From Campylobacteraceae bacterium (lineage in GTDB: Bacteria; Campylobacterota; Campylobacteria; Campylobacterales; Campylobacteraceae), in contig JAIRSJ010000099.1 in the NCBI GenBank assembly GCA_031255525.1, forward strand, positions 1-47,972: 47,972 nt of DNA, given 5' to 3'. The translations under genes were made by a program, and so were the position numbers. This document shows, piece by piece, positions 1 through 47,972 of the stretch (the stretch's first letter is position 1; each line of letters opens with the position of its first letter). The notes below the pieces were generated by a model. That model was not told the origin of the DNA and searched no databases. It was given only the letters and a program-made list of their open reading frames with translations.

Positions 1-548
1 GGTTCGTCTATATATTTTATAAACTCTATTGCTATCTTTGTATTTACAAGATATGGCGTTGTGGTCGGCATTGATTTTTCATTTTCATCTATATTTAAAT
101 TTAATGCAGCCATTGATTTTTGCAACCATTCAAGCATAAGTCCGCTTTTCACAGTTTTATGACTAATTGCCTTATTATCAATGAATAAACGATTATAATT
201 TACCTTTCTTATAAAATGATTTTTTGTGTCCAATATGAGATAATAGGGAGTATGCACTATCGAACTTGCCATAAATTCCAGAGATTGTTGAAGTTTCCAA
301 CCTGTTGCTTGACTGTCAGCAAGAAATTCTTTTCTATGTATTATCTTAACCCTAAAACCACTTGCCTGCAAGATACTAATAGATTTTTCAAGAAAAACTG
401 TATTCTTTTGATTATTTATATCGTAATTTTGTATAAAAATAATTTCTTCTATGTCGTTTTTCTCGGCATATAAAACTATTGAGCGAGTTTGCAATAGTAA
501 CAATGGATACTCCACGTCAAAAATAACGGTAACTATGGTAAATTTCAT
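1..548 (-). CDS. Glycosyltransferase-like protein (DUF6492-type), 3' end cut by window edge
   Basis: An open frame runs from ATG at 548 to the window edge (182 codons, no stop). It begins MKFTIVTVIFDVEYPLLLLQ and contains the segment YYLILDTKNHFIRK near residue 110. This resembles the DUF6492 family of putative glycosyltransferases found in capsule clusters, where an acidic 'LDxD/N' segment follows the Rossmann-like start. An AAGGAA ribosome site lies about 8 bases before the ATG. It is the next gene on the same strand after the 893-aa glycosyltransferase, so it probably adds a sugar to the same capsule. The family call is from memory of its pattern; the reading frame itself is clear. Confidence 0.6.
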   Translation of the reverse strand, partial: MKFTIVTVIFDVEYPLLLLQTRSIVLYAEKNDIEEIIFIQNYDINNQKNTVFLEKSISILQASGFRVKIIHRKEFLADSQATGWKLQQSLEFMASSIVHTPYYLILDTKNHFIRKVNYNRLFIDNKAISHKTVKSGLMLEWLQKSMAALNLNIDENEKSMPTTTPYLVNTKIAIEFIKYIDE

Positions 549-559
549 AAAAATATTCC

Positions 560-579
560 TTTTAGTTTGTAAACTAAAA
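560..579. promoter_or_regulatory. Hairpin overlapping the ribosome site of the partial capsule gene
   Basis: A 9-base inverted repeat (TTTTAGTTT, 2-base loop, AAACTAAAA) lies between the stop of the 893-aa gene and the ATG at 548. On the minus strand its 3' arm runs into the AAGGAA ribosome site of the next gene. It could attenuate read-through or mask that site. No long U tract follows, so a simple terminator is less likely. This is inference from structure only. Confidence 0.35.
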
Positions 580-591
580 AACGGTGTAAAT

Positions 592-3273
592 TTATTTAAC
601 TATATTTTTTACATTTTCTATCATTTCTTTGATTAAATCATCATCTATTTTTGCCAAAAATAAATCTGGATTATCGCCACTCCATGCTTGTTTTGTGTGA
701 AATTCAAAAAAATGAATGTTTGGAGTGATTTTTTTATATATTATTTTTCTGTCAAACTTATTGGAGATGATTTTTTGAGAAAATATTATCATGAAGGGCT
801 TATTTTTCTTGGAATGAAATTTTAAAAATTCATCAGCTTTTTGGAAAATTGATTTGAGATTGAAATTGTTATTAACGCGATAATGGTAGAAAAATACTAT
901 TTTTTCATTTATATTTTTTAATTCAGACATTGTCTGAATTGCTGTTTTTAACGCCTCTTTATCTTTGGTTGAACTTATGATATCTCGATAAATTCCAAAA
1001 CCTTTAGCTGGTGATTCACTATATATGTTATCGGCTTTAGTGATACTTGTTGATCTAATTATTTTTACTTTACCAACACTGTCATACTTCATTTTTTCCG
1101 TATCCAGTAAATCTTTATAACTTGTGCTTTCAAGATATATGGCATAATCCATATTGCTTCTGCTATCAGAATATGGCGTGCTAAAGCTCTTTAAATTATG
1201 TCGTTTAAATATGTTATCAGCCAACCCATTTTCACCCAAAGATATAAAAACAGTTGAACCTTGTTCTGAAATTTTGACTATTTTAGAGAGTTCCTGTATT
1301 TTATTGTTGGCATTTTCATATAAATTTTGATCTGTGCCACACCTTTTTAATATAGCATTTTTATGGGCTACAAAGTATTTTTCATACTGTTTATGATATT
1401 TTTCATAGAGTCCATTTTTTTGTAAATAATCATATATATGTTCCAAAATATATAGCATATCAAGAACATTTATATTGTTTAAATCACGTTGAGTCATAGT
1501 AGAATCGATATTGACGACTCTATTGTAAAAAACCTTATTTAAATAAAAAATATCTTTTATCACTGAAAAATAATACCAATGCCAAGCTTCATCTTCTTGT
1601 ATCAATCTTTCAGGAAATCTGAGATGGTATTTATCTATAATATCTTTTCTAAATAATTTGCACCATGGAGCAGATCTGTATTTTGCAAAGCTTCCGTCAA
1701 ACTGATGTATTCCATTTGGTTTCTGCACCGAATCATAGTATCTTTGTAGGACATTGGCTCTATCGGATAATGTTTTATTCTCTATAACACATGATGCATC
1801 GCCTATAACTATGTATACATTATTGTTTATCATAGAATCATAAAAGTTTTCCAAGGTATCAAATTCAAGCCAATCATCAGAATCAACAAACATTATATAT
1901 GGTGCTTTGGCAATATCCAATCCTCTATTTCTTGCTGCTCCTTGTCTTTGGTTTGTTTGAGCCAAAACAATAAATCGACAATCTTTACTGGAATATCCTT
2001 TTAAAATAGATAAACTATTATCTGTAGAGCCATCATCTATGCAAATAATCTCTATCTCTTTTAAGGTTTGATGTATTACGCTATTAAGACATCTGATAAG
2101 ATATTTAGACGCATTATATACCGGTATTATTATTGATATTTTTAGTTGTTTTGGCATCTCTTGCCTCCACTCTCTTTTTAAAACAACATCTTTAAAGGGA
2201 GACTTTAAAAAATACTTATACCATTCATTTGAATACAATCCGTCAAAATATTTCCATGGTTTATCTTTTGATGAAAAGTGTGTAATTATCGCTTGCCGTT
2301 CTATGTCGTCTAAATTTTCATATTGAGAGTTAAAAAGTTCATTTATTTGCTTGATTGTATATTTGTTTTGAGCTCTTTTCAGATTTAAAACCAAGAAGTT
2401 ATATTTGATATCAATTATTTTTGCCTTATTGCCAAAAACTACATTGAAAACGTTCTGATCCATCAGATTCATGCTCTTCATATTCTGTTTTGTTTGAATA
2501 AGCCTCTCTGATACGTTGCCGTCTCTCAAAAGTTTTAAATTTAATAACATTACGCCCGAATTAAAATATGAAGCATAGTATTTTTGCGTATTATATTCAT
2601 GTTGAAAATACAACTTTCCGGTATCATGTGCAACAGCGGCATAAAAACCTTTGACATCCGTATCGTACAATTTTTTCAAATCACCTTTTACTAAAATATC
2701 ACCGTCTAAATATAATATTTTATCTTCGCAATCAATAAGATTTGGAATTTCAAATTTCAGTAACGCGGCTATACTTGCAACACAAATAGCCTTTGGATCA
2801 TGTTTGTGTAATGATGCAAATCTATCGGAAGTAGCCTCAATGATCTTTATGCTTACATTTTGATTTTCAAAAGCGCACAATCGTTTTTTATTTTCATTAT
2901 CCACGCTATCAGTTATAATGTATATCGTATAGTGTGTATCTTCATGCCTATTGTTTATCAAAGAGGCGATAGCAACACTTGTCGGCACAACAAAGTTATT
3001 GTCTGTCACAAAAGCAATAGAAACATTGTTGGCTTGATTTGTTATCGTCAAACCGCTATAAAATGGATCTTGCTGCCTTACGATATCCTTATCCATTGTG
3101 CTAAGTTGATTTGTCGTGCTAAAACTACTTCTTCCAATCTTTCTTCTTATATACTCCATACTAAATAGAGCATGTTTATACAGAGGACTATCTTTATCTA
3201 TATTTTCATACTCTTCTAAAGCTTTTTCATACAGCCCTTGTTTGCTATACTCATTTCCAAGTTTTAGGCTCAA
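592..3273 (-). CDS. Multidomain capsule glycosyltransferase: TPR-like + GT8 + GT2 + DUF1796-like
   Basis: The product (893 aa) has four parts. A TPR-like helical start covers residues 1-50. A GT8 (LgtC-type) domain begins near 80 and has the DxD motif YLDGDILV near 190. A GT2 domain begins near 376 with KISIIIPVYNASKY, DDGSTDNS and FVDSDDW. The region from about 675 resembles DUF1796, a putative papain-like peptidase fold, with SLGEN followed by Gly683 where that family usually has Cys. Two transferase domains suggest that one protein adds two sugars to the capsule repeat. The start is TTG, supported by an AGGAAG ribosome site 5-6 bases before it and by a TTGA overlap with the stop of the preceding gene. 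The GT domains are secure; the C-terminal assignment is moderate. Confidence 0.85.
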   Translation of the reverse strand: MSLKLGNEYSKQGLYEKALEEYENIDKDSPLYKHALFSMEYIRRKIGRSSFSTTNQLSTMDKDIVRQQDPFYSGLTITNQANNVSIAFVTDNNFVVPTSVAIASLINNRHEDTHYTIYIITDSVDNENKKRLCAFENQNVSIKIIEATSDRFASLHKHDPKAICVASIAALLKFEIPNLIDCEDKILYLDGDILVKGDLKKLYDTDVKGFYAAVAHDTGKLYFQHEYNTQKYYASYFNSGVMLLNLKLLRDGNVSERLIQTKQNMKSMNLMDQNVFNVVFGNKAKIIDIKYNFLVLNLKRAQNKYTIKQINELFNSQYENLDDIERQAIITHFSSKDKPWKYFDGLYSNEWYKYFLKSPFKDVVLKREWRQEMPKQLKISIIIPVYNASKYLIRCLNSVIHQTLKEIEIICIDDGSTDNSLSILKGYSSKDCRFIVLAQTNQRQGAARNRGLDIAKAPYIMFVDSDDWLEFDTLENFYDSMINNNVYIVIGDASCVIENKTLSDRANVLQRYYDSVQKPNGIHQFDGSFAKYRSAPWCKLFRKDIIDKYHLRFPERLIQEDEAWHWYYFSVIKDIFYLNKVFYNRVVNIDSTMTQRDLNNINVLDMLYILEHIYDYLQKNGLYEKYHKQYEKYFVAHKNAILKRCGTDQNLYENANNKIQELSKIVKISEQGSTVFISLGENGLADNIFKRHNLKSFSTPYSDSRSNMDYAIYLESTSYKDLLDTEKMKYDSVGKVKIIRSTSITKADNIYSESPAKGFGIYRDIISSTKDKEALKTAIQTMSELKNINEKIVFFYHYRVNNNFNLKSIFQKADEFLKFHSKKNKPFMIIFSQKIISNKFDRKIIYKKITPNIHFFEFHTKQAWSGDNPDLFLAKIDDDLIKEMIENVKNIVK

Positions 3274-4910
3274 TTTTTACTTCCTGCCCTGTATTCTCTG
3301 AACTCTCTCACGTCCTTTAAAATTGCATTTGGCAGAGTTAAAACATTTTTATGATTCAGCCAAGTTACGCCAAGTCTATACGAGAGATGTTTTTGAATTT
3401 TGTAGCCTTCATTCGCATCAAAATAATCCTCAAGCGGAGGCAAATCTGTATTTGGTCTGTCTTTCCACTCTTTTTGCGCTTTTTTAACCGCAGATAAAAG
3501 CGTAAGTTTGCCTTTTTGTTTCCAATGCTCTATCATCAAGCCGCCTATGCGATATTCTAAAGTATTTTTTACTCTCTCTTTTGCGCCAAAAAGCTGAGAT
3601 TTTATCTCTTTGGTATCTTTTTTTAACTCTTGATTTTCAAGATAGTATTTTTCAAGCTCTTCTTGTACTTGATGAAGCTGCGAGAGCAACAGTTCGTTTT
3701 CTTGTTCCAACTCGCTATTTTTAGAAGTATTTTGTGATTTTGCCTCTAACTCTTTTTTTAACTGCTCCAACTGTTTGGATTTCTCTTCGGCTGATTTTTT
3801 TGCATGCTGAAGACTTTGACTAAGCTCGGTTTTTTGCTTTTCTATATCGCTTACTTTTTTACTCTGCTCATTGAGGCTCGCTAACTGCTTGTTCTGCTCT
3901 TGTTTTAAGATATCAATGTAATTTTTAGCATCTTCATATTCGGCTTTGGCTTTATTTATCCTCTCTTCCAAAGAGACGATTGTCTCCTGTGCATTTTGCT
4001 CGACACTGTTTAACTGCTCCGTTAAACTTTGTATTTGTTCTGTTTGCGCTTCATGTCTGCGAAATTGCTCTATCATCGTCTGCCATGCATCAATGGCCGC
4101 TGTGCCACCGATTCCTTCATTGATTAGAGGCAGATTTGCATTCTCTTGAAGTTCTCTATAAATATTTTGCGCTTGTCTGTTGCCTCGCACCAAATCTTTG
4201 GCTATATACTGCCAAAGAGGATTGTCATTTGTGTTATCAACATAAGACGATACCGCTTTTGAAGTGATATTTTCGCTTATCTCTTTTTTTATTTTTTGCC
4301 GTTTTTTTGGAGTTTGGCATGATATTTCCGTACCTCTCCATAATATCTTGTCGGGAAATTTCAGATTTATGCGAACTTTTAATTGCTGTATATAGCTTGC
4401 CGCCGACAGACGAACTTGTCTGGCATGCACCAAAAGACAACGATCCTGGTTTGCCTGATAAAACCTTAAAAGTTCAAAATTATATGCACTCCAACTTTTT
4501 AACATATCCTTTACGTCATCTTGTTTTGACAAATACGACTCATGATGTACAAAGATGGATTCCGGCTTGTCATAAACAAGTATAAAAGCTATATTCGGAT
4601 CCACAGACTTCCAAAAATCCAATAGATAAATGGCATCCGGATCAGACCAGCCCCAAAACGACTGATCTATATTTGCCAGCATCAAATCAAGTACCATACT
4701 ATGCCAAACAGCACTTATATTTATCTGCTCTATATCTTCATAATATCCCGATACGCCATGAGCCTTACAAAGTGTGTGTGTTATCTGCTGCGGAGTAAAA
4801 CCTTCGCGAACAGACTGGTTTGGGTAAAACATGCCGCACGTTCGCAGTAGCTCTTCAGTTTCTTTATATGCCGAGCACGGATGTCCGACTATTATAACTT
4901 TATAATTCAT
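3270..4910 (-). CDS. Sulfotransferase-like protein with long coiled coil, capsule cluster
   Basis: The product is 546 aa. The N-terminal 200 residues start KVIIVGHPCSAYKETEELL, a pattern like the sulfotransferase phosphate-binding loop but without the usual PRSGT signature. Residues about 275-440 are a heptad-rich coiled coil dominated by Glu, Gln and Lys. The C-terminus holds two related segments (YRIGGLMIEHW...KLTLLSAVKKA and YRLGVTWLNHK...LTLPNAILKDV), a short motif repeated about 60 residues apart. It is the first gene of the minus-strand capsule unit, divergent from kpsM, and it overlaps the glycosyltransferase gene by 4 bases. A role in capsule modification or as an assembly scaffold is inferred; enzymatic activity is uncertain because the loop is degenerate. 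Confidence 0.55.
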   Translation of the reverse strand: MNYKVIIVGHPCSAYKETEELLRTCGMFYPNQSVREGFTPQQITHTLCKAHGVSGYYEDIEQINISAVWHSMVLDLMLANIDQSFWGWSDPDAIYLLDFWKSVDPNIAFILVYDKPESIFVHHESYLSKQDDVKDMLKSWSAYNFELLRFYQANQDRCLLVHARQVRLSAASYIQQLKVRINLKFPDKILWRGTEISCQTPKKRQKIKKEISENITSKAVSSYVDNTNDNPLWQYIAKDLVRGNRQAQNIYRELQENANLPLINEGIGGTAAIDAWQTMIEQFRRHEAQTEQIQSLTEQLNSVEQNAQETIVSLEERINKAKAEYEDAKNYIDILKQEQNKQLASLNEQSKKVSDIEKQKTELSQSLQHAKKSAEEKSKQLEQLKKELEAKSQNTSKNSELEQENELLLSQLHQVQEELEKYYLENQELKKDTKEIKSQLFGAKERVKNTLEYRIGGLMIEHWKQKGKLTLLSAVKKAQKEWKDRPNTDLPPLEDYFDANEGYKIQKHLSYRLGVTWLNHKNVLTLPNAILKDVREFREYRAGSKN

Positions 4911-4981
4911 TTAATAATTCGTATCCTAATAAATTTTTCATTTTAAAAAAAACAATTATATGTTTTTAATGCTTATTATGC

Positions 4982-4987
4982 TATAAA
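4982..4987 (+). promoter_or_regulatory. Candidate -10 box for kpsMTEDCS
   Basis: TATAAA lies about 60 bases upstream of the kpsM ATG in a very AT-rich 135-bp gap between divergent capsule units. A second TATAAA at 5015-5020 is an alternative. No clear -35 box is visible, which is usual for the main sigma factor in Campylobacterota. The kpsM ribosome site AGGA lies 6 bases before its start. Confidence 0.3.
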
Positions 4988-5045
4988 ACTGTTTACAAAA
5001 ATAGATTTTTAATTTATAAAAGTTCAGTATCAATTAGGATTATAA

Positions 5046-5846
5046 ATGGAGCAAAAAGTAGTTTATATATCGCCTTTTAAACAATTTATATCTGTCATTT
5101 TCGCTCTATTTTTGCGGGAGCTTAAAACGCGTTTCGGAGGACGCAGGCTTGGCGTATTTTGGACTTTTACCGAACCTGCCATACATCTTGTGGTAATGTT
5201 GCTTGTATTCTCTTTTTTGCGCGCCAGGATGATGCCTCAAGTACCGTTTGAACTTTTTTTATTAGCAGGCATAGCACCGTTTTTTCTCTTCCGCCATATA
5301 GCTACAGGTTTGATGTCGAGCATAGATGCCAACAAAGCTCTATTTGCTTATTCGCCCGTTAAGCCTATAGACGTATATATCACGCGCACAATACTTGAGA
5401 GTGTTATATATACCGTCATTTTTGCCGTCATTTTATTTGTTTTGTGGATTTGGGGTGGATTTGATGTGAGTATCGCCAATCCTTTCGGCGTAGTAGCACT
5501 GTATTTTCTCATCATAGTTTTTGGTTTTTCACTTGGTGTTATCGCAAGTATCGCATCAAGTATTTTTCCATCGATCAAAATAATTATGAGTATAATTTTG
5601 CTGCCTCTTTACTTCTTATCAGCCATCATGTATCCTTTGTGGATAGTTCCTGCGCAATACATCCAATACCTAAAATTAAATCCCATACTTCATCTGTTAG
5701 AGCTTTTTAAAGCTAACTTTTTTTCATACTATCCTTTAGTGGAGGGCATAAATCTTGCTTATCCGCTCACTTTTGAGCTTATACTGCTTTTTATCGCACT
5801 CGCCTTATATAGAATAAGACGGCTCTCATTGGCGGCAAAACAGTGA
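5046..5846 (+). CDS. kpsM: Capsule polysaccharide ABC exporter, permease KpsM
   Basis: The product is a 266-aa ABC-2 type permease of the usual KpsM length. The cytoplasmic start contains LRELKTRFGGRRLGVFWTFTEP, the hallmark of capsule and O-antigen exporter permeases, followed by about six hydrophobic segments. It forms the inner-membrane channel that moves lipid-linked capsule polysaccharide, powered by KpsT. It is the first gene of the plus-strand export unit and overlaps kpsT by 4 bases, which suggests coupled translation. Identity is supported by the complete kpsMTEDCS series downstream. Confidence 0.95.
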   Translation: MEQKVVYISPFKQFISVIFALFLRELKTRFGGRRLGVFWTFTEPAIHLVVMLLVFSFLRARMMPQVPFELFLLAGIAPFFLFRHIATGLMSSIDANKALFAYSPVKPIDVYITRTILESVIYTVIFAVILFVLWIWGGFDVSIANPFGVVALYFLIIVFGFSLGVIASIASSIFPSIKIIMSIILLPLYFLSAIMYPLWIVPAQYIQYLKLNPILHLLELFKANFFSYYPLVEGINLAYPLTFELILLFIALALYRIRRLSLAAKQ

Positions 5847-6520
5847 TAAAACTGGAAAATTTGACTAAATCTTATCTGCTGGAGAACGGGCGGCATTATG
5901 TGTTTAGAGATTTGTCGTTTGAGTTTCCGGAAAATGCAAATATCGGCTTGATAGGTCCAAACGGTGCTGGCAAAACGACTTTGATGAACATATTGGGTGG
6001 TACTGATATACCAGATAGAGGACGAGTTGTAACGGATAAAACAATCTCTTGGCCTGTAGGACTATCAGGCGGTCTTCAAGGTTCTTTGAGTGCTAAAGAC
6101 AATATCAAATTCATAGCAAGAGTTTATGGCTTTACAGGCGATAGAATGATAGAAAGAATAAAATATGTGGAAGAGTTTGCCGAAATAGGCGAATTTTTTG
6201 AACAACCTGTCAAAACTTACTCTTCCGGTATGAGAGCGAGAGTCTCTTTTGGGCTTAGTATGGCTTTTGATTTTGATTATTACCTTATAGACGAAGCGGG
6301 TGCGGTAGGAGATGCTTCGTTTAAAAAAAAGAGTTTGAGTATCTATCAAGAGAAGTTAAGTAAATCAAATGTTATAATTGTGTCTCACAACATGAATGAA
6401 ATAAGATCGTTATGCGATCATATCATAGTTTTTAATGCCGGAGAGGCGCATATTTTTGATAATGTAAATGAGGGGATAAAGATGTATCAAAAAATAAAAA
6501 CACCAGCAATGCAACAGTAA
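5843..6520 (+). CDS. kpsT: Capsule polysaccharide ABC exporter, ATPase KpsT
   Basis: The product is a 225-aa ABC ATPase. It has Walker A GPNGAGKT near residue 38, the signature YSSGMRAR near 127 (the form typical of polysaccharide exporters), Walker B YYLIDEAGAVGD near 147 and the switch histidine in VSHNM. It hydrolyses ATP to drive KpsM. The ATG overlaps the end of kpsM (ATGA-type junction), and kpsE follows after 16 bases. Confidence 0.96.
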   Translation: MIKLENLTKSYLLENGRHYVFRDLSFEFPENANIGLIGPNGAGKTTLMNILGGTDIPDRGRVVTDKTISWPVGLSGGLQGSLSAKDNIKFIARVYGFTGDRMIERIKYVEEFAEIGEFFEQPVKTYSSGMRARVSFGLSMAFDFDYYLIDEAGAVGDASFKKKSLSIYQEKLSKSNVIIVSHNMNEIRSLCDHIIVFNAGEAHIFDNVNEGIKMYQKIKTPAMQQ

Positions 6521-6536
6521 CACACGAGTTTTTTTA

Positions 6537-7691
6537 ATGAGAAAACTGAAAAAGCTTGTCAAAAATCCGAGAAAATTTTTCATAGATGCCTATTACAAAA
6601 GAGTCGGCGCATGGTTTTTGACTAAAAATTTTGTAATTATTGTCGCTGTCCCTTTTGTGCTCTCTGTTTTTTACTATCTCTTTTTTGCTGCCGACAGATA
6701 TGTAAGTGAAAGTATAATTTCCGTCAAACAGGCAAGCGATTCACCCTCGAGCGCATCCGGACTTGCGGCAATAGTAGGCATAAACACGAACTCCAAAGAG
6801 GATACGCTTTATCTGAGAGAATATATCCACTCTTTGGATATGCTAAAACTGCTGGAGCAAAAGATTGATATCAGGCGCATGTATAGCAAAGAGTGGCTGG
6901 ATTTTATATATAGATTTTATAATTTTATGTCTCAAGAAAGTTTTTTGGAATATTATCAAGATAGAGTCAAATTGGTTTATGACGATATAAGCGGACTTTT
7001 GAAGATAAACGTAGAAGCATTTGAAGCCGACGAAGCGCAAAATATGGCAAGCGAGATACTAAAGCAAAGTGAAATTTTTGTTAATAAACTTTCGCATGAA
7101 ATGGCAAAAGGTCAGCTTGAGTTTGCCAGAACAGAACTGCAAAAAGCAGAAAATAGACTCTCTGCCGCCAAAAACGCACTTTTGGCATTTCAAAACACCT
7201 ATGGTATTTTCAATCCTATGGAACAAGCACAATTGCTGGCAAATCTCACTTTTGAGTTTGAAGCCGAACTTGCCAAAAAAGAGACTGAACTTGCCGCCCT
7301 ACTTTCGTATATGCAAGACAATGCGCCGCAAATTTTAACACTCAAAGGCGAAATAGCGGCTTTGAAAAAACAGATAGGTAAAGAGAGTGGGCGCGTTGCT
7401 GCGAATTCAAATAACTCTACAAATCTGCTTGCATCAAAATATCAAACATTAACCGTCGAAGCTGAATTTGCACAAGAGTTATATAAAATAGCTCTCGGAG
7501 CAGTCGAGCAGGCAAGAATAGAAAGCACCAAGCAAATCAAATATCTCTCTATCATTCAACAGCCCTCAAAACCGCAAAGCGCAAAATATCCGCGTAAAAT
7601 ATACAACCTATTAACGCTACTTGCTTTGCTATTTTTACTTTACGGTATCACAAAATTGATAAAAGCCACTATAGAGGATCACAAATACTGA
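6537..7691 (+). CDS. kpsE: Capsule export inner-membrane/periplasmic protein KpsE
   Basis: The product is a 384-aa polysaccharide co-polymerase type 3 protein. It has a transmembrane segment near residues 30-50, a large periplasmic part with a coiled coil around 180-290, and a second transmembrane segment near the C-terminus (LLTLLALLFLLYGI). The phrase RYVSESIISVKQ just after the first membrane segment is typical of KpsE/BexC proteins. It links the KpsMT transporter to the outer-membrane protein KpsD. Its last base is the first base of kpsD. Confidence 0.93.
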   Translation: MRKLKKLVKNPRKFFIDAYYKRVGAWFLTKNFVIIVAVPFVLSVFYYLFFAADRYVSESIISVKQASDSPSSASGLAAIVGINTNSKEDTLYLREYIHSLDMLKLLEQKIDIRRMYSKEWLDFIYRFYNFMSQESFLEYYQDRVKLVYDDISGLLKINVEAFEADEAQNMASEILKQSEIFVNKLSHEMAKGQLEFARTELQKAENRLSAAKNALLAFQNTYGIFNPMEQAQLLANLTFEFEAELAKKETELAALLSYMQDNAPQILTLKGEIAALKKQIGKESGRVAANSNNSTNLLASKYQTLTVEAEFAQELYKIALGAVEQARIESTKQIKYLSIIQQPSKPQSAKYPRKIYNLLTLLALLFLLYGITKLIKATIEDHKY

Positions 7692-9307
7692 TGAAAAAGA
7701 TTATTTTGATGCTGATTTCAGCTATGCTTTGCTTTGCCGCAGTGGATGTCGGAACAATTGTAGGCACAAATGAAAACAACGATACTGCCTTGATAAACGA
7801 AAAAGAGAATATTTTCGGCTCACATCTTTTTAACGGAAATTTCGCCAATGTAAAACAACACATGTACAATCCGGATTATCGTCTCAATATAGGCGATACG
7901 GTTCTTTTGAAAATGTGGGGAGCATTTGAATTTGAACAAGCTCTTGTTGTCGACTCGCAGGGAAATATTTTTATTCCCAAGGTCGGTGTTGTCAAACTTC
8001 TTGGTGTACGAAACGGTGACATACTGTCTATCATAACGAAACAAGTAAAAAAAATATATAAAGATAATGTCTTTGTGTACGCCGACATGGAAGCATATCA
8101 GAATGTCTCCGTATTTGTAACGGGAAATGTGAATAAACCGGGTCTTTATGAAGGATTAAGTTCGGATTCGTTGATACAGTATCTCGACAAAGCTTCCGGT
8201 ATAAATTCCAAGTACGGAAGTTTTAGAAAAATTACGATTTTGAGAAACAATAAACCTTATAAGAAAATAGATTTGTATGATTTTTTAATCGACGGCAAGA
8301 TGGATTTGCTGGCATTTAGAAGCGGTGATGTTATACTTGTAGATAGCGTGGGTCCTTATATCAGTGCCAAAGGAGAAGTGTTAAGAGAATCAAGATTTGA
8401 GTCAAGACACGAATTTATGGACTTGGAAGAGCTTGCCAAATTGGCGGGCATAAAACCGACCGCCACAAACGCTATAGTAAAAAGCTACAAAAACAACAAC
8501 CGATTAAATATCAACTCTTATGAATTAGAAAAGTTTAAAGACGTTTTCTTGCAAGCAGGCGACGAAGTGGAGTTTTTACCAGAACATTCACCAGATGAGA
8601 TAAGAGTGAGCGTTGAAGGAGAACATAACGGACTTCGTCAATTGGTGCTGAAAAAAGGCTCTACGCTTGAGGATTTGAAAAATGAAATCATTCCTAACTC
8701 CCAATCAAATATAGAAGCTATTCAGATATTTAGAAAAAGTGTAGCGGCAATACAAAAAAATCTTCTGGAAGCTCAGCTTAAAGAGCTTGAAACGCTTGCT
8801 CTAACAACCCCTTCGGTATCATCTGAAGAAGCTAATATGAGAGCGCAGGAGACAAAAGCTATTTTGGAGTTTATACAAAGAGCAAAGAAAGTTGAGCCAA
8901 AAGGGCAAATCACGATAAATGAAAAAACAACTGCTAAAAGTATTGTCTTAGAAGAAGGAGATGTCATTAATATTCCGACCCTGAACAATATAGTTGTAGT
9001 CCAAGGCGAAGTTGGAATTCCTGGAGCATTTACATACTTGAAAGGACAAACTATTGACGAGTATATATCGCTTGCCGGCGGTTTCAGCCAAAGAGCAAAT
9101 AAAAATAGGGTTTTAGTTATAAGAGCGAACGGCAAAGCCGAAAACTATGACGCATCGCCGTTTTCATTCGGTAAACCGAAAATATACGCGGGAGACTCCA
9201 TACTGATTTTGCCTAAAGCCGAAGGAAAAAATTTACAATACGTAAATCTTTTGAGCCAAGTTTTATATCATATAGCCATAGCAACAAAAGTTGTTCTTGA
9301 TATATGA
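7691..9307 (+). CDS. kpsD: Capsule polysaccharide export protein KpsD
   Basis: The product is 538 aa with a signal peptide (MKKIILMLISAMLCFAA). A polysaccharide-export (Wza-type) domain begins around residue 55 (YRLNIGDTVLLKMWG) and is followed by soluble-ligand-binding beta-grasp repeats (for example VFVTGNVNKPGLYEG and VVVQGEVGIPGAFTY). It forms the periplasmic and outer-membrane exit for capsule. It overlaps kpsE by 1 base and kpsC by 4 bases. Length and domain order fit the KpsD family. Confidence 0.94.
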   Translation: MKKIILMLISAMLCFAAVDVGTIVGTNENNDTALINEKENIFGSHLFNGNFANVKQHMYNPDYRLNIGDTVLLKMWGAFEFEQALVVDSQGNIFIPKVGVVKLLGVRNGDILSIITKQVKKIYKDNVFVYADMEAYQNVSVFVTGNVNKPGLYEGLSSDSLIQYLDKASGINSKYGSFRKITILRNNKPYKKIDLYDFLIDGKMDLLAFRSGDVILVDSVGPYISAKGEVLRESRFESRHEFMDLEELAKLAGIKPTATNAIVKSYKNNNRLNINSYELEKFKDVFLQAGDEVEFLPEHSPDEIRVSVEGEHNGLRQLVLKKGSTLEDLKNEIIPNSQSNIEAIQIFRKSVAAIQKNLLEAQLKELETLALTTPSVSSEEANMRAQETKAILEFIQRAKKVEPKGQITINEKTTAKSIVLEEGDVINIPTLNNIVVVQGEVGIPGAFTYLKGQTIDEYISLAGGFSQRANKNRVLVIRANGKAENYDASPFSFGKPKIYAGDSILILPKAEGKNLQYVNLLSQVLYHIAIATKVVLDI

Positions 9308-11352
9308 TGTTTTCAACCTCAAAAGAGCTCATAAAAAATGTGAGTCATTTTTTAAAGATAGAGCATTATTCTCTTATCAATAAATGCTTTGGGAAAAAAG
9401 GAGTTTTTTACGGTTGGGGCAGAAAAAAATCCGGGCTTAATGCCATATCTTTAGCCGAAAAACATAAAACCTCTTTTGTAATTTTGGAAGATGGTTTTAT
9501 CAGATCTTTTGGACTTGAGAATCGATTGTTTCCAACTTTCAGTCTCATTGAAGATAGTATCGGCGTCTATTATGACGCTACCAAAGAGAGCGGATTGGAG
9601 CGTATACTAAATAGTCATGATTTTAAAAGCGATACAAGGCTTTTATCAGAAGTCAAAGAAGCGATTTCGCTTATAATAGAACACAATATATCAAAATACA
9701 ACCATGCACAGGATTTGGAAGAAAATTATTTTCCCAACAACGGCAAAAAACGAATTTTGATAATAGCGCAAACCAAAAATGATGCCTCTTTGAAGTATGG
9801 ATTGTCGGATAAATTTTCGATGCAAGAGATCATTAAAATAGCCAAAGATGAAAATAAAGACGCCGACATATACATCAAAATCCATCCGCAAGCGTTAAAT
9901 GGCGCCAAAATATCCGATATAAGCACAAAAGATATTCCGCCTTTTTGCAATCTAATATCAGAAGACATAAATCCCATATCTCTTTTGAAAAAGATAGATA
10001 AAGTATATACAAAAACTTCCCAGATGGGTTTTGAAGCTTTGCTTTTAGGCAAAACATGTGTCTGTTTTGGTATGCCGTTTTATGCGGGCTGGGGAATAAC
10101 GGAGGATAAACTTGTATGCGCGAGAAGAGTACAAAAAAGAAGCGTTGAGGAGATATTTGCCGCCGCTTATATTTTGTACTCAAGATACTGCGATCCATAC
10201 AAAAACACTCCTCTGACACTGATTTCAACGATACAAAATATAGTCCGTATAAAAAATAGCGGTATTTATAAAAAAGGGTTCTTTTTTGGTTTTTCGAGAT
10301 GGAAGCACGACTTTGTAAGACCATTTTTTGAAAACGAACAATTTATAAAAACTTTTTTTGTTAATCCTTTTTTTGGCAAAAATCATTTGAAAATCGCCCT
10401 GAAAAATGGGTTTGATAGAAACTCTTCCATATATATCTGGGGTAAAAAAGCATTTAGAGATATTGAAGAGTATGGCAAAAAACATCATATTCCAGTAATG
10501 CATGTGGAGGACGGTTTCATAAGGTCGATCGAACTTGGCTCGGATTTGACAAGACCGTACTCTTTGGTTGTCGATAAATACGGTATCTATTTCGATGCTA
10601 CGCAAAAAAGCCAACTTGAAGAGATATTGAATGAGACGGATTTTGATGATAATATCATTCAAGAAGCAAAAGAGGTGCAGGCATTTTTGGTTAACAACCA
10701 CATATCAAAGTACAATGTTTTAAGAAATAAAAGGATAGATATCAAAACTGATAAAAGTATACTGCTGGTCGTAGGACAAGTTGACGATGACGCTTCTATC
10801 ATATACGGCTCACAAAATATGTCAAATTTATCACTTTTAAAAACGGTTCGCGAAAAAAATCCTCAAAGTTATATTATCTACAAACCTCATCCCGATGTCT
10901 TGGCAAAAAACCGCATTGGAGCTTTAAGCGAAAAAGAGATCTTATTGCACGCGGACAAAATCGTTAAAAATATTTCGCTTGATAGTATATTTGAAATCTG
11001 CGATGAAGTACATACGATAACCTCTTTGGTCGGTTTTGAAGCTATCATAAGAGGCAAAAAAGTTGTAACTTACGGTATGCCTTTTTATGCAGGCTGGAAT
11101 CTTAGCAGCGATATGCTTACAAACGACAGACGCAAAAGAAAACTAAGCGTCCAAGAGCTTATAGCGGGGGCCTTGCTGTTGTATCCGCGCTATATCAGCC
11201 CCAAAAATCACAGACTTTGTGACATAAGAATATTTTTATCGGAATTGAATCAAGAAAAATTAGCTTATAATACAAATAAACAAATTATAAAGAAAATCTT
11301 TACATTTATTAAGAGGAAAATACAACTAACATGCAGGATTATCACAAAATGA
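9304..11352 (+). CDS. kpsC: Kdo-linker glycosyltransferase KpsC (two tandem transferase domains)
   Basis: The product is 682 aa, built from two homologous halves, about 1-330 and 335-655. Matching motifs appear in each: VILEDGFIRS and MHVEDGFIRS; GVYYDAT and GIYFDAT; GMPFYAGWG and GMPFYAGWN. In the KpsC family the two halves are beta-Kdo transferases (GT99 and GT107) that extend the poly-Kdo linker on phosphatidylglycerol, to which group 2 capsule is attached. The gene overlaps kpsD by 4 bases and kpsS by 22 bases. Both halves keep the shared motifs, so both are probably active. Confidence 0.95.
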   Translation: MMFSTSKELIKNVSHFLKIEHYSLINKCFGKKGVFYGWGRKKSGLNAISLAEKHKTSFVILEDGFIRSFGLENRLFPTFSLIEDSIGVYYDATKESGLERILNSHDFKSDTRLLSEVKEAISLIIEHNISKYNHAQDLEENYFPNNGKKRILIIAQTKNDASLKYGLSDKFSMQEIIKIAKDENKDADIYIKIHPQALNGAKISDISTKDIPPFCNLISEDINPISLLKKIDKVYTKTSQMGFEALLLGKTCVCFGMPFYAGWGITEDKLVCARRVQKRSVEEIFAAAYILYSRYCDPYKNTPLTLISTIQNIVRIKNSGIYKKGFFFGFSRWKHDFVRPFFENEQFIKTFFVNPFFGKNHLKIALKNGFDRNSSIYIWGKKAFRDIEEYGKKHHIPVMHVEDGFIRSIELGSDLTRPYSLVVDKYGIYFDATQKSQLEEILNETDFDDNIIQEAKEVQAFLVNNHISKYNVLRNKRIDIKTDKSILLVVGQVDDDASIIYGSQNMSNLSLLKTVREKNPQSYIIYKPHPDVLAKNRIGALSEKEILLHADKIVKNISLDSIFEICDEVHTITSLVGFEAIIRGKKVVTYGMPFYAGWNLSSDMLTNDRRKRKLSVQELIAGALLLYPRYISPKNHRLCDIRIFLSELNQEKLAYNTNKQIIKKIFTFIKRKIQLTCRIITK

Positions 11353-12542
11353 ATTATATCGGCGATTTGAAAAACAAAAATGTTCTTTTTCTACAAGGAC
11401 CCATGGGAACATTTTTTAAAAGAGCTGATAAGTTATTTCGTGAAAAAGGAGCTGTTACTCACAAGATAGCTTTTAATGCGGCGGATTGGTTTTTCTCAAA
11501 CAAAGATAACGTGATAAACTATAAAGACACTCCTAAAAACTGGAATAATTTTATCAAGGAATTTTTGATAACAAAACGTATAGATAAAATATTTTTGTTC
11601 GGCGACTGCAGATTTTATCAAAAAGCAACTATAAAAGCGGCTTTAAAACTTGATACGGAAATTTTTGTATTTGAAGAAGGATACATAAGGCCGGATTATA
11701 TCACGTTGGAAAAATGGGGTGTAAACGGCAACAGTAAACTTCCAAAATCAAAAAGCTTTTATGAAAAATTGCCCGAAGTTTCGGAACAACCAAAAGCGCT
11801 TCAGATGAAAAATAGTTTTTATATTATGGTCATCAGCGCAATAATATATTATTTTATAGCCAATGTTTTTTCCTTTTTATATCCGCATTACATTCATCAT
11901 AGAAATTTTTCGGCTATAAAAGAGGCATTTTACGGTGTAAGAAACTTTATGCGGAAAATACTATATTTGCTAAAAGACAGATCATATGACAACTATCTTA
12001 AAACCGGCCTTTCAAAAAAATATTTTTTTGTTCCTATTCAGACTTGCACAGACGCGCAAATTAAAAAACACTCCCTATTTAAAAATATAGAAGAGTTCAT
12101 AGAGATAGTTTTAATATCTTTTGCGCATTTTGCCGATAAGAACTGTTTTATCGTATTCAAACACCACCCGTTTGATAGAGGTAGAAAAAATTATAAAAAC
12201 ACCATAAACGGCTTTGCGAAAAAACTAAATATCGAAAAGCGTGTCATAGTCTTATATGAACTTCATTTGCCAAACGCTTTGAAAAACGCACTCGGAACAG
12301 TTACCATAAATAGTACTGTCGGATTGTCGTCTTTATATCACGGCACACCTACTATCGTACTTGGCGAAGCGATATACGATATCAAAGATCTTACGTGCAA
12401 AGGTATGAGTTTGAACGATTTTTGGAAAAATAAATCTGCCCCGAATGCAAAACTGTTCAAAAAATTCAGAAATTTTATCATAAAAAATTCTCAGATAAAC
12501 AGCTCTTTTTACGGCGATATGGGTGATTTGAAGAACATTTGA
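11331..12542 (+). CDS. kpsS: Kdo-linker glycosyltransferase KpsS
   Basis: The product (403 aa) contains NVLFLQGPMGTFFKRAD near the start, IFVFEEGYIRPDYITLE in the middle and KHHPFDRG...NSTVGLSSLYHGTPTIVLG toward the end, all characteristic of KpsS. This enzyme adds the first beta-Kdo to phosphatidylglycerol before KpsC extends the chain. Two starts are possible: ATG at 11331, inside kpsC, or ATG at 11349, which has AGGA 10 bases upstream and gives MNYIGDLKNKN. The second is at least as plausible. It ends the plus-strand capsule unit. Confidence 0.94.
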   Translation: MQDYHKMNYIGDLKNKNVLFLQGPMGTFFKRADKLFREKGAVTHKIAFNAADWFFSNKDNVINYKDTPKNWNNFIKEFLITKRIDKIFLFGDCRFYQKATIKAALKLDTEIFVFEEGYIRPDYITLEKWGVNGNSKLPKSKSFYEKLPEVSEQPKALQMKNSFYIMVISAIIYYFIANVFSFLYPHYIHHRNFSAIKEAFYGVRNFMRKILYLLKDRSYDNYLKTGLSKKYFFVPIQTCTDAQIKKHSLFKNIEEFIEIVLISFAHFADKNCFIVFKHHPFDRGRKNYKNTINGFAKKLNIEKRVIVLYELHLPNALKNALGTVTINSTVGLSSLYHGTPTIVLGEAIYDIKDLTCKGMSLNDFWKNKSAPNAKLFKKFRNFIIKNSQINSSFYGDMGDLKNI

Positions 12543-13006
12543 TCTGAATTTTGGTATCTTTTAAAAAATCTTTTTACAGTACCGCTTGCAAAACGGACGA
12601 AAAATATCCTTTTATCAAGCAGCAATTATCTTAAAAATTTTAGTATCTAACATAGAGATATTTTTGAAAAAGCTGCCAAAAATCAAACGACTATTTTGCA
12701 TATAATTTATCCTGACAAATGAAAATCCATTGGCATTTTTATGCAAATTTTACGACACTCTAAAATCCGTATACACAACTTTGATACACTAAAGACCAAT
12801 ATATTTTTGCAAATAAAACACTCGAAAGATTTAATTTTTTGCAGTTATTCGTCTATTTGTTCGGATAAAAAATCTAATACTATTCTCTATTTCAAGTGCG
12901 TGCAAATCATTTCGGCATAACAACTCGCTTTTAGACGATGCTCTAAAAATATCGCAAAAATCAAACAAAAAGCTTGTAAATTAGATATTTGCTCTTTGCA
13001 TATTAA
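12543..13006. other. Gene-free convergent gap between kpsS and the amidase
   Basis: This 464-bp AT-rich region separates two converging units. There is no strong terminator hairpin. On the minus strand, 12831-12980 stays open for 49 codons and reads peptide-like (…RASSKSELLCRNDLH…FFIRTNRR), but it lacks an ATG and a ribosome site. It may be a gene remnant or a dispersed coding-like repeat. Nothing else was recognised. Confidence 0.5.
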
Positions 13007-14482
13007 CTACATATTTTTTGCGAAATAAGATTCTATGCCGTTTGATATGCCTTTTATCAAAGTTTGCTGAAATTTTTTATCAAACATTCTCTCTCTGTCG
13101 GTTTTGTTGGTTATATAGCCTACTTCCAGGAGAACAGCCGGCATTTGTGCACCGGTGAGAACCCAAAACGGTGCTTCTCTCACACCACCGTCAACAACCT
13201 TTGTATAGCTTTTTTTAACTTCGGTCAAGATGTGCTGCTGAATATCTATGGCAAGTTTATGAGAGGCTATTATCTTTTCGCGGTTTAAAAAATTCAAAAA
13301 AGTCTGCCTTGAATACAAATTCATCTCTTCAATGTCAGATTGGTTTTCAAGCTCGGCAGCATTTTTGGAACGGGCGGAGTCCGAGGGTGATAGAAAAAAG
13401 GTCTCTATACCTTGCCAATTACCGTTTTTACTGTTTTTAGGAGCGGCATTGGCATGTATGGATATGAACAGATCGGCACTTCTATCGTTTGCCGTTTTTG
13501 TTCTATCTTGCAATTTTAAATAGACATCTTTTGAGCGCGTATAAAATACTTTGTGCCCTCTTTTCTCAAGTTCCGCTCCAAGCAAAAGAGCTATTTGCAA
13601 AACAGCATCTTTTTCCAATTTTTTATTGCTGACAGCACCGCCGTCTTTACCGCCATGTCCCGCATCAATCACTATTGTTTTTTTAGTTAAAGCAATTTTG
13701 ACGGGCAATGTATTTGTCGTGTTGACTGTCTCATCGCCTTTTTTTGCACTCACCGGTGAAAACTCTTTTGCGGCAAATATCAATTCCGTGCCTTTTAGCT
13801 CATAAGTTATATCTATCTCTTTTTCATGCTCAAAAACAACTCTTATCTTCTCTTTGTCAAATTGCGAAATACGAAAATCCTTTACACCTTCTATCTTAAA
13901 ATCAATAGCAAAATTTGTCTTAATCCCCTTTATATCATAAATATATCTTACGCTTTTTTCCTTGAGAGTGAAAAATTTTATCTCTTTTTTTTCAAGTTCT
14001 CTGTCAAATACAAATATAACATTATCGTTGGTTTTTTTTACCTGCAAAAGTTTAAACGGCATTGATGAAGTGTTTTGTTCTTTTGTTTGCTGAGGCTTAG
14101 CCGTCTGAGCAACACTCGCGGTATCAACCGTATTAATTGGAGTATTATTCGCAAAATTATTTGAAAGTTTGTCGGATTTTTTTTGTATGGCGTCTACGAT
14201 ATTTTGATTTTTCAGCAATTCGTCTAACTCTTTTTCGTAAACCGAAACGTCATAATTTAACTTTTTGCCTCCGCTTATGAGTCTATTTAAAACTTCATAT
14301 CTCAAAATATCGTCCGTATCCATGATGGATTTGATATATACGTACTTTAAATTGTCGTAAACACGCTCTTTCTCGTTTTGAGAATAGATAGAAAAATTAC
14401 CGTCAAATTCATTAAAAACTGCATTTTGTGCACACACAAAAGAGATAAGCAAAAATATAAAAGTAAAGACTCTTTTTAGCAT
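13007..14482 (-). CDS. amiC: N-acetylmuramoyl-L-alanine amidase (Amidase_3), secreted
   Basis: The product is 491 aa with a signal peptide (MLKRVFTFIFLLISFVCA). A linker and AMIN-like region occupy about 145-235, and a C-terminal Amidase_3 domain runs from about 268 to 488. Zinc-site residues are visible: His276 in VIDAGHGG, Glu in KLEKDA, His in FISIHAN, and the catalytic Glu in LLEVGYITN. It cleaves the bond between MurNAc and L-Ala and splits septal peptidoglycan. It is last in the pyrH-rpoZ-spoT-tyrS-NMO operon and overlaps the preceding stop by 1 base. The symbol could equally be amiA; the enzyme class is firm. FtsE/FtsX/EnvC, which activate such amidases, lie about 6 kb away. Confidence 0.92.
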   Translation of the reverse strand: MLKRVFTFIFLLISFVCAQNAVFNEFDGNFSIYSQNEKERVYDNLKYVYIKSIMDTDDILRYEVLNRLISGGKKLNYDVSVYEKELDELLKNQNIVDAIQKKSDKLSNNFANNTPINTVDTASVAQTAKPQQTKEQNTSSMPFKLLQVKKTNDNVIFVFDRELEKKEIKFFTLKEKSVRYIYDIKGIKTNFAIDFKIEGVKDFRISQFDKEKIRVVFEHEKEIDITYELKGTELIFAAKEFSPVSAKKGDETVNTTNTLPVKIALTKKTIVIDAGHGGKDGGAVSNKKLEKDAVLQIALLLGAELEKRGHKVFYTRSKDVYLKLQDRTKTANDRSADLFISIHANAAPKNSKNGNWQGIETFFLSPSDSARSKNAAELENQSDIEEMNLYSRQTFLNFLNREKIIASHKLAIDIQQHILTEVKKSYTKVVDGGVREAPFWVLTGAQMPAVLLEVGYITNKTDRERMFDKKFQQTLIKGISNGIESYFAKNM

Positions 14483-15570
14483 TATTCTCCATTTACAAGT
14501 TTATTCATCAACTCTTTAACGCTTATTATCTCATTTAATTTATATCCGTTAGCTCCTGTGAAAAACAGTCCGCTCTCCTCTTTCCCAAGATATGCGTCCG
14601 ATAATCTGTCCGCTATACAATATCCAACCTCTTTTGCCTCTTTGCCTCTTTGGCATGGAGTTACGCAATTGCTGATACATTTGATTGACGGTCCTTCTCT
14701 TTTATCAACTAAAGATATAAGATTTGTATGGACTCCGCGCGCGGGATATCCTACGGGAGATTTTAAAAGATGAATATCCTCTTTTTTAGCTTTTATCAAA
14801 ACTTGCTTAAATACTTCGTCGGCATCGCATTCGTGAGTACCTATGAAACGCGTCGCCATCTGCACGCCCTCAGCTCCCAAACTCATAACATTATTAATAT
14901 CGTTTTTATCCCAAATACCGCCTGCCGCTATAAGAGGAAAATCGCCCCACTCTTTGATTTCATTTTTGAGCGGTTCTATGAGATTTTCAAGCTGATAATC
15001 TTCCATAACGCACTGCTCGTAAGTAAAACCCTGATGCCCTCCGCTTAAAGGTCCTTCCAGCACAACAGCATCAGGAACACGACCGTATCTTTGCGTCCAG
15101 CGTTTGCAGATAATTTTTAAAGCTTTAGCCGAAGAGACTATCGGCACAAGTGCTACGTGCGGAAAATTTTTTGTAAGTTCGGGTAAATTTGTGGGAAGTC
15201 CGGCTCCTGAAATAATAATATCAATGCCGGCTTTGCAAGTATCAACCACAACTCTGCTGTAATCATTGATAGCACACATTATATTTGCACCGAGAGGCTT
15301 GTTGCCACAGATTTTGCGCGCATTTTTAACTATAGTTTTTAAGGCGTCAAAAGAGTACAGGTTTTCGGTATCAAGCGGACGCGAATTTATAACTCTTTTG
15401 GCATATTTCAGATTTTCATAATATCCCGTTCCTATAGCGCTTATCACTCCAAGTCCGCCCTCTTTGCTTACCGTGCCTGCGAGTCTGTCCCAACTCACGC
15501 CTATTCCCATGCCGCCTTGCACTATTGGAAATTTAATCTTATATTTGCCTATATTGAGTGGTTTTAACAT
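14482..15570 (-). CDS. Nitronate monooxygenase family flavoprotein (2-nitropropane dioxygenase-like)
   Basis: The product is a 362-aa TIM-barrel FMN protein. It starts with FPIVQGGMGIGVSWDRLAG, and has IISGAGLPTNLP near residue 130, SGGHQGFTYEQ near 170 and ADVVIAAGG-like LIAAGGIWDKNDINNVMSLGA with GVQMATRF near 225-240, which together form the flavin pocket of the family. Members oxidise alkyl nitronates or act as enoyl reductases of the FabK type; the substrate here is unknown. The gene starts directly after tyrS with no gap. The same position between tyrS and an amidase is known in Campylobacter, so it is part of a conserved housekeeping operon. Confidence 0.85.
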   Translation of the reverse strand: MLKPLNIGKYKIKFPIVQGGMGIGVSWDRLAGTVSKEGGLGVISAIGTGYYENLKYAKRVINSRPLDTENLYSFDALKTIVKNARKICGNKPLGANIMCAINDYSRVVVDTCKAGIDIIISGAGLPTNLPELTKNFPHVALVPIVSSAKALKIICKRWTQRYGRVPDAVVLEGPLSGGHQGFTYEQCVMEDYQLENLIEPLKNEIKEWGDFPLIAAGGIWDKNDINNVMSLGAEGVQMATRFIGTHECDADEVFKQVLIKAKKEDIHLLKSPVGYPARGVHTNLISLVDKREGPSIKCISNCVTPCQRGKEAKEVGYCIADRLSDAYLGKEESGLFFTGANGYKLNEIISVKELMNKLVNGE

Positions 15571-16776
15571 CTATATAACCTTTAATTTTGCAAATTTTCG
15601 TCTGCCTACTTGCAATATATATTCGCCGCTTTGAAGCTGCAACTGTTCGTCTTCTATCTTACTTTGATTTAATTTTGCAGCACCTGAACTTATATCGCGG
15701 CGTGCTTGCGAAGTAGAAGATGAAAGGACACATTCGGTAAAAGCCTTCGCTATCCAAACGGGAGCTTTCATCGTAAACTCCTGTATGTCGCTTGGCAAGT
15801 CATTTTGTTTGTGAATTTTGTCAAATTCATCTTTCGCTTCTTGCGCTTTAGGCTCATCATGAAATCTTGCCGTTATTTCAAGAGCTAAAGCCTCTTTTAT
15901 CGTCTTCGGATGTAAAGAACCATTCTTCACACCGTCTTTTAACTCTTCAATCTCTTTTACGGATTTTGCGCTTAAAAGCTCGTAATAGCGCCACATAAGC
16001 TCGTCACTTATACTGAGGATTTTGGCAAACATCAAGTTTGGCTCATCTGTTACACCGATATAATTCCCAAGAGATTTACTCATCTTGTTCACACCGTCCA
16101 AACCCTCTAAAAGCGGCATCATAATGACTGCTTGTTCTTTGCCGATGTTATAAACCCTTTGAAGCTGTCTTCCCATCAAAAGATTGAATTTTTGATCTGT
16201 TCCGCCCATCTCTATGTCACATTTTAATGCAACGCTGTCATAACCTTGCAACAACGGATATAAAAATTCGCTAATAGATATAGGTGTTTGCGAACGATAT
16301 CTTTTTTCAAAATCTTCTCTCTCAAGCATTCTTGCTACACTAAAAGTTGTTGCAAGTTCGACAAGTCCTGCCGTACCAAGCATATTTAACCACTCGGAAT
16401 TAAATACTATTTGCGTTTTTGTCGGATCTAATACTTTATAAACTTGTTCTTCGTAAGTTTTAGCATTCTTTAAAACGCTCTCTTTGTCAAGCTTTTTTCT
16501 TGTCTCGTTTTTACCTGTAGGATCGCCTATCTGCCCCGTGAAATCGCCTATTAGAAATTGAACGATAGCACCATACTTTTGAAGCTGTGCCATCTTTTGC
16601 AAAAGCACCGTATGCCCCAAATGCAAATCCGGCGCGGTCGGATCAAATCCGGCTTTTATGTAAAAGTTTTCGTTTTTTTCAAAGTAATTTTTGACAAGAG
16701 CGGTCATCTTCTCCTCGTCTATTATCTCGGCGACGCCTCTTTTTATCTCGCTCAATGCCTCTTTTAATTTATCCAT
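15571..16776 (-). CDS. tyrS: Tyrosyl-tRNA synthetase
   Basis: The product is a 401-aa class I synthetase that charges tRNA-Tyr. The HIGH-type motif HLGH is at residues 52-55 and KMSKS is near 231. A C-terminal S4-like RNA-binding segment ends [15 protein letters not shown]. The region [14 protein letters not shown] marks the amino-acid-binding part. The length fits the family. It lies 12 bases after spoT and is joined to the nitronate monooxygenase gene without a gap. Confidence 0.97.
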
Positions 16777-16788
16777 AAATTTAACCCT

Positions 16789-18963
16789 CTATACTGTTTT
16801 ATACGCATCGTTTAACGACATAAAATCTACTAATTTATAGCGTTCTTTTATATTGTCTCTTATCTGTTCCGGCTTCACATCTTCGGGCAACTCTATCACA
16901 ATTTTAAAATAATCGGCCGCTCCATCTTCAGCTTTTGTAAGTTCAATAGTTTGTATATTTACTTGAATTTTAGCTAAAAATGTTAAAAATGCCGCCAACG
17001 AACCTCTTTTGTTTTCAATACTAACCAAAAGCTTATATTGTCCCGGGGCGTCTCTTGTCCATTTGACAAAAATCATCTGCTCTTTGCTGTCCATCAATTT
17101 TACTGCTTGTTCGCACATTTTGTGATGCACCGTAACATCGCCCGATTTTTTTACAAAACCTATTATGTCATCTCCTCTTTTAGGGTGACAACAGTAATTG
17201 AACATGACCGAATTTACCGTTTGATTTGAATATATCACAATATTTTCAAATTTCTGTTTTTTTACTTTATATCTGTTGCGATTTAATATAGGCATCAAAA
17301 TCTTTTCGCCGATAGGATATTTTTTGAGAGCATTTACAACATCTTGCAAATATATAGAGTCTGTCGCGGCTTTATCTATCTTTTTATCAAGCTTTTCTCT
17401 TTTAAGCCACATCAGAAGTTTATTTTCTTTTATATTGAAAATGCCCAAAAGTATCTCAACAGCCACCCTATAGTTAAGCTCTCTTGTCTTTTGGCGACAT
17501 GCTTGCATAATAGCTGTTCTTGCCTTGCCGGTTTTTACGCTGTTCACCCAACTGCATCTATAAACAGGTTCATCGCCCGTTATGATGCGAACTATGTCTC
17601 CATTTTTCAGCTCTGTTAAAAGCGGTGCTTTTTGTCTGTTGATATAAGCCTCTTTCGCATAAAAACCGACTTCTGTATGAATTTCATATGCAAAATCCAA
17701 TGCCGTAGCACCTCTTGAGAGCGTAAAAATATCGCCTTTTGGGGAAAAAACCGCAATATCTTCGCTATATAAATAACTATCTTTTGTAAATTCATAAAAT
17801 TCGGCTACATCATCACTTTCATCATCTTTATTTTTAAGTTCGTTAAGCCAGTCGAGTTTAGGATTGATGCCGCCGGAATATTTGTATTTCCAGTGTGCCG
17901 CTACGCCGAATTCTGCTATATTGTGCATATCAAAAGTACGTATCTGCGCTTCTATGATTGACTTATCATTAAAAATAGTAGTGTGGATAGTCTGATATCC
18001 ATTATCTTTGGGTATGGCGATATAATCTTTAAAGCGCGAAATAATAGGATTGAAATACTGGTGCATGATGCCTAAAATCTTATAACACTCAAGCGTCTCT
18101 TTGACGACAATTCTAATCGCCATCAAGTCCAAAACTTCCTCTATAGATATGCCTTTTCTTTGCATCTTTATGTAAATGGAGTAGTGATGTTTTATGCGTT
18201 TTTCAAGTCTATAATCACTTTCGGCAAAACCGTTTTGCTGCATCAAAGTATTTATCGTCTCTATGAAACTATTTAGTCTCAATTGAAATTGCTGCTTGTG
18301 TTCTGAGAGATATTCGTCTATCTTTCTATACTCTTCTGGCATAATATAAAGAAAACTATAATCCTCCAGATGGTTCTTGATAGAAGAGATTCCAAGTCTG
18401 TGGGCTATAGGAGCATAAACAACCAGCGTCTCTTCGGCTATTCTTTTTTGCTTATTTAAGGGTAATGCGCCCAATGTCATCATATTGTGGAGTCTGTCGC
18501 AAAGTTTTATAACCAAAACCCTCACATCGCTGATAGAAGCTATCAGCATTTTGCGGAAAGTCATGGCGGAACTCATAAGTTTTTCATTTGAGTGAGAAGG
18601 AGCTAATTTATCCTCTCTTATCGCCATAATTTTGGTAAGTCCTTCCACTATCTTGGCCACGTCTTTACCAAACAGCTCCTCTACCTCTTCAACGGTAGTT
18701 TGAGTATCTTCAACCACATCATGCAAAAGCGCTGCAATGACCATAATTTCATCACCGCCATAGTGCGCTACGATAGAAGCGACAAGTATCGGGTGAACGA
18801 CGTACGGTTCGCCACTTTTTCTAAATTGCCCTTCATGCTGTTTGACAGCAAGCTCTATAGCTTTTAAAATATTTTTATTATTATCCGCAAAAAATCCAAG
18901 CAATAGCTTTTTGGCTTCATCTATTTTTCTGCATGCGTGTATCTTTTCAAGCAGCTCCTCCAT
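16789..18963 (-). CDS. spoT: Bifunctional (p)ppGpp synthetase/hydrolase SpoT/Rel
   Basis: The product is 724 aa. It has an N-terminal HD hydrolase domain (His57, then H81-D82 in ALLHDVVEDT), a synthetase domain (FKDYIAIPKDNGYQTIHTT), a TGS domain (IAVFSPKGDIFTLSRGATALDFA) and a C-terminal ACT domain. It makes and degrades (p)ppGpp, and both active centres look complete. As the only Rel/SpoT protein visible here, it probably handles the full stringent response, as in other Campylobacterota. It lies between rpoZ and tyrS with gaps of 25 and 12 bases. Confidence 0.97.
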   Translation of the reverse strand: MEELLEKIHACRKIDEAKKLLLGFFADNNKNILKAIELAVKQHEGQFRKSGEPYVVHPILVASIVAHYGGDEIMVIAALLHDVVEDTQTTVEEVEELFGKDVAKIVEGLTKIMAIREDKLAPSHSNEKLMSSAMTFRKMLIASISDVRVLVIKLCDRLHNMMTLGALPLNKQKRIAEETLVVYAPIAHRLGISSIKNHLEDYSFLYIMPEEYRKIDEYLSEHKQQFQLRLNSFIETINTLMQQNGFAESDYRLEKRIKHHYSIYIKMQRKGISIEEVLDLMAIRIVVKETLECYKILGIMHQYFNPIISRFKDYIAIPKDNGYQTIHTTIFNDKSIIEAQIRTFDMHNIAEFGVAAHWKYKYSGGINPKLDWLNELKNKDDESDDVAEFYEFTKDSYLYSEDIAVFSPKGDIFTLSRGATALDFAYEIHTEVGFYAKEAYINRQKAPLLTELKNGDIVRIITGDEPVYRCSWVNSVKTGKARTAIMQACRQKTRELNYRVAVEILLGIFNIKENKLLMWLKREKLDKKIDKAATDSIYLQDVVNALKKYPIGEKILMPILNRNRYKVKKQKFENIVIYSNQTVNSVMFNYCCHPKRGDDIIGFVKKSGDVTVHHKMCEQAVKLMDSKEQMIFVKWTRDAPGQYKLLVSIENKRGSLAAFLTFLAKIQVNIQTIELTKAEDGAADYFKIVIELPEDVKPEQIRDNIKERYKLVDFMSLNDAYKTV

Positions 18964-18988
18964 TAATTACTCCAAAGCCGCCTTTTTA

Positions 18989-19201
18989 TCAAGAACGTTC
19001 CTCTAAAACTTCTATACTGATTTTACCTTCGGCTATCTCGCTTAGCGCTACATCTACGTATTTTTTATCTTTAGTTGTCTCTACCAAAGGTTCAGCGCCT
19101 TTTGCCAATTGCTCCGCTCTTTTTGAAACGAGAATGGCAAGTTTATACCTGTCGTTTCCTACAACATTCAGAGCTTTTGCAGTTATTTGTTCGCTTCTCA
19201 T
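18989..19201 (-). CDS. rpoZ: RNA polymerase omega subunit
   Basis: The product is a 70-aa protein starting MRSEQITAKALNVVGNDRYK, with SKRAEQLAKG and ALSEIAEGKI, matching the omega subunit. It binds beta-prime and aids polymerase assembly. It lies between pyrH and spoT, the classic rpoZ-spoT neighbourhood, which strengthens the call. Confidence 0.93.
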   Translation of the reverse strand: MRSEQITAKALNVVGNDRYKLAILVSKRAEQLAKGAEPLVETTKDKKYVDVALSEIAEGKISIEVLEERS

Positions 19202-19224
19202 TTTTTGCTTTTCCTTCTTTTAAT

Positions 19225-20001
<777 letters not shown>

Positions 20002-20105
20002 AAAACTCTTGTATCTTAAACAAGATGGCTATCTACGCATATTTTTGATTAATACTTGCTGTAGCTAAAATACTTAAATTATTTTAAAGGCTATAAATGC
20101 CGTTT

Positions 20106-21281
20106 TTATTGCTTTATAAGTTCAAGCGGATCTATATGGTAATTTTGCTGAGTTACTTCCAGTGTCAAATCTCTCTCAACTCTGCCTATAATATAGCCTT
20201 TTTTAATCTTCTCGCCCGTTTGTATGGTGGGAGCTATTTTGGAAAGATGGGCATATATGGTGTGGATTCCATTTGAATTTTCAACAATAACAACATTTTT
20301 TAGTAAAGATGTCTCTTTGGCAAAAATCACTTTGCCATCCAATATATTTTTAACCTCTTCATTGCCGACTGCTGAGCGCAATACGACAGATTCGTTAAAT
20401 ATCTTAATATCATAAATCGGGTCTGTGTAGTCTCCAAACTTTTGCTGTATAGTAAATTTGTTAAGTGGCGCTATCGTTTTGTCGCCTTTATAGGTTTTAA
20501 CTTTGCTTGCCTGATAAGAAGAACCGAGCCTTCTTGCGCTCTCAAAATTTTCAGGTACGGTTATGGTATCCGTTTTTGCGCTTTGCTGTAAAATCTTTAA
20601 ATTCTCAAGAGTTTTTTTAAGCTCTTTTTTTTCTTTTTGAATAGTTTGTATGCGCGCTGCATAAGCGTTTTGCTCTTTTTTTACATTTGCTATGATATTG
20701 GTTTTGTTCTTTTTCAAAGTCTCCAAATTTTTCTTTTTAAGAGCCAATTCATTTATGCTATTTTGAATGGTTTTGAGCCTTTGAGATAATTTTTTCATAT
20801 TGTCATTTGTTTTTTCATATTTTGAGGAGTAGTCCAAAAACTCTTTATTGGTAATTTTACCAAGATTTCTTAAAGCTTCGTTCAGTATAACCCCATCATA
20901 GCTCTCCATGTACTCATTATCAATAATCAAAAAATATGAAAAGTCTTTTGCTATCAAATCGGTCAATTTACTTTCTATCTCTTTTTGCTCTTTTAAAAGT
21001 TCTTTGTTCTCTTTTGTAAGTTCTCCAAGTTCGCCTTTTATGCTATCTACTATTAACTGTTGCTTTTCTATCTCTCCGTTTAGTTTATCTATCTGTGAAT
21101 TGGTACTTTTCAGCGAAGACTCTTCTTTTTGAAGCGTTTTTGAAATATCGTTAAGTTCGCGCGTTAACGTTTTTTCAAGCTGACTTTTATTCTCAAGCTC
21201 TTTATCGCTAATAGCATTTGCCGAAGTATCGACATTTAAGAATATAAGTCCTATAAAAAATAAAAAAATCGCTCTCATCAA
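20106..21281 (-). CDS. envC: EnvC-like murein hydrolase activator (degenerate M23/LytM)
   Basis: The product is 391 aa with a signal peptide, a long coiled coil (about 30-240) and a C-terminal LytM/M23-like domain (about 275-391; HTIYAHLSKI, GEKIKKGYIIG). The zinc ligands of active M23 peptidases are missing: there is no HxxxD after the domain start, and the usual HxH before the end is replaced by DLTLEV. This is the state of EnvC-type proteins, which activate amidases rather than cut peptidoglycan. It overlaps ftsX by 4 bases, as expected for a partner of FtsEX. Confidence 0.85.
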   Translation of the reverse strand: MMRAIFLFFIGLIFLNVDTSANAISDKELENKSQLEKTLTRELNDISKTLQKEESSLKSTNSQIDKLNGEIEKQQLIVDSIKGELGELTKENKELLKEQKEIESKLTDLIAKDFSYFLIIDNEYMESYDGVILNEALRNLGKITNKEFLDYSSKYEKTNDNMKKLSQRLKTIQNSINELALKKKNLETLKKNKTNIIANVKKEQNAYAARIQTIQKEKKELKKTLENLKILQQSAKTDTITVPENFESARRLGSSYQASKVKTYKGDKTIAPLNKFTIQQKFGDYTDPIYDIKIFNESVVLRSAVGNEEVKNILDGKVIFAKETSLLKNVVIVENSNGIHTIYAHLSKIAPTIQTGEKIKKGYIIGRVERDLTLEVTQQNYHIDPLELIKQ

Positions 21282-22087
21282 ACTTTTTTCACTTTTAACA
21301 TAGCAATTGTAGTTGATACTATGGAGATAATAAGAGAGATAATAAGCAAAATAACGCCGTCTTCATATATAGCAAAACTTGGGACACTTACGTTTAACTC
21401 TTGAAATATATCCTCTATAAGCTGAAGATTATTTATAAAAATAAAAATTATTATAGTAAGTATGACGGCCAAAAACGAATCCGCTACGGCCGATTTGTAT
21501 AAAACTGCGCTTTTTGTCCAAAATGAAGCTCCGAAAAGATTCATTACAAACATTCTATCTTGGTGCTCATAAGTCCAAATCTGCATCTGTTTTAATACCA
21601 AAAGAAGAGATGTGATTGCAGCGAAAATAACAAAGACGCAAACTACAAAATTCATGAGTTTTAAAACATAATATATTTTATTATAAGTTTTGGCAAAAAT
21701 TTCAACTTTTGTAATTGAATTTATATCCAGAAGATCTTTTTTGAGAGAATCCGAAACGCTTGAGCTTGGAAATCTATTTAATTTTAAAGTATAGAATTTT
21801 GGCATGGATTTTTGTAAAAGCTCTATATTTGAGAGCGAAACGTCATTCTTAAGACGATTTAACACATCTGCCGTGTCAAGTTCACTTATAGATTTTATTA
21901 TCGGCTTTTGCTTTAGAAGCGTCTCCGTATCAAGAACCTCATTTGAAACCGCCACGATAGAATAATCATCTGCAAGATAAACCTCGTATTCGTTTATGGT
22001 TTGATTTATAAATAAAATAAATTGAAAACTGCAAAGCAGAGTAAAAAGTGAAAAAACTACGGAAAAGTGCGTTTTAAATAATTTCAT
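21278..22087 (-). CDS. ftsX: Cell division ABC transporter-like permease FtsX
   Basis: The product is a 269-aa membrane protein with one N-terminal and three C-terminal transmembrane segments enclosing a periplasmic domain of about 110 residues, the FtsX layout. With FtsE it transmits ATP-driven movement to an EnvC-type partner at the septum. It overlaps ftsE by 14 bases and envC by 4, so the three proteins are probably made in step. Sequence is weakly conserved in this family; context makes the call firm. Confidence 0.9.
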   Translation of the reverse strand: MKLFKTHFSVVFSLFTLLCSFQFILFINQTINEYEVYLADDYSIVAVSNEVLDTETLLKQKPIIKSISELDTADVLNRLKNDVSLSNIELLQKSMPKFYTLKLNRFPSSSVSDSLKKDLLDINSITKVEIFAKTYNKIYYVLKLMNFVVCVFVIFAAITSLLLVLKQMQIWTYEHQDRMFVMNLFGASFWTKSAVLYKSAVADSFLAVILTIIIFIFINNLQLIEDIFQELNVSVPSFAIYEDGVILLIISLIISIVSTTIAMLKVKKV

Positions 22088-22745
22088 GCAGATAACCGTC
22101 GTCGATAAAAAAATGTTTGTAGTTCACATTTATAGTAGATGGTATATGATGGGTTACTACTATCACTGTTGTTCCCAAAAACTCTTTTGCACTGCGAAGA
22201 AGATTCCAAATAACCTCGCTTGAATAATCGTCCAAATTACCTGTAGGTTCATCTGCCAAAATAAGCACGGGATTATGCGCCAAAGCTCTTGCCATAGCAA
22301 CTCTTTGCTGTTCACCTCCGCTAAGTTCCAGCGGATATTTGCCTGCTTTGTGTAAAAGTTTTACATGTTTTAAGAGTTTTTGCGCTTGATTTATACAGAT
22401 GGTTTTGGCAAAACCGTTCACAATCAAAGGCAACATAACATTTTTTTCTATAGTCCACTCGTTAATAAGTCTGTAATCTTGAAAAACAATTCCTATATGC
22501 CGTCTTAAAATATTAAGCTTTGAAGCAACAATGTTCTTCATATTGACACCGCATACGCTCAAACTTCCCGAAACAGATTCTACTTCACCATAGAAAGATT
22601 TTAAAAGTGTAGATTTTCCGCTGCCGCTTTTGCCGACAATAAATACAAAGTCTTTAGCTTCTATAGACGCCGTAGCATCCAAAATAACAGGCTTTCCGCC
22701 ATATCCTAAAGAGAGGGAGCTCATATCTATTACTACGCTACTCAT
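22074..22745 (-). CDS. ftsE: Cell division ATP-binding protein FtsE
   Basis: The product is a 223-aa ABC ATPase. It has Walker [10 protein letters not shown] near residue 37, Q-loop VFQDYRLI, signature [15 protein letters not shown], Walker [13 protein letters not shown] and the H-loop in VVTHH. It pairs with FtsX. It overlaps trmB by 8 bases upstream and ftsX by 14 downstream. Confidence 0.95.
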
Positions 22746-23901
22746 TCAGCCACTTTTCAATAATTTTATGCGCAGCTTTATTTGCGCTAAAAGCATAAAC
22801 GCTATTTGGAAAATAACGTGCGCCTTCTTTGTCTATAATAATGAACAGATGCTCTGCTCGCTCATTTGCCCCAAATGCTGTTTTTATCACAGCTATCTCA
22901 TTACTCTTTACATGTAAAGTTTCAAAATGAACAAAAAATCCGTCGCCCAAAAAAAGTTTCGGACTGAAATTTTTTATAATTTTATCAATATTAGAATAAA
23001 AAGTAAATTCTAATTTGGCAATTTTATCAATTTTTTTACTTATTTTATGATTTGTTAATACTATATCGTATATATTTTTCCCAAGTCTCTTCCATCTATC
23101 TTCATATTTACTACTGACTTCCAAGTCAAAATTTTTCAGAATTTTAACATCTGCACTGTCTTCCGCCACAAAAGTTTTCACAACGTAATCAAAATAAAGT
23201 TCACTGTCAGTTCTAACTTCAAGTGTTCCTTTATTTTGCAAAATCCGCAGAGCCTCTTTTGTAAAATACGAACTTATGACTCGGCGGTGAGGCTTTTTAT
23301 CCCAAGGAACAGGAAAATGAACAAATATTCTCTCTACGGAATTTGACGGAAAAAACTCCATTAAAATTCTTGAATCATAATCAACCAAAATGACATTTTT
23401 TAATCCTAAGATTTCACACTGTTTCGCAGTCTGTTCAAGCGACGGCTTGTGTATTTCAATGCCGACTATAATTTTATCCGGATTGTTTTTGGCTTGATAC
23501 AAAAGATGTCTGCCGCTTCCAAATCCAACTTCAAGATATATATTTTTTTTATTTGCAAAAAGATTTTCAGCAAAAAAATCCAAATTTTTAACAGCAAAAT
23601 TTTCTCTTTTTAACTTTGAAGGTTTTACATTGCTAAATAATATATTGCATTGCGCTTTTTTAGCATAAATCTCAAGCGCTTGTTGCAAAAATAAAATTTG
23701 CGAAGGACGAGAAATCTTGTCCGATTTGATTACATATGAACCATCTTTTTTCGGCTTTACCGCGATAAAAAATTCGGTATTGTCATTTTTAACCATTACA
23801 TAGCTTGAATTTTCGCGGCAAACTTTCCATAAAAAATTATATCCCCCATCACTGAAAGGCAATGAGGGTTTAGCAAATCTGTCCGTAACAAAATTCGGCA
23901 T
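22738..23901 (-). CDS. trmB: tRNA (guanine-N7-)-methyltransferase TrmB, long form
   Basis: The product is a SAM-dependent methyltransferase that modifies G46 of tRNA. The SAM motif is YLEVGFGSGRHLLYQA near residue 121; IFVHFPVPWDKKPHRR near 193 is the TrmB signature, and DSELYFDYV follows. At 387 aa it is about 150 residues longer than the enteric enzyme, with extra N- and C-terminal parts; this long form is typical of Campylobacterota. It sits between the FlpA-like lipoprotein gene and ftsE. Confidence 0.92.
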   Translation of the reverse strand: MPNFVTDRFAKPSLPFSDGGYNFLWKVCRENSSYVMVKNDNTEFFIAVKPKKDGSYVIKSDKISRPSQILFLQQALEIYAKKAQCNILFSNVKPSKLKRENFAVKNLDFFAENLFANKKNIYLEVGFGSGRHLLYQAKNNPDKIIVGIEIHKPSLEQTAKQCEILGLKNVILVDYDSRILMEFFPSNSVERIFVHFPVPWDKKPHRRVISSYFTKEALRILQNKGTLEVRTDSELYFDYVVKTFVAEDSADVKILKNFDLEVSSKYEDRWKRLGKNIYDIVLTNHKISKKIDKIAKLEFTFYSNIDKIIKNFSPKLFLGDGFFVHFETLHVKSNEIAVIKTAFGANERAEHLFIIIDKEGARYFPNSVYAFSANKAAHKIIEKWLNE

Positions 23902-23912
23902 TAGAGCAAAAT

Positions 23913-25148
23913 CTAATTTTTAGGAATTACTATAATAGCTTTTTCGCTCGTTTTTGATACAAGCCCATTTGTATCAACCGCGGCAACCTCATATGAATAC
24001 TCCACTCCTTGCGTAACATCTCTGTCTACAAACATATTGTCCGTAATATTCGTATATGTTAAAACACCGCTTTTACTTGTACGTATAACTTGATATTTTA
24101 CAGCTCTTGCCGATGTGTCTCTCCAGCCTATCATAATGCTTTGACCATCATGTCTTACGACATTTATCGCGGGTGCAGAAGGAACTTCGAGCGTAACGCC
24201 CATCAATGAAGCACTTTGCCTCGGCGACTCAAGCCCGTCTTTATCGACAACGGTTACGTAATAGTGTCTTGAGGCTCCGTCCTCTTGTATCACGTCTATA
24301 TACTCTGTGTTTTTTGTTTTAACTATATGACTATAAAAAAGATTTGCCTTGCCGGCTCTATAAACATTATAATAGTCGGCTTCAGGATATAAAGAAGCGT
24401 CCCATGAGACAACTATCTTCTTTGGTAAATTCCGCGTACTTCTCAAATTTTCCACAACAGGCGGCAGCGGTTTTGTCTGTGCTTCTACAATCTGGCTCGG
24501 CGCAGATATAAGCCCGTCATAAGTTTTTGCTTTCACTCTGTATCTGTATGCCTTTCCATCTTTAAGCCTTGCGTCTATATATTCGGCGCTGAGCTTACCG
24601 TTTACGGTTGCTATTTGCTCCCATTTGGTCGAACCAAAATCGTTTCTTTCTATGATATAAGAGGAGACTCTCTCGGAAGGATGCGGTCTCCAGATAATTT
24701 TTATGCGATTCGGAAGATTTGCCATTGCTTGCGCGAACGGAACAAATTCTATATTAGCTTTTGTGGATATTATAGCAGGCGCGCTTGGTTCGGACTCTTG
24801 TTTATCTTTATTGAACGCGCTAATTCTGTATATGTAATTTGTCTGCGGCAAAAGCTTCGTGTCTACATAATGCGACACATATCTGTCGTTTATAGCAGTA
24901 ATTCTGTCTAAAGAGCCATTGTTATTATCGGCTTCGGCTCTATATATATAATAACCGTCTACTCTTAAGTCGTGTATAGGCGACCACTCCAAACCAATTT
25001 CAGTCATATCCGAAAGTGTTCTAAGCTCGGCTACTTTGGGCATAGTTGGATCTAAAACCGGTTTTTTGGGAATATCAGGACTTTTACAGCCGCTAATTAA
25101 AAAGATTGAAGCGACTATTAAGATTGTCAATATCGATTGTTTCATCAA
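23913..25148 (-). CDS. flpA: FlpA-like lipoprotein with fibronectin type III repeats
   Basis: The product is a 411-aa lipoprotein. The signal ends with a lipobox LISGC (Cys21 if counted from the first of two adjacent ATGs). About four fibronectin type III modules follow (near 35-130, 132-225, 228-318 and 320-411), each with the W and Y landmarks (for example LEWSPIHDLRVDGYYIYR and VSWDASLYPEADYYNVYR). Length and position between a pseudouridine synthase and trmB match C. jejuni FlpA, a fibronectin-binding surface lipoprotein. Host adhesion should not be assumed here, because homologues also occur in free-living relatives. It overlaps the preceding gene by 56 bases. Confidence 0.85.
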   Translation of the reverse strand: MMKQSILTILIVASIFLISGCKSPDIPKKPVLDPTMPKVAELRTLSDMTEIGLEWSPIHDLRVDGYYIYRAEADNNNGSLDRITAINDRYVSHYVDTKLLPQTNYIYRISAFNKDKQESEPSAPAIISTKANIEFVPFAQAMANLPNRIKIIWRPHPSERVSSYIIERNDFGSTKWEQIATVNGKLSAEYIDARLKDGKAYRYRVKAKTYDGLISAPSQIVEAQTKPLPPVVENLRSTRNLPKKIVVSWDASLYPEADYYNVYRAGKANLFYSHIVKTKNTEYIDVIQEDGASRHYYVTVVDKDGLESPRQSASLMGVTLEVPSAPAINVVRHDGQSIMIGWRDTSARAVKYQVIRTSKSGVLTYTNITDNMFVDRDVTQGVEYSYEVAAVDTNGLVSKTSEKAIIVIPKN

Positions 25149-26064
25149 TTTTATCCTCCGTAAAAAATTTTTTCAGCTGTTCTTTGAAATCATCATAAAG
25201 CGGCGCGATAAAATTCATCTTTTGACCGCTTTTTGGGTGAATCAGACGCAAACAATAAGCATGTAACATAACTCTATTAATTTTAGCTTTTTGGCTCTTA
25301 AATCCGTATAAATCATCGCCTAAAATGTGCCTTCCTATGGCATTCAAATGTACCCTTATTTGATGCGTTCTGCCCGAATACAATTTAGCCCCTATGAGTT
25401 CAATATTACTCTCTTCGCATGTCAAAAGTTTACAAAATGCACTTTTAGCATTTTTGCCATCTTTTACAACTCCCATCTTCAGACGATTTTTCGGATGTCT
25501 TGCTATGGGTTTATCGACTATAATATCATCTTTCAAAGGATAATCGATTAAGGCAAGATAATATCGTCCGAGTGTTCTATTTTCGAGCTGCTTGGCTAAA
25601 GATGCATGAGAAGCGTTGTTTTTTGCGATGACTAAAGCACCGCTTGTCTCTTTGTCTATTCTATGTACTATGCCCTCTCTTTCATCTCCGCTTATAGTTG
25701 AACGGGATATATTTTTTGCCTTCAACCAATCTGCAAGCGTGAGCTCTTTTACGCTGGGAGCCGGATGAACGGTAAGAAACGGTGGCTTATTTATCACCAA
25801 AATATCTTCGTCTTCAAAAACGATCGGTACATCAAAATCAACATTTGCGACAATACTTTTATCATTTTTTTCTATCTCTTGTATGCATAAAATCTGCCCT
25901 TTTTTGAGTTTGGTCCCTGCCTTTGAAACAACTTTATCATCAATGCTAACCAATCCTTTTTTGATAAGCTCAGTGATTTGGTTGCGCGAAACTTGCAATT
26001 TATCCGTCAAAAAATGATCTAATCTCAAATTTTCGCTATCGCAAGTAAAATTTTTTTCGGGCAC
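25093..26064 (-). CDS. RluA-family 23S rRNA pseudouridine synthase (RluD-like)
   Basis: The product is 323 aa. An N-terminal S4 RNA-binding segment (LRLDHFLTDKLQVSRNQITE) is followed by a catalytic domain with GIVHRIDKETSGALVIAK, which contains the catalytic Asp, and YSGRTHQIRVHL. It converts uridine to pseudouridine in large-subunit rRNA; S4 plus this layout resembles RluD. It is first in the six-gene operon that ends with envC and is divergent from rodA. Confidence 0.93.
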   Translation of the reverse strand: MPEKNFTCDSENLRLDHFLTDKLQVSRNQITELIKKGLVSIDDKVVSKAGTKLKKGQILCIQEIEKNDKSIVANVDFDVPIVFEDEDILVINKPPFLTVHPAPSVKELTLADWLKAKNISRSTISGDEREGIVHRIDKETSGALVIAKNNASHASLAKQLENRTLGRYYLALIDYPLKDDIIVDKPIARHPKNRLKMGVVKDGKNAKSAFCKLLTCEESNIELIGAKLYSGRTHQIRVHLNAIGRHILGDDLYGFKSQKAKINRVMLHAYCLRLIHPKSGQKMNFIAPLYDDFKEQLKKFFTEDKIDETIDIDNLNSRFNLFN

Positions 26065-26092
26065 ATTTATCCTTCGTTGATTTGCTATCTGT

Positions 26093-26098
26093 TATAAT
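26093..26098 (+). promoter_or_regulatory. Candidate -10 box for rodA
   Basis: A perfect TATAAT lies 28 bases before the rodA TTG start in the 61-bp divergent gap with the pseudouridine synthase gene. The upstream bases are T-rich, with no -35 at the usual spacing, as is common in Campylobacterota. Confidence 0.5.
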
Positions 26099-26125
26099 AC
26101 AAAAAATTATTTAACGGACGCGAAA

Positions 26126-27280
26126 TTGTTCCAGATAGACAGACGTATTATAACTCATTTTGACTTTCTGCTTCCGATATTGGTCATACCAATTGTCGTA
26201 TTTTCTTACTATCTTATATCGGAAGCAAGCCAAATGCTGGCTTCAAAACAGATAGTCTATTTTGGCGTAGGATTTTTCGCATTTTTATTTTTCTTTTTAC
26301 TGCCGATAAGAAAGCTCGAATGGCTTATACCTGCTTTTTACTGGTTCGGCATAATCTTGCTCATGAGTGTCTTCATATTCGGCACACGAAAACTTGGAGC
26401 GCAAAGATGGATAGAGATACCGTTTGTCCATTTTACATTGCAACCTTCGGAATTTTTTAAACCTTTATTTTTACTTATGTTATGTTATCTTGTAAAACAA
26501 AATCCGCCTCCGCCGACAGGTTACGGATTAAAAATGTTCGGCATTATCAGCGCTCACATATTGATACCATTTGTGCTGATACTTATAGAGCCCGATCTTG
26601 GGACGGCTCTTGTACTGTTAATCATAGGCTACGGAGTGCTTTTTCTTATAGGCGTAGATAAAAAAATATGGCTGATAATAGTCTTGATTATTCCTATCAC
26701 AGCGGTCGTATCGTACAATTACGTTTTGCATGATTATCAAAAAAAGAGAATCGAAACCTTTTTGGACAGCGCTGAAGATTGTGAAAATTGTCATCAGGTA
26801 AGACAATCGATAGTCGCTATAGGCTCGGGCGGGCTTATCGGAAAAAGTAAAGATGAAGCAACACAAACCAGACTCAAGTTTTTACCTATCCCCACAAGCG
26901 ACTTTATTTTCGCTTATGTGGTCGAGAGACAGGGATTTTTCGGCGGACTTGGGCTTTTGCTTTTGTATATGCTGCTTATTTTGCACTTAATGACACTTTC
27001 TATCAAGCACAAAAAAGATTATTTTACACAAATCGTAGCGGCGGGGATTGCTCTTTTACTGTTTGTGTATACTGCGGTCAACATCGCTATGACTGTAGGA
27101 TTTGCCCCTGTTGTAGGCATTCCGCTACCATTTTTTAGCTATGGAGGAAGCAGTTTTATCACTTTTATGATCTTTTTTGGAATTTTTGAAAATCTTATGG
27201 CTTTTCGCTTCGACCCCATGCACAAATCAATAAAATATTCGACCAATCAGTCCAATAAACATTTTTTTAAGGAAAGATAG
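26126..27280 (+). CDS. rodA: Rod-shape peptidoglycan glycosyltransferase RodA/MrdB
   Basis: The product is a 384-aa SEDS-family protein with about ten transmembrane segments. It polymerises glycan strands during elongation together with a class B penicillin-binding protein. SEDS hallmarks are visible: LQPSEFFKP, EPDLGTALVLL, VERQGFFGGLGLL and PLPFFSYGGSSF near the C-terminus. The start is TTG at 26126, giving MFQIDRRIITHFDF, which lines up with homologues; the ribosome site (ACGGACG) is weak. It is transcribed alone, away from the operon that carries division genes. Confidence 0.95.
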   Translation: MFQIDRRIITHFDFLLPILVIPIVVFSYYLISEASQMLASKQIVYFGVGFFAFLFFFLLPIRKLEWLIPAFYWFGIILLMSVFIFGTRKLGAQRWIEIPFVHFTLQPSEFFKPLFLLMLCYLVKQNPPPPTGYGLKMFGIISAHILIPFVLILIEPDLGTALVLLIIGYGVLFLIGVDKKIWLIIVLIIPITAVVSYNYVLHDYQKKRIETFLDSAEDCENCHQVRQSIVAIGSGGLIGKSKDEATQTRLKFLPIPTSDFIFAYVVERQGFFGGLGLLLLYMLLILHLMTLSIKHKKDYFTQIVAAGIALLLFVYTAVNIAMTVGFAPVVGIPLPFFSYGGSSFITFMIFFGIFENLMAFRFDPMHKSIKYSTNQSNKHFFKER

Positions 27281-27281
27281 T

Positions 27282-27287
27282 TATAAT
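27282..27287 (+). promoter_or_regulatory. Candidate -10 box for the tRNA gene
   Basis: TATAAT begins two bases after the rodA stop and 44 bases before the tRNA 5' end. It would give a leader of about 35 bases, consistent with a separately promoted tRNA gene. Confidence 0.45.
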
Positions 27288-27330
27288 TTCACCCTTGTTT
27301 TAAAAAACAGAGCAATACATTATATTGTTT

Positions 27331-27407
27331 GGGTCCTTAGCTCAGTTGGTTAGAGCATCCCGCTCATAACGGGATGGTCGCAGGTTCGAGTCCTGCAGGA
27401 CCCACCA
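27331..27407 (+). tRNA. tRNA with CAT anticodon (tRNA-Ile2 or elongator tRNA-Met)
   Basis: This is a 77-base cloverleaf with an encoded CCA end. The acceptor stem GGGTCCT pairs with AGGACCC; the D arm is GCTC/GAGC, the anticodon stem TCCCG/CGGGA with loop CTCATAA (anticodon CAT), and the T arm GCAGG-TTCGAGT-CCTGC. G1-C72 pairing rules out the initiator tRNA. The GGnnCCTTAGCTCAG start and GGTCGC before the T arm look more like lysidine-modified tRNA-Ile2 than elongator Met, but this cannot be settled by eye. Confidence 0.95.
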
Positions 27408-27638
27408 TAGCGCGATAAAATTTCCAACAAATTTTAACTCTTGCAAAAAATCAATATCTTCGCTACATGGCGTTGCTTAGTTAGTATAATATATATTTTT
27501 TATTATAATCCGAAAAATATTTATACATAAATATACAAAAAAATACCACATATTTTACTATAGCAGGGCTTTTTGGGCTTATATTTAAAGTTTTTAATGT
27601 AAAATTGGTTTTTATTTGTTTTCTAAAAAAGGATTTCT

Positions 27639-29090
27639 ATGAAAAAATTACTATCTTTGCTGTTGGGAGTTTTAGTTATTGTTGTGGGTTTTTTTGCTTT
27701 TAGTATATTTTATTCAAAAAGTAAAGTTGATCTCTTTTTTAGCGCCAATAACGGAACTTTGTACAATAAAAGCGGAGTTATATGGAAGCTGAATGATTTT
27801 GAAAGTAAAATTTTTAATGGAAAATACGTTACCGAACTCTTAGTGCTCGGCGAAAAAATAGCTGTTTTTGAGCATAAGGCGAAGTTTGGTTTAAAAAATT
27901 TCAATATCTTTAATATAGGTTCTGTTGAAACCACAATTAAAATTTATAATAAAGATTTTAGTTTCTCAAGCGATATAAAATTTAGCGGTATAGATACAAA
28001 AATCGATGTCAAAGAAAATTCGACCGTACAAGATGAGTTTTTTGTCTTTTATTGGAAAGATATAAAGGCAAATCACTTCGTCTCATTTGAACGTGACGTT
28101 ATAGACTTCAATGCAGACATACCTTATTTTTCGGTAACTACAAATACGGATGAAGAAAATACTTCATTGGTGTTAGAAAATCAAAAATATACAAGTCATA
28201 CGTCCAAAAGAAATGTCGGTTTATGGCTTGGAGACACTCTGGTTAAAATCGGCAAAATTTCAATCATGTCAAGCAACAAAAAAACAAACTATTATTATGA
28301 TGATTACGACTATTATGAAGACAATAATGACTCTTATGAAGACGATGACACTTTAGACAATAACGATGATACTGTGAAAAATAATGAAAGTATGATAGAA
28401 ATAGAAATTGTAAACAATAATGCAGTATTGTCGGATATAAGTATGTTATTTAATATTAAAAGCGGCGATAATTCGACTATTGTCTCCAACAACAAGATGT
28501 CATTGAAAAACTTCATATTAGATACCGATGATACAAACCTGACATTAGATGATATTGTTTTTGATATAAGCCTTCAAAATATAGATTTAGACAGCATGAA
28601 AAAGATAACAAACTCTCTTGATAATGTTGATTTTCAAGACAACAGACAAGTTATGCTTTTGGGAGTATCGCTCGTGGAATATGCGCCCGCCATCTTAGCC
28701 AAACATCCGAAAATCGTCTTGAACGAACTAAGTGCAAAACATAGAAACCAAACCAGCAAAATAGATGGTTTTATCCAATATGTCGGTAATGGTGATTTAC
28801 AGTCACTCGGCACAAACATAAAAAATGACTTGTACGTAAGGTTTAACATCAGTATCGCAGAAGTATCAATAAAAGAAATTTTGCACAAAAATCTTGAAGG
28901 CAGTTATTACTACGAGATAGAAGACATTGAAAAACTTTTAGATGAAAGGCTTGAAGAGTTCAAAGAATTGGGATTTGAAATTAAAAACGGTGAGATAAAA
29001 GGCAATATAGAATACAAAAATGGCGCTTTGCTCGTAAACGGCAAACCGTCGGTTTTGCTTGAAGTCTTGCTTGGAAGCCTAATGCTATAA
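27639..29090 (+). CDS. DUF945 (YdgA-like) membrane-anchored protein
   Basis: The product is 483 aa with an N-terminal membrane anchor or uncleaved signal (LLSLLLGVLVIVVGFFAFSI) and a large exported part. The C-terminus KNGEIKGNIEYKNGALLVNG matches the conserved end of DUF945/YdgA proteins, whose function is not established. An acidic, tyrosine-rich insert (about residues 216-248; YYYDDYDYYEDNND) is low-complexity and unlike the rest. The ribosome site AAGGAT precedes the ATG. It appears to be a single-gene unit ending in a perfect palindrome. Confidence 0.75.
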   Translation: MKKLLSLLLGVLVIVVGFFAFSIFYSKSKVDLFFSANNGTLYNKSGVIWKLNDFESKIFNGKYVTELLVLGEKIAVFEHKAKFGLKNFNIFNIGSVETTIKIYNKDFSFSSDIKFSGIDTKIDVKENSTVQDEFFVFYWKDIKANHFVSFERDVIDFNADIPYFSVTTNTDEENTSLVLENQKYTSHTSKRNVGLWLGDTLVKIGKISIMSSNKKTNYYYDDYDYYEDNNDSYEDDDTLDNNDDTVKNNESMIEIEIVNNNAVLSDISMLFNIKSGDNSTIVSNNKMSLKNFILDTDDTNLTLDDIVFDISLQNIDLDSMKKITNSLDNVDFQDNRQVMLLGVSLVEYAPAILAKHPKIVLNELSAKHRNQTSKIDGFIQYVGNGDLQSLGTNIKNDLYVRFNISIAEVSIKEILHKNLEGSYYYEIEDIEKLLDERLEEFKELGFEIKNGEIKGNIEYKNGALLVNGKPSVLLEVLLGSLML

Positions 29091-29093
29091 CCT

Positions 29094-29121
29094 TTTGCAC
29101 AAGTCATATGACTTGTGCAAA
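29094..29121. terminator. Perfect 28-base palindrome after the DUF945 gene
   Basis: The arms TTTGCACAAGTCAT and ATGACTTGTGCAAA are fully complementary and start 3 bases after the stop codon. The position suggests a terminator or a 3'-end protecting hairpin. There is no strong U tract on either strand, so a protein-binding palindrome is also possible. Confidence 0.5.
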
Positions 29122-29301
29122 TCCACGATCAATAATCCGTTTGTTTTATATCTGTATGTGATGAATTTGCATGCGGATAGTTTTTATATTCCTGATCAAA
29201 AAAAGCAAAATTTTACAAATTTTGTTGCAAAAACTTGATAAATTGCCTATTTTTTTACTTAAAATTGACAATTTCTAATAAAAACAATAGCTAATTCGTA
29301 T

Positions 29302-29307
29302 TACAAT
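29302..29307 (+). promoter_or_regulatory. Candidate -10 box for nhaA
   Basis: TACAAT lies about 48 bases before the nhaA start. A closer TATAAT at 29338-29343 is an alternative, but it would leave only a few bases of leader. Confidence 0.3.
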
Positions 29308-29354
29308 ATCAAAACACTTATATTTTCAAATAAATTCTATAATAGGGTTAGGGT

Positions 29355-30722
29355 TTGAGTATTCTAGGGATAGGGAACAAAAGTTCTACTAAAAAAATCG
29401 GCACTTTTATAAATGAATTTGTCAAACAGGAGTCATTTGGCGGTATATTGCTGTTTGTTGCCGCTATTGTGGCTATGGTATCCGCAAATTCTCCCCTTTT
29501 ATCCGACATCTATTTTTCATTATGGGAATTGAAATTTGGAATATCAATAGCCAATTACAGCTTCATAAGAGACGTGCATTTTTGGGTAAACGACGGACTC
29601 ATGGCACTTTTTTTCCTTATGGTAGGACTTGAAGTAAAAAGGGAACTTTTAGTAGGAGAACTTTCGAGCTTCCAAAAAGCCATCTCTCCTCTTTTTGCCT
29701 CTGTTGGCGGCATGCTCTTCCCTATACTTATCTTCTTATATTGCACCTGGGGAAGCGGGAACGAGCAAGGATTTGCAATACCTATGGGAACAGACACGGC
29801 ATTTGCACTTGGTGTATTACTGTTACTTGGAAATAGGATCCCAATTAAACTAAAAGTATTTTTGGTAACTTTAGCAATTGCCGATGATATAGGTTCTATC
29901 TTGGTTATAGCTATTTTTTACACTAACACCATCTCTTACTTTTATTTGATGCTCGCTATACTGGTAACATCCGTGCTGTTTTTATTTAACAGATCCGGCG
30001 TTAAAACGCTTACCGTATATTTTTTGGGAGGCATAATTTTATGGTATTTTTTTCATAAAAGCGGTATTCACGCAACAATATCCGGTATTGCGCTGGCATT
30101 TTGCATACCGATTCGCTCAAAAATCAACACTACGGGATTTTTAGAGCATTTAAGACTTGCGGTAAATGTATTTTACTCAAGCGCACCCAAACAAGATACC
30201 CAACAAGTACTTTTAACAGCAAAACAAAACAATGCGCTGGAAATCGTAGCAAAAGCTTATGATGAAGTTCAAAGTCCGCTTGTAAGATTAGAACACTATC
30301 TTCACCCTTTAAGCGCGTATTTTATTATGCCTATTTTCGCTCTTGCAAATGCAGGCGTAAAAATAGAGCAAGGTTTTGAATTTAACGAAGTGTTTTGGGG
30401 GATAGCTTTGGGACTCTTTGTAGGAAAACCTCTTGGAATATTTGTCTTCACGTATATACTGGACTTTTTTGGAATATCAAGAAAACCGAGCAATCTCACG
30501 TGGATGCAAATACTCGGCGTGGGACTTGTGGCTGGTATTGGCTTTACGATGTCTATACTTATATCAAATCTTGCATACAAAGGAGTGGCGGATCAAGCCA
30601 CATTATCAGTACTTCTTACTTCGCTTGCAGCTACTATTGTATCGTTTGTATTTTTCTTTATCTTTGCTCCAAAAGAAAATATAGCGACTACTTCGGTTGC
30701 GCCCACAAAAGAGATTATATGA
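29355..30722 (+). CDS. nhaA: Na+/H+ antiporter NhaA
   Basis: The product is 455 aa with about twelve hydrophobic segments. It exchanges sodium for protons for pH and salt balance. Family marks are GGILLFVAAIVAMVSANSPL, FLMVGLEVKRELLVGEL and TDTAFALGVL; the paired transport aspartates are D177-D178 in LAIADDIGS. TTG at 29355 is chosen as the start because an in-frame TAG lies just upstream and AGGG lies 7 bases before it. The C-terminus ends with a low-complexity tail. Confidence 0.95.
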   Translation: MSILGIGNKSSTKKIGTFINEFVKQESFGGILLFVAAIVAMVSANSPLLSDIYFSLWELKFGISIANYSFIRDVHFWVNDGLMALFFLMVGLEVKRELLVGELSSFQKAISPLFASVGGMLFPILIFLYCTWGSGNEQGFAIPMGTDTAFALGVLLLLGNRIPIKLKVFLVTLAIADDIGSILVIAIFYTNTISYFYLMLAILVTSVLFLFNRSGVKTLTVYFLGGIILWYFFHKSGIHATISGIALAFCIPIRSKINTTGFLEHLRLAVNVFYSSAPKQDTQQVLLTAKQNNALEIVAKAYDEVQSPLVRLEHYLHPLSAYFIMPIFALANAGVKIEQGFEFNEVFWGIALGLFVGKPLGIFVFTYILDFFGISRKPSNLTWMQILGVGLVAGIGFTMSILISNLAYKGVADQATLSVLLTSLAATIVSFVFFFIFAPKENIATTSVAPTKEII

Positions 30723-30766
30723 ACGTTTTGCAACATGATGATTAAACAAAATTTATATTCCGAAAG

Positions 30767-30772
30767 TATAAA
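30767..30772 (+). promoter_or_regulatory. Candidate -10 box for the acyl-CoA ligase gene
   Basis: TATAAA (in GTATAAAATAC) lies 30 bases before the ATG at 30802, and an AAGGAA ribosome site lies between. The 79-bp gap after nhaA leaves room for an independent promoter. Confidence 0.35.
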
Positions 30773-30801
30773 ATACGCTATCTTAACTTTGAAGGAACAA
30801 T

Positions 30802-32448
30802 ATGTCTGATTTAACACCGGCTTCAAACCATTTTAAACAACAGCTTTTAATTAAAAATCTTCTTTTCACCCCAATAGCAAAAAACGATGAGCAAGAGATT
30901 GTTTATAAAAACAACTTTAGAATGAGTTACAAAGAGTTCAAAAAAAGAGTTAACAAATTAGCAAATTTACTTACAAAAATGGGAGTAAAAGAAGGCGACA
31001 CAGTTGCTATTATGGACTATGACTCTCACAGATATTTAGAGTGCTATTTTGCTGTTCCTATGATTGGTGCGGTGCTTCATATGATAAACATAAGGCTCTC
31101 TCATGAGCAAATCTTATACACAATAGACCACGCACAAGATGATGTTTTGTTTATAAACAGCGATTTTATCCCGATAATCGAGCAGATTAAAGGAAGAATT
31201 GATACGATAAATAATTATGTACTGATAGCTGATGAAAATGAAGATATAAAATCAAAAACAATTCCGTTTTTAGGCGAATATGAAGAGCTTCTAAAAGAGC
31301 AATCCGATGAATTTACTTTTTTGGATTTTGATGAAAATACAAGAGCTACGACTTTTTATACAACGGGAACTACGGGTATGCCAAAGGGTGTTTATTTTTC
31401 TCACAGACAACTTGTTATGCACACTTTAGGCTCACTAATAACTTTATCGACACATCAAAATCAAGGAAACTTTCATCAAAACGATGTTTATATGCCGATA
31501 ACTCCGATGTTTCATGTTCATGCATGGGGAATTCCATATATGGCGACTTTCTTAGGAGTTAAACAAGTATATCCCGGAAAATATATACCTGATGTTTTGC
31601 TTGACTTGATAGATAGAGAAAAAGTCACATTTTCTCATTGTGTTCCTACAATTTTACATATGCTTTTAAACTCTCCGAAAGTTGAAAATATTAATTTAAG
31701 CGGATGGAAAGTGATCATCGGCGGGGCTGCGCTTACCAAAGCTTTGACTATCAATGCACTCAAAAAAGGGATAGATATATTTACAGGCTATGGAATGAGT
31801 GAGACTTGCCCTATTTTATCTTTGGCGCAACTTAGTCAAAAAGATTTGGAAAAAGATATCGAAACACAAGCTGATATAAGGATAAAAACAGGACGACCTT
31901 TAGCTTTAGTTGAACTTGAAATCGTTGATGAAAATATGGACAAAATACCTCATGATGGTGAAAGTACCGGCGAAATTGTAGTTCGTTCACCTTGGCTTAC
32001 GGAAGGCTATCTGAAAGATCAAAAAAATTCGGAAAATTTATGGCATGGCGGATATCTTCATACCGGCGATATCGCACATTGTGATGAGAGTGGCTTTTTT
32101 AAAATAACAGATAGAGAAAAAGACATCATAAAAGTCGGCGGCGAATGGATATCATCTTTAGAGCTTGAAGATATTATAAATCAACATCAAAGCGTTGAGG
32201 AAGTTGCTGTGATTGCTCTGCTTGATGAAAAGTGGGGAGAGAGACCTTTAGCGCTTGTTGTGTTAAAAGATGGTGATGAAAAGATGGTAGAAAAAGAGAT
32301 ACTCGCTCACACAAAAGAGTTTATCAAAAAAGGAATTATGGCAAGAGAGAGTATGCTTTTAAAAATTCATTTTGTTGACTCTATAGATAAAACAAGTGTT
32401 GGAAAAATAAACAAAAAAAAGCTAAGAGAAAAATATAAAAATTTATAA
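30802..32448 (+). CDS. Fatty acid--CoA ligase (AMP-binding family)
   Basis: The product is a 548-aa adenylate-forming enzyme that activates a carboxylic acid with ATP and then transfers it to CoA. The P-loop-like FYTTGTTGMPKGV is near residue 185, GYGMSETCP near 330, the hinge region ITDREKDIIKVGGEWIS near 435, and the catalytic lysine in SVGKINKKKL near the end. It is closest in pattern to medium/long-chain fatty acyl-CoA ligases, but the substrate cannot be read. It is probably transcribed alone and ends at a strong hairpin. Confidence 0.88.
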   Translation: MSDLTPASNHFKQQLLIKNLLFTPIAKNDEQEIVYKNNFRMSYKEFKKRVNKLANLLTKMGVKEGDTVAIMDYDSHRYLECYFAVPMIGAVLHMINIRLSHEQILYTIDHAQDDVLFINSDFIPIIEQIKGRIDTINNYVLIADENEDIKSKTIPFLGEYEELLKEQSDEFTFLDFDENTRATTFYTTGTTGMPKGVYFSHRQLVMHTLGSLITLSTHQNQGNFHQNDVYMPITPMFHVHAWGIPYMATFLGVKQVYPGKYIPDVLLDLIDREKVTFSHCVPTILHMLLNSPKVENINLSGWKVIIGGAALTKALTINALKKGIDIFTGYGMSETCPILSLAQLSQKDLEKDIETQADIRIKTGRPLALVELEIVDENMDKIPHDGESTGEIVVRSPWLTEGYLKDQKNSENLWHGGYLHTGDIAHCDESGFFKITDREKDIIKVGGEWISSLELEDIINQHQSVEEVAVIALLDEKWGERPLALVVLKDGDEKMVEKEILAHTKEFIKKGIMARESMLLKIHFVDSIDKTSVGKINKKKLREKYKNL

Positions 32449-32454
32449 TTATCA

Positions 32455-32488
32455 AAAAGATAACGATAGATAGCTGTCGTTATCTTTT
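32455..32488. terminator. Bidirectional intrinsic terminator
   Basis: A perfect 12-base stem (AAAAGATAACGA / TCGTTATCTTTT) with a 10-base loop lies 6 bases after the ligase stop. The A-rich left arm and T-rich right arm give U tracts on both strands, so it can end the ligase transcript on the plus strand and the STM3941-like gene on the minus strand. Confidence 0.8.
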
Positions 32489-32637
32489 CATCTCTTGCGT
32501 GTGAGTTAAAATTTTACTCTGTAATTTTTTTAATCCTCTTGTATTCTATAGTCAATCAGATAGAAGTGATTTTATCTCTAAAAATTTCAATTTTATTCAT
32601 CTTGGCAATCTGCCCAAAAGTTAAAGTAAAAATATCC

Positions 32638-33168
32638 TCATTGCACTTCTTTTTGATATTTTTCGTGCATATTTTTGAGTGTTTTTTCAAGCTCATAAAT
32701 ATCGCATTTTAAATGTTTTGAGTTTATCGCAACCGGTGTTTCGTATAGTTTTGTATTCATCTCAATAATTTTAGATAAAAACTCATTTTCGCTATTTTTA
32801 TACTTTTCCACATCTTTCAAATATATGAGTAAAAAATCGATTTTTTCAATTTTTCTGATACACATATGGCTTATATCACTCCAAGGGATAAATCCAAATG
32901 CCAAAGGACTTGAGTTATCATAAACGCCTTTTGGACCGGCCAATAGCCCTTCTCGTCCTTTTATCAGAGTTTTTACACAAATAAAAAATATCATTGCAAA
33001 AAATATAAGAGTTATAACACTCGCTATTTTGACTAACATAACATTCATATCAAAAGCCGGTTTTTGAGTTGTAAAAAGCATATTTGCACTCAAAGCCATA
33101 ATGCCAAAACATGCCAAAGTATAGACGTATAGTCTTCTTTCTTTTAAATAAATCGTTATTTTTTCCAA
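32638..33168 (-). CDS. STM3941-like membrane protein
   Basis: The product is 176 aa with two transmembrane segments (about 16-34 and 44-66) followed by a cytoplasmic PH-like part. GLLAGPKGVYDNSSPLAFGFIPWSDISHM and the ending TPVAINSKHLKCDIYELEKTL match the pattern of the STM3941 family (function unknown), whose members have a G-x-x-G-hydroxyl turn and an IPWsDI segment. It is downstream of sstT on the same strand but separated by a terminator-like hairpin, so it is probably a separate unit. Confidence 0.65.
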   Translation of the reverse strand: MEKITIYLKERRLYVYTLACFGIMALSANMLFTTQKPAFDMNVMLVKIASVITLIFFAMIFFICVKTLIKGREGLLAGPKGVYDNSSPLAFGFIPWSDISHMCIRKIEKIDFLLIYLKDVEKYKNSENEFLSKIIEMNTKLYETPVAINSKHLKCDIYELEKTLKNMHEKYQKEVQ

Positions 33169-33194
33169 AAGAATCCTTGCGTTTTAGAGATAAA

Positions 33195-33223
33195 AGCTTA
33201 CATGTGGGTTTTACATGTAAGCT
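33195..33223 (-). terminator. Terminator of sstT
   Basis: A perfect 11-base stem (AGCTTACATGT / ACATGTAAGCT, 7-base loop) lies 9 bases past the sstT stop. On the minus strand the stem is followed by TTTTATCTC, a short U-rich tail. Confidence 0.7.
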
Positions 33224-33232
33224 GGTATTATA

Positions 33233-34453
33233 CTATTTTTCGAAATTTAAGATAAGCGGGGTTTTTGAGGCGGCTGCTGTGAACATAACATCGGTTGCAC
33301 TATTTAAAGCTGTTTCGACCGAGTCTTGAATAACACCGATGATAAATCCTATAGCAACAACTTGCATTGCGTCGTGACTATCTATATTAAACAAACTGCA
33401 AGCAAGTGGGATTAAAAGTAGTGAACCACCGGCAACTCCAGACGTTCCACAAGCTCCAAGTGCAGATATGATACAAAGAAGTATTGCCGAGCCAAAAGAG
33501 ACATCAATGCCTAAAGTGTGTGCGGTCGCTAACGTAAAAACGGTAATTGTAACTGCCGCACCCGACATATTTATCGCAGCACCTAAAGGAATCGAAATCG
33601 AATATGTATCTTTACTAACTCCCATTTTTTCACAAAGTGCTAAATTTACAGGTGTATTTGCTGCCGAACTTCTTGTAAAAAATGCTGTTATTCCGCTCTC
33701 TTTTAAGCAGATAAATATAAGCGGATAAGGATTTTTGCGTGATTTTGCAAACATAATTATCGGATTAACGACAAAACAAACAAAAAGCATAGTTCCGACC
33801 AAAACCAAAAGAAGTTTTCCATAGCTAAGTAGTGCGTCAATTCCTGTCACGGCAAATGTTTTAGCCATAAGTCCGAATATACCAAATGGTGCAAGCTTGA
33901 TGATAAATCTTACAAGTTTAAGCGCAGAATCATTTACATCTTTTAAAATCTCTTTTGTAGCATTCGAAGAGCTAACATGAAGTGCGATACCAATTCCAAC
34001 ACCCCAAGTTATAGCACCTATAAAATTTGCCGATGCTAATGCGTGAACCGGATTATCAACCATTTTGAACAACACATCACTTAAAACATCACCTATCTTT
34101 GCTGGTACATATGAAGCATTATATGGGTCTGGCAAAACTATATCGATAGGAAACATAAAACTGATAAAAACAGCTGAAATTGCCGCTAAAAACATACCGA
34201 TTAGATACATAAACATGATCGGTCTTATATCCGTTCTTACATCAAGCGGTTTTGTCGCAATAGCAACAATAACCAAAATAAAAATCAAAATAGGAGCTAT
34301 CGCTTTTAAAGCGCCGACAAACAAATCACCAAGAACTCCAACACTAATAGCAACTTCTTTTGAAATAAGCGCTAAAACCACACCTGATACAAGACCTATA
34401 ATTATTTGTAAAACTAAGTTTCCGTCTTTGAAAAATTTAACAATTTTTTCCAC
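33233..34453 (-). CDS. sstT: Serine/threonine:sodium symporter SstT
   Basis: The product is a 406-aa DAACS-family transporter, the usual SstT length. Visible marks are [21 protein letters not shown] (serine-rich hairpin), [18 protein letters not shown] (core TM7 motif) and [16 protein letters not shown]. It imports serine and threonine with sodium. Serine is a preferred carbon source in many Campylobacterota. It overlaps the DUF89 gene by 17 bases and is last in a four-gene minus-strand run. Confidence 0.92.
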
Positions 34454-35321
34454 TACATACCTTTAAATTTTTTTTGCAAACCAGCGCACCGAGCGGAGCG
34501 TTAATATCTTCTCCTACCACGCTGCATTTCACCTTAAACAGATAAAATATATCAGACTCCTTGCGCTCGCTCAAACACTCATAATTTCCCATTCCTTTTG
34601 CAATAATAAAATCGGCTCTTTTAAACAGTTTAAGTGCTTTTTCATTTGCCAATTTAGGTACAAATCCTGGAGTCGGCACACCGCTATCCACTACAATGGC
34701 TACTTCGTCCATCTTGGAATCAAGCGCATCTTGATACGTTATGTCATTGATTATAGGCTTTCCTCTTGTAAAATAGTAAACCTCAACATCGCAAAAAAGC
34801 TCTTTTATCAGCTTTATATATATTTTGTCAAATATCTCCTCGCCTGCGTTGTCGGATATATATACAATCTCTCTCGCATTTTGTAAGGCAGTCTTCAAAA
34901 AGATAAAATCATCAATGAAAAATCTGCTCTCCAAAACTTTTGCAACCTCCTCTTTTAGATCATACTGCATATACGAAGCCAAATCTATCACATTTCCGAC
35001 AACTGCAATTTTTGTTGCACTCAAAAGTTTGTCTTCGGAATCTTGTATATACTGTTCGCATACTGCCCTGAACTCTTCGGCTTTTTTGGAGGAGGCTTTT
35101 TTAAACTCTTTATATATATCGTTAGTCTCTAAATACTTTGCTGCATCCTCGTAAAACTTGTAGGCATTTTCAGGCGGCGAAAGAGCATCGTCAAAATTTG
35201 CCGTATGCGCATTTGCCATAGATAAAACTATCTCTTTGCCGCTTTTATCCAAACTCAACAAATCGCCCATACGCATAGCTTGTTTTACAACGCACTCTTT
35301 GCACACATTTTGAATCCTCAT
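34437..35321 (-). CDS. DUF89/ARMT1-like metal-dependent phosphatase
   Basis: The product is 294 aa. An N-terminal CKEC cluster ([15 protein letters not shown]) is typical of the small bacterial/archaeal DUF89 group. [18 protein letters not shown] (metal-binding Asp/Asn) and VDSGVPTPG follow, with KGMGNYE near the C-terminus. Family members are metal-dependent phosphatases proposed to remove damaged or excess phosphometabolites; the substrate here is unknown. The extra cysteines at the very end (VCSGKNC) could join the CxxC in metal binding. It follows the PhoH gene after 3 bases. Confidence 0.82.
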
Positions 35322-35324
35322 ATC

Positions 35325-36704
35325 CTAACGCTGCTTTTTATTCTCATATACGCGTTCGCTAAATTCGGCAAATTTGCCGCGAACAGCCTTTTGCAAATCT
35401 ATTGCAAACATGCAAAGTTCGGAATGTGTTTTGGTTGTAAGTTTTAAAAGGCTCGTCAAACCATTGTTATATTTATTAAGATAAAGATTGTCAATTTGTC
35501 TGTTTGAGCCGATAACTATAGCCATGCACGTATCATCAAGCCTTGATAAGATAAGCTGGGTCGTATTTTCAGAGCTGTTTTGCCACTCGTCTAATATCAC
35601 AATGGCATCACTCAAAGTTCTGCCTCTTGCCTCTCCCGGCCACAATTTTTCTATACGATAGCGCTCCATCATCTCGGTAATTTTTGAATTTATAGATTCA
35701 ACGCTCTCTTTATTTTCCGTCTTTTTCAGTGCTTTTTTGGCTATAAATTCCAAAGTGTCATAAAGCGCCATATTGTAAATTCTGAACTTCTCGTCGTTTC
35801 CCGATAAGTACCCTACGTCAGCGCCTTTGTCAAGACTCTCTATGGAATTTCTGACATAAACTATCTTATCGTAAGCACCTTTGTCTATAAGTCTCATAGC
35901 CGAAGCTATGGCTACAAGCGTTTTTCCGCTTCCGGCCTTCGCATCAACAACCACAACATTATAAAGGTTTGATAAAATGGCCTTCATAAAAAATCTTTGA
36001 CGAATATTTACGGGTTTTACCTTCATGCCTCTAAAGTCGTTTTCATCAAGCGGCAAAATTCGCTCATTATGAATCATGGCGTAAGACTTATTGCCGTCTT
36101 CAGAATAAAATTCATAACAAAAATTTTCCGTTTTATGTTCGGGGTCAATCTTTGTTATACTCATATTTTCAAGCGAATTAAAAAACGAAGAATCAAGCGG
36201 CACGCTCTTTAAAAATTCCCTCTCCGGAACTTCAGAGCGATCTTCTCTTAAAGATTCTATCTTCAAATTTTTAAAAAGCCCGAACATTCTTGCATAAACA
36301 TCTATCGAGACAAAAATAACTTTTTGCCCTTTGTAGTAATTTCTCGCCATATCAGCTGTTTCAATTATGCGTTTATCATTACTCTCCGCTATATGTCTCG
36401 CCTCTATATCAGACTCATAATTTGTTTTTGTCATGAGATGAATATTATAATTTTCATTATAAAGTTTCACGACACGGCAATTTTCAGCTATATCTACTTC
36501 TTTGACTTTAGATTCAGCCAAAAATCTCGCAAACTCTCTTGCTTGAAATCCAAGCTCGTCAATCTGTCTTTTTTTCTCTTCGAGTTCAATCAAAACAGTT
36601 TCCGGAATCACAACAATATTTTTTCCGTCTTCCGAAAGATTTTTCACATTTTGAACACTTTGCAAAATGATATTCGTATCTATCACATAAACTTTATCAG
36701 CCAT
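35325..36704 (-). CDS. PIN-PhoH fusion (PhoH2-type RNase/ATPase)
   Basis: The product is 459 aa. A PIN nuclease domain occupies about 4-140 (VYVIDTNIILQ supplies the first acidic residue; LIELEEKK and IETADMAR supply others). A PhoH ATPase domain from about 235 has Walker A AKAGSGKTLVA near 254 and Walker B-like DAIVILDEWQNS. This is the PhoH2 architecture, reported elsewhere as an RNA helicase/RNase. It lies 16 bases after the aldehyde dehydrogenase gene and 3 bases before DUF89. No antitoxin-like partner gene is visible. Confidence 0.9.
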   Translation of the reverse strand: MADKVYVIDTNIILQSVQNVKNLSEDGKNIVVIPETVLIELEEKKRQIDELGFQAREFARFLAESKVKEVDIAENCRVVKLYNENYNIHLMTKTNYESDIEARHIAESNDKRIIETADMARNYYKGQKVIFVSIDVYARMFGLFKNLKIESLREDRSEVPEREFLKSVPLDSSFFNSLENMSITKIDPEHKTENFCYEFYSEDGNKSYAMIHNERILPLDENDFRGMKVKPVNIRQRFFMKAILSNLYNVVVVDAKAGSGKTLVAIASAMRLIDKGAYDKIVYVRNSIESLDKGADVGYLSGNDEKFRIYNMALYDTLEFIAKKALKKTENKESVESINSKITEMMERYRIEKLWPGEARGRTLSDAIVILDEWQNSSENTTQLILSRLDDTCMAIVIGSNRQIDNLYLNKYNNGLTSLLKLTTKTHSELCMFAIDLQKAVRGKFAEFSERVYENKKQR

Positions 36705-36720
36705 AAAACCTCAATACATT

Positions 36721-38127
36721 TTAAGAAATAATTTTAATTTGCATATAATCGTCAATTCCATTTGCGCCTATTCCCGATTGTTTCGCTCCTACATGCGGTA
36801 CCAAACCTTTGTTTGCATAAACAGCTTTGTTGATATAAATCCAACCAGCCGTTACTTGTGAAGCAATTTTGCGCGCTTTGTTGATATCCGAAGAACTTAT
36901 ATAACCTGCAAGTCCGTAGATGGTATCGTTTGCCATTTTTATAGCCTCATTTTCATCCTTATATGTCAAAACGGACAACACCGGACCAAATATCTCCTCT
37001 TTTGCTATCCTCATACTTGGTTTCACGTGTATAAAAATAGTGGGTTTCGCATAATACCCCCTAAATCCTTCCAATCTTCCAAGACCGCCTACAAGCAGCG
37101 CGGCTCCTTCGTCAATACCGCATTTTATGTATGATTGGACTCTGTCAAACTGCACTTTATTTACCAAAGGTCCTATATAGCACTCCTTATCTCTTATCTT
37201 GCCGATTTTTATATCTTTCAAAGCCTTTGGTAAAAGTTCGCTTACTATCTCCAATTTATCATGTGGAATTAAAAGTCGGCTTCCGGCATGACAAGCTTGT
37301 CCGCTATTACTAAAAGCTATGGTAAGAGCCATTGGAACAGCAGTATTTAAATCGGCATCGTCCAATATGATATTGGGCGATTTGCCGCCAAGTTCCAAAA
37401 TAGTCCTTTTAATCATCTTCGCAGCATATGCGCTTATCTGTCTGCCGACTTTTGTGGAACCTGTGAAATTTATCAAAGAGATATCTTTGTGACATGCGAG
37501 AGCTTTCCCAATCTCTTCGCCCGTTCCGTTTAGCACATTTAAAATGCCTTTTGGAAGATTTGCATCTTTAAAACATTCACAAAGAATCTGAGTCTGTATC
37601 GCGCTGTATTCGCTCGGCTTCACAACAACACTACAGCCTGCAGCAATTGCCGGAGCCATTTTTTGGCAAATATGCGTATAGTTTGCATTCCATGGAGTTA
37701 TAGCGGCAACTATGCCAAGAGGGGTTTTGAGTATCTTCGTACCGTCTTCGAGCTTGCTTTCAAACTTAAATCTTTTCATCTGCTCTTTTGCTATCAAAAA
37801 AGCGTTTTTTGCAGATGCGGTTCTGCGTTTTGTAGCTGTTATCGGCGAACCGTACTCCAAAAGAGCTGCCTCATTTAATTCATCTTCTCTTTTACCTATA
37901 GCGTCATGTAGACTTTGTAATATCTCACCACGCTCTTTTACAGAAGTTTTAGAAAATGAGATAAAAGCATTTTTTGCGCATTTTACTGCATAATTTACAT
38001 CTCTTTTATCACATAGCGCAACTTTGCCCAAAATATCTAAGGTATCCGGATTTATAATATCTATCGTTTTCGTACCGTGCGGTTTTATAAATTCGCCGTT
38101 TATATACACTTTGTCTATGATTTTCAT
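36721..38127 (-). CDS. NAD(P)-dependent aldehyde dehydrogenase
   Basis: The product is 468 aa from ATG at 38127. A TTG nine bases upstream would add three residues, but it lies 1 base from the AGG ribosome site, whereas the ATG is 10 bases away. Catalytic Cys279 is in SGQACHAGS and Glu245 in LELGGKSPN; the cofactor-binding ITPWNANYTHI and FTGSTKVGR are present. It oxidises an aldehyde to the acid; the substrate is unknown. It is the first gene of the run leading to PhoH, DUF89 and SstT. Confidence 0.9.
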   Translation of the reverse strand: MKIIDKVYINGEFIKPHGTKTIDIINPDTLDILGKVALCDKRDVNYAVKCAKNAFISFSKTSVKERGEILQSLHDAIGKREDELNEAALLEYGSPITATKRRTASAKNAFLIAKEQMKRFKFESKLEDGTKILKTPLGIVAAITPWNANYTHICQKMAPAIAAGCSVVVKPSEYSAIQTQILCECFKDANLPKGILNVLNGTGEEIGKALACHKDISLINFTGSTKVGRQISAYAAKMIKRTILELGGKSPNIILDDADLNTAVPMALTIAFSNSGQACHAGSRLLIPHDKLEIVSELLPKALKDIKIGKIRDKECYIGPLVNKVQFDRVQSYIKCGIDEGAALLVGGLGRLEGFRGYYAKPTIFIHVKPSMRIAKEEIFGPVLSVLTYKDENEAIKMANDTIYGLAGYISSSDINKARKIASQVTAGWIYINKAVYANKGLVPHVGAKQSGIGANGIDDYMQIKIIS

Positions 38128-38440
38128 TTTTAACAAGCCTCTAATATGACTGCATGCCGTTTATATAAAATAGTGATTGTACCAATAAATAATTGATAAA
38201 AAGGTAAAATCGAAATATATTATTTGAAGCATTTTTTATTAGAATTTTTATTTTTTGAAATTAATACCATGCACTTTATAAAGCAATAAGTTCTTACGCG
38301 CTGCCATTTTGGCAATATGTCACAAATATATTCATCACATATTGAGGTAATTTCTTTAAAAAGTCGGATTTAAAACTAAAACGGATAGAAGGATATATGC
38401 AGGCTTTTATCGCGGATTTGCGAAAAAGCCTTTTGGAAAT
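38128..38440. other. Intergenic gap upstream of the aldehyde dehydrogenase
   Basis: This 313-bp, very AT-rich region holds the promoter of the aldehyde dehydrogenase run at its left end and the rplS transcript end at its right end. Apart from a stem-loop at 38401-38431 and a small TGCCA/TGGCA hairpin near 38312, nothing was recognised. Confidence 0.5.
38401..38431 (-). terminator. Stem-loop downstream of rplS
   Basis: AGGCTTTT and TCGC pair with GCGA and AAAAGCCT as a 12-base stem with one bulged A, 10 bases past the rplS stop. The position fits a terminator for the ffh-to-rplS cluster, but the tail on the minus strand (GCATATATCC) has no U tract. Confidence 0.45.
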
Positions 38441-38797
38441 TTATTGTTTGATCTCTTTAATTCTTGCGGCCTTACCACGCAAGCTTCTTAAATAAAATAG
38501 TTTTGCTCTTCTCACATGTCCGCGTCTTACAAGCCCTATACTTTCGATGCTGTCGCTGTATATCGGAAATATTCTCTCTACTCCGACACTATTAGCGCCG
38601 ATTTTACGAATGATAAAAGTCTCACCTGTCCCGCTTCCGCGTCTTGCTATGCATACGCCTTCAAAATTTTGAATTCTCTGTTTGTCGCCTTCCTTGATTC
38701 TCACAGCCACTTTTAATGTATCGCCTGCACGAAAATCCGGAATCACTTTGTCTGTTATTTGTGCATTTTCAAATGCTTCAATATATTTATTTCGCAT
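38441..38797 (-). CDS. rplS: 50S ribosomal protein L19
   Basis: The product is 118 aa with [48 protein letters not shown] and [14 protein letters not shown], all bL19 hallmarks. It sits at the 30S-50S interface. It overlaps trmD by 11 bases and is last in the conserved rpsP-khpA-rimM-trmD-rplS order. Confidence 0.97.
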
Positions 38798-39491
38798 AAT
38801 AGTTCCTCTTATTTTTGACTATTTTATACAGATCAGGTCTATGAAAGCAAGTTTTAGCATATGCCATTCTGTTTTTTAAGCGCGAAATTATAGCGTGGTT
38901 TCCCTTTAAAAAGTCTGAGGGAACAGGCAAATTGTCATATACGTTTGGTTTCGTAAAAGACGGGGCTTCCAAAAGAGCATCCTCAAAACTCTCTTCAAGC
39001 AATGATTTCTCGTTTCCAAGCACTCCATCAACCATTCTACTTATTGCATCACACATCGCAAGTGCGGGCAATTCTCCGCCGGTTAAAACAAAATCTCCGA
39101 TAGAAAAAATCTCATCGGCATAAGTCTCTACTACTCTTTCATCAATTCCCTCATATCTTCCGCATACAAAGACTATATGTTCTTTTTTGGACAATCTTTT
39201 CGCGTCATTTTGCGTAAAACTTTTGCCGGCAGGTGCGGGAAAGATAAAATACGCTTCTTTGTCTTTGGTCAGATGTGAAAGAGTATCAAACAGAGGCTGC
39301 GCACTCATCAGAAGTCCCGCTCCGCCGCCTATTTTATAATCATCTACTTTTTTATGCTTATCAAGGCTAAAATCACGCGGATTTACGCAATTTATCTCTA
39401 TCGCACCGTTTTCTTTGGCGCGCGATAAAATAGAATCGCTAAAATACGGGTATATAAGATTTGGGAATAGCGTAACAAAAGTAAAATTCAT
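38787..39491 (-). CDS. trmD: tRNA (guanine-N1-)-methyltransferase TrmD
   Basis: The product is a 234-aa SPOUT methyltransferase that modifies G37 of tRNA. The knot region is clear: [14 protein letters not shown] near residue 107 and [13 protein letters not shown] near 131. It starts [13 protein letters not shown], typical of the family. It overlaps rimM by 4 bases and rplS by 11. Confidence 0.97.
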
Positions 39492-40009
39492 GCCTGTTCC
39501 GAAAAATATACGGCATCTTGCGTGATAATTTCTTGGTTATCAATATCCACATGTAAAATAAATCTATCCAGATAAGGTATCAAAAAACCTTTTTTCATTG
39601 ACTTCTTATCAGTTACATGCAGATAATCTTGAGAACCTATGCGCTCTATATCGTCTACTATACCCAAAATTTGGTTGTTTTCCACAATCTTACAGCCTAT
39701 GATATCAAACCAGAAAAATTCACCTTTTTCCAATTTACAACTATCTCTTGTGACATCTTTTGTGGTTTTTAAAATTTTATTTGTAAGCCTAAAAGCAGTA
39801 TCTTTGTCGTTTATACCGACAAAACGTACAAGACCCTTCTCTTTATCAAAATCCGATATTTCAAGGTTTTCGTTTTTATCTATAAAAAAACGCCCGCCTT
39901 TTCTAAACTGTTCCGGAAAATCGCTGAAATTATGAAGCTTGAGAAAGCCTTTAAGTCCGACGGTACGGCCGAGTTTTGCAACTTCTACAAGTTCATTACT
40001 CTTCATCAC
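39488..40009 (-). CDS. rimM: 16S rRNA processing protein RimM
   Basis: The product is 173 aa. The N-terminal RimM domain ([21 protein letters not shown]) is followed by a PRC-barrel ([14 protein letters not shown]...[13 protein letters not shown]). It helps mature the 30S head domain. Two adjacent ATGs (40009 and 40006) are possible starts. It overlaps khpA by 14 bases and trmD by 4. Confidence 0.95.
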
Positions 40010-40244
40010 AGGATTTTATATTTATGCGATAAGATCTTCCGCTTTTGGCTTTGCAAGCGGCAATAACGGTCTTAATAGCATTTATAACTTTACCGTCCTT
40101 ACCTATAATCTTGCCCGTGTCGGCTTTATCGACATACATCGTAATCTCGCTGAAAGTGTCGTCTACTTCATTTGTTTCAACCCGTACTTTATCCGGATTT
40201 TCAACTATAAGTTTTGCAAACTCTTTTAAAAACGTATCGATCAT
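39996..40244 (-). CDS. khpA: KH-domain RNA-binding protein KhpA
   Basis: The product is an 82-aa single KH domain protein with the GxxG loop in GKIIGKDGKVINAIKTVI. Homologues lie between rpsP and rimM in many bacteria and bind RNA broadly, usually with a KhpB partner that is not in this window. It starts 1 base after the rpsP stop. Confidence 0.92.
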   Translation of the reverse strand: MIDTFLKEFAKLIVENPDKVRVETNEVDDTFSEITMYVDKADTGKIIGKDGKVINAIKTVIAACKAKSGRSYRINIKSCDEE

Positions 40245-40245
40245 A

Positions 40246-40476
40246 TCAATTTCCGGTAAGCTTTGCTACCCTATCGCTAAGCTTAGCGCCGACACTTTTC
40301 CAATAATTCAAACGCTCCGTGTCAAATTTCACAATAACGGGTTGCGTTAAGGGGTTATAGTATCCCAATATCTCTATCCAGTTTCCGTCTCGTCGTTTTC
40401 TACTGTCTGTAACTACAATGCGGTAAAAAGGTCGTTTTGTTCTTCCTGCACGTGTTAGTCGTACTACTGTTGCCAT
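40246..40476 (-). CDS. rpsP: 30S ribosomal protein S16
   Basis: The product is 76 aa and starts [24 protein letters not shown], the family N-terminus. The ATG at 40476 is chosen over a TTG at 40497: GGAG lies about 10 bases before the ATG, and the longer form would include the ribosome site. It binds 16S rRNA early in 30S assembly and heads the ribosomal part of the cluster, after ffh. Confidence 0.97.
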
Positions 40477-40565
40477 AGTATTTTGTCTCCTTGTCAATAA
40501 TAAAAAAATTAAGTCCTGTACGGCTTAGGTATAAGCGTTAAAAAAATACTTATATCTAAACCCGA

Positions 40566-41906
40566 CTATCTTGGAAATCTCTGCTTTTGTCCTTGCAGCA
40601 TTGAATGCAAGTTTGCCATTCCGCCTTTACCTGAAAATTTTTTCGCCAGCTTTGAAGCATTTTCAAACTGTTTTAAAAAGCGATTCACTTCTATTTGAGA
40701 AAGTCCGGCACCCTGTGCTATTCGTCTTTTTCTTGCATTATTTAAAATAGACGGGCTCAATCTCTCTTTTGGAGTCATAGAGCTTATCATAGCTTTTATT
40801 CCTCTCATCTCAACCGAGTTGTCCAAATCGATATCTTTCAACTGTCCTGCCATTGATGAAAGTCCTGGTATCATTCCCAAAAGCGACTTCATGTTTCCGA
40901 ATTTTTTTATACTCTCCATTTGAGCTAAAAAGTCGTTAAAATTAAATTCGCCTTTTTGAATCTTTTTTGTTATCTGTTTTGCCTCTTTTTCATCTATGAT
41001 AGCAGTGGTTTTTTCAGCCAAAGTAGCCAAATCACCCTCGCCCATCAAGCGGCTCACGACACGTTCCGGTATAAAACTCTCCAAATCGTGCGCTTTTTCT
41101 CCGATACCAATAAACCTTAAAGGCACGCCCACCTGGGAAGCTACTCCAAGAGCAATTCCGCCTTTGCCATCACCGTCATATTTACTCAAAATAACACCGC
41201 TGATGCCTATTTTTTCATGAAAACCTGCCGCACTTCTAAGACCGTCTTGTCCGCTCATAGAATCAACCACATAAAACTGCTCATGCGGATTTAAAACGTC
41301 TTTTATCTGCAAAAGTTCGTCCATAAGCTCTTTGTCTATCGCCAAACGACCTGCCGTATCGACAATTAAAACATCATAAAGCTCTTCTTTGGCTTTCTTT
41401 AAAGCTTCTTTGGCAATTTTGACAGGATTTTTTTCGCTTTCATTCCAATATAAATCTACCTCGTTTTGCGAACAAAGCTGTTTTAGCTGCTCAATAGCAG
41501 CCAATCTTTGCAAATCGCATGCCGCCACCAAAACTCTTTTTTTTCTAAGCTTCAAATACAGAGCAAGTTTTACTGTCGTAGTCGTCTTGCCGCTTCCTTG
41601 CAAACCCATCATAAGAGCAATTGTCGGTGGTTTTGAAGCAAATACAAAACCCTGATTGCCATTTGCAGTCAAAATTTTTGTTAAATTATCTTTGATAGCT
41701 TTCAAAAACTGTCTCTGTCCTATGCCGACACGTTTTGTATCAGTCTCCACAGATATTAAAAGCTCTTTTACGACTTTATGATAAACGTCGGCCTTTAAAA
41801 GAGATTTTTTTAGTGTTTCAAGTGCATTTTTAAGTGCTTTTTCATCATCGCTAAAACGAACTTTGTTTATAGCCGATTTGAAAGAGTCTGTTAAAATATC
41901 AAACAC
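40566..41906 (-). CDS. ffh: Signal recognition particle GTPase Ffh
   Basis: The product is 446 aa from GTG at 41906. An N-terminal NG domain has G1 GLQGSGKTTT near residue 100, VDTAGRL and SKYDGDGKGG; a methionine-rich M domain follows (MKSLLGMIPGLSSM, MTPKER). It targets membrane proteins cotranslationally with 4.5S RNA. The frame stays open 42 codons further upstream, but that part reads into a dispersed repeat. The GTG has GGGAG 9 bases before it and gives VFDILTDSFKSAINK, the usual Ffh start. Confidence 0.95.
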   Translation of the reverse strand: MFDILTDSFKSAINKVRFSDDEKALKNALETLKKSLLKADVYHKVVKELLISVETDTKRVGIGQRQFLKAIKDNLTKILTANGNQGFVFASKPPTIALMMGLQGSGKTTTTVKLALYLKLRKKRVLVAACDLQRLAAIEQLKQLCSQNEVDLYWNESEKNPVKIAKEALKKAKEELYDVLIVDTAGRLAIDKELMDELLQIKDVLNPHEQFYVVDSMSGQDGLRSAAGFHEKIGISGVILSKYDGDGKGGIALGVASQVGVPLRFIGIGEKAHDLESFIPERVVSRLMGEGDLATLAEKTTAIIDEKEAKQITKKIQKGEFNFNDFLAQMESIKKFGNMKSLLGMIPGLSSMAGQLKDIDLDNSVEMRGIKAMISSMTPKERLSPSILNNARKRRIAQGAGLSQIEVNRFLKQFENASKLAKKFSGKGGMANLHSMLQGQKQRFPR

Positions 41907-41988
41907 TTTTTTTATCTCCCAAAATTTTCTATGAAAAAAACGCAATGATACAAAAATGATGCTTTGAAGCAAATTAAACCTTCCCGCT

Positions 41989-42033
41989 CCGTCATTGCTG
42001 TGCAGTTCACTTAATTCGTAGACAACAACCACC
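41989..42033 (+). repeat. Dispersed repeat family A, copy 1
   Basis: CCGTCATTGCTGTGC, then AGTTCACTTAATTCG, then TAGACAACAACCACC. Other copies: 42071-42104, 44196-44237 and, inverted, 44583-44625; partial copies at 42037-42051 and 42127-42143. Copies share the GTCATT head and the AATTCGTAGACAA tail. Confidence 0.75.
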
Positions 42034-42070
42034 CTTCCGTCATTCCTGTGCGAGTGATACTTCCTATGAA

Positions 42071-42104
42071 GTCATCACTGTACACTCCCTTAATTCGTAG
42101 ACAA
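42071..42104 (+). repeat. Dispersed repeat family A, copy 2
   Basis: GTCATCACTGTACACTCC followed by CTTAATTCGTAGACAA. The spacing between head and tail matches copy 1. A partial head (CCGTCATTCCTGTGC) lies directly upstream at 42038, so two copies may have been nested or partly deleted. Confidence 0.7.
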
Positions 42105-42221
42105 ATCATGAATAAAATCATGATCAAATTCATAGACAAAAACGCTAATAAAAAAACTGTTATATTGGCACAAAACAATGTAACACAAAAGAATACAAAA
42201 TGATAGAAATTGTTGAAAATT

Positions 42222-42323
42222 CCGTCTTTGCCGGCAATCCATTGTCCCTATTTCGTCTTTGCGAGCCGCTTGTGGCGTGGCAATCCATCCTCCAAGTCTT
42301 TGCGAGCGAAGCGAAGTAATCCA
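42222..42323 (+). repeat. Dispersed repeat family B, three tandem-like copies
   Basis: Three related units start at 42222 (CGTCTTTGCCGGCAATCCA), 42253 (CGTCTTTGCGAGCCGC, ending GGCAATCCA) and 42295 (AGTCTTTGCGAGCGAAGCGA, then AGTAATCCA). Inverted relatives lie at 42421-42445 and 42489-42522. This is the well-known type of interspersed element found between genes in many bacteria. Confidence 0.75.
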
Positions 42324-42573
42324 GAGGAACTATAAAAAATGTCAACAGTTTTAATATCTTTAAAAACAAAAACTTCTGATTTCAAGTTAAAACTATAGAA
42401 TATTAAACACTTCGTGTTTCCGGATTGCTTCGTCTCTTGCAACGACTTTTTTCTGTCATACCCACACAGGTAACAATAACATAATATGTGGATTGCTTCA
42501 TCTCTTCACTTTTCGTAATGACAAAAAATGTGTAAACAACTCTTCTTCTTTCCGCTATACCCATGTTTCCTTC

Positions 42574-42600
42574 CGTCATACCTGCGCAGGCAGGTATTCA
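42574..42600 (+). repeat. Dispersed palindromic repeat family C, copy 1
   Basis: CGTCATACCTGCGCAGGCAG followed by GTATTCA, with an internal CCTGCGCAGG palindrome. A near copy lies at 44266-44291 and a diverged one, in the opposite sense, at 44479-44508. Confidence 0.7.
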
Positions 42601-42848
42601 AAAAGAACGTTTTAATTAAATATAAAGATAAATTCCCGTATTCTTCGCAAATATTGTTTCTTTCGGAAACGATTACGTTCAAGCAAGGAATGGCAGAGTG
42701 TAGATTGTGTATTTCCCTTTCCATCATTCCTGTGCAAGCAAAAATCAAATCACAAACGCTGTTTATTAAAGAAAAACAGGAATTTTACCAAGTTTTCTTT
42801 ATTTAAAGTAAAAATTAAGACTTAATTTTATTTTATTATTGTATATAT

Positions 42849-42860
42849 TACTAATTAGTA
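42849..42860. promoter_or_regulatory. Candidate MarR operator
   Basis: A perfect 12-base palindrome TACTAATTAGTA lies 34 bases before the marR ATG, next to a TATATT that could serve as a -10 box. MarR proteins commonly bind such AT-rich palindromes over their own promoter, so autoregulation of the marR-pirin pair is a reasonable inference. Confidence 0.5.
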
Positions 42861-42893
42861 GTATTATTCATTCATCAAAAGTATGGAGATAAG

Positions 42894-43358
42894 ATGAAGT
42901 TAAACATCAAAAACAGTTTTGACGAGCGGACAGATAAGAGTATGCGCACATGGATACAACTTGTGAGAACATTTCAAAAGATAAGAGCTTATGAGCTTAT
43001 CTATATAAACCAAAATGCTTTAAGCATGAATCAGTTTGAAGTTTTGGAAGTGTTGTATCACAGAGGTGATATGCCCGTATCCACGATAACAAAGCTCATA
43101 TCAAGTACGCCCGGAAACGTTACTGTGGTCATTAAAAATCTGCAAAGAGATAAATTTGTGGAGATAAACGCGGGCAAAAACGATAAACGCGAGCGAATCG
43201 TCGGCATAACGCCTCTTGGAAAAGAGAAGATAGCATTAATGTTTGAACGCCATTCGCAAAATCTAAAACAGTGTTTTGAGGCTTTGAGCGACGAAGAGAT
43301 GGACGCTCTTTTTGTCTCTTTGCGAAAGATACATAAAACTAAATTAAAGGATATATGA
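42894..43358 (+). CDS. MarR-family transcriptional regulator
   Basis: The product is 154 aa with a winged helix-turn-helix (LSMNQFEVLEVLYHRGDMPVSTITKLISSTPGNVTVVIKNLQRDKFVEI) and the wing NDKRERIVGITPLGKEKI, flanked by dimerisation helices. It overlaps the pirin gene by 4 bases, so the two are probably co-translated and the regulator likely controls the pirin gene together with itself. The ligand is unknown; MarR-pirin pairs in other bacteria answer to phenolic or electrophilic compounds. The ATG has a GGAGAT ribosome site. Confidence 0.9.
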   Translation: MKLNIKNSFDERTDKSMRTWIQLVRTFQKIRAYELIYINQNALSMNQFEVLEVLYHRGDMPVSTITKLISSTPGNVTVVIKNLQRDKFVEINAGKNDKRERIVGITPLGKEKIALMFERHSQNLKQCFEALSDEEMDALFVSLRKIHKTKLKDI

Positions 43359-44059
43359 TGGTAAAAAAGATTGATTTTAACAAACTTTTTGTGAGCGATT
43401 TAGGCTGGCTTAAAAGCCGTTTTCACTTCTCTTTTGCGGAATATTTCGATCCGCAAAATATGCACTTCGGCGCTCTTCGCGTCATGAATGACGATATAGT
43501 ACAGCCCTTGAGCGGCTTTACAACTCATCCGCACAAAAATATGGAGATATTTTCTTATGTGCTTGACGGAGAGCTTACGCATGGGGACAGCATGGGCAAT
43601 GTGGAGACTCTGCAAAGGGGTGATGTGCAGTATATGTCGGCGGGCAGCGGGGTATTTCACTCGGAGATGAACAATCATCCGCAAAAACCATTGAGATTTA
43701 TCCAGACATGGATACTGCCGGATGAAAACGGACTCAAACCTCAATACGGCTCCAAGAAGTTCGTATTGGAAGACAGACTGAACAAATGGCTTCATCTTTT
43801 GGGAGATAAAAACTCAAACGCTCACATACGTTTCAATCAAGACGCAAATGTATATGTAAGCGAACTTGACGCGGGCAGGATGTTGAAAGTTGAGCTGGAC
43901 GATAATAGACAAGCCTACTTGAAAGTCATGGAAGGAAGCATAAAGATAGGAGATATGGAGTTTGCTCATGGAGATGCGGCTGAGATAACGGGCGATGCCG
44001 AGATACTGGCGCTTAAAAATTCTCATGTGATGCTGATAGAAATGAGTGAGGAGAGTTAA
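43355..44059 (+). CDS. Pirin-family (YhhW-like) bicupin protein
   Basis: The product is 234 aa with two cupin domains. The metal site residues are complete in the N-terminal cupin: His58 and His60 in THPHKN, His102 and Glu104 in VFHSEM, matching the YhhW quercetin-dioxygenase-like site almost residue for residue. Family members oxidise flavonoids in vitro; the true substrate is often unknown. ATG at 43355 overlaps the marR stop; a second ATG at 43358 is possible. Repeat-rich gaps lie on both sides of the pair. Confidence 0.9.
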   Translation: MMVKKIDFNKLFVSDLGWLKSRFHFSFAEYFDPQNMHFGALRVMNDDIVQPLSGFTTHPHKNMEIFSYVLDGELTHGDSMGNVETLQRGDVQYMSAGSGVFHSEMNNHPQKPLRFIQTWILPDENGLKPQYGSKKFVLEDRLNKWLHLLGDKNSNAHIRFNQDANVYVSELDAGRMLKVELDDNRQAYLKVMEGSIKIGDMEFAHGDAAEITGDAEILALKNSHVMLIEMSEES

Positions 44060-44195
44060 ACGGAAACTTAAACGAACTTAAGAGCTGGATAGACTTTTTT
44101 TGGAAATGTACAAAAAGTCTTCCACCCTCTCATGCAATATGTGTTTACTTTGTAAAGTTGCTGTTTGGTTGCGGGAATGATATCTTCTCACTTTT

Positions 44196-44237
44196 GTCAT
44201 TCCAGCACAGTTTCCTTAATTCGTGGACAAAAACCAC
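44196..44237 (+). repeat. Dispersed repeat family A, copy 3
   Basis: GTCATTCCAGCACAGTTTCC followed by TTAATTCGTGGACAAAAACCAC. It resembles copy 1, which lies about 2.2 kb away on the other side of the marR-pirin pair, in the same orientation. Confidence 0.75.
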
Positions 44238-44288
44238 TCTTTCCGTCATTCCTGTTTCCCTTTTCAGTCATACCTGCGTAGGCAGGTA

Positions 44289-44483
44289 CCCAAAACAAGC
44301 GAAGCGTTTTCAGATTGCTGAAATGTTTCCTTGAAAGCGCATGTAATAAGATTTTGCATATCAAAAAAGGTTAGGCACATAAAAAACCAAAAAAATCTTT
44401 TATCAAAACATGTTTGCAATACCCCTTAGGCGTGTTTCAAGGAAACATTTTGCTTTGACAAAAACGCTTCGCTTGTTTTGGAT
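44289..44483. mobile_element. MITE-like inverted repeat
   Basis: Two arms of about 48 bases (44289-44336 and 44435-44483) are inverted copies. The outer 20 bases (CCAAAACAAGCGAAGCGTTT) and the inner 16 bases (AAATGTTTCCTTGAAA) match exactly, with about 11 diverged bases between them. The spacer is 98 bases and non-coding. Family C repeats flank both arms. Size and structure suggest a miniature non-autonomous element or a composite of palindromic repeats; no transposase is present and no clear target duplication was seen. Confidence 0.45.
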
Positions 44484-44582
44484 TCCCGCGTCAAGCGCGA
44501 GAATGACGGAAGAAAGATGGATTGTGTTTTATTGTTTTACTCCATGTGTTATATTGTGCGTAAATAGCAGTTTTTATTTGTG

Positions 44583-44625
44583 TTTTGTCTATGAACTAAG
44601 TGAAGTGTACAGGAATGACGAAAAA
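44583..44625 (-). repeat. Dispersed repeat family A, copy 4 (inverted)
   Basis: Read on the minus strand it gives CGTCATTCCTGTACACTTCA then CTTAGTTCATAGACAAAA, so it is an inverted copy of the family found at 41989, 42071 and 44196. Confidence 0.75.
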
Positions 44626-44726
44626 GACATAAAATGACAAAATATGTGAAATTTTTGTCATAAACTTGAAATGCGAAACACGTCATGACAATCCGCTAAA
44701 GTATCTGCAAAAAGAGTTAAAAATCT

Positions 44727-44984
44727 TTAACTCTTTTTGAAAAACTCCTCTATCGGTACTTCAAACAGCTTGGAAAGCCTTAAAAGATGCTTTAGGTTGA
44801 AATGCTTTCCATGTGCGTAATTTTCTATTGATGCATAAAAGCCGGATGATTGCTGTCCAATAGAAAGCGCTGTTTCAAGCTGACTCATCTTTTTCTCTTT
44901 TCTAACTCTTTTAACATTACGAGATATATTTTCAAAAAATTCTTTCTCTTCTTCTATCGTTACAATATCAGGTAAATTAAACAT
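44727..44984 (-). CDS. XRE-family helix-turn-helix repressor-like protein
   Basis: The product is 85 aa. An HTH_3 domain covers about 20-80 (NVKRVRKEKKMSQLETALSIGQQSSGFYASIENYAHGKHFNLKHLLRLSKLFEVPIEEFF). It is a small DNA-binding protein with no effector domain. A TAAGGA ribosome site is 6-7 bases before the ATG. It is divergent from the broken lipoprotein gene, and two inverted repeats in the shared 94-bp gap are candidate operators. Confidence 0.85.
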   Translation of the reverse strand: MFNLPDIVTIEEEKEFFENISRNVKRVRKEKKMSQLETALSIGQQSSGFYASIENYAHGKHFNLKHLLRLSKLFEVPIEEFFKKS

Positions 44985-44991
44985 GTATATG

Positions 44992-45018
44992 TCCTTATAG
45001 CTAATTTTCCTATAAGGA
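44992..45018. promoter_or_regulatory. Inverted repeat, candidate operator 1 for the XRE protein
   Basis: TCCTTATAG and CTATAAGGA are perfect 9-base arms separated by 9 bases, just upstream of the XRE gene start. The left arm also contains that gene's ribosome site, so binding here or an RNA hairpin could both reduce its expression. Confidence 0.45.
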
Positions 45019-45027
45019 TATTTCTTA

Positions 45028-45033
45028 TATAAT
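45028..45033 (+). promoter_or_regulatory. Candidate -10 box for the lipoprotein/secreted-protein unit
   Basis: TATAAT lies 46 bases before the ATG at 45079, between the two inverted repeats. It is well placed for control by the divergent XRE protein. Confidence 0.45.
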
Positions 45034-45056
45034 TTCTTAGCAATTCTATATAGAGA

Positions 45057-45074
45057 ACTTTTCTATAGAAAAGT
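45057..45074. promoter_or_regulatory. Perfect 18-base palindrome, candidate operator 2
   Basis: ACTTTTCTATAGAAAAGT is self-complementary over its whole length and lies 4 bases before the ATG at 45079. It shares the core TATAG(G/A)AAAA with one side of the repeat at 44992-45018 read on the other strand. Confidence 0.5.
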
Positions 45075-45078
45075 AAAT

Positions 45079-45671
45079 ATGAAAAATATATTTGAGATAG
45101 CTTTATTTGGCTTTGGCTTTGAGTGGTTGTAAAAAAGATGAGTCTAATAGCAATTCAAACAATAGTTCGGATACGGCTGTGAAGGAAATGTGGTAGTAAA
45201 TGGATACGAACTTCCTCCATGCCCTGACCCAAAAGAGAATGATAAAACGCTTCTTGGCATTGATAGCAACAATAACGGTGTTAGAGACGATGTAGAAAGA
45301 TGGCTCATTGTAAAGTATAAAGATCATCATAAGATAGTTACTGAGATTGGGTTTCAAGGGGCAAAAGCTTCACAGATAGTTATACAAGACCCAAGTAAAG
45401 CAAGGGAAACCACGAAACTTGAAGAGGCAGCGCAAGATTGCAATAGTTATTTTGGAGTTTATGCACAATACAACAATGAACCTCTCTTGATAGACCATAA
45501 TATCATTACTTCAACTGCTTTTAATACTATTCATTCAATACGAAGGAGAGAATAGAAGCTTATCTCGCTTATGATAGAGCTTTAAGCGGCGGAGTATACT
45601 CTACTCCTCAAGGCAGCAAAGCATATAGGGCTTTATGTGACTTTGATGTAGACAATTTCTTAAATAAATAA
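45079..45671 (+). pseudogene. Lipoprotein gene disrupted by three frameshifts
   Basis: Four coding pieces are needed to read this gene. The start (MKNIFEIALFGF) is in one frame. The lipobox piece ALSGCKKDESNSNSNNSSD, from about 45116, is shifted by one. The main body from about 45166 returns to the first frame (GCEGNVVVNGYELPPCPDP, LLGIDSNNNGVRDDVERW). The end from about 45540 needs a third frame (NTKERIEAYLAYDRALSGGV, ending DVDNFLNK at 45671). The body resembles a family of secreted lipoproteins with the NNNGVRDDVERW motif; function is unknown. Neighbours are intact, so true decay is more likely than local sequence error, but read data would decide. Confidence 0.75.
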
Positions 45672-45687
45672 AGTTAAGGAGCAGACA

Positions 45688-47622
45688 ATGAAAACAATTA
45701 CATATAATAATATGAAGTCAATTTTGGTAAAAATAGTTTTTATTTTAGGACTTATATTTACAGGTTTTGCAAATGCCGCTATAGATAATATAATCATAGA
45801 TGAGAGGATAAATGATGTCTATTATTTGAATGGGAAACTTATTACCAAAAGAGATGCAAAAAAATCATTGGACTTAATTGAGGATATAATTCTTAATGAT
45901 ACTTATAAAGGTGATAAATTAGCGAAAAAACGTGAAACCAATTTTGACCTCCTTTACAACAGCTCATACGGTTTCTATGTTGATCTATTGGAAGCATTTA
46001 ACCAAAAGAAAGCAGATCATCAGTATTTCTGGATAACGGTAGAAGCTGTGGTAACTATAGCAGGTAAAACATCTACAATAGGTATAGCAACAGATACTGC
46101 AAAAGGTAAGGTTTTGGATATGATAGCCAAAGAGATGCTAAATACAGCAAAAGAGTTGGCAATAACAGGAGGTCTTGAAGCAGTAGATCAGGAGTGGCTT
46201 AAAAATATTATAAGTTCTATAGAAGATGCTCTAAAGAAAAGAACAGGTTCATATACATGGAGTATGATTAATGCAATAAGCGATACTTTACAGGAGATGG
46301 ACTTAAATGTTCAGTTTGAAGCATTAAGCAATGGTATTGCATCCGGTCATCAAGCTATTATTGTAGCTCATGCGGAAGGTAACTTTTTCATCAATGATTT
46401 GGACGACAGATTTGATAAATATAACAAATCATGGATGAAGCAGCATATCAAGTCAATATCCATATCAAATCCTTCAAATAAAGTTTCATTCGGAGGTTCT
46501 CACATAACTTATGATAATGACCCCATAATAAAATGGCCTGATAGAGTTGGTCCTGATACCTTAAATCCTCTTAGATACAGAAGGTTTTATCTGCGATATG
46601 ACTATAACGGAACTTTATCGGATGACGATGTTTCGGATATTATAGATTATGTAAAAGCTATGAATATGCCTGATGAGTGTAAAGTCTCACTTGGATTTTA
46701 CTTTAAAGACGATATAGCGGATATTTGTTATAACAGTGCAAATATAGCGCTGTTTGATATACCAAACAGTGAATTTCATTCGTTTGAATATTATATGAGA
46801 GAAAATCTTGTATCAGATACAGGATCTGTGCGGCAAAATCCTTCAAGAAAGTATATAACAGACTTTTTGTCTAATAGTATAGTCTCATTTAGAACTGCCC
46901 CTTCACAGTGGAAAGTAATAGAAAAACAAGAGAGCGAAATAAAAACCTGTGAAGACAAACTGCTAAAAACAAAACATATGTATGACGATAGCATAAATGA
47001 TATAGACAAAGTCTATCCATTTGATAAAACAGGTAAAGTTTACCCTGTAAACGGAGAATATGTGAAAGGTTCTATAGATGGAGTGGAGATAGAAAGCCAT
47101 AAAGACAAAGATGTCTGCTATAAATTAATTGACGAAAACAATGAAACTGTTGGAAAGATAGACGGGATAGCTATAAAACAAACACGATTAGTTATTGTAG
47201 AAGGTGCATCCATACGACATGACTTTTACGATTATATCAAATTTAGAGACTATGTTGCGCAAATAGGTGGTGCTACTCTTCTTGAAATTAGCGAGAATTG
47301 GTATATTTATGGGCGTAACCATGACGATGTTAACAGGACTTATCCGATTTATGCCTCTCCTCTGAATTTTGATTTTGATATTAATGAATCTCATTTGTTT
47401 ATTACTTTGCTTGGAAAGTGCACCCCTGTCTTTAGGATCCCATTAACAATGCTTATAGCAAACAACGGACATATTGCAGATTTAAAGAACAACGAAAAAG
47501 GAGAATTTACAATATATAGCAACTTCAAACCAAGCAACTGGAGAACTGGCAATAAGGGTGTTTTATCTACTTTTATCGATTACAGGGATATTTGTGAAAA
47601 TATGTCATGGATATATGATTAA
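45688..47622 (+). CDS. Large secreted protein with degenerate lipase/esterase-like core
   Basis: The product is 644 aa with a signal peptide (VKIVFILGLIFTGFANA, cleavage after about residue 30) and an AGGAG ribosome site about 8 bases before the ATG. A central block looks like a secreted alpha/beta hydrolase: IIVAHAEGN (227-232) aligns with the usual VAHSQGN nucleophile elbow, SISNPSNKVSFGGSHITYDNDP (Asp276/Asp278) with the acid region, and FHSFEYYM (His364) with the histidine region. Ala229 sits where the catalytic Ser is expected, so the protein is probably not a classical esterase. The C-terminal 280 residues were not recognised. It follows the broken lipoprotein gene by 16 bases and may share its promoter. 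Confidence 0.7.
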   Translation: MKTITYNNMKSILVKIVFILGLIFTGFANAAIDNIIIDERINDVYYLNGKLITKRDAKKSLDLIEDIILNDTYKGDKLAKKRETNFDLLYNSSYGFYVDLLEAFNQKKADHQYFWITVEAVVTIAGKTSTIGIATDTAKGKVLDMIAKEMLNTAKELAITGGLEAVDQEWLKNIISSIEDALKKRTGSYTWSMINAISDTLQEMDLNVQFEALSNGIASGHQAIIVAHAEGNFFINDLDDRFDKYNKSWMKQHIKSISISNPSNKVSFGGSHITYDNDPIIKWPDRVGPDTLNPLRYRRFYLRYDYNGTLSDDDVSDIIDYVKAMNMPDECKVSLGFYFKDDIADICYNSANIALFDIPNSEFHSFEYYMRENLVSDTGSVRQNPSRKYITDFLSNSIVSFRTAPSQWKVIEKQESEIKTCEDKLLKTKHMYDDSINDIDKVYPFDKTGKVYPVNGEYVKGSIDGVEIESHKDKDVCYKLIDENNETVGKIDGIAIKQTRLVIVEGASIRHDFYDYIKFRDYVAQIGGATLLEISENWYIYGRNHDDVNRTYPIYASPLNFDFDINESHLFITLLGKCTPVFRIPLTMLIANNGHIADLKNNEKGEFTIYSNFKPSNWRTGNKGVLSTFIDYRDICENMSWIYD

Positions 47623-47740
47623 TGACGATTATGGCAAGATTTATATTAGTTATGATTGGACTTATGAAGGTGTAGTTTTTGAATGCTTGGTGGGAGGAAT
47701 TGCATTTGCTATATGGGTTACTGCACTTGGGATTAAGTGA
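47615..47740 (+). CDS. Possible 41-aa membrane peptide
   Basis: An ATG at 47615 overlaps the stop of the 644-aa gene (ATGATTAA) and opens a 41-codon frame. It has a short polar start (MINDDYGKIYISYDW) and one hydrophobic segment (CLVGGIAFAIWVTALGI). The overlap would allow coupled translation, and the sequence has the form of a single-pass membrane peptide. There is no separate ribosome site and no recognised family, so this may be chance. Confidence 0.35.
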   Translation: MINDDYGKIYISYDWTYEGVVFECLVGGIAFAIWVTALGIK

Positions 47741-47797
47741 TTTTTTTATGCTCAAAAGAACTTAACAAGAATAATGATAAATATTAGATTATCCCTT

Positions 47798-47972
47798 TTA
47801 ACTTACCTTAAATTCTGTTGGTATCGGCGATTCAAAACTATATTCGAGCAGTTCAATCTTCCATGCATGCAGCATTATTCTTGAAGCGCTTTTGCCGCCG
47901 TATTTTTCATCTCCAACTATTGAAAAACCAATACTTTTAAGATGCGCTCTTATCTGATGAGTTCTTCCTGTC
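47798..47972 (-). CDS. RluA-family pseudouridine synthase, C-terminal part (cut by window edge)
   Basis: The last 58 codons of a gene entering from the right edge, ending at TAA 47798-47800. TGRTHQIRAHLKSIGFSIVGDEKYGG is the conserved C-terminal RNA-binding segment of RluA-type synthases, and RIMLHAWKIEL follows. It is distinct from the RluD-like gene at 25093. The exact class cannot be told from the fragment. Confidence 0.85.
   Translation of the reverse strand, partial: TGRTHQIRAHLKSIGFSIVGDEKYGGKSASRIMLHAWKIELLEYSFESPIPTEFKVS

Follow-up and report, generated by a model that had tools for sequence, protein, structure and literature searches.

A secreted lipase-fold protein with alanine in place of the putative nucleophilic serine, encoded beside a broken lipoprotein gene in a Campylobacteraceae genome

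Several proteins keep the alpha/beta-hydrolase fold with a non-functional triad: neuroligins, glutactin, gliotactin, neurotactin and the C-terminal domain of thyroglobulin are non-catalytic and reuse the fold for extracellular binding or as a chaperone domain (PMC5943944). Among enzymes, the lipase of Archaeoglobus fulgidus (structures 2zyr, 2zys and 2zyh) gave the best fold match to a compact member, L089, of the family described here, and the title of its published description, as listed in PMC6501381, assigns it an alpha/beta-hydrolase domain plus a C-terminal domain.

We analysed a gene in the window, a 47,972-nucleotide stretch that represents one contig of a 1.53-Mb draft genome (117 contigs, 89% complete). 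Isolate codes hint that the genus may come from termite guts. The gene and its upstream partner sit between ffh and an rluD-like gene, and the gene runs from its ATG through 644 codons without an internal stop. A preliminary description of the sequence had read the product as a secreted hydrolase-like protein with Ala in place of the catalytic Ser. The landmarks on which that reading was built, namely VAHAEGN at residues 226-232, Ala229 encoded by GCG at 46372-46374 (a single base away from TCG, Ser), TYDNDP and FHSF, all lie where they had been placed. The features of the gene are as follows.

45688..47622, + strand: hydrolase-like secreted protein of 644 aa, intact ORF, with an AAGGAG ribosome-binding site upstream of the first ATG
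45688..45777, + strand: predicted signal peptide, residues 1-30 (ending in GLIFTGFANA, followed by AID), read from the sequence
46021..46341, + strand: long helical segment ahead of the elbow, residues 112-218; model confidence is mostly low to moderate up to residue ~200
46363..46383, + strand: nucleophile elbow VAHAEGN, residues 226-232, from sequence, family alignment and model
46519..46521, + strand: Asp278 in DNDP, putative catalytic acid, invariant in the family alignment
46777..46779, + strand: His364 in FHSFEYY, putative catalytic histidine, from the family alignment
47002..47517, + strand: C-terminal all-beta region, residues ~439-610, from the model and from alignment by eye to a DUF2135-like domain after the hydrolase domain in giant relatives

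Met9 (45712) corresponds to the aligned family start, with M9/K10 conserved, and Glu230, next to the substituted Ala, replaces a nearly invariant Gln.

The protein matches no Pfam or NCBIfam family above the curated cut-offs, PDB sequence searches gave the family no name, and a literature search for the AHSQGN motif found no paper in the library covered. LCAT, Palm_thioest, DUF3089, DUF900 and Abhydrolase_6 occur as isolated weak Pfam matches in a few family members, none of them strong, and the window protein matches none of these. A scan of the genome contigs with the single protein sequence returned no match; relatives were found with an alignment (profile) as query in its place, and the whole-genome searches are profile-based. 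These searches detected relatives in the same genus and, across the order, in 38 of 399 genomes. Named genomes contributed 119 candidate places, of which 80 were retained; one of the two patterns used for the 119 accepted only Ser, Ala or Gly at position 229, and other residues are possibly under-counted there. Most named-genome members belong to Campylobacterota (Sulfurovum, Sulfurimonas, Sulfurospirillum arcachonense, Arcobacter and Campylobacteraceae MAGs), and further members come from Pseudomonas akapageensis, Ferrimonas, Candidatus Brocadia, Scalindua, Desulfobacterota, Nitrospirota and Patescibacteria. Conservation over 63 aligned rows shows that the landmarks exceed a chance resemblance: G231, F234, D278 and Y369 are invariant, and H228, S229, Q230, N232, P262, H364 and F366 are conserved in at least 90% of rows. 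Since S229, D278 and H364 are among the conserved positions, we infer that the family triad is Ser229/Asp278/His364. Both Asp276 and Asp278 had been named in the acid region TYDNDP; the second fits this assignment and the first is not the acid. Neither Pfam nor NCBIfam has an entry for the family, and the lipase-lipoprotein pair that it forms appears to be undescribed.

The AlphaFold model of the window protein, computed from the 63-row alignment, has a mean pLDDT of 77.9 and a pTM of 0.71, and puts residue 229 at the turn that links strand 222-228 to helix 231-244, with a pLDDT of 97-98 around the elbow. Foldseek searches with this full-length model gave no PDB match below 1e-3, and BFVD likewise gave nothing clear; alpha/beta hydrolases (the Nir2 DDHD domain, cutinase and DUF676) were among the higher-probability matches, and phospholipase A1 was also matched. 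L089, a compact Ser-bearing relative of 412 aa from Candidatus Brocadia sapporoensis (model pLDDT 88.0, pTM 0.85), shows the same strand/helix elbow, and its best Foldseek match is 2zyr, a structure of the A. fulgidus lipase (probability 1.00, E 8.8e-6), with cutinases next; among its five best matches is 2zyh, the S136A mutant of that lipase with a fatty-acid fragment. The alpha/beta-hydrolase fold of the window protein is thus supported by homology to the modelled L089, and the secreted hydrolase-like core proposed earlier is supported, with VAHAEGN at a strand/helix elbow in the model of the window protein and a family fold that matches lipases.

Ala is not found at position 229 throughout the homologues, a question that the preliminary description had raised. 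The 98 aligned rows carry Ser 87 times, Gly 8 times and Ala 3 times at this residue; at position 364, 93 rows have His, 2 have Asn, 1 has Tyr and 2 have no letter. Of the two nearest orthologues, G012 has Ser-Gln at 229-230 and G004 has Ala-Glu, as does the window protein. The candidate explanation that Ala229 is common to the whole clade is rejected by the Ser of G012 and by these counts. VAHSQGN, given earlier as the elbow of related proteins, is indeed the reading of most of the family but not of the closest orthologues, which have IAHSQGN and IAHAEGN. Of the triad, the nucleophile alone is replaced in the window protein, as had been noted, with Asp278 and His364 present; two further relatives combine changes differently, G013 having Ser-Glu at 229-230 together with Asn364, and G005 Ala-Gln together with Asn364. 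Where Ser is present at 229 its codon is TCG in relative G006 and TCT in G012 and G013, and orthologues carrying Ser or Ala at the nucleophile position are about 60% identical. On the 98-row family tree, built without the trait columns, there are at least seven changes between Ser and non-Ser, three of them in this genus, in a parsimony count that cannot separate repeated loss from loss plus reversal. A more careful tree resolves the close relatives as (G013,(window,(G012,G004))), with at least three changes on 13 rows. A sister pairing of the window protein with G004, the other Ala orthologue, was rejected (AU p 0.0038), and the sign of acceleration given by a long window branch in a quick tree was removed by the careful tree and by an even number of unique changes on the two sides (67 v 66 against G013). 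Gly occupies the elbow in L068, L082, L036 (uncultured Campylobacterales HLG_WM_MAG_12), L121, L125 and L144, and Gly relatives with a near-full-length domain have lost other conserved positions too. The Gly-bearing sequences suggest older pseudo-hydrolases.

The same domain also occurs at the N-terminus of very long open reading frames with cadherin and LVIVD repeats, of 1903 aa in G013, 2619 aa in G005 and 4168 aa in G004 (contig 15), at loci L021:6306-12017, L022:125-7984 and L024:279-12785. The triads of these giants are broken: His364 is Asn in L021 and L022, so that G013 has Ser with Asn364 and G005 Ala with Asn364, and the 4168-aa protein of G004 has Gly at the elbow. The window protein stops beyond its all-beta region, which a by-eye alignment matches to the DUF2135-like domain in the giants. 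The use of the domain as the N-terminal module of cadherin/LVIVD proteins of 1,900-4,200 aa suggests a role in surface binding or adhesion.

Constraint on the window protein was assessed over 30 positions other than 229 at which at least 80% of the Ser-bearing rows agree. It keeps 26 of these, the changes being Y213L, V223A, Q230E and A260S. Four changes are likewise seen in G012, the orthologue with Ser (Y213L, V223A, A260S and I390V), three of them in common with the window protein, which leaves Q230E, also present in G004 and G013, as the single extra loss. By a simple Nei-Gojobori count dN/dS is about 0.29 for the window protein against either G004 or G012, at a dS of about 1, and 0.23 for G012 against G004, values that are averaged over the whole branch and so cannot date S229A; the control genes ffh (0.07) and rimM (0.14) both lie below 0.29. 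About 5% of single-base changes create a stop, and without selection an ORF of this length should stay open no further than ~0.03 substitutions per site (P at least 0.05). Because the ORF is open, dN/dS is 0.29 and the conserved sites are kept, we conclude from these comparisons that the protein has been constrained for most of its history, with S229A undated within it.

Relatives have, immediately upstream of the hydrolase gene, a lipoprotein gene that bears a GIDSNNNGVRDDVE motif. Of 89 loci, 75 have the motif GIDxNxNGVRDDVE within 1.5 kb upstream, and of 415 random windows 39 have it; these windows were drawn from the same loci and themselves include partner genes. Campylobacterota, Desulfobacterota and Planctomycetota are among the phyla in which the lipase-fold protein is tied to the lipoprotein. 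The partner is intact in G012 and G004, and intact partners in relatives measure 206-210 aa. Its counterpart in the window is broken, an observation absent from the preliminary description.

45079..45671, + strand: broken partner lipoprotein gene, recognised by coding similarity to intact partners, split over frames
45247..45309 (approximate), + strand: LLGIDSNNNGVRDDVERW motif of the partner family, an Asp-rich loop that resembles calcium-binding loops, by resemblance only

One frame covers 45166-45534, another 45531-45662, and the lipobox LSGC is displaced to the third; one frame break, near 45531-45541, is certain, and two more in the N-terminal part are probable from the displaced LSGC. 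Because the intact stretch still shows a dN/dS of about 0.23, the death of the partner gene is judged from its coding pattern to be recent. The only other family locus found in the genome (G000:C105:28589-29681, equivalent to L033:6590-7682) combines an undamaged lipoprotein gene with a downstream hydrolase ORF cut to 107 aa, which ends ahead of an unrelated opposite-strand gene, and several genus members have truncated or split copies. The ffh-rluD interval differs between species in the version of the pair that it contains (window positions 42100-47800 and L026); that of G004 holds a more divergent, split pair. Elsewhere in the genus the pair lies between other housekeeping genes, as if it had come and gone at many sites. 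An intergenic inverted repeat at 44282-44489 (29-nt arms, 90% complementary; partial copies on the same contig, C33 and C105) looks like a small repetitive element, and a small ORF directly upstream of the partner, at 44730-44985 (-), reads by eye as an Xre-type helix-turn-helix protein.

There is good support for the gene product being a secreted lipase-fold protein whose family nucleophile is missing; that it is a secreted pseudo-lipase with a retained binding function is our main reading, at a probability of about 0.5. By established chemistry no acyl-enzyme would form without the elbow Ser, and ester hydrolysis by the normal route would be lost with Ser229. Beyond the inner membrane, the pocket and surfaces would continue to bind a partner or a ligand (lipid or ester), and this predicted binding would be what selection has kept. 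The frameshifted partner, the reduction of the only other genome copy to 107 aa and a dN/dS above those of ffh and rimM speak against a retained role, and the lipase-lipoprotein system may be decaying in this genome.

Quite possibly, if at less than even odds, an ordinary secreted lipase/esterase has just lost its Ser together with its lipoprotein partner and is becoming a pseudogene. Such recent inactivation would agree with the one certain and two probable frame breaks in a partner whose intact stretch still looks constrained, with the truncated second copy and the truncated or split copies elsewhere in the genus, and with the neutral distance over which an ORF could stay open. It accounts less well for a protein in which a single conserved site beyond S229A is lost, one whose change is common to two relatives, for the Ala orthologue of G004, with an intact partner and an intact ORF, and for the very long ORFs kept in G005 and G013 despite their broken triads. 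We rank retained binding above recent inactivation on two grounds, the preserved core and the recurrence of comparable losses in long ORFs that are intact. The preliminary description had offered a binding or sensor protein, or recent inactivation: the constrained ORF favours the non-catalytic role, the broken partner keeps inactivation in play, and the sensor part finds no support.

It is improbable that the protein is still a hydrolase in which the part of Ser229 is taken by something else, such as Glu230 or a water that His364 activates. Asp278 and His364 are retained, and Glu230 is a rare change beside the elbow, seen in three relatives, but it comes after the elbow apex, where none of the Asp nucleophiles that we know of in the alpha/beta-hydrolase fold is placed; moreover, G013 has Glu230 together with Ser229, so Glu is no regular substitute for Ser, and G005 combines Ala229 with Asn364. 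Very unlikely, even in a draft genome, is a sequencing or assembly artefact in which residue 229 is really Ser and the frame breaks of the partner stem from misassembly, because the long neighbouring ORFs of the window are intact, and an orthologue from a separate genome has Ala-Glu at the same place and the partner has several separate breaks.

Beyond the retained binding of this one protein, a wider proposal is doubtful: the lipoprotein and lipase-fold protein, the latter sometimes extended into giant cadherin/LVIVD surface proteins, may form a cross-phylum pair in which selection has repeatedly favoured nucleophile loss as a switch from hydrolysing lipids to binding lipids or surfaces, in progress within one genus. 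Transitions from enzyme to binder mostly come to light when they are long past. In this case, orthologues with Ser or Ala in the genus (and Gly elsewhere in the family) and relatives with a His or Asn base leave the transition open to side-by-side biochemistry, and the family may provide a natural series that runs from enzymes to binding proteins.

Compared with known systems, the A. fulgidus lipase shares only about 12% identity and an overall TM-score near 0.3 with L089, and in its native form has the catalytic Ser; the ligand in its S136A mutant 2zyh offers a precedent, by analogy, for ligand retention in a lipase whose Ser has become Ala. Fungal cutinases (1xzd, 7cy9) match L089 with Foldseek probabilities of 0.9-1.0, but they consist of a single small domain with other surroundings and are catalytic, and the class 3 lipases and DDHD proteins are weaker matches (phospholipase A1, DDHD), obtained from the full-length window model. 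The neuroligin-type proteins are relatives of animal cholinesterases and are compared here by way of working only, not by sequence kinship; unlike in that set, close bacterial orthologues in the family of the window protein switch between Ser and Ala.
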